Of a DNA stretch of 64,000 bases, positions 1-64,000 are shown piece by piece. The translations under genes and the position numbers were made by a program. The notes under the pieces were generated by a model, which was given only the letters and a program-made list of their open reading frames with translations, made no database searches and was not told the origin of the DNA. Positions within the stretch are counted from its first letter, which is position 1; each line of letters opens with the position of its first letter. Source of the DNA: an uncultured Alistipes sp. (lineage in GTDB: Bacteria > Bacteroidota > Bacteroidia > Bacteroidales > Rikenellaceae); contig CANREN010000003.1 in NCBI GenBank assembly GCA_947629705.1, forward strand, positions 1 to 64,000, read 5' to 3'.

Positions 1-564
1 GTACACCATGCCGGGCTGCGCCTCGTGCTCATGGCTGGCGCTGGCGCGGTGGGCGGCGACAGCCGCCGGCGAAGCGAGGTAACCCGTAGGGAAATAGCTT
101 CCGGCATCGGGTCTCGCACCGGCTTGGAGCACACCGCGATAGGTGCCGATGGCCAACCCTTTCAGCAACAGCGTAACCCGACAGCCCACCGGATAATCGA
201 CATGCAGCCGGTCGATACCGGCCATGATCTCCATGCCCGCACCGTCCGATTCGATGCAGAGCGTATGATAGAAGCCGAAACTGCGGTCGGACGTGGTTAC
301 GATGCCGCTGACGGTCAGATCGCCCGTAACGTTCACCGACATGCCGTCGGCCGGATGCGGCAAATCGGCGATGGTCGTCGTTGCGGGTACCGGATGCCCG
401 GCAGCAGGCGGCTCGTCGAACGGGCCGTCATGGCAGGCGGCAAGCAGGGCGGCGGCCGCACCGGCAGTCGCTGCAATCCGTGCGATCCGTGCAATCCGTG
501 CGGCGAATCGGCCGCATTTCGGAATCATTCCGCCTTTCGGAACAAAACGACGCGAAAAATCCAT
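1..564 (-). CDS. Lipoprotein, DUF5689-like (C-terminus runs off the window)
   Basis: Open frame on the minus strand from ATG at 564: MDFSRRFVPKGGMIPKCGRFAARIARIARIAATAGAAAALLAACHDGPFDEPP...; lipobox LLAAC; OB-like body (GDLTVSGIVTTSDRSFGFYHTLCIESDGAGMEIMAG). Confidence 0.65.
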   Translation of the reverse strand, partial: MDFSRRFVPKGGMIPKCGRFAARIARIARIAATAGAAAALLAACHDGPFDEPPAAGHPVPATTTIADLPHPADGMSVNVTGDLTVSGIVTTSDRSFGFYHTLCIESDGAGMEIMAGIDRLHVDYPVGCRVTLLLKGLAIGTYRGVLQAGARPDAGSYFPTGYLASPAAVAAHRASASHEHEAQPGMVY

Positions 565-710
565 TAGGAAGTCCTATTCGATTTTAAGCCGGCGAATGTT
601 TTTGCATTGCCGTCGGTGTATATTGTAAAGTAAGATGAAACAAATATACGAAAAAAATCCGATAAGCGCTTTTTGCGCCGTCAAAAAGCAGTGAATTAGG
701 AATTTTTCGT

Positions 711-718
711 TACTTTTG
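711..718 (+). promoter_or_regulatory. -7 element TACTTTTG upstream of the mscS-like gene
   Basis: Matches Bacteroidota TAnnTTTG, 22 nt before the ATG at 741; no good -33 element seen. Confidence 0.45.
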
Positions 719-740
719 CCGCATCAAACATTTCGTAACA

Positions 741-1664
741 ATGATTCTCAACTGGTTATCTTTTTTGATCCAAGAACCCGCCGTACCGGTGATGCTTCCC
801 GACAGCGTGCAAAAGGCCAAATTCGCAGAGACGGTCGACAAACTGATGCACCTCGATATCGAACAGGCGCTCTCCAATTTAGTCAGCCAGACCATGTGGA
901 TTTTAGTGAAAATCCTGGTCGCCCTGGCCATCTATTTCATCGGCCGCTGGATCGTCCGCCGCGTCGTGCGGCTGCTCGACCTCGCCCTCGAAAAACGGAA
1001 CGTCGACGTTTCGCTGCGTTCGTTCGCCCGCAACACCGTACAGGCCGTCTTCGTCATCATCCTGCTGATGATCGTCGTACAGACGCTCGGCGTGAACGTT
1101 ACTTCGCTGATCGCCATCTTCTCGGCCGCCACGTTAGCCATCGGCATGGCATTGAGCGGCACGGCCCAGAATTTCGCGGGCGGCGTGATGATTTTAGTCA
1201 TGAAACCCTACCGGGTCGGCGACTTCATCTCGGCGCAGGGCCAATCGGGGACGGTGCGCGAAATCAAACTCTTCTCGACCGTCATCACCACCGTCGACAA
1301 CCGAACCATCTACATTCCCAACAACCTGATCTCTACGGCCATCATCGACAACTATTCGACCGCCGAACTGCGACGGGTGGACTGGACGGTCAATATCTCC
1401 TACGGCGATGACATCGAGGCGGTTCGGGCCTGCATCCTCGCCCAGCTTGACGACGACGAACGTGTATTGAAGGATCCGGCTGCCGAGGTCCGGATCACGA
1501 CATTGGCCGAAAGCGCCGTTACGCTGACCGTGCGGGCCTGGGTGAAAAACGCCGATTACTGGGACGTATTCTTCCGGTACAACGAGAAATTCTATACGCA
1601 GTTGCCGGATAAGGGCGGACACTTCCCTTTCCCGCAGATGGATGTGCATGTCAAAAACGAATAA
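741..1664 (+). CDS. Mechanosensitive ion channel, MscS family
   Basis: 307 aa; TM helices and MscS-type core (ATLAIGMALSGTAQNFAGGVMILVMKPYRVGDFI, VDNRTIYIPNNLI). Confidence 0.92.
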   Translation: MILNWLSFLIQEPAVPVMLPDSVQKAKFAETVDKLMHLDIEQALSNLVSQTMWILVKILVALAIYFIGRWIVRRVVRLLDLALEKRNVDVSLRSFARNTVQAVFVIILLMIVVQTLGVNVTSLIAIFSAATLAIGMALSGTAQNFAGGVMILVMKPYRVGDFISAQGQSGTVREIKLFSTVITTVDNRTIYIPNNLISTAIIDNYSTAELRRVDWTVNISYGDDIEAVRACILAQLDDDERVLKDPAAEVRITTLAESAVTLTVRAWVKNADYWDVFFRYNEKFYTQLPDKGGHFPFPQMDVHVKNE

Positions 1665-1667
1665 CTT

Positions 1668-2087
1668 ATGGAACTGAAAGAGATTCTGGCCATTTCGGGC
1701 CAACCCGGATTGTACAAATACGTGGCCCGGTCGGTGCGCGGCGTGATCGTGGAGTCGCTGACCGACGGTCGCCGCATGAACGCTTCAGCCAATGCGAAAG
1801 TCAGCGCACTGACCGAAATTTCAATGTTTACGGAGGGCGACGACATTCCGCTGGCCGACGTATTCACCAAAATCTACGCCCACACGGGCGGCAAGGAGGC
1901 GATCAGCCACAAAGAGACAACCGAAAAACTGAAAGCGGCATTCGCCGAAGTGTTGCCCGAATACGACCGCGAACGGGTGCATGTATCGGATATCAAGAAG
2001 TGCTTCGCGTGGTACAACACCTTGATAAAGATCGGTTTCACGAAATTCGAGCTGCCGAGCGAAGCGTCCGGGGAGACCAGCGAATAG
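1668..2087 (+). CDS. DUF5606 domain protein
   Basis: 139 aa; MELKEILAISGQPGLYKYVARSVRGVIVESLTDGRR is typical of the family; 3 nt after the mscS-like gene. Confidence 0.75.
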   Translation: MELKEILAISGQPGLYKYVARSVRGVIVESLTDGRRMNASANAKVSALTEISMFTEGDDIPLADVFTKIYAHTGGKEAISHKETTEKLKAAFAEVLPEYDRERVHVSDIKKCFAWYNTLIKIGFTKFELPSEASGETSE

Positions 2088-2100
2088 CGATCTGAAAAAA

Positions 2101-2144
2101 GTACAGCCTTTTATGAGACCTCAAAGTCTCATAAAAGGCTGTAC
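2101..2144 (-). terminator. Intrinsic terminator, perfect 19-bp inverted repeat
   Basis: gtacagccttttatgagac-ctcaaa-gtctcataaaaggctgtac; the minus strand is followed by TTTTTT. Lies between convergent genes. Confidence 0.8.
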
Positions 2145-2342
2145 CTGTGAAGCGGCTAATCTACTTTGACTTGATAACTATCGTTCGTTACGACATTCGA
2201 TTTTTTCGAAAGCCGCCCGATTTATTTACTTCATGCAAAAAGAGGGGGAACTCGTCGCGTGGCTGCGTAGGGTTCCCACCTCGGTCGGCAAAGCGGCTAT
2301 CGGATTCCCGCAATGAATATCCGTTTGCCGTTTTCAATTTTT

Positions 2343-2825
2343 TTATTTGATCCGTTTGTATGTCATTGTATTCTCCCATGAACCACCATCACCCCAATCA
2401 CCACCATATTCGCTTGCGAACAAAACAAGCTGCGATTTGGTCAGACTTTTAATTTGATAACTCTCTTCTTCAACTTCGTCATCATCGTACCAGATTGTTA
2501 TCGTCAGTGTGTTACCGGAAATCGAGTAATTCAACTTCCATGAGTCGGCATACTTTACTTTACCTTTATCAATTGTACCATACTCCGTCTGTGTGCCGGT
2601 TCCTCCTTCATCGAACGTGTAAGTCCAATACCACCAATGATTCACATCGTCCAAAAGTGGAAAATCCTCCGACCAGGTGCCGTCATCATATCCTTGTTCG
2701 TGGACGATTTTCCAGGTGCCAACGATATTGGCCTCTGTGGCGGGCAGATTGGATTCGTCGTCGTCGGAGCACGCCGCGAACGTGATTGCCGCAAACAAGG
2801 CGGCGCAGAAAATAAGCTTTTTCAT
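2343..2825 (-). CDS. Small lipoprotein, lipocalin-like
   Basis: MKKLIFCAALFAAITFAACSDDDESNLPATEANIVGTWKIVHEQG...; lipobox FAAC and the NIVGTWK start of lipocalin-like domains. The 238-aa track ORF is over-extended upstream. Confidence 0.8.
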   Translation of the reverse strand: MKKLIFCAALFAAITFAACSDDDESNLPATEANIVGTWKIVHEQGYDDGTWSEDFPLLDDVNHWWYWTYTFDEGGTGTQTEYGTIDKGKVKYADSWKLNYSISGNTLTITIWYDDDEVEEESYQIKSLTKSQLVLFASEYGGDWGDGGSWENTMTYKRIK

Positions 2826-2885
2826 TTGTTTAAGAATTTGTTTGTTCGTTAATAATCGTTTCGAAGCCCTCGGTTCGGGATATAC

Positions 2886-3124
2886 GGACAAACAAAAAGC
2901 GCGGACTTCCTCGCAAGATGCCGGATTCTGCGGTCTTCCACAACCTTGTCCCCGAACAACGGAATAAAGCCCACGCTGGATAAACACAGCATGGGCGTCA
3001 AACTTTATTCCTTCGGGGACATTCGTGATAAGTGGAAGTTTCAGAATCCCGAAATACAAGCTAACGCCTTTTGTTTATATGTCCTTGCAATGTTACTGTT
3101 TCATAGGCAAAAAACGTTTGAAAT
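2886..3124 (-). ncRNA. Candidate structured ncRNA with 6S-like rod architecture
   Basis: Nested helices 3069-3084/2886-2897, 3042-3049/2923-2930, 3032-3038/2935-2941, 3012-3021/2947-2956, 3003-3011/2961-2969, 2987-2996/2969-2978. The last contains a pair that is G.U in minus-strand RNA and A.C in plus-strand RNA. Consensus promoter immediately upstream. Confidence 0.55.
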
Positions 3125-3129
3125 TTTTA

Positions 3130-3160
3130 CAAAGATAGTGCAATCCGTCCAAAATTCAAA
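3130..3160 (-). promoter_or_regulatory. Bacteroidota promoter TTTG-N19-TATCTTTG
   Basis: CAAAGATA at 3130-3137 and CAAA at 3157-3160 on the plus strand; exactly 19 nt spacing. Confidence 0.75.
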
Positions 3161-3299
3161 ATTTTTCGGCCGCGAGCTCTCGCCATGCACGGCCGACGCT
3201 CCGCAAAAAAGAAGCCGGAACCGAAAATCGCACCCTTCTTATAAGAGAGGGGGCCGCAACTTTGCGCTGCAGCCCCTTCCTGCAAAATAGTGCGAACTG

Positions 3300-6200
3300 T
3301 CAGTATTTCAGCTCGGCGAGACGACGGTAACCGTTGTACCGCCATTGAGCGTTCTTCTCGGCAGCCTGGAAGAGCTCCTCGGCCTCGGTCGGGAAGATCT
3401 TCTGGAGCGAAGTGTAACGCACCTCTTTCTTCAGGAAATCCTGGAACTTCGACCAATCGGGCTCTTTCGAATCGAGCACGAACGGATTCTTGCCCTCGGC
3501 CTCCAACTGCGGGTTGAAGTGCCACAGGTGCCAGTAGCCGCAAGCTACGGCCTCTTTGCCGACGGTCTGCGTACGGGTCATGCCGCCCTTGATACCGTGG
3601 TTGATACACGGAGCGTAGGCGATGATCAACGACGGGCCCGGATAAGCCTCGGCCTCTTTCAGCACGTTGAACAGCTGCTGCTGCGAAGCGCCGATCGAAA
3701 CTTGAGCGACATAGACATAACCGTAGGTCATGGCCATCGCGCCGAGGTCTTTCTTTCGGATGCGCTTGCCGCCCGAAGCGAACTTGGCAACGGCGCCTAC
3801 TGGCGTCGATTTCGACGACTGGCCGCCCGTATTGGAGTAAACCTCGGTGTCGACTACGAGAATGTTGACGTCGGCACCCGATGCGAGGACGTGATCCACG
3901 CCGCCGTAACCGATATCGTAACCCCAACCGTCGCCACCGATGATCCACTGCGATTTCTTGACGAGCCAATCCTTGTGCTCCAGAATCTGTTTGCAGTAGT
4001 CGCAGCCGCAAGCCTCCATCATCGGAACCAAGCGGGCCGTAACCTCGGCCGAACGAACCGACGAACCGCGGTTGGCGATCCACTCCTTCATGACGCCCTT
4101 CAACTCGTCGGAGCACTTTTCGCAATTCGCGATGGCAGCTTCCATCGTGGCCTGAATACGGTCGCGGAGCTTCTCGATACCGATATGCATACCGAGACCG
4201 AACTCGGCATTATCCTCGAAGAGCGAGTTGGCCCAAGCCGGGCCTTGACCCTTGGCGTTGGTGCAATAGGGGGTCGACGGAGCCGAACCGGAGTAGATCG
4301 AGGTGCAACCCGTAGCGTTGGCCACCATCATCTTGTCGCCGAAGAGCTGCGAAATCGCCTTAATGTAGGGAGTTTCGCCGCAACCGGCGCAGGCACCCGA
4401 GAACTCGAACAACGGCTGGGCGAATTGCAGGTTCTTGACCGACTTGGTCTTGTCGACCACCTCTTTGTAACCGATATGCTTGGTAATGTAGTCCCAGTTG
4501 GCAGCCTGTTTCTGCTGCTCCTCGAGCGGACGCATGACGAGCGCCTTCTCCTTGGCGGGGCAGACATCGACGCAGTTGTTGCAACCCGTACAGTCGAGCG
4601 GCGACACCTGGATGCGGAACTTGTAGGTCTTCGTCTCGCCGAGACCCTGTTTCCATTCCGCGCCCGAAGCGGCAGCCTCCTCCTCGGTTGCAAGGAACGG
4701 ACGGATGGCAGCGTGCGGGCAGACGTAGGCGCACTGGTTGCACTGGATACAGTTCTCGATCTTCCACTCGGGCACGTTCACGGCGATGCCGCGTTTTTCC
4801 CAGGCGGCCGTACCGTTCTCCCACGTACCGTCCTCACGGCCGTTGAATGCCGATACGGGCAGTCGGTCGCCTTTGAGGGCGTTGATCGGGTCGACGATAT
4901 TGCGGACGAACTCCGGACGAGCCGAATCCACCGCAGCGGCAGCCTCCTTGACCTCGATGCCGGCCCATTCGGCAGGCACCTCGATCTTCTCGACTGCGCT
5001 GCCGCCGGCATCGACGGCCGCATAGTTCATGTTGACGATATCCTCGCCCTTCTTGCCGTAAGACTTCAGAATGGCGTGTTTCATCTCCTCGACGGCCTTC
5101 TCGAACGGAATGACGTTCGCGATCTTGAAGAACGCCGACTGCATGATGGTGTTCGTCCGCGAGCCCAGGCCCAATTCGGCGGCAATCTTCGTCGCGTTGA
5201 TGATATAGAAATTGATATTGTTCTTGGCCAAATAGACCTTCATGTGGTCGGGCAGCGTCGCGCAGGTCGTCGCGGCGTCATGCACCGAGTTCAAGAGGAA
5301 CGAACCGCCCTTCTTGAGTCCTTTCAGCACGTCGTATTTGTCGACATACGACGGAACGTGGCAAGCCACGAAGTCGGGCGTCGTAACCAAATAGGGCGAG
5401 GTGATGGGCAGATCGCCGAAACGCAGGTGCGACGAGGTGTAACCGCCCGACTTCTTCGAGTCGTAGGAGAAATAGGCCTGGCAGTACTTGTTCGTCGAAC
5501 CGCCGATGATCTTGATCGAGTTCTTGTTGGCACCCACCGTACCGTCGGCGCCCAAACCGAAGAACAGGGCTTCGAACGTACCCGGTTTGGCGAGCGAAAT
5601 CTCCTCGCCGACGGGCAGCGAACGGAACGTAACGTCGTCGACGATACCCACCGTGAACTGGTTTTTCGGTTCGTTGGCTTTCAGATTCTCGAATACGGCC
5701 AGCACCTGCGCCGGAGTGGTGTCCTTCGACGAAAGGCCGTAGCGGCCGCCGATGATGAGGGGCTTGCGTTCGGCGGGAATACCCTTGCAGGTGGCGAAAG
5801 CCTCCACCACGTCGAAGTAGAGCGGTTCGCCGTTGGCACCGGGCTCTTTCGTGCGGTCGAGTACGCAGATGCGCTTGACCGTCTCGGGCAGCACGGCACC
5901 CAGATACTTGGCCGAGAACGGACGATAAAGGTGAACCGTAACGACGCCGACCTTCTCGCCCCTGGACAGCAGGTAATCGACCGTCTCCTTGACGGTCTCC
6001 GTAACGGAACCCATCGCGATAATGATATTTTCGGCATCCTCGGCACCGTAGTAGACGAACGGTTTGTATTCGCGGCCGGTGATCTTCGAAATCTCCTTCA
6101 TCGTCTCGGCAACCAGGTCGGGCACGGCCTCGTAGAATTTGTTGGAAGCCTCGCGGGTCTGGAAATAGATATCGGGGTTCTGGGCGGTGCCGCGCGTTAC

Positions 6201-6842
6201 GGGGTGCTCGGGGTTCAGGGCGCGTTCGCGGAAGGCTTTCAGCGCATCGCGGTCGAGCAGCGAAGTCAGCGCGGCCTCGTCGATGAGCTCGATCTTCTGA
6301 ATCTCATGCGAGGTGCGGAATCCGTCGAAGAAGTGCAGGAACGGCACGCGGGATTTCAGCGCGACGAGGTGTGCGATACCGGCCAAATCCATGACCTCCT
6401 GCACCGACGACGAGACCAGCATGGCGAAACCGGTCTGACGGGTCGCCATGACGTCCTGATGATCGCCGAAGATCGACAGCGACTGCGCAGCCAATGCGCG
6501 GGCCGAGACATGGAAGACGCCCGGGAGCAATTCGCCGGAGATCTTGTACATGTTGGGGATCATCAGCAGCAGGCCCTGCGAAGCGGTGAAGGTCGAAGTC
6601 AGCGCACCGCTCTGCAACGAGCCGTGCACGGCACCGGCGGCACCGGCCTCGGACTGCATCTCGATCACCTTGACGGTCTCGCCGAAAATGTTCTTGCGGC
6701 CTTGAGCGGCCCACTCGTCAACCAGCTCGGCCATGGTCGAAGAGGGCGTGATGGGATAGATGGCTGCCACTTCGGAGAACATGTAAGCCACATGCGCCGC
6801 AGCGTAGTTACCATCACAGGTAATGAATTTCTTTTCTGCCAT
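3300..6842 (-). CDS. nifJ: Pyruvate:ferredoxin (flavodoxin) oxidoreductase
   Basis: 1180 aa; MAEKKFITCDGNYAAAHVAYMFSEVAAIYPITPSSTMAE, two 4Fe-4S motifs (CIQCNQCAYVCPH, CTGCNNCVDVCP), TPP region GDGWGYDIGYGG. Confidence 0.97.
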   Translation of the reverse strand: MAEKKFITCDGNYAAAHVAYMFSEVAAIYPITPSSTMAELVDEWAAQGRKNIFGETVKVIEMQSEAGAAGAVHGSLQSGALTSTFTASQGLLLMIPNMYKISGELLPGVFHVSARALAAQSLSIFGDHQDVMATRQTGFAMLVSSSVQEVMDLAGIAHLVALKSRVPFLHFFDGFRTSHEIQKIELIDEAALTSLLDRDALKAFRERALNPEHPVTRGTAQNPDIYFQTREASNKFYEAVPDLVAETMKEISKITGREYKPFVYYGAEDAENIIIAMGSVTETVKETVDYLLSRGEKVGVVTVHLYRPFSAKYLGAVLPETVKRICVLDRTKEPGANGEPLYFDVVEAFATCKGIPAERKPLIIGGRYGLSSKDTTPAQVLAVFENLKANEPKNQFTVGIVDDVTFRSLPVGEEISLAKPGTFEALFFGLGADGTVGANKNSIKIIGGSTNKYCQAYFSYDSKKSGGYTSSHLRFGDLPITSPYLVTTPDFVACHVPSYVDKYDVLKGLKKGGSFLLNSVHDAATTCATLPDHMKVYLAKNNINFYIINATKIAAELGLGSRTNTIMQSAFFKIANVIPFEKAVEEMKHAILKSYGKKGEDIVNMNYAAVDAGGSAVEKIEVPAEWAGIEVKEAAAAVDSARPEFVRNIVDPINALKGDRLPVSAFNGREDGTWENGTAAWEKRGIAVNVPEWKIENCIQCNQCAYVCPHAAIRPFLATEEEAAASGAEWKQGLGETKTYKFRIQVSPLDCTGCNNCVDVCPAKEKALVMRPLEEQQKQAANWDYITKHIGYKEVVDKTKSVKNLQFAQPLFEFSGACAGCGETPYIKAISQLFGDKMMVANATGCTSIYSGSAPSTPYCTNAKGQGPAWANSLFEDNAEFGLGMHIGIEKLRDRIQATMEAAIANCEKCSDELKGVMKEWIANRGSSVRSAEVTARLVPMMEACGCDYCKQILEHKDWLVKKSQWIIGGDGWGYDIGYGGVDHVLASGADVNILVVDTEVYSNTGGQSSKSTPVGAVAKFASGGKRIRKKDLGAMAMTYGYVYVAQVSIGASQQQLFNVLKEAEAYPGPSLIIAYAPCINHGIKGGMTRTQTVGKEAVACGYWHLWHFNPQLEAEGKNPFVLDSKEPDWSKFQDFLKKEVRYTSLQKIFPTEAEELFQAAEKNAQWRYNGYRRLAELKY

Positions 6843-6936
6843 TTTGCTTTATTGTTAAGGTAGTTAGTATATCCGAATCCTTTCATTTCCGGATCGCACG
6901 GAATGGGCGGCATCGACGGATTCCGCATTCCGTAAT

Positions 6937-6944
6937 GCAAAGAT
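6937..6944 (-). promoter_or_regulatory. -7 element TATCTTTG upstream of nifJ
   Basis: CAAAGATA on the plus strand, about 95 nt upstream of the nifJ ATG. Confidence 0.5.
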
Positions 6945-7171
6945 AGAAAATTCGGCGGAAAAATTGCATGTCGGGCTCGAATAAATAACCTTAATTTTCC
7001 TCTTTTTCATTTTGCCTCCGTTTTCGGCAATGCGTATCGAAAAATGTTTAATTTTGTGCGGACAAACGCAAAGCGAAACAAGCATTCCGAGCCGAACGAA
7101 GCTGTCCGGCCGTCCTTCGGGAGACAAGAGGAGTTGCAAAAGAGAGACAAAGCTGCCAAGCCGCTAATAAA

Positions 7172-8464
7172 ATGCCGATAAAATACAGGAAACGCACGTT
7201 GAAAAACGGATTGTCGGTCATCGTCAACCGCGACCGCACATCGAAACTCGCCGCCGTGAACCTTCTTTACAAGGTCGGGGCCCGCAACGAATCGCCGAGC
7301 CGCACCGGCTTCGCCCACCTCTTCGAGCATCTGATGTTCCGCGGCACGCACGAAGTGCCCCTCTTCGACCTGCCGGTGCAGATGGCTTCGGGCGACAACA
7401 ACGCCTTCACGAACAACGATTACACCGATTTCTACATTACGCTGCCGTACGAGAACCTCGAGACGGCACTCTGGCTCGAAAGCGATCGCATGGAGGGGCT
7501 CGATATCACGGCCGAAAAGCTCGCCGCCGAGCAGAAAGTAGTCATCGAGGAGTTCCGCCAGCGTTATCTGAACCAGCCTTACGGCGACCGGACGCTGCTG
7601 TTGCGCGACATGGTCTACAAGGTGCACCCCTATCGATGGTCGGCCATCGGTTTGACGCCCGACCACATTGCGGCGGCCACGCTCGACGATGTACGAACCT
7701 TCTACCGGCTCCACTACCATCCGTCGAACGCCGTGCTCTCGCTCTCCGCCGATATCGACGAAGAACGGATGCTCGATCTGGCCGAAAAGTGGTTCGGCCC
7801 GCTCCCCGACCGCAGAACGGCGGCCGCTCCCATCCCGCAGGAACCCGAACAAACGGCCCCGCGGCGATTGGAAGTGGAACGCGACGTCCCGGCCACGATG
7901 CTCGTCATCGCCTACCGCATGGGCGGCCGCCTGTCGCCGGACTTTTACACGGCCGATTTGGTTTCCGACCTCCTTTCGGGCGGCGACTCGTCGCGTCTCT
8001 ATCGGCGGCTGGTGCGCGAACGGCGCCTGTTGTCGCAGGTCAATGCCTACATTACAGGCGACGTCGACCCGGGGCTCTTCATCTTCACGGGGCAGCTGCT
8101 TCCGGAGACGACGGTCGAGAAGGCCGAAGCCGCCTTCATGGAGGAGATCGCCGCGCTGCAAAACACCGAGGTGCCCCTCCGCGAGCTGGAAAAGGTGAAA
8201 AACAAATTCGAAGCCAACACCCTGTTCGGCGAACTGAACGTCATGAACAAGGCGCTGAATTTAGGTTTCTACGAGATGCTGGGCGACCTCGACCTGATCG
8301 ATCGCGAGGTGTCGCTCTATCGGGCCATCGACGCGGAACGCATCCGGACCTGCTGCCGGCGCATCTTCCGTCCGGAGAACAGCTCCACGTTGGTCTATCG
8401 CGCCGCCGGAGCATCCGAATTCCCTCGGCGAACCTTCGAACCGAGCCAATCCGCCGAATCATGA
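7172..8464 (+). CDS. M16 family zinc peptidase
   Basis: 430 aa; HXXEH motif in FAHLFEHLMFRGT. Confidence 0.93.
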   Translation: MPIKYRKRTLKNGLSVIVNRDRTSKLAAVNLLYKVGARNESPSRTGFAHLFEHLMFRGTHEVPLFDLPVQMASGDNNAFTNNDYTDFYITLPYENLETALWLESDRMEGLDITAEKLAAEQKVVIEEFRQRYLNQPYGDRTLLLRDMVYKVHPYRWSAIGLTPDHIAAATLDDVRTFYRLHYHPSNAVLSLSADIDEERMLDLAEKWFGPLPDRRTAAAPIPQEPEQTAPRRLEVERDVPATMLVIAYRMGGRLSPDFYTADLVSDLLSGGDSSRLYRRLVRERRLLSQVNAYITGDVDPGLFIFTGQLLPETTVEKAEAAFMEEIAALQNTEVPLRELEKVKNKFEANTLFGELNVMNKALNLGFYEMLGDLDLIDREVSLYRAIDAERIRTCCRRIFRPENSSTLVYRAAGASEFPRRTFEPSQSAES

Positions 8465-9744
8465 AACGACCGCCCATCACCCTGCCGGCCTCGATCGAAC
8501 TGGCCGAACCCGCCGTACAGACGCTCCGCAACGGCGTAAAAATCTATACGTTAGCCACCGACGACTTCGACGTCCTGCGCATCACGTTCGTATTCGCAGC
8601 CGGATCATCGGTGCAATGCGTACCGTTCTCGGCATCGGCCACCGCCAATCTGCTCTCCGAAGGGACGCAGGCCTGCACGGCGCAGGAGATCGCCGAACGG
8701 TTGGACTACTACGGCTCCTATTTCGATATCAACATCGACCGCGACACCGCCTACGTCAGTTTTTGTATGCTCTCGAAGTTCTTCGGCCCGACCTGCGGCG
8801 TGATCGAACAGATTCTGCTGCATCCGCTCTTTCCCGACGAAGAGGTCGCAGCCTACTGCGCCAAACGCCGCCAGCAACTCGCCATCGAACGCACCAAAGT
8901 CGATACGCAGGCCCGCGAAGCATTCGCCCAGGCCCTTTTCGGTCCCGGCCACCCCTACGGCATCTCCTCCGAAGAACAGGCCTACGACCGGCTGACCCGC
9001 AACGATTTGGTCGCATTCTACGAAGGGCACTATACGGCCGAAAACTGTTTCGTCGTTTGCAGCGGACGCATCGGCGAAGCGGAACGGACGGCGATCGCGG
9101 CGATCGCCGAACAGCTGCCGTCGAACGGCGCCCCGATCCGTCCCGCATTTCCGGCACCCGAGACCCGCCGCCATACGATCGTATCGCATCCGGGCGCCGT
9201 ACAGTCGTCCATCCGGATCGGACGGCTGCTCTTTCCGCGCCGCCATCCCGATTTTCTCGGTATGCAGGTCGTGGCAACGGCGCTGGGCGGCTATTTCGGA
9301 GCCCGTCTGATGCAGAACCTGCGCGAAGAGCACGGCTACACCTACGGAGCCGCAGCGGCGATGATCAATTTCCAGCAGGCAGGCTATTTCGCCATCGCCG
9401 TGCAGGTCGGCACGGAGGTAACCCGCGCGGCGCTGAACGAAATCGACGCCGAGATCGAAAAACTCCGCAGCGAGCCGATGCCCGAAACGGAGTTGGAGAT
9501 GGTGAAAAACATGATGGCGGGCGAAATGATGCGCATCCTCGACGGGCCGTTCGGCATCGCCGACGTTACGATCGAGAACCTGCTTTGCGGCACGGACAAC
9601 CGGATCATCGGCGACAACCTCCGCCGCATTCGGGAGACGACGCCGACCGACGTGCAGCGTCTCGCCTGCCGCTATTTGGCCCGCGAAGACTTGATTACGG
9701 TCGTTGCGGGCGACGAGCGAGCCTATGACCGGCGGCCCCGTTGA
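8461..9744 (+). CDS. M16 family peptidase, second subunit (no HXXEH)
   Basis: Start overlaps the previous stop (ATGA); M16-like fold, RLMQNLREEHGYTYGAAAAM; zinc motif degenerate at the N-terminus. Confidence 0.88.
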   Translation: MKRPPITLPASIELAEPAVQTLRNGVKIYTLATDDFDVLRITFVFAAGSSVQCVPFSASATANLLSEGTQACTAQEIAERLDYYGSYFDINIDRDTAYVSFCMLSKFFGPTCGVIEQILLHPLFPDEEVAAYCAKRRQQLAIERTKVDTQAREAFAQALFGPGHPYGISSEEQAYDRLTRNDLVAFYEGHYTAENCFVVCSGRIGEAERTAIAAIAEQLPSNGAPIRPAFPAPETRRHTIVSHPGAVQSSIRIGRLLFPRRHPDFLGMQVVATALGGYFGARLMQNLREEHGYTYGAAAAMINFQQAGYFAIAVQVGTEVTRAALNEIDAEIEKLRSEPMPETELEMVKNMMAGEMMRILDGPFGIADVTIENLLCGTDNRIIGDNLRRIRETTPTDVQRLACRYLAREDLITVVAGDERAYDRRPR

Positions 9745-9770
9745 AAGCACGCGTCGAATGCGCTTCGAAT

Positions 9771-9992
9771 TTATCGGCGTTCCCGGGATTGCGGTTTGCG
9801 GGCAGCGGCCCGGTTGCGCTCCCGGACAACCCGGAACGAACAGAGCAATCCGACGAATCCGAGTCCCAACAAGACGACCCAAAACCACACGGCGATGCCG
9901 CGCGGCACGTATTCGATCGCATAGATGATTCCCGCGACGGCCAACACCATGCCGATCAACCGGACGGCCTGCATGACGATTGTCGATTTCAT
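9771..9992 (-). CDS. Small membrane protein
   Basis: 73 aa, two predicted TM segments (VRLIGMVLAVAGIIYAIEYV, VWFWVVLLGLGFVGLLCSF). Confidence 0.6.
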   Translation of the reverse strand: MKSTIVMQAVRLIGMVLAVAGIIYAIEYVPRGIAVWFWVVLLGLGFVGLLCSFRVVRERNRAAARKPQSRERR

Positions 9993-10068
9993 AACGGTTG
10001 CCTGTTCATATCCTTGAATGCACGAACGATTTTTACCCGTTCACCTTTCCGTCCCCGGCGTCCGTGTA

Positions 10069-12261
10069 TCAGTTCCCCTGTTCGCAGATGAATTTGATAC
10101 GCACCAGGCGAATCTCCTCCTCCGTATAATCGGAGCCTAATTCCCCGACGGCGGCATCGAGCGAGTCGCTCTCGGCTTCCTCCTTGAAATAGAGGTAAAT
10201 GTCCTCCATCTTCTCCTCGTCCATGAACTCCTTGATATAGTACGAAATATCGAGTTTCGTGCCCGAATTGACGATGCCTTCGATTTCGGACAGCAGCTCG
10301 TCGAAATCGAGATTTTTCGTTCGGGCGATATCCTCGAAATCCATCTTGCGGTCGATCGCCTGAATGATGAATATCTTGATGCCCGACTTGTTCGCCACCG
10401 CCTTGACGACCATATCCTGCGGACGGACGATCTCCTTCTCCTCGACGTACGCCTTGATCAGTTTGACGAACTCCGCGCCGAACCGGCGGGCCTTGCCCGC
10501 ACCCACGCCCGTAATGTTCTGCAGCTCCCCGATCGTAATGGGGTACTGGATCGACATATCCTCCAACGACGGATCCTGGAAGATGACGAACGGCGGCAGT
10601 CCCTGCTGCCTGGCCACCCTCTTGCGCAAATCCTTCAGCATGGCGAAAAGCTCTTCGTCGGCAACGCCTCCGCGTCCCATCGGGGCGACGGCTTCGGCCT
10701 CCTTCTCCTCTTCGTCGTAGTCGTGGTCGAGGGTGATCATAACCGGCGTCGGCAGGGCGATATACTGCTCGCCCTTTTTGTTGATGGACAACAGCCCGTA
10801 ATTCTCGATATTCTTGTCGATCAGCCCGAGAATCAACCCCTGACGCAGCACGGCGCCCCAATAGCGGGCATCGTGATCCTCGCCGGCCCCGAACCATTTC
10901 GATTTGTTGTGTCCGTAGCTCTTGACCAACGCCGTAGTCTTGCCGGTCAGCACGTGGATCAGATAGTCGGACTTGAATTTGTCGCCGATTTCGCGCAGCG
11001 CTTCGAGCGCCATCTTCAACGAGGCCTTCGCATCGATCGCCGGTTTGGGATGGCGGCAGTTGTCGCAGCTGCCGCAATTCTCCTCGGGATACTCCTCGCC
11101 GAAATAGTGCAGCAGCGTCTTGCGGCGGCACATCGAGCTCTCGGCATAGGAGACCGTCTCCTGCAAAAGCAGCCTGCCGATCTCCTGCTCGGCCACCGGC
11201 TTGCCCTGCATGAATTTCTCGAGTTTCTGAATATCCTTGTAACTGTAGAAAGTCAGGCAATAGCCCTCGCCGCCGTCCCGGCCGGCGCGGCCCGTCTCCT
11301 GGTAGTATCCCTCGAGCGATTTCGGAATGTCGTAATGGATAACGTAGCGTACGTCGGGTTTGTCGATACCCATTCCGAACGCGATGGTGGCCACGATGAC
11401 CTCGACGCGCTCCATCAGAAAATCGTCCTGGTTGGCGGCGCGCGTCGCCGCATCCATGCCCGCATGATAGGCATGGGCTCGTATGCCGTTGGCAGTCAAC
11501 AGTTCGGCGAGCTCCTCCACCTTCTTGCGGCTCAAGCAGTAGATGATTCCGCTTTTCCCCGTGTTCTGCTTGATGAAACGGATGATTTCCCGATCGGCAT
11601 CGTGTTTGGGCCGGATTTCGTAGTAGAGGTTCGGCCGGTTGAACGACGATCTGAAGACCGCCGCATCCGACATGCCGAGATTTTTCTGAATATCCAACTG
11701 CACCTTGGGGGTAGCCGTGGCCGTGAGCGCGATCAGCGGAGCAGCACCTATATCATTGATGATCGGTCGGATACGCCGATACTCCGGTCGGAAGTCGTGG
11801 CCCCACTCCGAAATGCAGTGCGCCTCGTCGATGGCATAGAACGAAATCTTGATTTTGCGCAGGAACGCCACGTTGTCCTCTTTGGTCAGGGATTCGGGCG
11901 CGAAATAGAGCAGTTTGGTCTTTCCGGCCAGCACGTCGGTCCGCACCTGGTTGACCGCCGTCTTGTTGAGCGACGAGTTCAGAAAATGGGCGATGCCCGA
12001 ATCGGCCGAAAACATCCGCATGGCGTCGACCTGATTCTTCATGAGGGCGATCAACGGCGAAATGACGATCGCCACCCCCTCCATCATCAACGCGGGCAGC
12101 TGATAGCACAACGATTTGCCGCCGCCCGTGGGCATTAATACAAAGGTATCCCGACCGGCCAGCACATTCCGGATAACAGCCTCCTGGTTTCCTTTGAAAG
12201 AATCGAAGCCGAAATAGGTTTTCAGTTTTTCGTGCAGCAAGGATGATTCGTTTTTTCCCAT
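10069..12261 (-). CDS. recQ: ATP-dependent DNA helicase RecQ
   Basis: 730 aa; [42 protein letters not shown], zinc Cys cluster and HRDC region. Confidence 0.95.
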
Positions 12262-12327
12262 TGGGTCGTGCGTAAGCCGTAAATCGAAAATTCAACGTAA
12301 AGATAGGAATTATTTCGGAAAAAAGCA

Positions 12328-12335
12328 TAACTTTG
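12328..12335 (+). promoter_or_regulatory. -7 element TAACTTTG upstream of lptB
   Basis: 24 nt before the lptB ATG. Confidence 0.5.
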
Positions 12336-12358
12336 TACGAATTTATTCAAAAAAGGTC

Positions 12359-13150
12359 ATGCGTCTCTACACGAACGAACTGGTCAAGAAATACAAATCC
12401 CGCACGGTGGTCAACCATGTCTCCATCGACGTCCGGCAGGGCGAGATCGTCGGACTGTTAGGCCCCAACGGAGCCGGCAAGACCACCACTTTCTATATGA
12501 TCGTGGGATTGATCAAGCCGAACGAAGGCCGCATTTTTCTCGAAAACGACGAAGGCCGGATTTCGGAGCTCACCGATCTGCCGGTCTACCGGCGGGCGCA
12601 GTTGGGCGTGGGTTATCTGGCACAGGAGGCGTCGGTGTTCCGGCGGCTGACGGTCGAGGAGAACATCCGTTCGGTGCTCGAAATGACCGCCTATACGAAA
12701 GAGTATCAGGCCGAACGGGTCGAAGCGCTGATCGAGGAGTTCCGGCTGCAGAAGGTGCGCAAGAGCTACGGCATCCAGTTGTCGGGCGGCGAACGGCGGC
12801 GCACCGAAATCGCCCGGGCCGTCGCCATCAATCCGGCTTTCATCCTGCTCGACGAACCGTTCGCGGGCGTCGACCCCATCGCCGTGGAAGACATCCAATC
12901 CATCGTGGCGACGCTCAAGCACAAGCATATCGGCGTCATCATCACCGACCACAACGTCGACGAGACGCTCGCCATCACCGACCGCACCTATCTGCTCTAC
13001 GAAGGCAGAATTCTGAAGACCGGCTCGGCCGAGGATCTGGCCGCCGACCCGATGGTGCGCAAAGTCTATTTGGGCCAGCACTTCGAGCTGAAAAAGAGCC
13101 ACCAGCTCACGCAGGAGATGATCAACAATTCGGATGCCGTCCGGAAATAA
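12359..13150 (+). CDS. lptB: LPS export ABC transporter ATP-binding protein
   Basis: Walker [10 protein letters not shown], signature LSGGERRR, Walker [15 protein letters not shown]; LptB-like throughout. Confidence 0.93.
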
Positions 13151-13162
13151 CGCCCGCCGCAG

Positions 13163-14413
13163 ATGGAAACGATCCTGACGTCGGGGCGTATCGGAGGCCG
13201 GATCAGCCCCCCCTGTTCGAAAAGCTACGCACAGCGTGCCTTGGCGGCCTCGCTGTTGGCCGAGGGGCGATCGGTGCTGCACAACCTCGAATTTTGCGAC
13301 GACACGCTTTCGGCCATGCGCTGCATCGAAACGCTCGGCGCCCGCATCGCGCAGCCCGATGCAGAGACGCTCGCCATCGACGGCGGACTGCATCCGAAAA
13401 GCGGCACGCTGCATACGGGCGAGTCGGGCTTGGCGACCCGGCTGTTCACGCCGATCGCGGCGCTCGCCGACCGGACGATACGGATCGTCGGCGAAGGCTC
13501 GCTGCTGCACCGCCCGATGGAGCCGATGCTGGCGGCCCTGCGCAATTTAGGCGTCCGCACGACGGAGACCGACGGACGGCTGCCGATCACGGTCTGCGGG
13601 CCGCTCGGAGGCGGAGAGACGGCCATCGACGGTTCGATTTCGTCGCAATTCATCACGGGGCTGCTTTTGGCGCTTCCGCTGGCACGGGAAGACACCGTCC
13701 TGCACGTCTCGAATCCCGTATCCCTACCTTATTTAGATATAACGCTCGACACGGCGGCGCGGTTCGGCATCGAAATCGACCATCGCGACTACGAGGAGTT
13801 CTACATACGGGGCGGACAGCGCTATCGACCGGCTGAAATCGCTATCGAGGGCGACTGGAGCGCGGCGGCCATGCTGCTCGTTGCGGGCGCTGTGGCCGGC
13901 GAAATCACGGTCGAGAACGTGCAGATGCTCTCGAAGCAGGCCGACACGGCCATCTGTTCGGCCCTCGTGCGGGCCGGCGCTTCGGTCATCAGCGAACCCG
14001 ATTCGGTAACAGTCGGCGCACGCCCGTTGCAGGCGTTCGAGTTCGACGCCGCCCAATGCCCCGACCTTTTTCCGGCATTGGCCGCCTTGGCGGCATCGGC
14101 CGAAGGGACGAGCACGCTGCGCGGCACTTCGCGATTAGTTCACAAGGAGTGCGACCGCGCCTCGGCGATCCGTGAGGAGTACGGCAAATTGGGCATCGAG
14201 GTCGACCTCTCGGAACCCGACACGATGCGCATCCGCGGCGGAACGATCCGCGGCTCGCGCGTCGACAGCCAAGGCGATCATCGCATGGCCATGTCGTTAG
14301 CCGTGGCGGCCCTGCGCGCCGAAGACGAGGTGATCCTCGAAGGGGCCGAGTGCGTCGCCAAAAGCTACCCGACCTTCTTCGACGAACTCGAAAAACTGAA
14401 AACGACGCGATGA
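13163..14413 (+). CDS. aroA: 3-phosphoshikimate 1-carboxyvinyltransferase
   Basis: 416 aa; SGRIGGRISPPCSKSYAQRALAASLL, GDHRMAMSLAVAAL. Confidence 0.93.
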   Translation: METILTSGRIGGRISPPCSKSYAQRALAASLLAEGRSVLHNLEFCDDTLSAMRCIETLGARIAQPDAETLAIDGGLHPKSGTLHTGESGLATRLFTPIAALADRTIRIVGEGSLLHRPMEPMLAALRNLGVRTTETDGRLPITVCGPLGGGETAIDGSISSQFITGLLLALPLAREDTVLHVSNPVSLPYLDITLDTAARFGIEIDHRDYEEFYIRGGQRYRPAEIAIEGDWSAAAMLLVAGAVAGEITVENVQMLSKQADTAICSALVRAGASVISEPDSVTVGARPLQAFEFDAAQCPDLFPALAALAASAEGTSTLRGTSRLVHKECDRASAIREEYGKLGIEVDLSEPDTMRIRGGTIRGSRVDSQGDHRMAMSLAVAALRAEDEVILEGAECVAKSYPTFFDELEKLKTTR

Positions 14414-15387
14414 ACCGTTTCGGACACTATTTTCGGATCGCTCTCTGGGGCGAATCGCACGGCCCGCGAATCGGGATCGTGATCGACGGCGTGCCCGCAG
14501 GCATCGCGCTCGCCGCCGAAGATTTCGCAGCCGACCTCGCCCGACGCCGCAGCGGCCCGACGGGCACCACCCCGCGTCGGGAACCGGATGTTCCGCAACT
14601 CGTCGCGGGCATCTACCGAGGCCGCACGACCGGCGCCCCGATCGCCATCGAGTTCGCCAATACGGACACGCGCCCGCAGGATTACGCTGCGACAGAGGGC
14701 CACGACCGCCCCTCGCACGCCGACCGGACGGCCTATCGGAAATTCGGCGGATACAACGATCCGCGCGGCGGCGGACACCTTTCGGGCCGGCTGACGGCGG
14801 GGCTCGCAGCGGCCGGCGTCGTCGCTAAAAAAGTACTGCCCGCCGAAATCGCATTCGAAACCCGCCTCGTCGAAATCGGCGGATGCACGGAACCGGATCG
14901 CTTCGACGACCTGCTGCGCGACGCCGCCGCACGGAACGATTCGGTCGGCGGCATCGTCGAGTGCCGCGTGGAGGGAATTCCGGCCGGCTGGGGCGAACCG
15001 TTCTTCGATTCGGCGGAAAGCGTCATCGCCCACCTGCTCTTCTCCATCCCCGGCATCAAGGGCGTGGAATTCGGCAGCGGATTCGCAGGCGCGCACCTGC
15101 ACGGCTCGGAGAACAACGACCCGATCGTCGATGCCGACGGACACACGGCGACCAACCATGCGGGCGGCATCGACGGCGGCATCACCAACGGCAGCGAGCT
15201 CGTCGTCCGGGCGGCCTTCAAGCCGACGGCCAGCATCGGTCGGACGCAAATCACATTCAACCGCGCCACCGGACGGATGGAACCACTCGCAACGACCGGC
15301 CGACACGACGTCTGCATCGCGCTGCGCGGAGCGGTCGTCGTCGAAGCCGCCATAGCCATCGCTTTAGCCGATCTGCGCGAACCATGA
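14410..15387 (+). CDS. aroC: Chorismate synthase
   Basis: MNRFGHYFRIALWGESHGPRIGIVIDGVPAGI; ATGA overlap with aroA. Confidence 0.96.
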   Translation: MNRFGHYFRIALWGESHGPRIGIVIDGVPAGIALAAEDFAADLARRRSGPTGTTPRREPDVPQLVAGIYRGRTTGAPIAIEFANTDTRPQDYAATEGHDRPSHADRTAYRKFGGYNDPRGGGHLSGRLTAGLAAAGVVAKKVLPAEIAFETRLVEIGGCTEPDRFDDLLRDAAARNDSVGGIVECRVEGIPAGWGEPFFDSAESVIAHLLFSIPGIKGVEFGSGFAGAHLHGSENNDPIVDADGHTATNHAGGIDGGITNGSELVVRAAFKPTASIGRTQITFNRATGRMEPLATTGRHDVCIALRGAVVVEAAIAIALADLREP

Positions 15388-16226
15388 CGACCCGCCGAGA
15401 GATACTCCGCCGCATCGCGGCGCCCCTCGTGCCGCTCTACGGCGAACGGGAGGCCCGCAGCATCGCCCTGTTGGCGGCTGCGGAATCGAGCGGGCTTCCG
15501 GAAACGGCCTTTCTGACCGACCCGCAAGCGGAAATCGCACTCGACGGAATCGACGCCGTTATCGAACAGTTGGCGGCGGGCCGTCCCGTGCAATACGTTA
15601 CGGGGTCGGCCGCGTTCCTCGGCCGCCGGTTCGCCGTGCGGGAGGGCGTATTGATCCCCCGCCCCGAAACCGAGGAGCTCACGGCGTGGATACTTCGCGA
15701 AGATCGGAACGCATCGGCGATCCTGGATGTCGGCACGGGCAGCGGCTGCATCGCAGCGACCTTGGCGGCCGAGCTGCCCCATGCGACCGTCGCGGCCGCC
15801 GACCTTTCGGAAGCCGCGCTCGCCGCTGCGGCGGAAAACTGCCGCACACTCGGCGCGCGGGTCGATCTGCGGCGCGCCGATGCCCTGCATGACCTGGCGG
15901 AGGTCTTTCCGGGGCCGTTCGACGTCATCGTCTCGAATCCGCCCTACGTTCCGCAGCGCGACCGCGCGACGATGCACCCCAATGTCCGCGATTACGAACC
16001 GGACGAAGCCCTTTTCGTGCCGGACGACGATCCGCTGCTCTTCTATCGCGCCATCGCCCGAGCCGGCCGGCGGATGCTGCGTCCGCAGGGCCGTCTCTAC
16101 TTCGAAATCTATTCGCAGTACGCCGATGCGCTGTGCGCACTGCTCGCGAAAGAGGGGTACACCGGCCTCCGAATCAGAAACGACCTTTTCGAAAGAGTCC
16201 GTATGCTATGCTGCCGAATGAAATGA
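15384..16226 (+). CDS. prmC: Peptide chain release factor N5-glutamine methyltransferase
   Basis: ILDVGTGSGCIAATLA and the NPPY motif (IVSNPPYVPQ). Confidence 0.93.
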   Translation: MTTRREILRRIAAPLVPLYGEREARSIALLAAAESSGLPETAFLTDPQAEIALDGIDAVIEQLAAGRPVQYVTGSAAFLGRRFAVREGVLIPRPETEELTAWILREDRNASAILDVGTGSGCIAATLAAELPHATVAAADLSEAALAAAAENCRTLGARVDLRRADALHDLAEVFPGPFDVIVSNPPYVPQRDRATMHPNVRDYEPDEALFVPDDDPLLFYRAIARAGRRMLRPQGRLYFEIYSQYADALCALLAKEGYTGLRIRNDLFERVRMLCCRMK

Positions 16227-16741
16227 CGAAAAACCGCCGACCGAAAGAACGCCGCGCCAAGGGGCCCGAACAGGCGCTGTCGGCCTTGATGCGGCTCTGC
16301 GCCCGGACCGAAAAGTCGGAAAGCGACGCCCGTCGGCTCATGCGCGGCTGGGGCGTGCCGGAAGCCGATGCCGAAAAGGTGCTCGGACGGTTGATCCGCG
16401 ACCGGTTCATCGACGATGCACGCTATGCCGATGCGTTCGTCCGTGAAAAGCTGCGGTTGAGCGGCTGGGGCGAATACAAACTGCGGACGGCGCTCCAACG
16501 CAAGGGCATCGCCCGCGAAACCATCGACGCCGCACTGCGACAGATCGACCGCACAGGGATGACCGACCGGCTGGCGGAGCAACTCGCCCGCAAAGCGCGC
16601 AACACACGGGCGGCAACTGCCTACGAACTGAAAACCAAGTTGATCCGATACGGCCTATCGCTCGGATACGACTATGAGACGGTGCTCGACACCGTTTTGC
16701 GATTTGTAAAGGAGACCGAACCATGCGACGCATTTCAATAA
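16208..16741 (+). CDS. recX: Regulatory protein RecX
   Basis: Three-helix RecX repeats (RLIRDRFIDDARYADAFVREKLRLSGWGEYKLRTALQRKGI); alternative start at 16223. Confidence 0.85.
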   Translation: MLPNEMTKNRRPKERRAKGPEQALSALMRLCARTEKSESDARRLMRGWGVPEADAEKVLGRLIRDRFIDDARYADAFVREKLRLSGWGEYKLRTALQRKGIARETIDAALRQIDRTGMTDRLAEQLARKARNTRAATAYELKTKLIRYGLSLGYDYETVLDTVLRFVKETEPCDAFQ

Positions 16742-18450
16742 CGGCATTGACCGTCTTGACCTTGTCCGCTGCCGCAGCGCAGCCCCTCGACACCCTTCGT
16801 TACATTTTTCCCGTGCGGCAGGTCGCAGGCAGCTTCTCGGCGAACTTCGGCGAAATCCGCAGCGGCCATTTTCATGCCGGCGTCGACATCAAGACCGACG
16901 GCGTCGAAGGGAAGCCGCTCGCCGCAACGGCCGACGGCCATATCTCGCGCGTGGCGGTTATGGCCTACGGCTACGGCAGGGCGATCTATCTGACCTTGGC
17001 CGACGGCACGACGGCCGTCTACGGCCATCTGCAACGTTTCCGCGACGACATAGCCGCCTGCGTGCAGGCGGAACGCTACCGCACCTGTTCGAACGAGGTC
17101 GACCTCCGGTTCCCCGCCGACCGATGGCCGGTGAAGCAGGGCGAGACGATCGGCTACTCGGGGAACAGCGGTTCGTCGCTGGGGCCGCATCTCCATTTCG
17201 AGCTGCGCGAAGCGGGCACGGACCGCCGTTTGAATACGGTTCGGCAAGGCATTTTCCGCCCCGAAGACCGGCTGCCGCCGCGCATCCTGCGGCTCCACTA
17301 CGTCGAGGTCGATACGATACGGGGCGTCTGCCTGCGCTCACGTCCCGCAAGCTACAACGTCGTGCGCCAAGCCGAGGGCCGGTACAAATTGATGCGTCCG
17401 GATCCGGTGCCCGTGGGACGCAAGGGCTACTTCGTCGTCGAAGCCTCCGACCGGCGCAACGGGGTCAACAACCGATTCGGCATCTGGCGGTTGCGCGTAT
17501 CGGTCGACGGCGAGCCCCGCTTCGAATACCGCATGGACGGATTTCTGCCCGACCAATCCGCCTGCAGCGATGCGGTGAGCTGGTATGCACAGCAACGGTG
17601 CTCGCGCAACGAGGTCATCCGCGCGGCCCAGCTGACGAGAGCCCCCGAGGCATTCTATCCCGTGCTGCAAGAGCAGGGCATCGTCCGCACCGAGGCGGGC
17701 CAAACGCGCACCATCCGCATCGAAGCGGAAGACGATCGCGGCAACTGCTCGACCCTGACATTTACCGTCTGCGGTGCGCCCGAGGAATTTCATGCGCAGG
17801 CCGACACCCAGGCGCTCATCCTCCGGCCCGACCGGAACAATCCGGTAGCATTCGGACGGCTTCTGACCGCACGCATTCCGGCCGGAGCCCTCTACGAAGC
17901 CTGTTTCTATCATCCCGACACGCTGCCGGCGCCGCCGTCCGACACGGGTCTCGTGGTGCTTTCGCCGGCCGTGCGGATTTTAGACGCCGATGTGCCGCTG
18001 CGCAAGGAGGCGACCGTTACGCTGCATACCCTCCTTCCCCGCACGCTCCAGCTCCATGCGACGTTGGCGAGCTACACCCCGGGCAAACCGCTCACCCATG
18101 CGGGCGGCGCCTTCACAGGCAGCGCGGTTACGGCCCGCACGCGCAAAACGGGCTGGTTCGTAGCGGTAGCGGATACGCTGGCCCCGCGCATCCGTCCGCT
18201 GTTCAAAGCGGGCGCCGACCTCACCCACGCCGAATCGCTGCGATTCACCGTCGCAGACAACTTTTCGGGCGTGGCCTCGGCGACGCTCCGGATCGACGGA
18301 CGCTGGGTGCCCTGCGACCGGCTGCCGATGCGCGGGCTCATCTTCCACCGCTTCGACACGCCGCCCGAACGAACGACCCACCAGGTCCGCTTCACGGCAA
18401 CCGATGCAACGGGCAACACGGCGGTCTGGGAGGGCCGGTTCTTCCGATAA
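16723..18450 (+). CDS. M23 family metallopeptidase
   Basis: HAGVDIKTDGVEGKPLAATADGHISRV and GNSGSSLGPHLHFELR (LytM/M23 motifs); N-terminal signal sequence. Confidence 0.92.
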   Translation: MRRISITALTVLTLSAAAAQPLDTLRYIFPVRQVAGSFSANFGEIRSGHFHAGVDIKTDGVEGKPLAATADGHISRVAVMAYGYGRAIYLTLADGTTAVYGHLQRFRDDIAACVQAERYRTCSNEVDLRFPADRWPVKQGETIGYSGNSGSSLGPHLHFELREAGTDRRLNTVRQGIFRPEDRLPPRILRLHYVEVDTIRGVCLRSRPASYNVVRQAEGRYKLMRPDPVPVGRKGYFVVEASDRRNGVNNRFGIWRLRVSVDGEPRFEYRMDGFLPDQSACSDAVSWYAQQRCSRNEVIRAAQLTRAPEAFYPVLQEQGIVRTEAGQTRTIRIEAEDDRGNCSTLTFTVCGAPEEFHAQADTQALILRPDRNNPVAFGRLLTARIPAGALYEACFYHPDTLPAPPSDTGLVVLSPAVRILDADVPLRKEATVTLHTLLPRTLQLHATLASYTPGKPLTHAGGAFTGSAVTARTRKTGWFVAVADTLAPRIRPLFKAGADLTHAESLRFTVADNFSGVASATLRIDGRWVPCDRLPMRGLIFHRFDTPPERTTHQVRFTATDATGNTAVWEGRFFR

Positions 18451-18652
18451 AACGGCCCGGCGCACGACGGGGCCGAACGGATCGATCGTTTTTCGGGCCG
18501 ACACGCAAGACAACGAACGCGATTCGGAAAATAATTCGTATCTTCGATGCGCCGACACGAACAACATCCATGTGCATGAAAAGCAGTTTTGCAATGCCCG
18601 CCCTGCTGTTGGGCAGGGCCTCCCGCGAAGGATCGAAAACGGAATCGCCCGC

Positions 18653-19438
18653 ATGAAGGGGGTAAGAGCGAAAAAGTCGTTGGGCCAGCACTTTTTAGTC
18701 GACCTCAACATCGCCCGCAAAATCTGCGACGCCCTTTCGGGCGGCACGGCCGAGGCGCCGTGCGACGTGCTCGAAGTGGGTTGCGGGATGGGCGTACTGA
18801 CGCAATTCCTGTTGCAGCGCGACGATCTGACCGCCTACGGCGCCGAAATCGATCCGGAGAGCGTCGCCTATCTCCACGACCGTTTCCCGGAATTCGTTCC
18901 GCGGCTGCTCGCGGGCGATTTTCTGCAAATGAATCTGCGCGAACGCTTCCCGAACGGGTTGCGGCTGATCGGCAATTTCCCCTACAACATCTCCTCCCAG
19001 ATATTTTTTAAGTTGTTGGAATATCGGAATTTGGTTCCCGAATGCGTCGGCATGATCCAAAAAGAGGCGGCCGTGCGGTTAGCCGAACCGCCCGGATCGA
19101 AGGAGTACGGCATCCTCTCGGTGCTGTTGCAGGCGTGGTACGACATCGAATACCTCTTCACGGTCAACGAAACGGTCTTCAACCCGCCGCCCAAAGTCAA
19201 GAGCGCCGTCATCCGGCTGCGGCGCAATGCGGTGGAACGCCTCGACTGCGACGAAAAGCTCTTCGTGCGGGTCGTAAAGGCGTCGTTCGGGCAGCGGCGC
19301 AAAATGCTGCGCAATTCGCTGCGGGCTGCGTTCGGCGACTTCGGCGGCGCCGAGCATCCTTTCTTCACGCAACGGGCCGAACAGCTCTCCGTAGCCGATT
19401 TCGCCGCGCTCACGAACTGGGTCGCCGCGCACAGGTAA
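18653..19438 (+). CDS. rsmA: 16S rRNA (adenine1518-N6/adenine1519-N6)-dimethyltransferase
   Basis: MKGVRAKKSLGQHFLVD, LEVGCGMGVLT, LIGNFPYNISSQIFF. Confidence 0.95.
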   Translation: MKGVRAKKSLGQHFLVDLNIARKICDALSGGTAEAPCDVLEVGCGMGVLTQFLLQRDDLTAYGAEIDPESVAYLHDRFPEFVPRLLAGDFLQMNLRERFPNGLRLIGNFPYNISSQIFFKLLEYRNLVPECVGMIQKEAAVRLAEPPGSKEYGILSVLLQAWYDIEYLFTVNETVFNPPPKVKSAVIRLRRNAVERLDCDEKLFVRVVKASFGQRRKMLRNSLRAAFGDFGGAEHPFFTQRAEQLSVADFAALTNWVAAHR

Positions 19439-19456
19439 ATGCTTCCGAAATAAAAA

Positions 19457-19485
19457 GGTCTGCCCGGCAACCTGCCGGGCAGACC
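19457..19485 (-). terminator. Intrinsic terminator between convergent genes
   Basis: ggtctgcccggca-acc-tgccgggcagacc; minus strand followed by TTTTTA. Confidence 0.75.
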
Positions 19486-19539
19486 CGAACCGAGATACGT
19501 CGCGCCGAGCGAAAATCCGGCCGACAAAACACAAGGAAT

Positions 19540-19974
19540 TTACTTCGTTGCCTTTACGAAATTTCCATTCTTGTCGAAATCGAGGAATGTCTTGTCCGAC
19601 AGCCCCAGCCGATAACCGTCGGCCGTGGTCTGGTAGATCATTACCTGCGAACGCGGATACTGCGAAGCCACATAGCTGCGCAAACGCGGCGGCATGGCGG
19701 AAGCCGGAACGGATCCGTCCTTCATGATTATCTCGGAGCAATCGCCGCTGCCTCCCTCGAAGGAGACCTGCGTGCCGCTGTTGAAATAGACGGTGTACTT
19801 GTCCCACGAAGCCTCGCGATCCATCTCCACCGATTTCACCTTTTCACGCGGGAAGTTCTTCCGGATGAACTCCTGCGACGAATCGGGCAGCTTGTCGAAA
19901 CCGACCTTCTGCGGAGCGGCACTTACGGAAATTGCGGTTGCCGCACAAACGAAAAGCATCAAAAATTTTTTCAT
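19540..19974 (-). CDS. Secreted PepSY-like (BLIP/DUF2874-type) protein
   Basis: MKKFLMLFVCAATAISVSAAPQKVGFDKLPDSSQEFIRKNFPREKVKSVEMDREASWDKYTVYFNSGTQVSFEGGS...; signal peptide. Confidence 0.75.
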   Translation of the reverse strand: MKKFLMLFVCAATAISVSAAPQKVGFDKLPDSSQEFIRKNFPREKVKSVEMDREASWDKYTVYFNSGTQVSFEGGSGDCSEIIMKDGSVPASAMPPRLRSYVASQYPRSQVMIYQTTADGYRLGLSDKTFLDFDKNGNFVKATK

Positions 19975-20087
19975 AACGCAACATTTGTTTATGACGTATG
20001 CCGACCTCCGCAAAAAACATTCCACAAGCCCGCGGCAACGGCATATTTTTTGCCCTTTCGGAAGCATCGCATACTCCTTGTCAAGCC

Positions 20088-20333
20088 ATGAAGTTCAGAA
20101 AAAAACACGATATGCCGGCCGTTCACGCCAAGGAACGGACGGCCGGGCATTCTTCCGCTTCGTTCCTTTACCTCATTACCGGACTATGTGCGCTGACAAC
20201 CTCCGTCGGCATGATGCTGTGCGGCAAACGGAGCCGCGCCCTGCTGATCGCCCAATGGGTCGCACCGCTGCTGCTCACGGCCGCCGAAGAACGACGCTCG
20301 CGTCGCAAAAAGATCGAAAGTCAAATCCGATAA
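20088..20333 (+). CDS. Small hypothetical membrane protein
   Basis: MKFRKKHDMPAVHAKERTAGHSSASFLYLITGLCALTTSVGMMLCGKRSRALLIAQWVAPLLLTAAEERRSRRKKIESQIR; two hydrophobic segments; 15 nt before tspO. Confidence 0.5.
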   Translation: MKFRKKHDMPAVHAKERTAGHSSASFLYLITGLCALTTSVGMMLCGKRSRALLIAQWVAPLLLTAAEERRSRRKKIESQIR

Positions 20334-20348
20334 ACAAACCATCACGAC

Positions 20349-20813
20349 ATGAAAAAAGTACATTGCTATCTGTTTCCGATCCTGCTCTGTTTCGCATTGG
20401 GCGGGGTCGCCTCCCTGCTGCAAACCGACGCGCTGCGGGATTGGTATCCCTATCTGACCAAACCGGCGCTTACGCCTCCGGCCGTCGTCTTTCCCGTCGC
20501 ATGGAGCCTCCTCTACGCCTGCATCGGCGTATCGGCCGGTCTGGTGCTCTCGACCTGTCTGAAGAGCCGCCATACGGTCATGCTGATATGGTACATGCAA
20601 TTAGCGCTCAACTTTCTGTGGAGCATCCTCTTTTTCACGCTCCGCAATCCGTTTCTCGCGCTGATCGACCTCGTTGCGCTCGATGCGGCGGTCATCCTCT
20701 ACATTATCTTCAGTGCACGGGTGCGCCGCGCCGCAGCCTGGCTCTTCGCACCCTATCTGTGCTGGATCCTCTTCGCGACCTATCTGAACGCCTACGTCTG
20801 GGCCGCGAACTGA
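20349..20813 (+). CDS. TspO/MBR family protein
   Basis: WYPYLTKPALTPPAVVFPVAWSLLYACIG and the LNFLWSILFF TspO motifs. Confidence 0.93.
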   Translation: MKKVHCYLFPILLCFALGGVASLLQTDALRDWYPYLTKPALTPPAVVFPVAWSLLYACIGVSAGLVLSTCLKSRHTVMLIWYMQLALNFLWSILFFTLRNPFLALIDLVALDAAVILYIIFSARVRRAAAWLFAPYLCWILFATYLNAYVWAAN

Positions 20814-20926
20814 ATGCGCTGCCATTCATTCGGTTATTGCCGAAACCGCACAATCGGCCTTTTTTCCGCCCATCTTTGTACGCATTTTGCAGGGTGTACG
20901 GAACAACCATAAAAATTTTTCGATCT

Positions 20927-21223
20927 ATGGACAACAACAACAATTTGCACGATCGGGTTCACGACAAGGCCCAGGAGCTGAAAAACGACATCAAGGAGAA
21001 GAAGGACGACATCGTCAACAAATTCACCGGCTCGAACGTCGGCTCGAAGCAGAACGAGCAGAAGAGCTACGACAAGCAGGACAACTGGAAACAGAACACG
21101 CCGCACGATGAGCAGGAAGGTTGGAACCAGAACCAGAAAAACCCCTACGGCAAAGAGGATTCCGAAAAGAAACAGGCGGAGCAGAGCGGTCAGTACGATC
21201 CTTCGCAGCACACGCAGAAGTAG
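20927..21223 (+). CDS. Small highly hydrophilic, hydrophilin/LEA-like protein
   Basis: 98 aa beginning MDNNNNLHDRVHDKAQELKNDIKEKKDDIVNKFTGSNVG; dominated by N, Q, K, D, E; followed by a strong terminator. Confidence 0.7.
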   Translation: MDNNNNLHDRVHDKAQELKNDIKEKKDDIVNKFTGSNVGSKQNEQKSYDKQDNWKQNTPHDEQEGWNQNQKNPYGKEDSEKKQAEQSGQYDPSQHTQK

Positions 21224-21245
21224 GTCTTTCGAGCCATTCACGAAA

Positions 21246-21277
21246 AGCCGTCCGAATGAATTTCGGGCGGCTTTTTT
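21246..21277 (+). terminator. Intrinsic terminator
   Basis: agccgtccgaa-tgaat-ttcgggcggct followed by a T-run. Confidence 0.85.
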
Positions 21278-21307
21278 CGCACCGTTCGCAAAAAAAAGGG
21301 CAACAAA

Positions 21308-21338
21308 TTTGGAATATGCGGCGGTTTTATTAACTTTG
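21308..21338 (+). promoter_or_regulatory. Consensus promoter TTTG-N19-TAACTTTG for the rfb operon
   Basis: TTTG 21308-21311 and TAACTTTG 21331-21338 with 19-nt spacing; 24 nt before rfbA. Confidence 0.8.
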
Positions 21339-21361
21339 CCCTGCAAATAACATGTCGTTTC

Positions 21362-22267
21362 ATGAAAGGAATCGTACTGGCGGGAGGCACCGGAACCCGA
21401 TTGTATCCCATTACCAAAGGCGTGTCGAAGCAGCTGCTGCCTGTTTTCGACAAGCCGATGATCTACTATCCGCTCTCGGTGCTGATGCTCGCCGGCATCC
21501 GCGAGATTCTCATCATCTCCACCCCGCAGGATCTGCCCGGTTTCAAACGGCTGTTCGGCGACGGGTCGGATTTCGGCCTGCGTCTGGAGTATGCCGAACA
21601 ACCCTCGCCCGACGGGCTGGCGCAGGCGTTTATCATCGGTGAAAAGTTCATCGGCGACGATTCGGCATGTCTCGTGCTGGGCGACAATATCTTTCACGGC
21701 CCGGGATTCTCGGCCATGCTGCACGATGCCGTCCGAACGGTCGAAGAGGAGCACAAGGCGGTCGTTTTCGGCTATTGGGTCAACGACCCCGAACGCTACG
21801 GCGTCGCGGAATTCGATGCCGAAGGCAACTGCCTGTCGATCGAAGAGAAACCGCAGCATCCCAAATCGAATTATGCCGTCGTCGGGCTCTATTTCTATCC
21901 CAACAAGGTGGTAGCCGTTGCCAAATCGATCAAACCGTCGGCACGCGGCGAATTGGAGATTACGACCGTCAACCAGCGTTTCCTCGAAGACAGGGAGCTG
22001 AAAGTACGGACACTCGGCCGCGGCTTCGCCTGGCTCGATACGGGTACGCACGATTCGCTGTCGGAGGCTTCGACCTACATCGAGGTCATCGAAAAGCGGC
22101 AGGGGCTGAAAGTGGCCTGTCTGGAGGGCATCGCCTACCGCAAAGGCTGGATCACGCGCGGGCAGATGCAGGAGCTGGCCCGGCCGATGCTCAAAAATCC
22201 GTACGGCCAATACCTGCTGAAGGTCATCGACGAAATAGACCGCACGAAACAAGCTAATCCGGAATAA
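21362..22267 (+). CDS. rfbA: Glucose-1-phosphate thymidylyltransferase
   Basis: [39 protein letters not shown]. Confidence 0.97.
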
Positions 22268-22269
22268 TC

Positions 22270-22842
22270 ATGCAAGTCATCCCAACCGAGCTGCCGGGCG
22301 TGGTCATCCTCGAACCGCGGCTGTTCCGCGACGACCGCGGCTACTTCTTCGAAAGCTACTCCCAGCGGGAATTCGACGAAAAAGTCGCTCCCGTGCGTTT
22401 CGTACAGGACAACGAATCGCGCTCGACCTACGGTGTGGTGCGCGGGCTGCACTTCCAGAAGCCGCCGCACGCCCAAGCCAAGTTGGTGCGCGTCATCGAG
22501 GGGCGGGTGCTCGACGTGGCGGTCGACATCCGACGCGGTTCGCCCACGTTCGGGTGCCACGTCGCTGTGGAACTCACCGAAGAGAATCACCGGCAGTTTT
22601 TCATTCCGCGGGGATTCGCCCACGGATTCTCGGTGCTCTCGGAGGTGGTCGTATTCCAATACAAGTGCGACAACGCCTATGCCCCGCAATCCGAAGGCGC
22701 CCTGGCGTGGGACGACCCCGATTTAGCCATCGACTGGCGGATTCCGGCGGACAAGATCATCCTCTCGGAAAAGGACAGGCATCACCCGCGCCTGCAGGGC
22801 GCCGATGCGTGGCTGTTCGATTATGACGAGAAATTGTATTGA
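22270..22842 (+). CDS. rfbC: dTDP-4-dehydrorhamnose 3,5-epimerase
   Basis: GVVILEPRLFRDDRGYFFESYSQREF, NESRSTYGVVRGLHFQ. Confidence 0.96.
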   Translation: MQVIPTELPGVVILEPRLFRDDRGYFFESYSQREFDEKVAPVRFVQDNESRSTYGVVRGLHFQKPPHAQAKLVRVIEGRVLDVAVDIRRGSPTFGCHVAVELTEENHRQFFIPRGFAHGFSVLSEVVVFQYKCDNAYAPQSEGALAWDDPDLAIDWRIPADKIILSEKDRHHPRLQGADAWLFDYDEKLY

Positions 22843-22925
22843 ACTCCCAAACAGGCAGAGGCGGATCGGCTCCGAGTATGCGGACAAAATCGTCGATCGA
22901 TAAAGCAAGATCATAACCGAAAAGA

Positions 22926-23792
22926 ATGAATATCCTCGTTACGGGCGCCAACGGACAGTTGGGCAATGAAATACGCATCGTATCGGCCGGAAGCGCCGAC
23001 CGATATCTCTTCACGGACGCGGCCGAGTTGGACATTACCGACGCGGCGGCGGTGGAACGCATGGTCGGCGAAAACGGCATCGAGATCATCCTCAACTGCG
23101 CCGCCTACACCAACGTCGACAAGGCCGAGGAGGATCGCGAACGGGCCGAACGGCTCAATGCCGAGGCTGTCGGACACCTCGCCGCAGCCATGAAACGCCG
23201 CAACGGCTGGCTCGTGCACGTCTCCACGGACTATGTTTTCGGAGGCGAGCCCTGCAACACCCCCTGCAAGGAGGATCGGAAAGGCTCGCCGACGGGCGTC
23301 TATGGCGAAACGAAGCTGCACGGCGAGCAGGCCATCGCACGAATCGGCTGCCATCACCTCATTCTCCGCACGGCCTGGCTCTACTCCGAGTTCGGCCGGA
23401 ATTTCGTCAAGACGATGCTGGAGCTGACCGCCGCTCGGCCGCAGCTCGACGTCGTTTTCGACCAAACGGGAACGCCGACCTATGCGCGCGACTTGGCCGA
23501 GGCGATCTTCGATATCGTGGAGAACCGCAAGTACGAAGGCCGCGAGGGCATCTACCACTACTCGAACGAGGGGGTCTGCTCGTGGTACGATTTCGCCAAG
23601 GCGATCGCCGGCCTCGCGGGCCATACGGCGTGCGACATCCGGCCCTGCCGCTCCGACGCGTTCCCCTCGAAGGTGCGACGACCGGCCTATTCGGTATTGG
23701 ACAAGACGAAAATCAAAACGACTTTCGGCCTCCGCATCCCCTACTGGACGGATTCGCTCAAAACGTGTCTGAAAAATCTGAAAGCGCTATGA
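22926..23792 (+). CDS. rfbD: dTDP-4-dehydrorhamnose reductase
   Basis: MNILVTGANGQLGNEIR, NCAAYTNVDKAE, STDYVFGG. Confidence 0.95.
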   Translation: MNILVTGANGQLGNEIRIVSAGSADRYLFTDAAELDITDAAAVERMVGENGIEIILNCAAYTNVDKAEEDRERAERLNAEAVGHLAAAMKRRNGWLVHVSTDYVFGGEPCNTPCKEDRKGSPTGVYGETKLHGEQAIARIGCHHLILRTAWLYSEFGRNFVKTMLELTAARPQLDVVFDQTGTPTYARDLAEAIFDIVENRKYEGREGIYHYSNEGVCSWYDFAKAIAGLAGHTACDIRPCRSDAFPSKVRRPAYSVLDKTKIKTTFGLRIPYWTDSLKTCLKNLKAL

Positions 23793-24931
23793 ATTACAAA
23801 CGCACCCTGCTCATCACCGGCGGCGCCGGCTTCATCGGATCGCACGTCGTGCGGCTTTTCGTAACGAAATACCCCGACTACCGCATCATCAACCTCGACA
23901 AGCTGACCTATGCGGGCAACCTCGCCAATCTGAAAGATATCGAGGCGGCTCCCAACTATCTGTTCGTCAAGGCCGACATCTGCGACTTCGATAAGATTCG
24001 GGAGCTGCTGGCGCAATACCGCGTCGACGGCATCATCCATTTGGCGGCCGAAAGCCATGTCGACCGCAGCATCAAAGACCCGTTCACTTTCGCGCGGACG
24101 AACGTCATGGGCACGCTGACCCTCCTGCAAGCCGCCAAACTCTATTGGGAAAGCCTGCCGGAGGAATACGAAGGCAAACGGTTCTATCATATTTCGACCG
24201 ACGAAGTTTACGGAGCGTTGGCGTTGACTCATCCCGAAGGTATCGAACCGCCGTTTACAACGACGGCTTCGTCGAAGGGGCACCATTCGGCCTACGGCAA
24301 GGCGTTTTTCAACGAAGATACGAAGTACAATCCCCACTCGCCGTACAGTGCGAGCAAGGCGTCGAGCGACCATTTCGTCCGCGCGTTCCACGACACCTAC
24401 GGGATGCCGACCGTCGTTACCAACTGCTCGAACAACTACGGCCCCTATCAGTTTCCGGAGAAGCTGATTCCGCTCTTCATCAACAATATCCGCCATCGCA
24501 AGCCGCTGCCGGTCTACGGCAAAGGCGAGAACGTCCGCGACTGGCTCTACGTCGTCGACCACGCCCGGGCCATCGACCTCATCTTCCACAAGGGGCGAAT
24601 CGCCGAAACCTACAATATCGGCGGATGCAACGAGTGGAAAAACATCGACCTCGTCAAGGTCATCATCCGCACGGTCGACCGGCTGTTAGGCCGCAAGGAG
24701 GGCGAAGACCTCGATCTGATCACCTACGTTACCGACCGCAAGGGCCACGACCTGCGCTACGCCATCGACAGCTCGAAGCTGAAAACGGAGCTCGGCTGGG
24801 AGCCCAGCCTGCAATTCGAGGAGGGCATCGAGCTGACGGTGAAATGGTATCTGCAAAACCAGGCCTGGCTGGACAATATCACCTCCGGCGAGTACGAAAC
24901 GTACTACGAAGAGATGTACCGGAACCGCTGA
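23789..24931 (+). CDS. rfbB: dTDP-glucose 4,6-dehydratase
   Basis: LLITGGAGFIGSHVVRLF, HLAAESHVDRSI, STDEVYGAL; ATGA overlap with rfbD. Confidence 0.97.
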   Translation: MNYKRTLLITGGAGFIGSHVVRLFVTKYPDYRIINLDKLTYAGNLANLKDIEAAPNYLFVKADICDFDKIRELLAQYRVDGIIHLAAESHVDRSIKDPFTFARTNVMGTLTLLQAAKLYWESLPEEYEGKRFYHISTDEVYGALALTHPEGIEPPFTTTASSKGHHSAYGKAFFNEDTKYNPHSPYSASKASSDHFVRAFHDTYGMPTVVTNCSNNYGPYQFPEKLIPLFINNIRHRKPLPVYGKGENVRDWLYVVDHARAIDLIFHKGRIAETYNIGGCNEWKNIDLVKVIIRTVDRLLGRKEGEDLDLITYVTDRKGHDLRYAIDSSKLKTELGWEPSLQFEEGIELTVKWYLQNQAWLDNITSGEYETYYEEMYRNR

Positions 24932-24972
24932 TCGCGGAGATCCGATCCGCACGGTTCAACGGGCCGCGCCGA

Positions 24973-25833
24973 TCACAAGGCGAACACGTAGGGCGAAAGC
25001 CTGCATCGGCTTCCGCCTTTTTCGCGAGGCAGGCCGGAAGCATCGGCAGCCGTTGCGGCAGATACCGACATTCGCCCATCGAACAGCCCGAAGACCGCCG
25101 AACCGGAACCCGACATCGAGGCATAGAGCGCACCGGCGGCAAGCAGCTGCTCCTTGGCCGCCCGAATCGCCGGATGAGCGGCGAATACCGAAATCTCAAA
25201 AGCATTTTCAATCGACCGCTGCCATTCGGATACCGGTCGGCGCAAACGTTCGGCGAGCGGCACCGCAGGGACACGGGGCGCGATTCCCGCATAGGCCTCG
25301 CGGGTCGAGACCCCCTCGTCGGGTTTGACAATGACGAGCGTCATGCCGGACAGATCGATCGGACAGGAGCTCATCACCTCCCCGCGACCGGTACACAACT
25401 GGGGCGTATTGCGCACGAAGAAGGCCGTATCGCTGCCCAATGCCGCAGCGCAGCCGATCAACTCCGCTTCGTCGAGATGCAGTTCGAACAAAGCGTCGAT
25501 CGCCCGAATGACCGCTGTGGCATCCGACGAACCGCCGCCCAAACCGGCCCCGAAGGGCACCCGCTTGTCCAAACGGATCCGCACACCATCTACTCCATAG
25601 CGGTCGTGCATCGTCCGGAAGGCTTTCAGACAGAGATTGTCCGCCGGATCGCAATCGACCGCCAACCCCTCGGCCCGAAATTCGGCACCCGAGGAGGCCG
25701 TCCGATCCACCTCCACCACGTCGAAAAGCCCCCGCACGGGATACATGACGGTTTCCAAGTCGTGGTAACCGTCCGGACGCCGCCGCAGAATGTCCAATCC
25801 GAGGTTTATTTTGCAATTCGCTTCGAGAATCAT
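24973..25833 (-). CDS. ispE: 4-diphosphocytidyl-2-C-methyl-D-erythritol kinase
   Basis: MILEANCKINLGLDILRRRPDGYHDLETVMYPV, PFGAGLGGGSSDATAVI. Confidence 0.95.
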   Translation of the reverse strand: MILEANCKINLGLDILRRRPDGYHDLETVMYPVRGLFDVVEVDRTASSGAEFRAEGLAVDCDPADNLCLKAFRTMHDRYGVDGVRIRLDKRVPFGAGLGGGSSDATAVIRAIDALFELHLDEAELIGCAAALGSDTAFFVRNTPQLCTGRGEVMSSCPIDLSGMTLVIVKPDEGVSTREAYAGIAPRVPAVPLAERLRRPVSEWQRSIENAFEISVFAAHPAIRAAKEQLLAAGALYASMSGSGSAVFGLFDGRMSVSAATAADASGLPREKGGSRCRLSPYVFAL

Positions 25834-25866
25834 AGAACAAAGATAAGAAATTTCTATTTTTGCTGC

Positions 25867-26841
25867 ATGAAATTCCGAACCGAAATCGAAATCGCCCCGC
25901 TCAACCGACGCATCGGCTATCGGCACCGGTTGTTGGCCGTCGGCTCCTGCTTCGCCGAACACATTGCCGGAAAATTAGCGGATGCGAAGTTCGATATCGA
26001 AACCAATCCTACCGGCATCCTCTTCAATCCGCTGTCGATCGCCGAAGCGCTGCGGAGCTATCGCGACTGCAAGCCCGTGGCAGCAGCCGAATTGCACTGC
26101 GACGGCGAACAATGGTTCCACTACGATTTTCACGGGTCGTTCTCGGATGCCGATGCCGCACAAGCCTTGAAGCGAATGAACGCAGGACGCACCCTCGGAG
26201 CCGAAGCTCTCCGGAAAGCCGATTTCCTGCTGCTTACGTTCGGCACGGCGTGGGTCTACGAACGACAGGGCTGACCGGTCGCCAACTGCCACCGGCAGCC
26301 TGCCTCGGAGTTCGTCCGGCGCAGACTGTCGGTCGAAGATATCGTCGCGGCATTCGACGCATTGTTCCGCACCCGACCGGAGGGAGCCGGCCCGCTCGGC
26401 AACAAGCAGATTATTTTGACAGTCAGCCCTGTACGGCACCTCGGCGACGGTCTGGAAGGCAATGCGCTGTCGAAAGCGGTGCTGCGCACGGCTGCGGCCG
26501 AATTAGCGGAACACCACCCCGACGTAGCCTATTTTCCGGCCTATGAAATCGTCATGGACGATCTGCGCGACTATCGGTTCTATGCCGACGATCTCGTTCA
26601 CCCCGCCCCGCAGGCGATCGAATACGTTTGGGAAAAGTTCGTCGCCGCAGCCCTCGACGATGAAGCGCAGCGCCTGCTGCCCGAGGTCGAAGCGATCGTG
26701 GCGGCCGCACGCCACCGTCCCCGCCATCCGCAAGGCAAGGCCCACGCCGACTTCTGCCGGCGCTGCATGGAACGAATCGCCGCCCTGCCGCAGATCGATT
26801 TCTCCGCCGAAAAAGGCTGTTTCGAACCATTTGCGCGCTGA
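25867..26841 (+). pseudogene. GSCFA domain protein interrupted by an in-frame TGA at 26272-26274
   Basis: MKFRTEIEIAPLNRRIGYRHRLLAVGSCFAEHIAG...GTAWVYERQG*PVANCHRQPASEFVRRRLSVEDIV... continues in the same frame to the stop ending at 26841. Confidence 0.75.
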
Positions 26842-26924
26842 ACGACAGCCGGCCCCTACAAAAAAACGGCAGCCGAATCGCCGTATCGAAATAAATTCGT
26901 AAATTTGTCCGTTTTATCGGAGAC

Positions 26925-28493
26925 ATGGGACACAAATTCATCCTGCTTCTTTGCCTGACAACGCTCGGGCAGTTCACCGCCGGCCGCGCTTCGGCAGCCG
27001 AAGTGCGGCTGATCGTCAACATTGTCGTCGGTTCGATGCGGGCCGGCGATCTCGACCGTTATGCCGCGAACTTCGGTGCAGGAGGCATCCGGCGCCTCAC
27101 CGAAGAGGGCACCCTCTACACCGACAGCCGCTACGACTGTCAACAGACCACGACCCCCGTGTCGTTAGCGACACTTACCACGGGCGCCATGCCCTCGACC
27201 CACGGCGTGATCGGCACACGCTGGATGGATTACACCTCCAACCGGCCCGTCCTGCTGCTCGACGATCCGGAGCGGCCGAACCCCGGACAGCTGATCGCCC
27301 CGACCCTCGGAGAGACCCTGCTGCAACAGACGCCGGGCAGCAACGCCGTAACGATCGCCGCCGATCCGGTTTCGGCCGTCGTGATGAGCGGACGCAGCGG
27401 AGTCGCCTACTGGCTCGACGAATCCTGCAACTGGGCCTCGTCGCCCGCCTACGTCGAGACGCTTCCCGACTGGGTAAGCCGCAGCAACCGCGAACACTAC
27501 AATACCTCGTACGTCGCATCCGAATGGCGCACGCTGCTCGGAAGCGACCGATACCGCAACACGCGTCATCGGGACATCGCCCTTTCGGGCAAGAGCCGAC
27601 GGGCGAAGAGCCGGGAAGGCAGGCTGAACCCGACTTCGGACTACGAAAAACTGCTCTACACGCCGGCCGGCAACACGGCACTGTTCGGATTCGCCAAACA
27701 GGTCGTTGCGCAATACCGGTTAGGAAAAGACGCGACGCCCGATCTGCTGAATATCTGCCTCGACCCGTCGCGCCGCATCGCCGAAGCCTACGGCCCCGAA
27801 TCGATCGAGGTCGAAGACATGTACTACCGGCTCGACCGCGATCTGGAGGATTTTCTGACCTACGTCTTCGCGCAGGTCGAAAACGAAGAGATCGTGGTGG
27901 TCTTCACCTCCGACCACGGCACCAGCCCCTCGTTCGACTGCGGGCCCCATCCGACCGACCGATTCAACAACCGGCAGTTCGAAGTCATCGTCAACGGATT
28001 TCTGAACGTGCGCTACGGCACCGGCGATTGGATTCTCGCCTGCGAGAACCGGTCTCTGTGGCTCAACCACAACCTGATCTACGAACGCGGGCTGAATCTC
28101 TCGGAGGTGCAGAACGAAGTGGCGATCTTCGCCATGCAGTTCAGCGGCGTATCCCACGCATTGGCCGCCACGGCCATGCGCACGAGCTACTTCGGCAGCG
28201 GTTATGCCCGCAAGATGCAGAACGGATTCTATCCGCGCCGTTCGGGCGACGTCATTCTGAACTTCGTACCCGGCTGCATCGAGGAACGCGACCGGTGCGT
28301 GTCGTCGTCGGGGTCGCTCTACGGCTATGACACGCAGGTGCCGCTGCTCTTCTACGGCTCGGGCATCGCTGCGCAGCGCATCGGCCGGCGGGTCGACATG
28401 ACCTCCGTGGCGCCGACACTGGCCCACGTCGCAGGCATCGCCGAACCGGCGGCCTCGGAGGGCGAAGTGCTGAAAGAGATTGTCGATTTATAA
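26925..28493 (+). CDS. Alkaline phosphatase family / PafA-like phosphodiesterase, secreted
   Basis: Signal peptide; TTTPVSLATLTTGAMPSTHGVIGTRW nucleophile region; VVFTSDHGTS metal-binding motif. Confidence 0.85.
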   Translation: MGHKFILLLCLTTLGQFTAGRASAAEVRLIVNIVVGSMRAGDLDRYAANFGAGGIRRLTEEGTLYTDSRYDCQQTTTPVSLATLTTGAMPSTHGVIGTRWMDYTSNRPVLLLDDPERPNPGQLIAPTLGETLLQQTPGSNAVTIAADPVSAVVMSGRSGVAYWLDESCNWASSPAYVETLPDWVSRSNREHYNTSYVASEWRTLLGSDRYRNTRHRDIALSGKSRRAKSREGRLNPTSDYEKLLYTPAGNTALFGFAKQVVAQYRLGKDATPDLLNICLDPSRRIAEAYGPESIEVEDMYYRLDRDLEDFLTYVFAQVENEEIVVVFTSDHGTSPSFDCGPHPTDRFNNRQFEVIVNGFLNVRYGTGDWILACENRSLWLNHNLIYERGLNLSEVQNEVAIFAMQFSGVSHALAATAMRTSYFGSGYARKMQNGFYPRRSGDVILNFVPGCIEERDRCVSSSGSLYGYDTQVPLLFYGSGIAAQRIGRRVDMTSVAPTLAHVAGIAEPAASEGEVLKEIVDL

Positions 28494-28499
28494 CGAAAT

Positions 28500-28922
28500 A
28501 TGGACAAAATTCAAGAGGAAATCATCGAGGAGTTCTCGGTATTCGATGACTGGCTCGACAAATACGACTACCTGATCGGGCTGGCCGACACGCTGCCCGC
28601 CATCGATCCGGCGCATCGCACGGAACAATATCTGATTCAAGGCTGCCAGTCGCGCGTGTGGGTGGATGCCCGCATGGACGACGGCAAAGTACATTACGCA
28701 GCCGACAGCGACGCCATCATCACCAAAGGCATCATCGCCTTGTTGATTCGGGTGCTCGACGGCCGCACGCCGCACGAAATTCTCGACACGGAGCTCTATT
28801 TCATCGACGCCATCGGTTTGAGCGCCAACCTTTCGCCCACCCGGTCGAACGGACTGGCCGCCATGGTCAAACAGATGCGTCTCTATGCGCTCGCCTTCGC
28901 CAGCAAAGAGACGGCGGAATAA
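28500..28922 (+). CDS. sufE: Cysteine desulfuration protein SufE
   Basis: 140 aa; IQGCQSRVWVDARMDDGKVHYAADSDAIITKGI active-site Cys region. Confidence 0.93.
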   Translation: MDKIQEEIIEEFSVFDDWLDKYDYLIGLADTLPAIDPAHRTEQYLIQGCQSRVWVDARMDDGKVHYAADSDAIITKGIIALLIRVLDGRTPHEILDTELYFIDAIGLSANLSPTRSNGLAAMVKQMRLYALAFASKETAE

Positions 28923-28937
28923 AAACGGAAACGACAC

Positions 28938-29258
28938 ATGACACCGGAAGAGATATTACAGGTCGAAAAGGAGATCGTACTGACACTCAAGAATATCTAC
29001 GATCCCGAAATACCGGTCAACATCTACGATCTCGGACTGATCTACGAAATCGACTACACGCCCGACGGCACGGCGAATATCCGCATGACGCTGACGGCGC
29101 CCAACTGTCCGATGGCCGACATGCTGGTCGAGGAGGTCAACCGACAGGTCGCCAAGATCAAGGGCGTAGAGGCCGTGAACGTCATACTGACCTTCGATCC
29201 CGTGTGGGACAGGAGCATGATGAGCGAAGAGGCGCTGATGGAACTCAATCTGTTGTAG
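28938..29258 (+). CDS. DUF59/SufT-like Fe-S assembly factor
   Basis: IYDPEIPVNIYDLGLIYEIDYTPDG...MTLTAPNCPMADML...VILTFDPVWDRSMMSEEA. Confidence 0.93.
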   Translation: MTPEEILQVEKEIVLTLKNIYDPEIPVNIYDLGLIYEIDYTPDGTANIRMTLTAPNCPMADMLVEEVNRQVAKIKGVEAVNVILTFDPVWDRSMMSEEALMELNLL

Positions 29259-29260
29259 CA

Positions 29261-30211
29261 ATGTCGGAGCAGGAGAAGCGGATCATCGAACGGTTGCAGC
29301 AGGACGGATCAAGAGAGGCCTGCGCCAACTATCTGGCCGGAGCGGATCCGCTGCACCGCCACGAAATCCTCACGACATTGGCTTTCGACCGGCTCCGCTA
29401 CAAAATGGGGCTCGTCGACGAACTTCGCGAAAGCTGTTCGGGCGACTGGAACCAGACCTTCTACCAGCTCTATTTCCGCACCTTGGGCGACAGCACCAAT
29501 CAAAAGGCATATCTCACGTTGGCACAGCGCGTTCCGTACAAGATCGTGCTGCGCGAACGGGCGACGCCCCATGCCGTCGAAGCGATGCTGTTAGGCGTCT
29601 CGGGGCTGCTGACCCTCTACGAGCACGACACCTATCTGCTCGACCTGCTGCGGTCGTTCGAACACCTCGCGGCCAAATACACGCTCGAACCGATGGAGGC
29701 CGCGGCCTGGAATCTGACGGACATCCGTCCGGCCAACCATCCGCTGCTGCGGATCGTGCAGGCGGCCCGCTTCTTCGCCCAAGACCAATTCGTCATGAAC
29801 CGCACGATGGAGTGTCGGAACACCGACGAAATCCGGCAGCTTTTCTGCGTCGAAGCACCCGACTACTGGAACACCCGCTACACGCCCAATGCGACACACG
29901 AATGGCAGCCCAAACGCATCGGGAAATTCAAGGCCGATATCATCGGCATCAATTTGGTCGCCGTGCTGCAATTCGCCTACGGCAGCTACACGGATAACGA
30001 GCAGCTGCACGAGAACGCCTTGAGCCTGTTGGAGTTGATCCAGCCGGAGAACAACCGTTACATTCGGACATGGTGCGACGCAGGCGTTCCGGCTCCGGCA
30101 AACGCATTCGAATCGCAGGCACTGCTGCAGCTCGCCAAGGTCTATTGCCCGGAGCATCGCTGTGCCGCCTGCCCCATCGGCCGCCGGATTTTGGACAAAA
30201 TCCGCTTATAA
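29261..30211 (+). CDS. DUF2851 family protein
   Basis: 316 aa; RPANHPLLRIVQAARFF; C-terminal VYCPEHRCAACPIGRRIL. Confidence 0.75.
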   Translation: MSEQEKRIIERLQQDGSREACANYLAGADPLHRHEILTTLAFDRLRYKMGLVDELRESCSGDWNQTFYQLYFRTLGDSTNQKAYLTLAQRVPYKIVLRERATPHAVEAMLLGVSGLLTLYEHDTYLLDLLRSFEHLAAKYTLEPMEAAAWNLTDIRPANHPLLRIVQAARFFAQDQFVMNRTMECRNTDEIRQLFCVEAPDYWNTRYTPNATHEWQPKRIGKFKADIIGINLVAVLQFAYGSYTDNEQLHENALSLLELIQPENNRYIRTWCDAGVPAPANAFESQALLQLAKVYCPEHRCAACPIGRRILDKIRL

Positions 30212-30220
30212 GGGCCGCGG

Positions 30221-30280
30221 GCCGCAGCCTCGGCGGGCCTTCGCCCGCCCCTGGCGCCCTCCGCAGGCTTCGCCCCGCGA
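30221..30280. repeat. GC-rich intergenic palindromic element, copy A
   Basis: Hairpin ggcgggc-cttc-gcccgcc (30232-30249) flanked by gccgcagcct and cctccgcaggct; similar blocks in copy B near 51455-51513. Confidence 0.45.
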
Positions 30281-30316
30281 TTTCGCACGCATGCAAGATC
30301 TTTCCAAAATTTTTAG

Positions 30317-30324
30317 TATCTTTG
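30317..30324 (+). promoter_or_regulatory. -7 element TATCTTTG upstream of plsY
   Basis: 28 nt before the plsY ATG. Confidence 0.5.
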
Positions 30325-30352
30325 GCGAAAAGAACCGAAAACGAACCCGATT

Positions 30353-31069
30353 ATGCCTACGATTACACCGCTTACCATATATTGTGTGGCCACCATGATG
30401 ATTATCGCCTATCTGCTGGGCTCGATTCCGAGCGCCGTGTGGATCGGCAAGAAATACTACGGCATCGACATCCGCGAATACGGATCGAAAAATGCCGGAA
30501 CGACCAACATGCTGCGCATTCTGGGCCGCCGGGCCGCCGGTCCGGTCTTCGTACTCGACTTTCTGAAAGGATTCGTCGCCGTAACCATCATCCAGATGCT
30601 CCGCTACGATGACATTGTCGGCAGCAACGATATCATCAATCTGAAGATCGCCGCCCTCTTCGCCGCCGTGCTGGGCCATATCTTCCCGATCTTCGCAGGC
30701 TTCCGCGGCGGCAAGGGCGTCGCGACGTTAGTCGGCGCCGTAACGGGCATCGCCCCCTCCATCGCCCTGCTCTGCTTCGGCGTATGGTTCATCGTACTGA
30801 TCATTACGCACTACGTCTCCCTCGGTTCGATCATCGCCGGATGCTGCTTCCCGATTTTCACGCTCCTCTCGCCTCCAACCTCCAAAATCAACAGATCGTT
30901 CATCGTCTTTTCGTTCGTCATCGCCATCCTTTTGCTGATCACCCATCGCAAAAACATCAAACGGCTGCTGACGCATACGGAATCGAAGACCTATATCTGG
31001 CATCCGCGAAAAATCGTCCCGCCAGTCGGTAAAGAGACCGAACCGAAGCGCGGCGAACCCGAAAAGTAA
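30353..31069 (+). CDS. plsY: Glycerol-3-phosphate acyltransferase PlsY
   Basis: YLLGSIPSAVWIGKKYYGIDIREYGSKNAGTTNMLRILG, FAGFRGGKGVATLVGA. Confidence 0.95.
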   Translation: MPTITPLTIYCVATMMIIAYLLGSIPSAVWIGKKYYGIDIREYGSKNAGTTNMLRILGRRAAGPVFVLDFLKGFVAVTIIQMLRYDDIVGSNDIINLKIAALFAAVLGHIFPIFAGFRGGKGVATLVGAVTGIAPSIALLCFGVWFIVLIITHYVSLGSIIAGCCFPIFTLLSPPTSKINRSFIVFSFVIAILLLITHRKNIKRLLTHTESKTYIWHPRKIVPPVGKETEPKRGEPEK

Positions 31070-31095
31070 AACCCCTCCGAGCCGAACATCCGCCC

Positions 31096-32823
31096 ATGCT
31101 GCAAGAGAATCTGATCCGCATCTACGAAAAGAGCTTCCGCGAAAACCGCGAAAAACCGGCATTGACCGACTATTTCAAGAACGAGGAGCTCTCCTACTAC
31201 GAGATGGCCAAGGAGATCGCCAAACTCCACCTGCTGTTCAGGAAGGCAGGCATCGGACAAGGCGAAAAAATCGCCCTGATCGGCCGGAACAACCCGCACT
31301 GGTGCATCACCTATTTGGCGGCTATCACCTACGGCGCGGTCATCGTTCCCATCCTGCAAGATTTCACGGCACCGGACGTCATCCACATTATCAACCACTC
31401 GGAAAGCCGGCTGCTCTTCCTGGGCGACAACTTCTGGGACATGATCGAGGAGGATCAGATCAAACGGGTGGACGCCGTGTTCTCGCTGACCGACTTCCAT
31501 GTGCTCTACGAACGCGACGGCCAGACGCTGACCAAATTCCAACGGGAGATCCTGAAACACTACCGCACGAAATATCCCCGCGGATTCAGTATCGACGACA
31601 TCCGATACGCCGACATTCCCAACGACCGGGTCGTGCTGCTCAACTACACGTCGGGCACGACGGGCCATTCGAAAGGCGTGATGCTCACGGTGAATAACCT
31701 CACGGGCAACGTGGTCTTCGCCATCAACACCTGCAACAAACAGACCGGACAGTACTATTTCCAACAGGGAGCCCGCACGCTCTCGTTCCTGCCGCTGGCC
31801 CATGCCTACGGCTGCGCGATCGACTTTCTGACGCCGCTGGCCGTCGGCGGACATATCACGCTGCTGGGACGCATCCCCTCGCCGAAGATTCTGGTCGAAG
31901 CGCTGTCGGTTGTGAAACCTGCCGTCATCTGCTGCGTGCCGCTGATTCTCGAAAAGATCTACCGCAAACAGATCATGCCGCTGCTCGAAAAGGGCGCCAT
32001 GTCGATCGCCATGAAAATTCCGCTGCTCAACACGGCCATTTATTCGGCCATCCGCAAGAAGCTGGTGGATGCGTTCGGCGGCAACATTGCGTTGGTCATC
32101 GTCGGCGGCGCCCCGATGAACCAGGAGACGGAAGCCTTTTTGATGAAAATTCGATTCCCGATCACGGTCGGCTACGGCATGACCGAATGCGCCCCGCTCA
32201 TCAGTTTCTCGCCGGACGACGAGTTCAAACAGGGATCGGTCGGCCGCTATCTGAAAAATTATCTCGAAATCCGGATCGATTCCGGCGATCCCGAGCATGT
32301 GGCGGGCGAAATCCTCGTCCGCGGCGAAAACGTCATGCCGGGCTACTACAAGAACGAACACGACACCCGTCAGGTGCTCGAACCTGACGGCTGGATGCAC
32401 ACGGGCGATATCGGCACGCTCGATCCCGACGGAACGCTCTATATCCGCGGACGATCGAAAACCATGATCCTCTCCGGCAACGGGCAGAATATCTATCCCG
32501 AAGAGATCGAGGACAAACTCAACAACATGTATTTAGTGCTCGAATCGCTTGTCGTGGACAACGGCAGCGGCCAGCTGCGGGCATTGGTCGTCCCCGACTA
32601 CGAACAGGCCGAAAACGACGGCGTACAGGGCGAATTGTCGGAGATCATGCAACGGAACTTGCAGGAGCTCAACAGGCAATTAGCGGCCTACGAACAGATC
32701 GGCGAAATCGTGCTCTACCCCTCCGAATTCGAAAAGACGCCCAAACGCAGCATCAAGCGTTATCTGTACACCCCCTCCCTGCTGGAACCGATGAAGCCGA
32801 ACGTCCGACATGAAGATCACTAA
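31096..32823 (+). CDS. AMP-dependent long-chain fatty acid-CoA ligase
   Basis: LLNYTSGTTGHSKGVMLT, VGYGMTECAPLISF, GWMHTGDIG. Confidence 0.92.
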   Translation: MLQENLIRIYEKSFRENREKPALTDYFKNEELSYYEMAKEIAKLHLLFRKAGIGQGEKIALIGRNNPHWCITYLAAITYGAVIVPILQDFTAPDVIHIINHSESRLLFLGDNFWDMIEEDQIKRVDAVFSLTDFHVLYERDGQTLTKFQREILKHYRTKYPRGFSIDDIRYADIPNDRVVLLNYTSGTTGHSKGVMLTVNNLTGNVVFAINTCNKQTGQYYFQQGARTLSFLPLAHAYGCAIDFLTPLAVGGHITLLGRIPSPKILVEALSVVKPAVICCVPLILEKIYRKQIMPLLEKGAMSIAMKIPLLNTAIYSAIRKKLVDAFGGNIALVIVGGAPMNQETEAFLMKIRFPITVGYGMTECAPLISFSPDDEFKQGSVGRYLKNYLEIRIDSGDPEHVAGEILVRGENVMPGYYKNEHDTRQVLEPDGWMHTGDIGTLDPDGTLYIRGRSKTMILSGNGQNIYPEEIEDKLNNMYLVLESLVVDNGSGQLRALVVPDYEQAENDGVQGELSEIMQRNLQELNRQLAAYEQIGEIVLYPSEFEKTPKRSIKRYLYTPSLLEPMKPNVRHEDH

Positions 32824-33886
32824 AAAACAAGCTATCGGCGAGAACCTGCTCTACGTGATGGTTTGGTTAGCCATCATCCTGGTGCCGGTGCTCAACTCGC
32901 AGATGATGTCGGAGCGGCACGTGAGCCTGGAAAACGTACTGACGACCTGGCGGAAAATCGCTCCCTATCTGACCATCTTCCTCGTCCACAACGCCGTCAT
33001 CGCCCGACGCTACCTGATCCGCCACCAGTACTGGAAATATCTTTTCTGCGATCTGCTGCTCATCATCAGCGTCTTCTGGATCGTCGACCTTTACGAACAG
33101 CACTACGCCGCAGAAATCGCACAGACCGACCTGACCGATTCCACCGTCCGGCACAAGGCCTCGTTCTCCGACCTCGAAATGTACTGGAACGTCATTTTGG
33201 GCCTCTTCATGACCGGAGCCAACTCGGGCATCAAGCTGATGTACCAGTCGATCCGCGACGAACAACAGATGAAGGAGCTCCAAGAGCAGAACATGCAGGT
33301 GCAAATCGATTATCTGAAGTACCAGATCAATCCGCACTTCTTCATGAACACGCTGAACAATATCCACGCGTTGATCGATATCGACACGGAATCGGCCAAG
33401 AACGCCGTCATCGAGCTCTCGAAGATGATGCGTTACGTGCTGTACGATTCGGAACGGGAGACCATTTCGCTGGATCGCGACATCCAGTTCCTGAAGAATT
33501 ACATTGAATTGATGCGCATCCGTTACACCGATGCCGTCGAAATTCGCATCGATCAGCCGCCCGTCCTGCCGAGCCGCATCACGATCCCGCCGCTGCTGCT
33601 CATCGTCTTCGTCGAGAACGCCTTCAAACACGGCGTGAGTTCGAACAAAGCCTCGTTCATCCATATCCGCATCGGTTGCAGCGACGACAAGGTAACGGCG
33701 ATCATCAGCAACAGCCGGAACCGATCCGCCGCGAACGGAGGAGACTCCTCCACAGAGGGAATCGGACTGAAAAACGTCCGCAAACGGTTAGAATTCATCT
33801 ACGGCGAAAAAAACTACGTGCTCCGTATCCACGCAACGCCGAACACCTATACCGTCAAACTCGAAATCCCGACCCTCCATGCTTAA
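32810..33886 (+). CDS. Sensor histidine kinase, LytS/YehU type
   Basis: N-terminal hydrophobic segments; QIDYLKYQINPHFFMNTLNNIHALID H-box; C-terminal HATPase-like region. Confidence 0.92.
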   Translation: MKITKKQAIGENLLYVMVWLAIILVPVLNSQMMSERHVSLENVLTTWRKIAPYLTIFLVHNAVIARRYLIRHQYWKYLFCDLLLIISVFWIVDLYEQHYAAEIAQTDLTDSTVRHKASFSDLEMYWNVILGLFMTGANSGIKLMYQSIRDEQQMKELQEQNMQVQIDYLKYQINPHFFMNTLNNIHALIDIDTESAKNAVIELSKMMRYVLYDSERETISLDRDIQFLKNYIELMRIRYTDAVEIRIDQPPVLPSRITIPPLLLIVFVENAFKHGVSSNKASFIHIRIGCSDDKVTAIISNSRNRSAANGGDSSTEGIGLKNVRKRLEFIYGEKNYVLRIHATPNTYTVKLEIPTLHA

Positions 33887-34631
33887 ATGTATCGCCATCG
33901 ACGACGAACCGCTGGCTCTGCGCCAGTTATCCTCCTATATCGCGAAACTCCCCTACCTGGAGTTGGTCGCCACCTGCAGCAATGCCATCGACGCCCAGCA
34001 GCTGCTGGGCGGACAGTCGGTCGATCTGATCTTCGTGGACATCAACATGCCCGATCTGAACGGCGTGGATTTCGTGCGCTCGCTGATCGATCGGCCGATG
34101 GTCATCTTCACGACCGCCTATTCGGAATACGCCATCGAGGGGTTCAAACTCGACGCGGTGGATTATCTGCTCAAGCCCTTCAATTTCGCCGATTTCAGCC
34201 GTGCGGCCGCCAAGGCCCATTCGCTCTACGAGCTGCTGCAGAAGCGACAGGCACTCCCGGCCGAAGCGCCGGAAGCCGAAGCCGAGCCGAAAGACAAGGA
34301 ATTCATCTCGGTGAAAGCCGACTACAAGGTTTCGTTGGTGAAGATCAGCGATATCGTCTACCTGGAGAGCGAGGGCGAATACGTGCGGATGCACCTGACG
34401 AACGGGACGTGTATCACGACCCTCTTCCGCCTGAAAAACATGGAGACCGCCCTTCCGGCGGAGCACTTCATGCGGATACACCGCTCTTATATCGTCAATC
34501 TCGACTACATTCGCTCCTACGTGCGCGGACGGGTCTACATTTCGGAGACGGAGTACCTTCCCATCAGCGAAAACTACAAGGAGACGTTCCAACACTATAT
34601 CGACTCTCGTTTCCGCAATCTGTCCGAATAA
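33879..34631 (+). CDS. LytTR-family response regulator
   Basis: Receiver (CIAIDDEPLALRQL, LIFVDINMPDLNG) plus LytTR domain (ISVKADYKVSLVKISDIVYLESEGEYVRMHL). Confidence 0.95.
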   Translation: MLKCIAIDDEPLALRQLSSYIAKLPYLELVATCSNAIDAQQLLGGQSVDLIFVDINMPDLNGVDFVRSLIDRPMVIFTTAYSEYAIEGFKLDAVDYLLKPFNFADFSRAAAKAHSLYELLQKRQALPAEAPEAEAEPKDKEFISVKADYKVSLVKISDIVYLESEGEYVRMHLTNGTCITTLFRLKNMETALPAEHFMRIHRSYIVNLDYIRSYVRGRVYISETEYLPISENYKETFQHYIDSRFRNLSE

Positions 34632-34697
34632 CGGCGCCCGACCTCGGGCCGCTGCCCGATCGGGATTTTCCGATCGAGCGAACGCTTCGAGGTGCGG

Positions 34698-35150
34698 TTA
34701 TCCTTGCGAAAAATCCGGAAAGCCGGTCAACGGAACGTAGCTGTCGCCGCGCTGTTCGCAGCAATAGTGTTTCAAGCCGTTGGTCAATACGATATAACGG
34801 GCCCCGAGCACCGAATTGTAGCGCACGGCCTGGCCGAAGACCGATCGGCCGATCGCGACATCGGGCGCCTTGCATTCGGCCAGCAGCAGCGGTCGCGCCG
34901 CATCGTCCACCACCACCACATCGGCCCGCTGCGGCTGCCCGTTGAGCGGCACGGGATACTCCTGCACGATGCGCAGAGCCGGTACGCCGCAATGCGAAAC
35001 CAAATAGGCGATCAGATGCTGGCGCACCCACTCCTCGGGCGTCAGTACAAGATAGGTGTTCCGCAAGGCATCCCATATTTCGACCTGTCCGCGCTGCTCG
35101 CGGGCGCGCAGACGGATGGGCGGAAAATGAAGTTCGGGCAATCGGGCCAT
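34698..35150 (-). CDS. Type I restriction enzyme R-protein N-terminal-like (HSDR_N) protein, stand-alone
   Basis: TPEEWVRQHLIAYLV..., QPQRADVVVVDDAARPLLLAECKAPD (D...ExK core). Confidence 0.8.
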   Translation of the reverse strand: MARLPELHFPPIRLRAREQRGQVEIWDALRNTYLVLTPEEWVRQHLIAYLVSHCGVPALRIVQEYPVPLNGQPQRADVVVVDDAARPLLLAECKAPDVAIGRSVFGQAVRYNSVLGARYIVLTNGLKHYCCEQRGDSYVPLTGFPDFSQG

Positions 35151-35270
35151 GCGGATCGGAAAATTTTGCGTAACTTTGGGCGATGAACAGGCACAGGGGC
35201 CGATTCGAGCATTCGAGCGACAATCGTCGATACCTGCGAGTACATAACCGCACAACAAATATACGGAATT

Positions 35271-36584
35271 ATGCGAAAGATTTCGGTTTTCATCCTCATT
35301 TTTTCATGGGTCATGGCGTGCGCACCGGCACTCCGTGCCCAATCGGCCCGCTCTGCCGGACGCGAACGCTCCCGCGGCGAGCTGCGCGTCTACCCCACCG
35401 AGGAAGAGGCGGCGGCCGCTGCAACCACCGACAACCGCTATCTGCGGAATCTGACCGAATGGTCGCACGAGGGCGAAACGTTCAGCATCCCGTTCACCGT
35501 ACCGTTCAGCTGGATCAACCGGCAGGTCTATTTCCACCTCGACGCGGCCTCCGCAGCCTATGAAGTCCTCGTCAACGGGCGGCAGACGGCCGCCAACAGC
35601 GATCCGTCCCTGCCTGCCGAGTTCGACATCACCCGATGGACGCACGAAGGGCACAATACGCTCGAAATCCGGTTGAAAAGCGCCTCCGAAACGGTTCCCG
35701 CAGAGAGTTGGCGCACCGATACGGAGCCGCAAATCGGACGGGCCTGGGTGATGACTCAACCGATCCTGCATATCCGCGACGTCATCGCCCGCACGAAACG
35801 GAACGAAACCGGCGCGGCCATCGCGGAAATCGGTCTCGTCATGAAGAGCGGCGCCCTCAACCCGCGCACTTCGCAGATCCACTACGAATTGCTGAATCCT
35901 GTCGGCGGACGCATCGCCGGCGGCAAGCAGTCGATCACGCTCGACATGCGTGGGGAGGATACGATCCGCTTCCTCGCCACACTGCCCGACACTCTGCTTT
36001 GGAGCCCGGCGCATCCCGTTCAGTGTACGCTGCGGCTGAAAACCCAGCACGAAGGACGTTACGTCGAATACATGGAATTGCCGATGGGATTCCGCGAAAT
36101 CGCGGTCGATCGGGAGGGTCGGATGCGCATCAATGGAGCGGAAACGACGCTGCGGGTCTGCGAAGCATCGCCCGCAATCGAAACGGACGAGATCGCCGTA
36201 TTGCGCGAAAAAGGGTATAATGTACTGAAAATGAAAGCAGGAAGCATACGACCGGGACTTTACGACGATTGCGACCGCGCAGGGATGCTCGTCATCGCGC
36301 AGGCCCCCATCGACACGAGCAAAAGCGGCCCGTCGCGCCGAAAGGGGGAAAATCCGTCGAACGACCCGCAATGGCGCCCCTGCTTCATCGAACGGATCGA
36401 AGACAGTTACCACACGTCGAAACGTCATCCGTCAGTCATCGCATTCAGCTTGGCCGAACGCTCCGCAAACGGCATCTGTCTCTACGACGGTTATTTGAAG
36501 GCCAAGCAGTTCGGCGATCCCCGTCCGTTCATCTACCGCGACGGCGGCAACGAATGGAACAACGATCCGTTGCAAATGGATTGA
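35271..36584 (+). CDS. Glycoside hydrolase family 2-like protein, truncated and apparently lacking catalytic residues
   Basis: Signal peptide; jelly-roll-type FSIPFTVPFSWINRQVYFHLDAASAAYEVLVNGRQ; HPSVIAFSLAERSANG where GH2 has SLGNESGNG; ends shortly after. Confidence 0.75.
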   Translation: MRKISVFILIFSWVMACAPALRAQSARSAGRERSRGELRVYPTEEEAAAAATTDNRYLRNLTEWSHEGETFSIPFTVPFSWINRQVYFHLDAASAAYEVLVNGRQTAANSDPSLPAEFDITRWTHEGHNTLEIRLKSASETVPAESWRTDTEPQIGRAWVMTQPILHIRDVIARTKRNETGAAIAEIGLVMKSGALNPRTSQIHYELLNPVGGRIAGGKQSITLDMRGEDTIRFLATLPDTLLWSPAHPVQCTLRLKTQHEGRYVEYMELPMGFREIAVDREGRMRINGAETTLRVCEASPAIETDEIAVLREKGYNVLKMKAGSIRPGLYDDCDRAGMLVIAQAPIDTSKSGPSRRKGENPSNDPQWRPCFIERIEDSYHTSKRHPSVIAFSLAERSANGICLYDGYLKAKQFGDPRPFIYRDGGNEWNNDPLQMD

Positions 36585-36617
36585 CCGTGCCTGTTTTTCG
36601 GGCGATGCTGAATTGAA

Positions 36618-36641
36618 AGAGGAGGCAGCCTTGCCTCCTCT
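36618..36641. terminator. Bidirectional hairpin between GH2-like gene and folD
   Basis: agaggaggca-gcct-tgcctcctct, 10-bp perfect stem between convergent genes. Confidence 0.65.
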
Positions 36642-36664
36642 CGTTCTTATCTTTTCAAAGTCGT

Positions 36665-37522
36665 TCAGGCTCCGTGCCCGTTCAGGAAGCACTCGATCGT
36701 GTTCTCCATCAGGCAGCAGATAGTCATCGGCCCGACGCCGCCCGGCACCGGCGTAATGACCGACGCCTTGGGTTCCACGGCCGCAAAATCGACGTCGCCG
36801 CACAGTTTGTCCGTCTCGGGATCGCGATTGACCCCCACGTCGATCACGACGGCGCCTTCACGCACCATGTCGCCCTTAATGAATTTCGGACGCCCCACGG
36901 CCACGACCAGAATATCGGCCTGCCGCGTTACGGCGCCGAGGTCGTGCGTGCGGCTATGGGCCATCGTAACCGTCGCATTCGCATCCAACAGCAGCTTCGA
37001 CACGGGCAGCCCCACGATATTGCTGCGGCCGACCACCACGGCCTGCCGCCCTTCGAGTTCGACGCCTGCCGTGCGCAGCATCCGCAAAATTCCTTTCGGC
37101 GTGCAAGGCAGCGTGCAGGGCTGTTTCTGCCACAAAGCCGCGACATTCAACGGATGAAATCCGTCGACGTCCTTCGACCGATCGACGGCAGCGATCACCC
37201 GATCCGTATCGATATGCTTCGGCAAAGGCAACTGCACCAGGATGCCGTCCACCTCCGGATCGGCATTCAGTCCGGCGATCAGTTCGAGCAACTCCGCCTC
37301 CGCAATCGTCTCGGGACGCCGAATCGTCGTATTCCGGATGCCCACCTCGGCCGACGCCTTCGCCTTGCCGGTTACATAGCTCACGCTCGCCGGGTCGTCG
37401 CCCACGAGGATGACCGCCAAATGGGGAACCCGACCGTATTTTTCGGGAAACGCAGCGACCTGCGCCGCCATTTCGGCTTTCAGACGGGCCGAAAGTTCTT
37501 TTCCGCTAATGATTTTCGCCAT
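36665..37522 (-). CDS. folD: Methylenetetrahydrofolate dehydrogenase/cyclohydrolase
   Basis: MAKIISGKELSARLKAEM..., VVVGRSNIVGLPVSKLLLDANATVTMAHSRT, TPVPGGVGPMTICCL. Confidence 0.95.
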   Translation of the reverse strand: MAKIISGKELSARLKAEMAAQVAAFPEKYGRVPHLAVILVGDDPASVSYVTGKAKASAEVGIRNTTIRRPETIAEAELLELIAGLNADPEVDGILVQLPLPKHIDTDRVIAAVDRSKDVDGFHPLNVAALWQKQPCTLPCTPKGILRMLRTAGVELEGRQAVVVGRSNIVGLPVSKLLLDANATVTMAHSRTHDLGAVTRQADILVVAVGRPKFIKGDMVREGAVVIDVGVNRDPETDKLCGDVDFAAVEPKASVITPVPGGVGPMTICCLMENTIECFLNGHGA

Positions 37523-37532
37523 ATATTCCGCT

Positions 37533-38780
37533 TTATCGATTCAACGCCTGCCAACCGATATCGGTACGGTGGAACAGCTCTCCGCAATCGATGCGCCCGA
37601 CATTCCGCAAAGCCGCCGCACGGGCCTCGGCCAGATTCCCCCCACGGCCCAACACGAACAGCACGCGGCCGCCGGCGGTCAGCACGCGGTCGCCGTCGGC
37701 ACGGGTTCCCATGTGGTAGACCGTCCCTTCGACAGCATCCAATCCTTTGATTTCGAAGCCTTTTTCGTAAGCGTTCGGATACCCTTTCGTTGCCAGCACG
37801 ATGCCCAACGTCGCGCAATCGTGCCACCGCAGCGTCGTATCGCCGCCATCGGCCACGGCACAGAAAACATCCACAATGTCCGAAGCCAATCGCGGCAGGA
37901 CGACTTCGGTCTCGGGATCGCCGAATCGAGCGTTGAATTCGATCACCTTGATGCCCTGCGGCGTCTTCATCAACCCGCCGTAAAGCACCCCCGTAAAGGG
38001 CGTTCCCTCGGCGGCCATCGCCGCAGCCGTCGGCCGCATGATCCGCTCCAAGGCGAAGCGTTCGTCCTCGGGCGTGATGAACGGCAGCGGCGAATAGGCG
38101 CCCATACCGCCCGTATTGGGCCCCTCGTCGCCGTCGTAGGCCCGTTTGTGATCCTGCGCCAAGGCCATCGGCCACACCTTGCTGCCGGAGACGAAGCACA
38201 TGAACGAAAATTCGGGACCGGTCAGACACTCCTCGACGACCACGCGCCCCGCACCGAATTTGTCATCCAGCAGCATGTCGCGCAAGGCGGCATCAGCTTC
38301 CTCCAACGTCCGAGCGACCACGACCCCCTTGCCGGCAGCCAGTCCGTCGTACTTCAACACGATCGGGGCCCCCTGCTCGACGACGTATGCCCGAGCCTGC
38401 TCGTAATCGTCGAAACTGCGGTAGGCCGCCGTCGGGATTCCGTAACGGGTCATCAACTCCTTGGCGAACTCTTTGGAGGTCTCGATGCGGGCTGCGGCCT
38501 TCGTCGGGCCGAAAATCCGCAATCCGGCCGACCGGAACGCATCGACAATGCCCACAGCCAAAGCCGCTTCGGGCCCCACGACCGTCAAACCGATCCGCTT
38601 CGTCCGAGCGAAATCGAGCAGCCGATCGACTTCGGTTTCGCGGATCGCCACGCATTCGGCCTGCCGCGCGATGCCGGCATTGCCCGGGGCACAATAGATT
38701 TTTTCGACCTGCGCCGATCGCGTCAAGGCATCGACAACGGCATGTTCGCGGCCGCCCGACCCCACTACCAAAACGTTCAT
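37533..38780 (-). CDS. purD: Phosphoribosylamine-glycine ligase
   Basis: MNVLVVGSGGREHAVVDAL..., LKYDGLAAGKGVVVA, FNARFGDPETEVVL; track ORF extends to 38795. Confidence 0.96.
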   Translation of the reverse strand: MNVLVVGSGGREHAVVDALTRSAQVEKIYCAPGNAGIARQAECVAIRETEVDRLLDFARTKRIGLTVVGPEAALAVGIVDAFRSAGLRIFGPTKAAARIETSKEFAKELMTRYGIPTAAYRSFDDYEQARAYVVEQGAPIVLKYDGLAAGKGVVVARTLEEADAALRDMLLDDKFGAGRVVVEECLTGPEFSFMCFVSGSKVWPMALAQDHKRAYDGDEGPNTGGMGAYSPLPFITPEDERFALERIMRPTAAAMAAEGTPFTGVLYGGLMKTPQGIKVIEFNARFGDPETEVVLPRLASDIVDVFCAVADGGDTTLRWHDCATLGIVLATKGYPNAYEKGFEIKGLDAVEGTVYHMGTRADGDRVLTAGGRVLFVLGRGGNLAEARAAALRNVGRIDCGELFHRTDIGWQALNR

Positions 38781-38795
38781 ACTCATGCTATTCAA

Positions 38796-40325
38796 TCAAT
38801 GTTTGAAATGGCGTTCGCCCGTGAACAACATGGCGATTCCCAACTCGTTGGCCTTGCGGATGGAATCCTCGTCGCGCACCGAGCCGCCCGGCTGAACGAT
38901 TGCCGCAACGCCGAACTCGCCCGCCAGCGTTACGCAATCGTCGAACGGGAAAAATCCGTCCGAAGCCAGCACCAACCCTTCGGTATGACCGGACAGATGG
39001 GCCTGATGCAGCGCGATCTCCGCCGAACCGATGCGGTTCATCTGACCGGCACCGACGCCCAACGTCCGGCCCTCCTTCACGACGACGATCGCGTTCGATT
39101 TCACGTGTTTCACGATGCGCCAGCCGAAATTCAGATCGTCCAACGCCTGTGCGGCAGGCTGCCGCTCCGTAACGCACATATCGGCCGAAACGGGGCGCGT
39201 CGCGGTGTCCAAATCCTGCACCAACAGACCGCCGTTGACGCTCACGTACTGCCGCACGTCGCCCGCCGCATCGTCCATCGGCACCTCCAACAATCGCAGG
39301 TTCTTCTTGGTGCGCAGCACCTCCAATGCCTCTGCGTCGAACTTCGGCGCCATGATGATCTCCAAGAAGACGGGCTTCATCGACTCGGCCGCCTCACGGG
39401 TTACGGTGCAGTTGGTCGCCACGATCCCGCCGAAAATCGACACCTTGTCGGCTTCGTAAGCCTTGCTCCATGCCTCGACGACATCGCGGCCGACCGCCGC
39501 GCCGCACGGATTCATGTGCTTCAACCCCACGCAGAACGGCTGCCGGAACTCGCGCACGATGCACAAAGCGGCGTTCGCATCCTGTATGTTGTTGTACGAA
39601 AGCTCCTTGCCGTTCAGCTGACGAGCGAACGCCAGCGAATAAGGCACGGGCTGCTGCTCGCGGTAGAATTTGGCCGACTGGTGCGGATTTTCGCCGTAGC
39701 GCAGCGGTTGCGCGAGCGTATATTCGAGGAACAACTTCTCCTCCAAACCCGCCTGGGCCCGCATGTAGGTGGCGATCATCGTATCGTATTCGGCCGTATG
39801 AGTGTAGGCCTTGGCCGAAAGTTGCAGACGGGTTTCGCGCTTCGTATTGCCCTCCGCGCGGATTTCGTCGAGCACACGGCCGTAATCCGCCGGATCGCAG
39901 ACGACCGTAACATTGACCCAGTTCTTGGCCGCCGAACGCAGCATCGACGGGCCGCCGATGTCGATATTCTCGACCGCCTCCTCCATCGTTACGCCCTCGC
40001 GCGCGATCGTCTGCCGGAACGGATAGAGGTTCACGCAAACCAAATCGATGAATTCGATGCCGTTCGCGCGCAACGCCTCGACATGTTCCGGCCGATCGCG
40101 GCGGGCCAGGAGACCGCCGTGCACCTTGGGGTGCAGGGTCTTGACGCGTCCGCCGCAAATTTCGGGAAAGCCCGTAACCTCGCTGATATTCAACACTTCG
40201 ACACCGCTTCCGCGCAGCAATTTCATCGTGCCGCCCGTAGCGATGACCTCCCAGCCCGCTTCGCGCAGGCCGCGGGCGAAATCGACTACGCCCGTCTTGT
40301 CGCTTACACTGACTAAAGCTCGCAT
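38796..40325 (-). CDS. purH: Bifunctional AICAR transformylase/IMP cyclohydrolase
   Basis: MRALVSVSDKTGVVDFARGLREAGWEVIATGGT..., LRYGENPHQSAKFY. Confidence 0.96.
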   Translation of the reverse strand: MRALVSVSDKTGVVDFARGLREAGWEVIATGGTMKLLRGSGVEVLNISEVTGFPEICGGRVKTLHPKVHGGLLARRDRPEHVEALRANGIEFIDLVCVNLYPFRQTIAREGVTMEEAVENIDIGGPSMLRSAAKNWVNVTVVCDPADYGRVLDEIRAEGNTKRETRLQLSAKAYTHTAEYDTMIATYMRAQAGLEEKLFLEYTLAQPLRYGENPHQSAKFYREQQPVPYSLAFARQLNGKELSYNNIQDANAALCIVREFRQPFCVGLKHMNPCGAAVGRDVVEAWSKAYEADKVSIFGGIVATNCTVTREAAESMKPVFLEIIMAPKFDAEALEVLRTKKNLRLLEVPMDDAAGDVRQYVSVNGGLLVQDLDTATRPVSADMCVTERQPAAQALDDLNFGWRIVKHVKSNAIVVVKEGRTLGVGAGQMNRIGSAEIALHQAHLSGHTEGLVLASDGFFPFDDCVTLAGEFGVAAIVQPGGSVRDEDSIRKANELGIAMLFTGERHFKH

Positions 40326-40888
40326 TATCGTTCGATCAATTTTTTGATTGTATCCACATAAAGCGAATGTTCCACCGCATGGATCATCGCCTCCAATTCG
40401 GCGAGGTCGCCGCCCTCGTAGGGGAAGGCCCGCTGGGCGATGATCCGACCGCCGTCCAATTCGGCATCCACATAATGGATCGTTACGCCGAAGACCTTCA
40501 CGCCGTATGCCAGCGCCTGCCCGATGGCATGGGCTCCGCGGAACGCCGGCAGCAGCGAGGGATGGACATTGATGATCCGTCCGCCGTAAGCCCGCAGCAT
40601 TTCGTCGCCCACAATCCGCATGTAACCGGCCAGGCAGACCAATTCCACCCCTGCCGCATCGAGCCGCGCGACGATTTCACGCTCATAGGCGGCTTTCGAA
40701 GCGTATTGCCTCGGTGCAAAAACGAACACTTCGATCCCACGACGGGCCGCCCGTTCGACCGCCGTCGCGTCGGGTTTGTCGCAGACTAACAAGACGACTT
40801 CGGCATCCAGCACGCCCCGTTCGCAGGCGTCGGCGATCGCCTCGAAGTTCGTACCGCAGCCGCTGGCAAAAACAGCAAGCCGGTGCAT
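40325..40888 (-). CDS. purN: Phosphoribosylglycinamide formyltransferase
   Basis: LAVFASGCGTNFEAI, INVHPSLLPAFRGAHAI. Confidence 0.95.
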   Translation of the reverse strand: MHRLAVFASGCGTNFEAIADACERGVLDAEVVLLVCDKPDATAVERAARRGIEVFVFAPRQYASKAAYEREIVARLDAAGVELVCLAGYMRIVGDEMLRAYGGRIINVHPSLLPAFRGAHAIGQALAYGVKVFGVTIHYVDAELDGGRIIAQRAFPYEGGDLAELEAMIHAVEHSLYVDTIKKLIER

Positions 40889-40891
40889 CGG

Positions 40892-41917
40892 CTAACGGAT
40901 TACGACCCCGGGCGCTTCGGTGATCCGACCGATCACCGAAGCGCGTTCGCCGGCCGCCTCCAACAACCCGATGGCCCGCTGCGCCTCGCCGGCATCCAGC
41001 GCGATGACCATACCGATACCCATGTTGAAAATGTTGAACATTTCGCGATGAGGCACCTTGCCGTACTGCTCGAGGAGGCGGAAAACGGGCAGAATCTCCC
41101 ATGTTCCCTCCTCGATCTCGATGCCCTGCCCCTCGTGCAGGATGCGGGGGATATTCTCGTCGAATCCGCCGCCCGTGATATGGCTGATCCCGTGCACGCT
41201 GCAGTTGCGGATCACTTCGAGCACCTGTTTCACGTAGATTTTCGTCGGGGTCAGCAGCACCTCGCCCAGCAACTTGTGCGACAGCTCGGGATAGGAGCGG
41301 TGCACGTCCAATCCGTTGTCGGCGATGATCTTGCGCACCAAGCTGAAGCCGTTGGAGTGGACGCCGCTCGACGCGATGCCCACCAGCACGTCGCCCGTGC
41401 AGACCTTCGATCCGTCGATCAACTGCGATTTCTCGACCGCGCCGACCGTGAATCCGGCGATATCGTATTCGCCGTCGGCATACATGCCCGGCATCTCGGC
41501 AGTCTCGCCGCCCACCAGCGCGCAACCGGCCTGCCGGCATCCCTCGGCGACACCGGCGACGATCGCCTCGATCTTCTGCGGTTCGTTGCGGCCGACCGCC
41601 ACGTAGTCGAGAAATTCGAGCGGTTCGGCGCCCTGCGCCAGCACGTCGTTGACGCACATTGCCACGGCGTCAATGCCGATCGTATCGTGTTTGTCGAGCG
41701 CAAAAGCTATTTTCAGTTTGGTTCCCACGCCGTCCGTACCGCTCACCAACACGGGTTCCCTGTACCCCAATGCCGAGAGGTCGAACATGCCGCCGAACGC
41801 GCCGATATTTCCCATCACGCCCGCACGGGCCGTCGACGCCACATGTTTCCTGATGCGGCGCACCACTTCGTATCCGGCCTCCAAATTCACGCCGGCCTTT
41901 TCATAAGATTGAGCCAT
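40892..41917 (-). CDS. purM: Phosphoribosylformylglycinamidine cyclo-ligase
   Basis: [42 protein letters not shown]. Confidence 0.95.
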
Positions 41918-41942
41918 CTCTTTTTGAATTGTGAATGCTGAA

Positions 41943-43358
41943 TTATTTATCGTCTTTGTTCGCCTGCGTTACCGATTGATACAACGCCGTCGGATAGTGG
42001 CCCGTATAGCAGGCTAAACACAGTTCGCTGCGTCCGCCGGCCTGCAACAGCGCCTCCTTCGACAGAAAAGCCAGCGAATCGCTGCCGATCTCCCGCCCGA
42101 CCTCCTCGACGCTCTTGCGGGCCGAGATCAGTTCGTCGTAGGTCGACGTGTCGACCCCGTAGAAACAGGGATTGGTCATCGGCGGCGAGGCGATGCGCAC
42201 ATGCACGGCCGTCGCACCGGCCTCGCGCAGCATCGCCACGATGCGCCGCGACGTCGTACCGCGCACGATCGAATCGTCGACCAACACGACGCGCCTGCCC
42301 CGCACAATGGTGCGCACGGCCGAGAGTTTCATCCGCACGCCCCGTTCGCGCAGCTCCTGCGACGGCTGGATGAACGTCCGGCCGATATATTTGTTCTTGA
42401 TGAGGCCCATTTCGTAGGGCAGGCCGCTCGCTTCGGCATACCCCATCGCGGCGCTCAAGCTCGAATCGGGGACGCCGACCACAATATCGGCATCGGCGGG
42501 TGCTTCGCGCCACAGAATCCGGCCTGTCTCCTTGCGGAAAGCGTGGACGTTGCAGCCCTCGATGTCGCTGTCCGGACGAGCGAAATAGACATACTCCATC
42601 GCGCACATCTGCCGCCGCTTGTATTGCGAATAGTCGCGGCTGCGCAGGCCGTGCGTGTCGATGGTTACGATCTCGCCCGGCTCGACGTCGCGCAGGAACT
42701 CGGCCCCCAGCGCATCGAAAGCGCACGTCTCGCTCGACACGACGTAGCCGTCGTGCAACCGCCCGATGGACAACGGACGCAAGCCGTACTTGTCGCGGCA
42801 GGCGTAGATGCGGTTGGCCGTCATGACTAAAAAGGCGAAAGCGCCTTCGAGCATGTTCAAGGCGTCGATGATGGAGAAAATACGCGGACGATCGCACCTG
42901 GCCTCTTTCTTGATCAGATGGGCCAGAATCTCGCTGTCCGACGTCGACTGGAACAGGCTGCCCCTGTTCTCCAGATACTGCCGCAGCTGAACGGAATTGA
43001 CCAAATTGCCGTTATGCGCCAAAGCGAAATCGCCCGAATTGTGGCGGAACAGGAAAGGCTGGATATTCTCGCTCGTATTGCCGCCCGTCGTCGAATAACG
43101 CACATGACCGATCGTCATCGAGCCGGCCAGCTTCGACAATTTGTCGCCGCTGAAAACCTCGGTTACCAATCCGGCGCCCTTCACCCGATGGAAGCGGCCG
43201 TCGGCATCGACGCTCACGATGCCGCACCCCTCCTGTCCGCGATGCTGCAACGCGTGCAGTCCGTAATAGGTCAACGACGCGGCATCCGGAACCCCGAAGA
43301 TGCCGAAAACCCCGCACTCCTCGTGCAGCTCGCGGTCGTATATCGCCTGTTGCAGCAT
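41943..43358 (-). CDS. purF: Amidophosphoribosyltransferase
   Basis: [53 protein letters not shown]. Confidence 0.94.
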
Positions 43359-43360
43359 GG

Positions 43361-44077
43361 TTATTCGACCGCCTTTTTCAAACGGGCCAAAATCTCCTCG
43401 TAGGCTTCGCGCACGCGGCCCAGGTCGCGGCGGAAGCGGTCTTTGTCGAGCTTTTCGTTGGTCGAAGCATCCCACAGGCGGCACGTATCGGGCGACACCT
43501 CGTCGGCCAGGACGATTTCGCCGTCGGAGGTCTTTCCAAACTCGATCTTGAAGTCGATGAGCCGAATGTTCATCTTGGCGAACAGGCCTTTCAACACTTC
43601 GTTGATGCGGGCCGTCATCGCATAAATCTGTTTCAGCTCGTCATAAGTGGCCGCACCCAACGCCACAGCGTGATGGTCGTTGATGAGCGGATCGCCGAGC
43701 TCGTCCTTCTTGTAGCAGATGTCGTAGATGACATTCGAGGGCTGCGTCCCCTCCTCGATGCCCAACCGCTGCGCCATCGAACCGGCAATGACGTTGCGGA
43801 CGATCACCTCGAGCGGAATGATCTTCACGCGGCGGCACAACTGATCGCGGTCGTTGAGCGTCTCAATGTAGTGGGTCTTGACGCCCGCCTTGTGCAACTC
43901 GTGGAAGATGAGGGTCGAGATGGCGTTGTTCAGCACGCCCTTGTTCTCGATGGTCGCCTTCTTAATGTTGTTGAACGCCGTCGCCGCATCCTTGTAGTGG
44001 ATGATGATTTTGTCGGGGTCGTCCGTCAGAAATACCTGTTTTGCCTTGCCCTCGTAGAGCATTTCGAGCTGTTTCAT
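43361..44077 (-). CDS. purC: Phosphoribosylaminoimidazole-succinocarboxamide synthase
   Basis: [36 protein letters not shown]. Confidence 0.96.
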
Positions 44078-44114
44078 ACGTTTTTATTTGATTTGTTGTA
44101 CTTCTCTTTTTCGT

Positions 44115-47100
44115 TCAATCGTTCCGCTTGCGGAAATAGTTCACGGCATTGCGGAACAGCGGCTGTTCCTTGTTGCCGGCGATATTGCGGAACACGTTCG
44201 GTTCCCAACGCTCCGTGTGGCCCATCTTGCCGAGGATCCGGCCGTCGCGCGAAACGATGCCCTCGATCGCATACGACGAACCGTTGGGATTCCACGGTGC
44301 CTCGGCGGTCGGCTCTCCGTCCGGCCCGGCATACTGGAACGCCACCTGCCCGTTGGCAAAGAGCTCGCGCGCCAGCTCCTCGCCGACAACGAACTTGCCC
44401 TCGCCGTGGCTCACGGCGATCGTATGCAGGTCGCCGGGGTCGAAACCGGCCAGCCACGGCGAACAAACCGAAGCCACGCGCGTCGTAACGATCTGCGATA
44501 TATGGCGGTTGATATCGTTGCGGAAAAGGGTTGCCGAATTTCTGTTCATCAAGCCCAAACGCCCATACGGCAGCAGGCCCGATTTGACCAACGCCTGGAA
44601 TCCGTTGCAGATGCCCAGAATCAAGCCGCCGCGGTCGAGCAGCGCATGGATTTCGTCGCGAATCGCCTGGTTGTTCAACACATTGACGATGAGTTTCGCG
44701 CTGCCGTCCGGTTCATCGCCCGCCGAGAATCCGCCGCACAGCACGAAGATATGGCAGCGGCGAATCTCCTCCTTCATCGCAGCGATCGACCGCAGAATAT
44801 CGTCGCCGCCGAGGTTGCACAGTACGCCGGTACGCACCTCGGCACCCGCACGACGGAATGCCCGCGCCGTATCGTAATCGCAGTTCGTGCCCGGGAAGAC
44901 GGGCAGATAAGCTACCGGATGTTCGACCGCTTCGCCCGGGTATTCGACGATGCGGCGCACGGGTTCGGCGGCCATCATCGGCGCACGGTTGTCGCCCTTG
45001 TCGGGATAGATCGCCGCATAACGTTCGGTGTTGGCCGCATAGAGCGTTTCGAGCGGCATCCGCACCCCGCCGACGATCACGGCCGCGTCGTCCATCGTGC
45101 GACCGACCGGCTCGGCATGGGGATATTCCAATGCCTCCGCGCACTCGACCAAAATCGAGCCGTAGGCATAATCGTAGAGTTTCGTCTCGTCGCACGTTAC
45201 CTCGACGCCGATTTCGTTTCCGAAAGCCATTTTCGCCAACCCCTCGGCCACGCCGCCGAATCCGACCGACCATCCGGCCACGATCCGTCCGTCGGCGATC
45301 GCGTCGCTCACGAAGCCGAAGTTGCGTTTCAGCTGCTCCGTGTCGGGCATCCCGTTGGCGCGGGGCGTATGACGGATCAGATAGAGGCGGTCGCCCGCCC
45401 GTTTCAGATCGGTCGAAATCACCTTGCCGGCATCGACCGTCGTGATGCCGAACGCCATCAGCATCGGCGGCACGTTAATGTCCTGGAACGTACCCGACAT
45501 CGAATCCTTGCCGCCGATGGCGGGAAGACCTAACTCGACCTGCATCCGCAAGGCCCCGAGCAAGGCACTCAACGGCTTGCCCCACGACACGGCTTCGCGC
45601 GTCATCCGTTCGAAATACTCCTGATAGGAGTAACGCATCCGGTCGTATCGGCCGCCCGCCGCCACGACTTTCGCCGCAGCTTCGACCACGGCATAAGCCG
45701 CCCCGTGGTAGGGGCTCCACGACGCAACGTAGGGATTGTAGCCGAATGCCATGATGCTGGCCATATCGGTGTAGCCGTCGGTCGGCAGTTTCTGCACCGA
45801 CACCTGCGTCTCGCTGCGCTGCGTGCGTCCGCCGAAGGGCATCAACACGGTCGAAGCACCGATCGTGGCATCGAACATCTCGATAAGCCCCTTTTGCGAG
45901 AGGACGTTCCGATCCTGCAAATTATGAATAAATCGTTCGGCGACGGTCGCGCCCTCCACCTTGCGGAGGAAGGGATCGCGGGCCTCCACAGCGGCAATGA
46001 CCGCCTCGGCACGATGCTTGGCACCGGCACTGTCGATGAACTTGCGCGACAGGTCGACGACCTGCCGGCCGTGATAGTACATCCGCATACGGGCCGTATC
46101 GGTTACATCGGCCACCTCCGTCGCCTCGATATTCTCCTCGCGGCAATAGGCCAGAAACGCATCGACCTCCTTCGCCTCGACGACGACAGCCATGCGCTCC
46201 TGCGATTCGCTGATCGCTAACTCCGTAGCATTCAGACCGCTGTACTTCACAGGCACGCGGTCGAGGTAAATATCCAGTCCGTCGGCCAATTCGCCGATGG
46301 CCACGCTGACACCGCCGGCCCCGAAGTCGTTCGATTTTTTTATTAATCGGGTTACTTCCGCTCTGCGGAACAAGCGCTCCAATTTGCGTTCCTCGGGCGC
46401 ATTGCCTTTCTGCACCTCGCTGCCGCAGGTCTCCAGCGAATGGGCATCGTGCCCTTTCGACGAACCCGTCGCCCCGCCAATGCCGTCGCGGCCCGTACGA
46501 CCGCCCAGCATCAGGATTTTATCTCCTGCGACGGGCGCTTCGCGACGCACAGCGGCCGCCTTCACGGCGCCGACCACCGCGCCGACCTCCAAACGCTTCG
46601 CCACGTACCCATCGTGATAGATTTCGCGCACGTGGGTCGTCGCCAAACCGATCTGGTTGCCGTAACTGGAATAGCCCGCCGCGGCCTTTTTCGAGATGAG
46701 GCTCTGCGGCAGCTTACCCGGCAGCGTATCGGCCACCGGCTGCCAAATGTCGCCCGCACCGGTTACGCGCATCGCCTGATAGACGTAGCTGCGGCCCGAC
46801 AACGGGTCGCGGATCGCCCCGCCCAAACAGGTCGAAGCACCGCCGAACGGTTCGATTTCGGTCGGATGGTTGTGGGTTTCGTTCTTGAATTGGAGGAGCC
46901 ACCGCTCCGTCGCGCCGTCGACCTCCACGTCGACATAGATCGAGCAGGCATTGTTCTCGTCGCTCACCTCCAGGTCGTCCAACTTGCCGGTCGCCCGCAG
47001 ATAACGCGCGCCGATGGTCGCCAGGTCCATCAGGCAGATGCGCTTATGCTCGCGGCCCAACTCGCGCCGGATCCGCAAATACAAAGCCAACGATCGATCG

Positions 47101-47828
47101 ATGTCCTCTTTGATAAAAGATTCCTCGACGGCGATGTCCTCCAACTCGGTCGTAAAGGTCGTATGCCGGCAGTGATCGCTCCAATAGGTGTCCAAAATGC
47201 GCAGCTCCGTTTCATAGGGATCGCGCCCCTCCTCGCGGAAATAGCGCACCACCTCGCGCAGGTCGTCGGCATTCATCGCCAGCCCGTACTGCCTGCAAAA
47301 AGGCTCCAGCTCGCTATCCGCCAGCTGCGTAAATCCGTCGAGCACCGGCACGGGCTTCACCTCGGCCTGCTCCCGATCGGTCAGCGTATCGAGCGACTTT
47401 TCACGCGACTCGACGCTGTTGATGCAATAATGGCGGATGCGGGCCAGCTCCTCGTCCGTAACGGCATCGTCGAAGATCAACAGCTTCGACGAACGGATGC
47501 GCACCTCGGCCGACGGGTCGATCAACCGCACGCAATCGACCGCCGAAGCGGCCCGCTGGTCGAACTGCCCGGGCAGGAACTCGATGGCGAGGCACCTGCG
47601 GCCCGCCAGATCGCACGTATCCGACACCGTATCGGTTACCACCTCGCCGAATACCGCGTAACGGCTCTTTTCGAGCAGCCCGGCCGTGAATCCGAACAGG
47701 TCGTAGACATTCAACAGCCGCAACTCGGTGAGATGCAGTTTGAGACTGCCGTTCAATTCGCGGCGCAGGCTCTCGGCCTCGACCCGGTATTGCGGCAGCT
47801 TCTCGACGAAAATCCGGTAATTTCCCAT
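44115..47828 (-). CDS. purL: Phosphoribosylformylglycinamidine synthase (large single-chain type)
   Basis: 1237 aa; synthase domains plus C-terminal glutaminase (VAYLPVFPGTNCDYDTARAF, ILGICNGFQALVKSGLLP). Confidence 0.96.
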   Translation of the reverse strand: MGNYRIFVEKLPQYRVEAESLRRELNGSLKLHLTELRLLNVYDLFGFTAGLLEKSRYAVFGEVVTDTVSDTCDLAGRRCLAIEFLPGQFDQRAASAVDCVRLIDPSAEVRIRSSKLLIFDDAVTDEELARIRHYCINSVESREKSLDTLTDREQAEVKPVPVLDGFTQLADSELEPFCRQYGLAMNADDLREVVRYFREEGRDPYETELRILDTYWSDHCRHTTFTTELEDIAVEESFIKEDIDRSLALYLRIRRELGREHKRICLMDLATIGARYLRATGKLDDLEVSDENNACSIYVDVEVDGATERWLLQFKNETHNHPTEIEPFGGASTCLGGAIRDPLSGRSYVYQAMRVTGAGDIWQPVADTLPGKLPQSLISKKAAAGYSSYGNQIGLATTHVREIYHDGYVAKRLEVGAVVGAVKAAAVRREAPVAGDKILMLGGRTGRDGIGGATGSSKGHDAHSLETCGSEVQKGNAPEERKLERLFRRAEVTRLIKKSNDFGAGGVSVAIGELADGLDIYLDRVPVKYSGLNATELAISESQERMAVVVEAKEVDAFLAYCREENIEATEVADVTDTARMRMYYHGRQVVDLSRKFIDSAGAKHRAEAVIAAVEARDPFLRKVEGATVAERFIHNLQDRNVLSQKGLIEMFDATIGASTVLMPFGGRTQRSETQVSVQKLPTDGYTDMASIMAFGYNPYVASWSPYHGAAYAVVEAAAKVVAAGGRYDRMRYSYQEYFERMTREAVSWGKPLSALLGALRMQVELGLPAIGGKDSMSGTFQDINVPPMLMAFGITTVDAGKVISTDLKRAGDRLYLIRHTPRANGMPDTEQLKRNFGFVSDAIADGRIVAGWSVGFGGVAEGLAKMAFGNEIGVEVTCDETKLYDYAYGSILVECAEALEYPHAEPVGRTMDDAAVIVGGVRMPLETLYAANTERYAAIYPDKGDNRAPMMAAEPVRRIVEYPGEAVEHPVAYLPVFPGTNCDYDTARAFRRAGAEVRTGVLCNLGGDDILRSIAAMKEEIRRCHIFVLCGGFSAGDEPDGSAKLIVNVLNNQAIRDEIHALLDRGGLILGICNGFQALVKSGLLPYGRLGLMNRNSATLFRNDINRHISQIVTTRVASVCSPWLAGFDPGDLHTIAVSHGEGKFVVGEELARELFANGQVAFQYAGPDGEPTAEAPWNPNGSSYAIEGIVSRDGRILGKMGHTERWEPNVFRNIAGNKEQPLFRNAVNYFRKRND

Positions 47829-47841
47829 ATTTGTTTCGTGG

Positions 47842-48951
47842 CTATTTCACAAAATCATTCGCCCAACAGCGGGCATAGGTCTCGGGGGTCGCACCGACAA
47901 ACGTAATGTGTCCCATCTTGCGCTTCGGACGGCTTTCCGTCTTGCCGTAGAAGTGGACGTGAACATCCGTCCGCTTTTCGGCCGCGACCCGTGCAGCGAT
48001 CCGCTCGGCAGCGGCCAGATCCTGTCCGAGGATGTTTTTCATCACGGTCGGAGCGGCCAGCTCCGGCGTGTGCAGCTCCTCGCCGACTAAATAACGCGCC
48101 AATTCGCGGAATTGGTTCGTCGTGGCACCCTCGATGGTGTAGTGGCCCGAATTGTGGGGACGCGGCGCCATCTCGTTGAAATAAAACGCCTCGCCGCGCA
48201 CGAAATACTCGATGGCCAGAATCCCCCGATAGCCGCACGCGCGCATGAAACGTTCGCTCTCGACGCGCATCCGCTCCAGCACCCCGGCATTCCGGCCGGC
48301 CGGCACGAAACACAAATCGAGAATCCCGTCGCGATGGACGTTGCGGCCGATCGGGAAACTCACCACCCGACGCTCATCGGCGACCATCACGACGCTGGCC
48401 TCGAAATCGAACGGCACGAACTCCTCCAAAATAGAGGGCACCGCCACCAAGGGCAGTGCCTTTTCGATATCCGCTTCCGTGCGCAGAAGCGCTTGTCCGT
48501 GGCCGTCGTAGCCCATCGCACGGGTTTTCAACACCGCCGGCAGGCCCAATTCGGCGACCGCCCGTCGCAGCGAATCCTCGTCGTCGACCGCCCGGAAATC
48601 GGGCGTCTGCAAGCCGTGGTCGCGGGCGTTCTGCTTCTCCCGCAACCGATCCTGCGAATCGTAAAGCGGACGATAGCCCTGCGGAATGCGGTATTTTTCG
48701 CACAACGGGATCAGTATCTCCCCCGGGACGTTCTCGAACTCATAGGTAACGACATCGCTGCGGCGGCAGAGCTCCTCCACGGCAGCCGGATCGTCGAATC
48801 GTCCGACGATCCGCTCCCCGCACGCAGCGAACGCAGGGGCATCCGGAGCCGGATCGAGCGCGATGCACCGCACCTCGGTCGCCAACGTCCGGGCCTGCTC
48901 CGCGAGCATCAGCCCCAACTGCCCTCCTCCTATGATGCCGATGGTCGTCAT
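47842..48951 (-). CDS. purK: 5-(carboxyamino)imidazole ribonucleotide synthase
   Basis: [21 protein letters not shown]-grasp core. Confidence 0.95.
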
Positions 48952-49415
48952 AATTCGATTTTCAGCACATCCTCGGTCTGGCGTTTGCGGAAGGCCTCCA
49001 ATTCGGCGGCCAACGCCTCATCGCCCAATGCCAGGATCGAAACGGCGATCAAGGCGGCATTTTTGGCCCCGTTGATGGCGGTCGTCGCCACGGGAACGCC
49101 TCCGGGCATCTGCACGATCGAAAGCAGCGAATCCAATCCGTTCAAGGCACGGGACCTGACCGGCACGCCCACGACGGGCAGCGTGGTCATGGCGGCGACC
49201 ATGCCCGGCAGATGGGCGGCACCGCCCGCACCGGCGATAATGACGCCGATCCCGCGCTCCTTGGCGGTACGGGCATATTCGTAGAGCAATTCGGGCGTGC
49301 GATGGGCGCTCACCACCCGTTTTTCAAAGGGTATGCCGAACGATTCCAACGTCGCGACGGCCTCGGCCATCACCTCGTAATCGCTCACGGAACCCATAAT
49401 CACACCGACTTTCAT
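48948..49415 (-). CDS. purE: 5-(carboxyamino)imidazole ribonucleotide mutase
   Basis: [41 protein letters not shown]. Confidence 0.96.
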
Positions 49416-49428
49416 AGTATTTTCCTTT

Positions 49429-49437
49429 CCCCCCCCC
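49429..49437. repeat. Homopolymeric C/G tract (9 nt) in the purE leader
   Basis: ccccccccc on plus; minus strand reads AGGAGGAGGGGGGGGGAAAGGAAAATACTATG. Confidence 0.85.
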
Positions 49438-49522
49438 TCCTCCTGTTTTCCGAAAACGACCGGCCGCCACAACGTTGCAGTCATGGCGGCCGCAGTCTAT
49501 CCGCACACGTTTCTCGAAAGGA

Positions 49523-49554
49523 CAAAAATAACGTTTCCCGTTCGCCTTTTCAAA
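49523..49554 (-). promoter_or_regulatory. Candidate pur operon promoter TTTG-N20-TATTTTTG
   Basis: CAAAAATA 49523-49530 and CAAA 49551-49554 on the plus strand. Confidence 0.45.
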
Positions 49555-49580
49555 AATACGGTCGACATTCTTTCCACAAA

Positions 49581-50681
49581 TTATCGACAATCCGACGGCG
49601 CTTTCGTCTCGCAATAGGCGCATCGGCAGATGCCGTCCTCGCCGCGGCGGAACAACTGATCGACATCCTCCGTCGCAGCGATGCACCGACGGTTGGCGCA
49701 TTTCAGCTCGTTGACGAGATAGGGCTCATTGAAAACCGGCGTCCGGTCGAACGGACGATTGCCGTCGGCCCATTCGAGCAGGGTCAGAATCAACGCCATA
49801 CGCACGAATTTGCCGTTCTCGACCTGTCGGAAATAGGCGGCCCGCGGATCGTTGTCCACCTCGCGCGCGATTTCGTTCACGCGCGGCAGCGGATGGAGGA
49901 TCACCATATCGGGTTTGGCCCTCGTCAGTTTCGCGGCATCGAGCACGAAGCTGTTTTTCACGCGGTCGAACTCCTCCTCGTCGAGGAAGCGCTCCTTCTG
50001 CACGCGTGTCATGTAGAGGATATCCAATTCGGGCATCACCTCCTCCATCGTGCGCACTTCGCGGAAAGTCAGCTGCGAATTGGCCTGCATCTCCTGCAGC
50101 ATGTAGTCGGGCAGGCGCAGCTCCTCGGGCGAAATCAGGATGACGCGGATACCCGCATACCGCGACAGCGCCTTGATCAACGAATGCACCGTGCGGCCGA
50201 ATTTCAGGTCGCCGCAGAAGCCGATGGTCAGATGGTCGAAGCGTCCCTTTTCGCGCTTGACGGTCAGCAGATCGGTCAGCGTCTGGGTCGGATGGGCATG
50301 GCTGCCGTCGCCCGCATTGATGACCGGAATGCCGGCATACTGCGAAGCCACGAGCGGCGCCCCCTCCTTGAAGTGGCGCATGGCGATGATGTCGGCGAAG
50401 CACCGGATGACCCGCACGGTATCGGCGACGGTCTCGCCTTTCGACACCGACGACGAAGCGGCATCCGAGAAGCCGATGACCTGCCCGCCCAACTCCAACA
50501 TGGCCGAGGTGAAACTCAACCGCGTACGGGTCGACGGTTCGTAGAACAACGTGGCTAATTTCCTGCCCTTGCAGGCTTCGCGATACTGCTCGCGATGGGC
50601 GATGATGCGTTCGGCCAAAGCGACGATCGCTTCGGTCTCCTCGACCGTCAGGTCGGTCGGATCTATCAAATGGCGCAGCAT
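49581..50681 (-). CDS. pyrB: Aspartate carbamoyltransferase with C-terminal PyrI-like zinc ribbon
   Basis: [36 protein letters not shown]-terminus [33 protein letters not shown] (C-X4-C-X20-C-X2-C). Confidence 0.94.
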
Positions 50682-50756
50682 AAGTTGTATTTTTAATTAC
50701 GCGATTCTTTCAATTTTCAGGTATCTGCGATTTTTTACACCGGTTCGCCCCGCTCG

Positions 50757-51395
50757 CTATTTCATCCAGCTTTCGTCCGCGGGATTGTCGCGGAACTGCA
50801 ACAGGCGGGCCTTGTCCTCGGGACGGATATATCCCTCGTCGGCGGCCACCTCGACCAACGCATCGAGATTCGAAAGGCTGTAATTCACGACCCGGGCTTC
50901 GCGCATACGGTCGATTCCCCTCTTCATGCCGTATGTGAAGATCGAAGCGACGCCCAACACCTCGGCACCCGCCTCGCGCAACGTCCCGACCACTTCGAGA
51001 CACGAACCGGCGGTCGAAATCAAATCCTCGACGACGACGACCTTCTGCCCCTTTTCGAGCTTGCCCTCGATGCGGTTCTGCCGACCGTGATCCTTGTTTC
51101 CCGAGCGGACGTAGCCCATCGGCAGATCGAGCAGCGTGGCCGTGATGGCGGCATGGGCGATGCCTGCGGTCGACGTGCCCATCAGCACCTCGGCCTCGGG
51201 GAACTTCGCACGGATGATTTCGGCCAATCCGGCCTCGACCCGCCTGCGTACTTCGACCGCCGTAAGCGTCAACCGGTTATCGCAATAAATCGGGCTTTTG
51301 ATGCCGCTGGCCCACGTAAAAGGCTCCTCGGGGCGCAAGAACACAGCGCCGATAGCCAACAAATCCTTCGCAATCGCTTTTTCCATATCTTTCAT
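50757..51395 (-). CDS. pyrE: Orotate phosphoribosyltransferase
   Basis: FTWASGIKSPIYCDNRLTL, VVVVEDLISTAGSCLEVV; track ORF extends to 51443. Confidence 0.95.
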   Translation of the reverse strand: MKDMEKAIAKDLLAIGAVFLRPEEPFTWASGIKSPIYCDNRLTLTAVEVRRRVEAGLAEIIRAKFPEAEVLMGTSTAGIAHAAITATLLDLPMGYVRSGNKDHGRQNRIEGKLEKGQKVVVVEDLISTAGSCLEVVGTLREAGAEVLGVASIFTYGMKRGIDRMREARVVNYSLSNLDALVEVAADEGYIRPEDKARLLQFRDNPADESWMK

Positions 51396-51433
51396 TCGAA
51401 TTAATCTTCCTGTTCGCATCATTTCGGTAACAT

Positions 51434-51513
51434 GCGGCTCCATGAGCCGCGCGAGCCGCAGCCTACGGGCGGCGGAGGCTTGCCACAGCTCACCTCCGCA
51501 GGCTGCGCCCGCC
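51434..51513. repeat. GC-rich intergenic palindromic element, copy B
   Basis: Hairpin gcggctc-cat-gagccgc plus gcagcct (51458-51464)/aggctgc (51500-51506) and cggagg/cctccg inner stem; shares blocks with copy A. Confidence 0.5.
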
Positions 51514-51535
51514 CATACACTTTATGAATCGTTCA

Positions 51536-52252
51536 TCACGCCTGCCCCAGGAATTCGGAGACGCAACGGCGATACGCCGCTACGGGGTCGTCCGCCGCCG
51601 TAATGGGGCGTCCCACGACGATGAAATCCGATCCGATTTCACGCGCCCGGGCCGGTGTCGTAACCCGCACCTGATCGGCGGCCTCGCCGTCGGCAAAGCG
51701 GATGCCGGGCGTAACGGTCAAAAATTCCCGTCCGCAGGCTTCGTGCACCATGCCCGCCTCCAAGGGCGAGCAGACCACGCCGTCGAGTCCCGCCTCGCGC
51801 GCGTTGAGTGCATACTGCACGATGGTTTCGTTCATCGAGGCGCCGATCAACAGTTCGCGCCGCATCCGCTCCTCGCTCGTCGAGGTGAGCTGCGTTACGG
51901 CGATCAACAGCGGCCGCGACCCGTCGGGACGGGTCAATCCCTCGCGCGCCGCCCGCATCATCTCGACGGTGCCCGCCGCATGGACGTTGCATAGGTCGAC
52001 CTCCAACCGCGACAAGACGGCCATCGCCTTGCGCACCGTATTGGGAATGTCGTGGAGCTTCAGATCGAGGAAAATGCGGTGGCCGCGCCGCTTGATTTCG
52101 CGGACGACGGCCGGCCCTTCGGCATAGAAGAGCTCCATGCCGATCTTCAAAAAAGGTTTTTTGGATTCGGCCGTAAAGCGATCGAGGAAACGGAAAGTAT
52201 CCTCGGCCGATTTGAAATCGCAGGCGATGATAACGTCATTCGGATAATTCAT
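51536..52252 (-). CDS. pyrF: Orotidine 5'-phosphate decarboxylase
   Basis: VIIACDFKSAEDTFRFLDRF, FLDLKLHDIPNTVRKAM. Confidence 0.94.
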   Translation of the reverse strand: MNYPNDVIIACDFKSAEDTFRFLDRFTAESKKPFLKIGMELFYAEGPAVVREIKRRGHRIFLDLKLHDIPNTVRKAMAVLSRLEVDLCNVHAAGTVEMMRAAREGLTRPDGSRPLLIAVTQLTSTSEERMRRELLIGASMNETIVQYALNAREAGLDGVVCSPLEAGMVHEACGREFLTVTPGIRFADGEAADQVRVTTPARAREIGSDFIVVGRPITAADDPVAAYRRCVSEFLGQA

Positions 52253-52276
52253 AATTCATAATTCATCATTTATCAT

Positions 52277-53200
52277 TTACCATTCATCATTATGTGCCGA
52301 GCCGATAATATCGCTCAATCGTTCGATGCCGAGCCGCTCCATCTCCGCAGGCAGCGCCTCGACGATCTCCCTGCAGGCATAGGGATTGACCAGATTGGCC
52401 GCACCGACCTCGACGGCCGTGGCACCGGCCATCATCATCTCGATGACGTCGCGGGCCGACTGCACACCGCCGCAGCCGATGACGGGCACCGCACAGGCCT
52501 TGGCCGCCTGATAGACCATCCGCACGGCCAACGGGAAGACGGCCGGACCGGAGAATCCGCCCATCGTATTGGCAACGACCGCCCGCCGCCGCCGTACGTC
52601 GATCCGCATGCCGAGCACCGTATTGATGAGGCACAACCCGTCGGCACCGGCCTCCACGCAGGCACGGGCGATAGCGACAATGTCCGAAACGTTGGGCGAA
52701 AGTTTCATATAGACGGGTTTGGTCGTTACGGCCTTCACCGCACGGGTTACCTCGGCGGCCGATTCGGGCGACGTGCCGAACGACATGCCGCCGTGGCGCA
52801 CGTTGGGGCAGGAGATATTCACCTCGATGATCCCTACCTGCTCCTCGCGGTCGATGCGCTCGCAGCAATAGGCGTATTCGTCGACCGAAAAGCCCGAGAT
52901 ATTGGCAATTACCTTTTTATGAAAGAACGTTTTAAGGCGCGGCAGCTCATCGTAGATGACGGCGTCGATCCCGGGGTTCTGCAACCCGACGGCGTTGATC
53001 ATCCCGGCCGTGCATTCGGCGATGCGGGGGGTCGGATTGCCGTAGCGCGGTTCACGGGTCGTACCCTTGAACGAAAAGGTTCCCAGCACGTCGAGGTCGT
53101 AGAAATCCTTGAACTCGCTGCCGTAACCGAACGTGCCGCTGGCCGGAACGACCGGATTGTCCAACCGCCAGCCGCTCAATACAACCGATGTGTCTACCAT
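52277..53200 (-). CDS. pyrD: Dihydroorotate dehydrogenase class 1B catalytic subunit
   Basis: SGWRLDNPVVPASGTFGYG, VNISCPNVRHGG, GCGGVQSARDVIEMMMAGATAVEVGAANL; the 533-aa track ORF is over-extended. Confidence 0.94.
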   Translation of the reverse strand: MVDTSVVLSGWRLDNPVVPASGTFGYGSEFKDFYDLDVLGTFSFKGTTREPRYGNPTPRIAECTAGMINAVGLQNPGIDAVIYDELPRLKTFFHKKVIANISGFSVDEYAYCCERIDREEQVGIIEVNISCPNVRHGGMSFGTSPESAAEVTRAVKAVTTKPVYMKLSPNVSDIVAIARACVEAGADGLCLINTVLGMRIDVRRRRAVVANTMGGFSGPAVFPLAVRMVYQAAKACAVPVIGCGGVQSARDVIEMMMAGATAVEVGAANLVNPYACREIVEALPAEMERLGIERLSDIIGSAHNDEW

Positions 53201-53931
53201 ACGATCTCTCCTTTCTCCAATACGGGGCCCTCTTTGCAGATGCGTTTCGGCCCGTTTTTGGTCCTGCACGTGCAACCCATGCAGCCGCCGAAGCCGCAGC
53301 CCATGCGCTCCTCGAACGAAAGCTGGCCCTCTTGCGGCACGGCGTCGCACAACGCGCGAAGCATCGGCAGCGGCCCGCATGCGTAAAAATAATCGAAATC
53401 GAGGTTCCGATGGGCGATGGCCGTCGTTACGAACCCCTTGACGCCGGCCGAGCCGTCGACCGTCGCGACCGTTACGCCGCAGCCCAAAGCGCGGAACTCC
53501 GCTTCGTAGAAACATTCGGCGGCCGTATTGAAGCCCAATACCGCCTGCACGGGAAGTCCCGCCGCAAGCAATCGTTTGGCCAACAGGTAGAGCGGCGGCA
53601 CCCCGACCCCGCCTCCGACGAGCAGCGGCCGCCGCAAATCGGCGCCGATCGAGAATCCGTTGCCGAGACCGGTCAGCAGATCGAGCTCGTCGCCGGCCTT
53701 CATGCGGCTCATGCGCTCCGTGCCCTCGCCCACGACCTTGTAGATCAACGTCAGCCGATCGGGTTCGCAGTCGCACACGGAGATCGGCCGCCGCAGGAAC
53801 AGTCCGTCGATCGCAAGGTTGACGAACTGCCCGGGCGCGGTGATCGCCTGCGTATCGCCCGCCAGCGTCATCCGCCACACCGAAGCCGTCAACGGTTCAT
53901 TCGACCGGATTTGATAAATGTCTTTTTTCAT
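53194..53931 (-). CDS. pyrK: Dihydroorotate dehydrogenase electron transfer subunit
   Basis: GQFVNLAIDGLFLRRPISV, [2Fe-2S] cysteines CGFGGCMGCTCRTKNGPKRICKEGPV. Confidence 0.93.
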   Translation of the reverse strand: MKKDIYQIRSNEPLTASVWRMTLAGDTQAITAPGQFVNLAIDGLFLRRPISVCDCEPDRLTLIYKVVGEGTERMSRMKAGDELDLLTGLGNGFSIGADLRRPLLVGGGVGVPPLYLLAKRLLAAGLPVQAVLGFNTAAECFYEAEFRALGCGVTVATVDGSAGVKGFVTTAIAHRNLDFDYFYACGPLPMLRALCDAVPQEGQLSFEERMGCGFGGCMGCTCRTKNGPKRICKEGPVLEKGEIVW

Positions 53932-53996
53932 GCTCTCTTTTCATTCCGTTCGGAGCGCCCGGCGGCCTCCGAAATTTCCGTTCTCCCGCACTCCGG

Positions 53997-56900
53997 TCAG
54001 GCGTCGATCGTCGACACGCGCAGCGTAATCTCTTCGAGCACGTCCAACAGCACCTTCACGGTCTCCAACGCGGTGAAAACCGTTACGTTGTTCTCCACGG
54101 CCGTGCGACGGATCTCGTAACCGTCCAACCGCGTATTGTGCTGATTGATGTCGATCGTGTTGATGACGTAGCTGACATGACCCTGCCGCAGCGAGTCGAT
54201 GATCTCGCTGCTGCCCTCGCTCAATTTGCGCCGCGTGCGCGTGCGGATGCCCTGCCGGCGCAGGAACTCCGCCGTACCGGTCGTGGCCTCGATATTGAAC
54301 CCGAGGTCGTAGAACCGCTTCACCAACGGAAGCGCCGCCTCCTTGTCCTGATCGGCGATGGTTACGAAGATCGTACCGTAGTTGCAGACGTTCATGCCCG
54401 TAGCCTGCAACGCCTTGTAGAGGGCGCGGGTCAGCTTGTCGTCGTATCCGATCGCCTCGCCCGTCGACTTCATCTCGGGCGAGAGGTAGGAATCCATGCC
54501 GCGTATTTTAGCGAACGAGAAGGCTGGCGCCTTGACGTACCAGCGCTCCTTCTCCCTGCCATAGACTTCGGTGATTCCCTGCTCGCGCAGGCTCTTGCCC
54601 AAAATGACCTGCGTGGCGATGTGGGCCATCGGCACGCCCGTGGATTTCGAAAGGAACGGCACGGTGCGCGACGAACGGGGATTGACCTCGATGACATAGA
54701 CGCGGTCGTTCGGATCGAGAATGAACTGGATGTTGTACAGCCCGACGATGCCGATCCGCAGGCCTAAACGCACCGTGTAGTCGATGATCTGTTGTTTGGC
54801 ATGTTGCGAGACGCTGAACGTCGGATAGACGCTGATCGAGTCGCCCGAGTGGATGCCCGTCCGCTCGACGTGTTCCATGATGCCCGGGATGAAGACCTCC
54901 CTGCCGTCGCAGATAGCGTCCACCTCCAACTCCTTGCCCATAATGTAGCGGTCGACCAGCACCGGCGAATCGACGTTGACCTCGACGGCCGTCTGGAGAT
55001 AGTGGCGCAGGCGCTCCTCGTTGGAGACGATCTGCATGGCGCGGCCGCCCAGCACGTAGCTCGGGCGCACGAGCACCGGATAACCGATGCGCGCGGCGGC
55101 GCGGACGCCCGCTTCGATATCGACAACGGCTTCGGCCTCGGGCTGCGGGATGCCGAGCTCCTCCATGATCCGCTCGAAGCAGCCGCGATCCTCGGCATTG
55201 CGGATCGCCGCCGTGTCGGTGCCGATGATAGGCACGCCCAATTCGGCCAACGGCTCGGCCAGGTTGATGGCCGTCTGTCCGCCGAGCGAGACGACGACGG
55301 CTTCGGGCCGCTCCAACCGGATGACGTTCATCACGTCCTCGACCGTCAGCGGTTCGAAATAGAGTTTGTCGCTCGTGGTGTAATCGGTCGAGACGGTCTC
55401 GGGATTGTTGTTGATGATGATGGCCTCATAGCCCGCCGCGCGGATCGACCAGATAGCGTGTACGGTCGAATAGTCGAACTCGACGCCCTGACCGATGCGG
55501 ATCGGGCCCGAACCGAGTACGACGATTTTGCGCCGGCCGCTCACGACGGATTCGTTTTCGATCTCGTAGGTCGAGTAGAAATAGGGCACGTAGGAGGCGA
55601 ACTCGCTGGCGCAGGTATCGATCATCTTGTAGACGGGGAAGATGCCGTTGCGTTCGCGCAGACGGAACATTTCCTGCTCCGAGAGGCCCCACAGCCGGCC
55701 GATATATCTGTCGCTGAAACCCATGCGCTTGGCGTCGCGCAACGTCTCGACGTCCTGCGGATGATCGCGCACGACCCGCTCGAACTCGACGATATTCTTG
55801 AACTTTTCGAGGAAGAAGAGATCGATTTTCGTGTTGTTGTAGATCAACACCAGATCGACGCCCAAGCGAATCAACTGCGCGATGGCATAGAGCCGGTCGT
55901 CCGTTCCCTCCTTGATATAGGAAAGCAGCTGTTCGGCCGTCCAGCGGTCGAACTTGCGGTGATGAATGTGGCAGACGCCCGTTTCGAGCGAGCGCACCGC
56001 CTTGAGCAGCGACTCCTCGATCGTCCGGCCCACGGCCATCACCTCGCCGGTGGCCTTCATCTGCGTGCCCAACTTGTTCGACGCATCGGTGAACTTGTCG
56101 AACGGAAAGCGGGCGATCTTGGTTACCACATAATCCAACGTAGGTTCGAAGCTCGCAGGCGTATTGGCCAACCGGATTTCGTCGAGCGTCATGCCTACGG
56201 CGATCTTGGCGCTGACGCGGGCGATCGGATACCCCGAAGCCTTCGACGCGAGGGCCGACGAACGCGAAACGCGCGGATTGACCTCGATCAGATAGTACTT
56301 GAACGAAAGCGGGTCCAAGGCGAACTGCACGTTGCACCCGCCCTCGATTTTCAATTCGCGGATGATCTTCAAGGCCGAATCGCGCAGCATCTGGTACTCG
56401 TGGTTCGTCAGCGTCTGGCTCGGCGCGACGACGATCGAGTCGCCCGTATGGATGCCCACGGGGTCGATATTCTCCATGTTGCAGATGGCCAAGGCCGTAT
56501 CGTTGCTGTCGCGGATGACCTCGTATTCGATCTCCTTGTACCCCTTGATGCTCTTCTCGATGAGCACCTGATGGACGGGCGAAAGGAACAGCGCATTGCG
56601 CATCAGCTCGCGGAGCTCCTGCTCGTTGTCGGCGAATCCGCCGCCCGTGCCGCCTAACGTGAAGGCGGGACGCAGCACGACGGGATAACCGATGCGGGCC
56701 GCGACCTCGGCCCCCTCCTCGATGGAGGTGGCGATCTCCGACGGCAGCACCGGCTCGCCCAACGACTGGCAGAGCTCCTTGAACAGCTCGCGATCCTCGG
56801 CCCGCTCGATGGATTCGAACGACGTACCGAGAATCTCGACCTGACATTCGGCCAAAATTCCCTTCTTGGCGAGCTGCACGGCCAAATTCAACGCCGTCTG

Positions 56901-57176
56901 TCCGCCGAGGCCCGGGACGATGGCGTCGGGACGTTCGTAACGGATGATCTTGGCGACGTATTCGAGTGTCAGCGGCTCCATGTAGACCTTGTCGGCGATA
57001 TGGGTGTCGGTCATGATGGTGGCCGGATTGGAGTTGACCAGCACCACTTCATAGCCCTCCTCGCGAAGCGCCAGGCAGGCCTGCGTACCGGCATAGTCGA
57101 ACTCGGCGGCCTGACCGATGACGATCGGGCCCGAGCCGATCACCATCACCTTGTTTATATCCTTTCTTTTAGGCAT
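53997..57176 (-). CDS. carB: Carbamoyl-phosphate synthase large subunit
   Basis: 1059 aa; [49 protein letters not shown]. Confidence 0.97.
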
Positions 57177-58260
57177 TTTTGTGTTCCTCCATCATTTGAA
57201 TGAATTTGTCGAACAAGCCGGTACTGTCCTGCGGCCCCGGGGCGCTCTCGGGGTGGTACTGCACCGAGAACACCTGGTCGGCCCTGCATTCGACCCCTTC
57301 GGCCGTGCCGTCCAACAGATTGACGTGGGTCAGTTCGAGCCCCGTGCCTTGCAGCGAATCGATGTCGACGGCGAAGCTGTGGTTCTGGCTCGTGATTTCG
57401 ATCTTTCCGGTCGCCAGGCACTTCACGGGATGATTGCCGCCGCGGTGGCCGAACTTCATCTTGAACGTGCGGGCGCCATAGGCCAAAGCGACCATCTGAT
57501 GACCCATGCAGATGCCGAAGATGGGCAGTTTGCCGCGCAGGCGGCGCACCTTCCCGATGACCGGTTCGACATCCGTCGGATCGCCCGGGCCGTTCGACAG
57601 GAAGATGCCGTCGGGGCGGAACGCCAGAATCTCCTCGACCGAAGCGTCGAACGGCACGACCGTTACGTTGCATCCGCGGGCGTTGAGACAACGGATGATA
57701 TTGTATTTGATGCCGCAGTCGATCGCCACGACGTCGAAACGATGGTTGGGCGTCCGCGAAAACCAACGCTTCCTGCAACTGACCCGCGCCACCTGGTCGT
57801 GCGGCAATTCGCAGGCGCGGATCCGCTCCATCGCCTCGTCGAACGGCGTGGCGGCATCGGTAATCATCACCTTCTGGCTGCCCTCGTCGCGGATAATGCG
57901 CGTCAGCGTGCGGGTGTCGATGCCCGAAATGCCCGGAATGCCCAACTCCTCGAACACCTCGTTCAACGTGCGGGTGTAGCGAAAATTCGACGGAATGTCG
58001 TTGTACTCGCGCACGATCAATCCGCCGATCGAGGGGAACTTCGATTCGTTGTCCTCCTCGGCCGTACCGTAGTTGCCGATGAGCGGATAGGTCATCACCA
58101 CCATCTGGCCGGTGTACGACGGGTCGGAGATGATCTCCTGGTACCCCACCATCGAGGTGTTGAAAACGATCTCGTTCACCGCCTCACGGTCGGCGCCGAA
58201 GCCGTAACCGTAAAACTCGCGGCCGTTTTCCAAGACGATTTTTTTCGTAAACGGTTTCAT
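57169..58260 (-). CDS. carA: Carbamoyl-phosphate synthase small subunit
   Basis: [33 protein letters not shown]. Confidence 0.96.
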
Positions 58261-58321
58261 GAACTGCCTCTATTTTGCTAACTGATTTGCCTGTTAAGTA
58301 ATGTATCGACGTTTTTTACCC

Positions 58322-59611
58322 TTATCTGCCGGTCCGAACCTGGCCGCTCGGGGCCGCCGCCTCGTAGACGGTACGCCCGCCCACGACCGTCCGCACGGCA
58401 CGGCCACGCACCCGCCATCCGGCAAACGGCGTCGCACGGCCCTTCGACCGGAACGCCGACGGGTCGATGAGATATTCGTCATCGAGGTCGAGCACCGTAA
58501 AATCGGCCGCATCGCCCACATGCAGTCCCCCTTCGAGGCCGAAAATCCGGCGGGGATTGTCGGCCATCAAGACGATCAACCGTTCGAGCGTCAACAGTCC
58601 GGGCACGACCAATCCGGTGTAAAGCACCGGAAAAGCGCACTCCAACCCCACGATTCCCATGGCGCTGCCGGCCAATCCGCGGGACTTCTCCTCGGCCGTA
58701 TGCGGTGCATGGTCGGTGGCGATCACCTCGATGGTTCCGTCGCAGACGCCCGCCCGCAACGCATCGCGATCGGCCCGGCTGCGCAGCGGCGGATTCATCT
58801 TGAACCGTCCGTCCTCCTGCAAATCCTCGTCGCACAGCAGCAGATAGTGCGGCGCCGTCTCGCAGCTCACCCGCACGCCGCGCGCCTTCGCCCGACGCAC
58901 CGACTCGACGCTCTCGGCCGTCGAGACATGGCATACATGGTATTGACAACCCGTTTTTTCGGCCAGCGCAATATCGCGTTCCACCTGCCGCCACTCGCTT
59001 TCGGAACAGATGCCCCGATGCCCGTGCGCGCGGCAATAAACACCGTCGTGGATATATCCGCCGCGCAGCAGTCCGTCGACCTCGCAATGGGCTACGATGG
59101 GCTTTCCGACGGCCGCAGCCCCTTGCATGGCCCGTTCCATCAACGCGTCGGCCTGCACGCCGCGGCCGTCGTCCGAAAAGCCGACGACCTCCGGCGCCAA
59201 AGCGGCGAAATCGACCAGCTCACCGGCTCCGCGCTGTCCCATCGTGATGCAGCCGTAGGGATAGACGCGCACGACGGCATCGCGCCGGATCGCATCGAGT
59301 TCCGGCGCCAACGATTCGGGCGCATCGGGCGCGGGCCGAAGATTGGGCATGGCGCACACGGCCGTATAACCTCCGTGAGCCGCAGCGGCCGTACCGGTAG
59401 CGACGGTCTCCTTTTGCGAAAAGCCGGGCTCCCGCAGATGGACATGCACGTCGACCAACCCGGGAACGAGCCGACGCCCGCCGAGGTCGATGCACGCATC
59501 CTCCGGCGAGGGTTCGCACGGAGCGACGATGCGTCCGTTCTCCACGACGACCGAACCTGCTTCGAAACGGCCGTCGCGCCAGACCTGTGCATGAGTATAA
59601 AAAGTTTTCAT
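58322..59611 (-). CDS. pyrC: Dihydroorotase
   Basis: VPGLVDVHVHLREPGFSQKETVATGTAAAAHGGYTAV; EVIATDHAPHTAEEK. Confidence 0.95.
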   Translation of the reverse strand: MKTFYTHAQVWRDGRFEAGSVVVENGRIVAPCEPSPEDACIDLGGRRLVPGLVDVHVHLREPGFSQKETVATGTAAAAHGGYTAVCAMPNLRPAPDAPESLAPELDAIRRDAVVRVYPYGCITMGQRGAGELVDFAALAPEVVGFSDDGRGVQADALMERAMQGAAAVGKPIVAHCEVDGLLRGGYIHDGVYCRAHGHRGICSESEWRQVERDIALAEKTGCQYHVCHVSTAESVESVRRAKARGVRVSCETAPHYLLLCDEDLQEDGRFKMNPPLRSRADRDALRAGVCDGTIEVIATDHAPHTAEEKSRGLAGSAMGIVGLECAFPVLYTGLVVPGLLTLERLIVLMADNPRRIFGLEGGLHVGDAADFTVLDLDDEYLIDPSAFRSKGRATPFAGWRVRGRAVRTVVGGRTVYEAAAPSGQVRTGR

Positions 59612-59619
59612 ACGAGCGC

Positions 59620-59654
59620 AAAAAATTAGGGCAACTGAAAAACAGTTACCCTAA
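59620..59654 (-). terminator. Intrinsic terminator/attenuator immediately upstream of pyrC
   Basis: Minus strand TTAGGGTAACTG-TTTTT-CAGTTGCCCTAA followed by TTTTTT (59620-59625). One pair is G.U on minus and A.C on plus, supporting minus-strand function. Confidence 0.8.
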
Positions 59655-59753
59655 TGAGACAAAATCGCCGAAAACGAACGGAGCCGCGATAGCCGACCAA
59701 TCGCGCTGTTGCCAAACAGCCTGCTTCGAAATTATGTCGGGTTGCCGCATCAT
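59646..59753 (-). CDS. Putative pyr operon leader peptide (35 aa)
   Basis: MMRQPDIISKQAVWQQRDWSAIAAPFVFGDFVSLG*; purine-rich ggagagga before ATG; stop TAA lies in the 5' arm of the terminator. Confidence 0.5.
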   Translation of the reverse strand: MMRQPDIISKQAVWQQRDWSAIAAPFVFGDFVSLG

Positions 59754-59780
59754 GATCGTCCTCTCCGTTCCGCGTTCGGG

Positions 59781-59812
59781 CAAAGATACGGACTTTTCGC
59801 AACGTCTGCAAA
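59781..59812 (-). promoter_or_regulatory. pyr operon promoter candidate TTTG-N20-TATCTTTG
   Basis: CAAAGATA 59781-59788 and CAAA 59809-59812 on the plus strand. Confidence 0.65.
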
Positions 59813-59873
59813 AAAATTCGCCGAATTTTTATTCCATGCGGCGGCCGCCTTTGAAAGGCCCGTTCGAAAAGGG

Positions 59874-60875
59874 TTAAAAGAGGTATTTTTCGGTTTTGAC
59901 CTTGCGCACCAATCGCAGAATCTCCTCCCAGCTCTCCTCGCCGAAGGTCGTGCCGACCACCTCGATGACCTTGCCCGCCGTAACGGCCCCGATGGTGCCG
60001 CACTGCCGCAACGACAAACCGTCGCACATTCCGGCCAGAAATCCGGCTGCATAGAAATCGCCGGCACCCGTCGTATCGACCCGCTTCGCCGCCGCCATGA
60101 TGCCCACATGCACCACCTCGCCGCCCTGCTTGATCAAGGCGCCCCTGGTTCCGATCTTCACCACGGCCAGACGGGCCATCTCGGAGATCGCCTGCAACGC
60201 ATTCAACGGCACGGCCTCGCAAGTGAAGGTCTTGGCCTCGTCCTCGTTCGCGAAGACGATATCGACGTAATCGCGCACCAATTCGCGCAGGAACTCCCGA
60301 TTCTCCGCCACGATATTGAAGCTCGCCAAGTCGATGGCCACCTGCAACCCGCACGCCTTGGCCGTCCGGGCCGCCTTGCGGATCAGCTCGTGGTTCTGCA
60401 CCAAATAGCCCTCGACATAGAGGCAGTCGTATCCGTCGAACAGCTCCGGTTCGATCTCCGGAGCCGACAATTCGAGCGCCGCACCGAGGTGGGTCGCCAT
60501 CGTCCGCTCGCCGTCGGGCGAAATGAGCGACACGCACTTGCCCGAACGCTCCGTACCGCGGAATACCTCCGGCTCGACGTGCAGATTTTCGAGTGCCTGC
60601 ACGAAGAAGTCGCCCGTCTTGTCGCGCCCCACCTTACCGATGAATCCGACCCCGCACCCCAATCGGGCCATCGCCCGAATGGTGTTACCGGCCGATCCGC
60701 CCAACGAGAGCGAATAGGGCAGTCCGGCCACCGATTTCGAAATTTCCGTTTGCAGGGTGGCGTCCACCAAATTCATCGAACCTTTGGCCAAATCGAAGCG
60801 GGCCAGGACCGCATCGTTCTTAAGGTTGACCAGCATGTCCGTCAGGGCATTGCCGATGCCGATTACTCGTTTCAT
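59874..60875 (-). CDS. PfkB-family kinase (adenosine kinase-like)
   Basis: GGSAGNTIRAMARLG, DTTGAGDFYAAGFLAG. Confidence 0.9.
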   Translation of the reverse strand: MKRVIGIGNALTDMLVNLKNDAVLARFDLAKGSMNLVDATLQTEISKSVAGLPYSLSLGGSAGNTIRAMARLGCGVGFIGKVGRDKTGDFFVQALENLHVEPEVFRGTERSGKCVSLISPDGERTMATHLGAALELSAPEIEPELFDGYDCLYVEGYLVQNHELIRKAARTAKACGLQVAIDLASFNIVAENREFLRELVRDYVDIVFANEDEAKTFTCEAVPLNALQAISEMARLAVVKIGTRGALIKQGGEVVHVGIMAAAKRVDTTGAGDFYAAGFLAGMCDGLSLRQCGTIGAVTAGKVIEVVGTTFGEESWEEILRLVRKVKTEKYLF

Positions 60876-60967
60876 CTCTATTAAGCCGGGGTATGTATCC
60901 GAGGGTTATCTGTTGTTGAGTCTATCGCGTTTTTCGACGCTGTTTTTCCTGTCCGGGCGCGAGCGAT

Positions 60968-60988
60968 CGCGGCCCCCCCCCGGCCGCG
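60968..60988. repeat. C/G hairpin with 9-nt homopolymer in leader of the PfkB-family gene
   Basis: cgcggcc-ccccccc-ggccgcg. Confidence 0.7.
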
Positions 60989-61079
60989 TATGCAGGTCCG
61001 ACCGAACCCGATGCCCCCCTCCCGAGGGAGAGGCCTGCATTCGATGCTCCGACCGCCCGTTCGCTGCCGGCCGCCGCAC

Positions 61080-62060
61080 TCAAATAGACAAAATTTTGAC
61101 CAATTCGAGTTTGCCGCGGTTGATCTCCTTGTGGTGCTTGACCGCCTTGGAGAAAGGCACGTAAACGATCCGTCCGTTTTCGATGCCGATCATCACGTTC
61201 CGCTGGCCCTCCATCAACGCTTCGATGGCCCCCTCGCCCATCCGCGAAGCCAGGATGCGGTCGAACGCCGTCGGCGAACCGCCCCGCTGGATATGGCCCA
61301 GAATCGTTACGCGGGCATCGTACTGCGGGAACTCCTTTTTCACGCGCTCGGCCAGGGCCGTGGCGCCGCCCGTAACGGGATTTTCGGCCACGATGACGAT
61401 CGCCGAATTTTTGCTCTTGCGGAATCCGTTGTTGATCAGCTCGGCCAGCTGGTCGACCTCGGTCTCCATTTCGGGGATGATGGCCGCTTCGGAACCGGAG
61501 GCCAAGGCGCTGTTGAGCGCCAAATAACCGGCCGTATGGCCCATCACCTCGACGAAAAAGAGACGTTCGTGGCTCGACGCCGTATCGCGCAATTTGTCCA
61601 CCGCGTCGACGATCGTGTTGAGAGCCGTATCGTAACCGATGGTCGAATCGGTGCCGCCGAGGTCGTTGTCGATGGTGCCGGGCAGCCCGACGATGGGCAC
61701 GTTGTACTCGTGGGCGAAGATGCCCGCACCGGTCAGCGAGCCGTCGCCGCCGATAACGACCAGCGCGTCGATACCGGCCGCCATCATATTGTCATAGGCC
61801 GTTTTGCGGCCTTCGGGCGTGGTGAACTCCTTGCAGCGGGCCGTTTTGAGGATCGTCCCGCCCATCTGGATAATGTTGCTGACGCTCTGCGAGCGGAAGT
61901 CGACGATCTCGTTGTATACCAAACCTTTGTACCCGCGCATGATTCCCTTCACGGCCATGCCGTTGTAGATGGCGCTGCGGGTTACGGCCCGGATGGCCGC
62001 ATTCATACCGGGGGCGTCGCCTCCGGAAGTCAAGATACCGATGGTTTTGATTTCTGCCAT
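61080..62060 (-). CDS. pfkA: ATP-dependent 6-phosphofructokinase
   Basis: [49 protein letters not shown]. Confidence 0.96.
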
Positions 62061-62153
62061 AACTCTCCTTTTATTAAATACAAACCGTTCCAACCGAAAA
62101 ACCGGTCAAAGGTAGGGATTTTTTCGGAAATTTCCGTTCCCGCCCCGATTTAT

Positions 62154-62822
62154 TCAGAGCAAGTCCAACAACTTTTCCGACCGATCGATCAATGCACCGG
62201 CTCCGGCCTGCATCAACTCCTCGCGCGACCGGAATCCCCAGGTAACCCCGACCGACCGTACGCCGGCAGCAGCGGCCGTCTGCATGTCGATGCCCGAATC
62301 CCCCACGTAGAGCACCCGCTCGCGCGCGATCCCTGCCAGAGCGAGAATCTCCTCCACAATCGCCGGATCGGGTTTCAACGCCACTCCCGGACGCTGGCCC
62401 AGCACCGCCGCGAACGGCACCTCGGGGAAGAACCGCCGGATGAGCTTTTCCGTTCCCTGCCGGAACTTGTTCGAGGCCACGGCTAACCGGACGCCCTTGC
62501 GGGTCAGCGCATCGAGCAGCTCGGGGATTCCGGCATAGGGCTTCGTGTACCGGTCGATGTGATCGATATAATAGGCCACGAAATCGGCCCGGGCTGCCGC
62601 GACGTAATCCGCCGAACGCAGCTCTTCGGGCAAAGCCCGTTCCACCAATCGCAAAATGCCGTTGCCGACGAAACCGCGATAATCGGCATAGGTATGTTCG
62701 GGCAGTCCGCGCTGCGCCAACATTGCGTTGCACGCGACCGCCAGATCGCCGACGGTATCGAGCAGCGTGCCGTCCAAATCGAAGATAACCAAATCCGTTC
62801 GCATAGGTGATTTCTTTTTCAT
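62154..62822 (-). CDS. HAD-superfamily phosphatase, phosphoglycolate phosphatase-like
   Basis: DLVIFDLDGTLLDTVGDLAVACNAML, VLYVGDSGIDMQTAAAAGVRSVGVTWGFRS; alternative start at 62804. Confidence 0.88.
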   Translation of the reverse strand: MKKKSPMRTDLVIFDLDGTLLDTVGDLAVACNAMLAQRGLPEHTYADYRGFVGNGILRLVERALPEELRSADYVAAARADFVAYYIDHIDRYTKPYAGIPELLDALTRKGVRLAVASNKFRQGTEKLIRRFFPEVPFAAVLGQRPGVALKPDPAIVEEILALAGIARERVLYVGDSGIDMQTAAAAGVRSVGVTWGFRSREELMQAGAGALIDRSEKLLDLL

Positions 62823-63054
62823 ACGCTCTCTCCGTGCGGCCCCGCCCGACGCTCCTCGTCTTTTCGAGCCGACGCCGAACCGATCGCCGCAAGCGGCAAA
62901 ATTAACAAAAAAAGAGAAAGAACCGCTCCCCTCGGGTCCATATACGGCTCGTTCCGCCGCCCCTGCGCCGCTGCTCCGCCGCCGCAACGGCCCAAAAAAC
63001 GGCCCATAGCGAAAAGATTCTTCCGAAAAAAGAGAGGTTCTCGAATTTTCTTCT

Positions 63055-63062
63055 TATCTTTG
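63055..63062 (+). promoter_or_regulatory. -7 element TATCTTTG upstream of tatA
   Basis: TAnnTTTG match 50 nt before the tatA ATG. Confidence 0.5.
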
Positions 63063-63112
63063 ACTGCATCGAAAGAATGCAGATCACCGACGAATAAAAA
63101 CATCCGACCGAC

Positions 63113-63568
63113 ATGTATCCCCTCCTTTTCAATCTGGGCATGACCGAAATCATCGTTATCCTGTTGATTATCGTACTGCTTTTCGGCGGGAAAAAGATTC
63201 CCGAGCTGATGCGCGGCATGGGACGCGGCGTACGCGAATTCAAAGACGCCATGGAAAAACCGGCCTCCGACACGCCGTCCGAAGAACCGGAGGCCCCGGA
63301 AACTCCGACCGCATCCGATCGCAAAAAACAGGCGGAATCCCCGGCCGACCCTGCCCGCCGTACGTCCCGCAAAAAGAGCGCTTCGGCGGCATCGGGCGAC
63401 CCGACGCCCGCGGTACGCAAACCGCGGAAACCGGCCAAAGCCGACACCAACGCCGACGCACCGCGTACCGATACGACCCGATCGGCCACCGCATCCGGTG
63501 CGGCCCGCTCGCGGAGAAAGACGGCGCAAAGCCGGAAAAAAAGCGTGTCGGCCGACAAAACCGAATAG
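63113..63568 (+). CDS. tatA: Sec-independent translocase TatA/TatE family
   Basis: [38 protein letters not shown]; long basic C-terminal tail. Confidence 0.9.
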
Positions 63569-63571
63569 TCG

Positions 63572-64000
63572 ATGAACCGGCAGACGGAGCATCGCGCCGA
63601 CGACACGGAAATCCGCGCGGATCATTCGAATCATCGCGCCGACGAAATCTCTTTCGGCGAGCATCTTCATGCGCTCCGGTCCCATTTGATGCGAAGTGCG
63701 GGAGCGATTCTGCTGCTCGCCGTCGCGGCTTTCTGCTGCAAAAACTTTCTGATCGACGATTTGCTTTTCGGCCCGCTGCTTCCCGATTTTCCGACCAACC
63801 GGCTGCTCGCATGGTTGGGAGCCTATTCGCCAATCGACCCCTCGAACCTGCAACCGGTCGGCCTCCGATTGATAAACACCACGGTGGCGGGCCAATTCAA
63901 CCTCCACCTCGCGGTCTCGCTCGCCGCAGCCTGCACGATCGGGCTCCCCTATCTGCTGTGGGAGTTGTGGCGATTCGTCCGGCCCGCCCTCACCGTCCGT
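63572..64000 (+). CDS. tatC: TatC translocase subunit (3' truncated by window)
   Basis: ISFGEHLHALRSHLMRSAGAILLLAV...; runs open to the window end. Confidence 0.88.
   Translation, partial: MNRQTEHRADDTEIRADHSNHRADEISFGEHLHALRSHLMRSAGAILLLAVAAFCCKNFLIDDLLFGPLLPDFPTNRLLAWLGAYSPIDPSNLQPVGLRLINTTVAGQFNLHLAVSLAAACTIGLPYLLWELWRFVRPALTVR

Follow-up and report, generated by a model that had tools for sequence, protein, structure and literature searches.

A multicopy structured RNA family of Bacteroidota, absent from Rfam 15, as a probable cis-acting 5' leader of surface-protein genes

The noncoding segment in front of a lipoprotein gene in the 64,000-nucleotide stretch of DNA analyzed here (the window) is one copy of a large structured-RNA family that occurs across Bacteroidota and is absent from Rfam 15. 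The family has a covarying, rod-shaped structure on a defined strand, a position in front of genes, multiple copies per genome, an excess of minimal open reading frames (ORFs) upstream of the rod, an apical strand with two complementary partners, and portability between unrelated genes. We consider it a new cis-acting 5'-leader RNA family for which, judging from sequence features, transcription attenuation by pairing of the apex with the tail is the likeliest mechanism; in the order to which the window belongs, the mini-ORF is a probable input.

Promoter, fold and strand of the window element

The promoter claimed in an earlier note on this DNA could be read straight from the sequence: on the minus strand, a −33 box TTTG (3160-3157) of the Bacteroidota type is followed, after a 19-nt spacer, by the −7 box TATCTTTG (3137-3130), which places the predicted transcription start at about 3124. 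The same note had seen no credible coding sequence behind this promoter. This holds for 3124-2826, except that a mini-ORF of 3 codons, ATG AAA CAG TAA (MKQ*, 3104-3093), had been overlooked; its start context, GCCT-ATG, is shared with ordinary genes of the genus. The conserved RNA core, formed by helices P1 to P6, occupies 2892-3079 of the minus strand and is matched by the two covariance models described below with 186.4 bits (R1) and 149.8 bits (R2). The gene led by the RNA encodes a lipoprotein with a lipocalin-like domain (PF13648; 2343-2825, minus strand), and its ATG lies 66 nt past the core.

Folding of the minus strand from 3090 to 2880 gave a minimum free energy of −90.1 kcal/mol, compared with −56.1 ± 4.1 kcal/mol for shuffled sequences (z = −8.34, none of 200 as low). 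The corresponding structure is a single nested rod that contains all of the helices named earlier. From the base of the rod upward on the minus strand, the 5' strand of P1 (ACAAAAGGCGU, 3064-3074) pairs with 2892-2902, that of P2 (GGAUUCUG, 3042-3049) with 2923-2930, that of P3 (CUUCCAC, 3032-3038) with 2935-2941, that of P4 (UGUCCCCGAA, 3012-3021) with 2947-2956, that of P5 (GGAAUAAAG, 3003-3011) with 2961-2969 and that of the apical P6 (GCCCAUGCUG, 2987-2996) with 2969-2978, the innermost pair of P5 competing with P6 for 2969. In P6, one U.G wobble is fixed in 54 of 71 sequences of the family. The paired ends that had been described are present in the window, but the additional GGACA/UGUCC pairing reaches past P1 of the family and is not conserved family-wide.

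The plus strand gave a poorer fold (−76.1 kcal/mol, z = −6.8). The strand argument put forward earlier, that the pair 2974/2991 is G.U in the minus-strand RNA and C.A in the plus-strand RNA, is correct. Separate evidence comes from the family as a whole, in which sense copies mostly scored about 60-190 bits and antisense copies at most about 44 bits; the large excess of the sense over the antisense score fixes the strand. The U.G wobble of P6, kept in most of the family, points to the same strand.

The surroundings of the element contain further hairpins. Just past the pyruvate:ferredoxin oxidoreductase gene (3300-6842), a GC-rich, terminator-like hairpin of 11 bp with a pyrimidine tail is found at 3250-3276 on the minus strand; it overlaps the best chance-level match of a permissive Rfam scan over 2400-3700. 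On the 3' side of the lipoprotein gene, just downstream of an ORF ending at 2087, a near-perfect inverted repeat at 2095-2148 (GTACAGCCTTTTATGAGACCTCAAAGTCTCATAAAAGGCTGTAC) with a stem of about 20 bp and a run of A before the stem is probably a bidirectional terminator.

Covariation, spread and gene context of the family

BLAST of the window element against its own genome yielded three more divergent copies. In an alignment of these four seed copies every helix is kept, with the sequences of P2, P3 and P4 changed on both sides; the P2 strands, for instance, read GGATTCTG/CAGAATCC, GGTCGCTA/TAGCGACC, GGTTCATGA/TCATGAACC and TGCTTTTCGA/TCGAAAAGCA. Covariance model R1 was built from the four seed copies and R2 from 71 copies. 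The covariation among relatives that the earlier note had named as a check was found: in the 71-copy alignment, 49 of 54 pairs are doubly substituted. Standard pairs made up 92.1% of its cells as against 67.0% with shuffled partners and 39-50% with slid strands, and these controls are the fair comparison since the alignment had been fitted to the structure. P2 is hypervariable in sequence and always paired (97% of cells), and P3, with 99.8% of cells paired, showed strong covariation. Pairing amounted to 93.4% in an order-wide alignment of 50 copies and to 89.0% in an alignment of 19 copies from outside the window's order. The initial proposal of a structured minus-strand RNA behind a real promoter is correct, with very strong support.

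R1 gave matches in 27 of 41 genomes, comprising the source genome and its relatives. With R2, the family was detected in 85 of 197 genomes of an order sample (about 43%), distributed over 68 of 147 genera, in 59 of 244 genomes of a class sample at E ≤ 1e-6, and in 36 of 299 genomes of a phylum sample. The highest number of copies in one genome was 29. The source genome contains 11 R2 matches at E < 1e-5, four belonging to the main type and the other seven being more diverged. Spurious matches were few, about 0.5 Mb of loci yielding essentially just the elements and their own antisense shadows.

The diverged subtype of the source genome (L087-L093, at C10:45627, C23:7343, C23:116, C12:17795, C5:99440, C16:2707 and C12:54785) is mostly longer (165-220 nt), scores 45-68 bits, has its promoter mostly close to P1 and mostly lacks a mini-ORF. 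One genome of another taxonomic family carries many copies (L124-L136) with a near-identical promoter and leader upstream and with AGGAGG-like stretches, and several of its contigs have an end 200-300 bp upstream of a copy. Near one further RNA copy, a group II intron match (RF00029) was seen at L101:214-289.

The initial suggestion had been a 6S or Bacteroidales-1 RNA, or something new, and it is the last branch that survives. No Rfam family reached threshold anywhere in the window, and the proposed cmscan comparison, covering 6S and Bacteroidales-1, returned no match to these two families at gathering threshold or at E ≤ 10. Permissive scans (E ≤ 10 over 2400-3700, and E ≤ 1) produced chance-level matches only, none of them to 6S, Bacteroidales-1 or Flavo-1, and in 20 related element-carrying loci an unrelated tRNA and a group II intron were the only Rfam matches. 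On the basis of these scans of the window and the 20 loci, 6S, Bacteroidales-1 (RF01693) and Flavo-1 (RF01705) were rejected. Flavo-1, which has been reported in some 5' transcribed regions (PMC9723704), Bacteroidales-1 and 6S-Flavo (RF01685) are likewise structured RNAs of Bacteroidota, and none of them matches the window or the 20 loci; a genome-wide search for RF01685 also gave no match, but its positive controls were silent as well. BLAST against phage and plasmid sequences gave no match. No description of the family was found in the freely readable literature searched, so that an unnamed listing is possible. A computational screen of human microbiomes (PMC8040213) includes candidates from Bacteroidetes that are palindromic or come from 5' UTRs, and part of the rod family may be listed among these HMP2 candidates without interpretation.

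In 129 of 138 distinct, phylogenetically non-independent copies, a same-strand ORF with 60 or more codons starts within 300 nt, at a median distance of 61 nt past the rod. By a simple and crude pattern rule applied identically to both sets, 92 of these 129 led ORFs are signal-peptide-like, compared with 76 of 309 other ORFs of the same loci (Fisher p = 1.4e-19); a lipobox was present in 36 of the 129 and in 27 of the 309. The TAnnTTTG box was found within 110 nt upstream in 100 of 138 copies, whereas it occurs in 7 of 116 gaps between rod and gene, which usually measure 40-110 nt. With the promoter located upstream of the rod and rarely in the gap, the rod is most simply a 5' leader, a role that we regard as very probable. 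The outcome that was to refute the initial proposal, a long lipoprotein mRNA leader and no discrete RNA, comes close to the truth as far as the leader is concerned, but here the leader itself belongs to a conserved family of RNAs. For copies beyond the order, the promoter mostly stands directly before P1; several copies there lead SusC-like receptors, response regulators or lipoproteins, and for several the next ORF is 138-300 nt away or was not found. A small HTH-type protein of about 70-90 amino acids (...RAELQRQERGVSWLARHLACDRSNVYRIF...) recurs directly behind the RNA at L087, L042, L070 and L142, and at least three of these loci continue with a gene for a secreted or outer-membrane protein; this protein may be a dedicated regulator.

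The rod is portable. Among 146 pairs of copies with rods at least 80% identical, 137 lead proteins with unrelated mature parts, relatedness being decided by a simple score cut-off. The window rod itself is 96% identical to a rod in another species of the genus, where a different lipoprotein is led. For L147 and L149, from two genomes of one genus, and for L088 and L092, both from the source genome, identity extends from the rod into the signal-peptide region and then stops; in one of these pairs it also takes in the promoter. The leader can thus be regarded as a module that is joined, in some cases along with the secretion signal, to different surface proteins. L088, a member of the diverged subtype, leads a close paralogue of the window lipoprotein, so that gene and RNA subtype have been reshuffled. 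In several assemblies contigs end 150-400 bp from a copy, as would be expected if the modules are repeated or strain-variable.

Mini-ORF and alternative pairing of the apical strand

In most copies of the order, the stretch from promoter to rod contains an ATG with a stop codon almost immediately after it. This mini-ORF has 0-5 codons, usually an ATG with 0-2 further codons and a stop, and its types include M* (11 copies), MK* (10), MT* (8), MI* (4), MIK* (4), the MKQ* of the window and others. Starting from the ATG nearest the rod, a stop was reached within at most two codons in 72 of 109 cases; when the 60 nt following the ATG were shuffled, the mean was 21.8 and the maximum 31, and the same count in the other two frames was 10 and 21. 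When the GCCTATG context was absent, minimal ORFs were still present in 36 of 62 leaders (null mean 13.8, maximum 22). In the genus of the window, GCCTATG at such a distance from the promoter is an ordinary gene start context too. At 30 GCCTATG-promoter sites of this genus, those without a rod mostly open long frames, for example MRKLLTLVAVVT and MKRLYTLLFALL, and all seven followed by a rod open frames of 1-6 codons; in the source genome, four of four sites with GCCTATG behind a promoter are rod leaders. GCCTATG as an RNA motif was rejected as the sole explanation, since it starts ordinary genes as well and since the minimal ORF also occurs, in other families, where GCCTATG is lacking. The excess over the shuffle and frame controls, taken with the start context of the genus, points to a short upstream ORF under selection and leads us to regard the mini-ORF as a genuine site of initiation, which is probably translated.

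Outside the order, the copies examined showed no mini-ORF, and it was likewise missing from most of the diverged subtype of the source genome. Its absence from copies that start close to P1 shows that it is not essential to the core. We estimate that a ribosome occupying the mini-ORF would leave about 10-20 nt uncovered before P1, a point that counts against the mechanism proposed below. At one locus (L206), a promoter and a GCCT-ATG-AAA-CAT-TAA leader are present with no detectable rod; it is possibly a degenerate copy or another type of structured leader.

The second feature concerns the apex. The apical 3' strand, GCGYGGGC in the family and GCGUGGGC in the window (2969-2976, minus strand), pairs in P6 with GCUCRCGC. 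Its GCGYGGG portion has a second complementary partner in the 3' tail CCRCGC (GUCCGCGC, 2899-2906, minus strand), which overlaps the 3' strand of P1; we call this alternative pairing helix T. A U-tract follows helix T directly, with five U in the window copy (2894-2898, minus strand) and a T run of 5-8 at the 3' end of 123 of 138 copies. In an alignment that had not been fitted to the T pairing, helix T showed 26 doubly changed cells as compared with 8.4 after shuffling (0 of 500 as high), the exchanges including U-A/C-G, G-C/A-U and C-G/U-A. Mean energies were −13.4 kcal/mol for the local P6 hairpin, −12.9 kcal/mol for the T duplex and −5.0 kcal/mol for T with shuffled tails, so that P6 and T are near balance on the family average; the window copy favors P6 (−18.3) over T (−14.3).

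Because the CGC of the tail is also part of P1, T competes with both P1 and P6. At the level of sequence, the family thus combines the order promoter-RNA-gene with two mutually exclusive pairings, P6/P1 and T, of which one is terminator-like and adjoins a U-tract, and this dual complementarity of the apical strand suggests a switch. A strictly nested terminator T would have to dissolve P2-P5, which are strongly favored by the full rod (−90 kcal/mol), and was judged unlikely; T was kept as a pseudoknot or alternative state. Since T needs either a pseudoknot or the loss of P2-P5, termination is something that we infer, and T in its pseudoknotted form is a putative terminator. Attenuation through helix T is therefore offered as a tentative reading.

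Further complementarity surrounds P3. The bases flanking its 3' strand (GGY/RCC) are mutually complementary in 136 of 137 sequences, mostly with 8 nt between them, and the exchanges comprise U-A (119), U-G (8), C-G (8), A-U (1) and one mismatch. On the alignment the effect was modest, with 12 doubly changed cells against 7.0 after shuffling (16 of 500). On the 5' side of P3, complementarity of GAAA and UUUC was weak (116 of 140; shuffled mean 105.8, maximum 114), and this 5' stem is poor in the window. P3 may form a 7-bp loop-loop kiss, or its flanks may form a further alternative helix.

Proposed mechanism, alternatives and significance

The best explanation, which we favor with moderate confidence, is that the RNA acts in cis as a 5'-leader attenuator of genes for surface and secreted proteins and belongs to a family spread through Bacteroidota. 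Transcription would start at the TAnnTTTG promoter and cover first the minimal ORF (0-5 codons) where there is one, as in most copies of the order, then the 165-185-nt rod and finally the gene, which encodes a surface or secreted protein. The rod would have two states. In the first, tail and U-tract would be held by P1 (AAAAGCG/CGCUUUU) and P6, and transcription would continue into the gene. In the other, the apical GCGYGGG would pair with the tail CCRCGC right before the U-tract, and helix T together with this tract would form an intrinsic-terminator-like or pseudoknotted structure by which expression is stopped or reduced. Translation of the mini-ORF would be one input to the switching of the rod. 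A more far-reaching version is doubtful: a phylum-wide portable switch in which the start-stop ORF would gate the rod, the apical strand would toggle between the local hairpin and a terminator-like tail pseudoknot, and leader, promoter and signal peptide would, for some copies at least, travel as one unit that is fitted to unrelated surface proteins.

Leader attenuators have precedents in the phylum. The leader peptide of the tetracycline-regulated resistance gene tetQ reportedly has 3 codons. The tetQ leader of Bacteroides CTnDOT is reported to be a translational attenuator (Wang et al. 2005, cited in PMC5418344). Compared by description, both are Bacteroidota mRNA leaders with a very short upstream ORF and hairpins downstream; unlike tetQ, a single gene, the rod is phylum-wide and multicopy and leads mostly surface-protein genes. 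The leaders of amino-acid operons in Flavobacterium are leader-peptide/transcription attenuators (PMC9723704), and they share with the rod a promoter, a short ORF, mutually exclusive helices, and a GC helix with U-tract before the gene. In the rod, however, the ORF is a start-stop or has 1-5 codons with no conserved amino-acid content, the alternative helix joins the apex and the tail of a 170-nt rod, and many unrelated gene families are led.

The rod could instead be a multicopy stand-alone sRNA with trans activity whose 3' end lies at its own U-tract; its place before surface-protein genes would then reflect regulation of neighbors or shared promoters. It forms a discrete, conserved unit that has a promoter of its own and, at the 3' end, a GC helix and U-tract, it has many paralogues per genome, and FopS, a paralogous sRNA family of Bacteroidota, provides a precedent for multicopy noncoding RNAs in the phylum (PMC11697453). 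FopS sRNAs, however, have seed regions and come from intergenic, antisense or 3'-UTR positions, whereas the rod is found in 5'-leader position with covarying helices, and its most variable parts, P2-P4, are paired rather than open seeds. Moreover, the scarcity of promoter motifs in the short gaps between RNA and gene would leave the gene promoterless, and a translated 5' mini-ORF fits an mRNA leader better, which makes an independent sRNA unlikely.

A constitutive 5' module of surface-protein mRNAs, in which the rod protects the mRNA or aids its placement for secretion with no switching, would account for the strong tie to signal-peptide genes, for the identity that runs from the RNA into the signal-peptide region in L088/L092 and L147/L149, and for the high stability of the rod. 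It leaves unexplained the covarying helix T and the common weak U.G in P6, and the genes led include some for cytoplasmic proteins, HTH proteins or response regulators; we regard it as rather improbable. For a miniature transposable element or another DNA hairpin with no RNA function (a MITE or an attC-like site), one could cite the near-palindromic and multicopy nature of the element, similar copies beside unrelated genes and the contigs that end near copies. Such an element should be indifferent to orientation, yet the copies keep a fixed orientation relative to promoter and gene and a similar distance from both, and sense copies far outscore antisense ones. In addition, paralogues keep their pairing though the helix sequences differ fully, as selection on RNA predicts and recent DNA copies would not show. 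This possibility is very remote and was rejected on strand asymmetry, fixed promoter and gene orientation, and covariation. A divergent 6S RNA, similar in length and in its rod shape with internal loops, is the least credible candidate of all, as 6S would be expected in one or few free-standing copies and the window has no Rfam 6S match, with about 11 copies in the source genome, up to 29 elsewhere, and 129 of 138 in leader position.

Bacteroidota dominate the gut and many polysaccharide-rich habitats by means of surface lipoproteins and outer-membrane proteins. To our knowledge, few leader RNAs of known mechanism have been described in the phylum. If the proposal is true, a covarying family present in about 43% of the order genomes sampled, with as many as 29 copies in each and a tie to surface-protein genes, would represent a major unrecognized layer of surface-protein control. 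The minimal ORFs (ATG-TAA, ATG-ACA-TAA, ATG-AAA-TAA) would offer a natural system for the role of a start-stop frame in a bacterial leader, and the swapping of modules suggests how bacteria may place new surface proteins under ready-made control.
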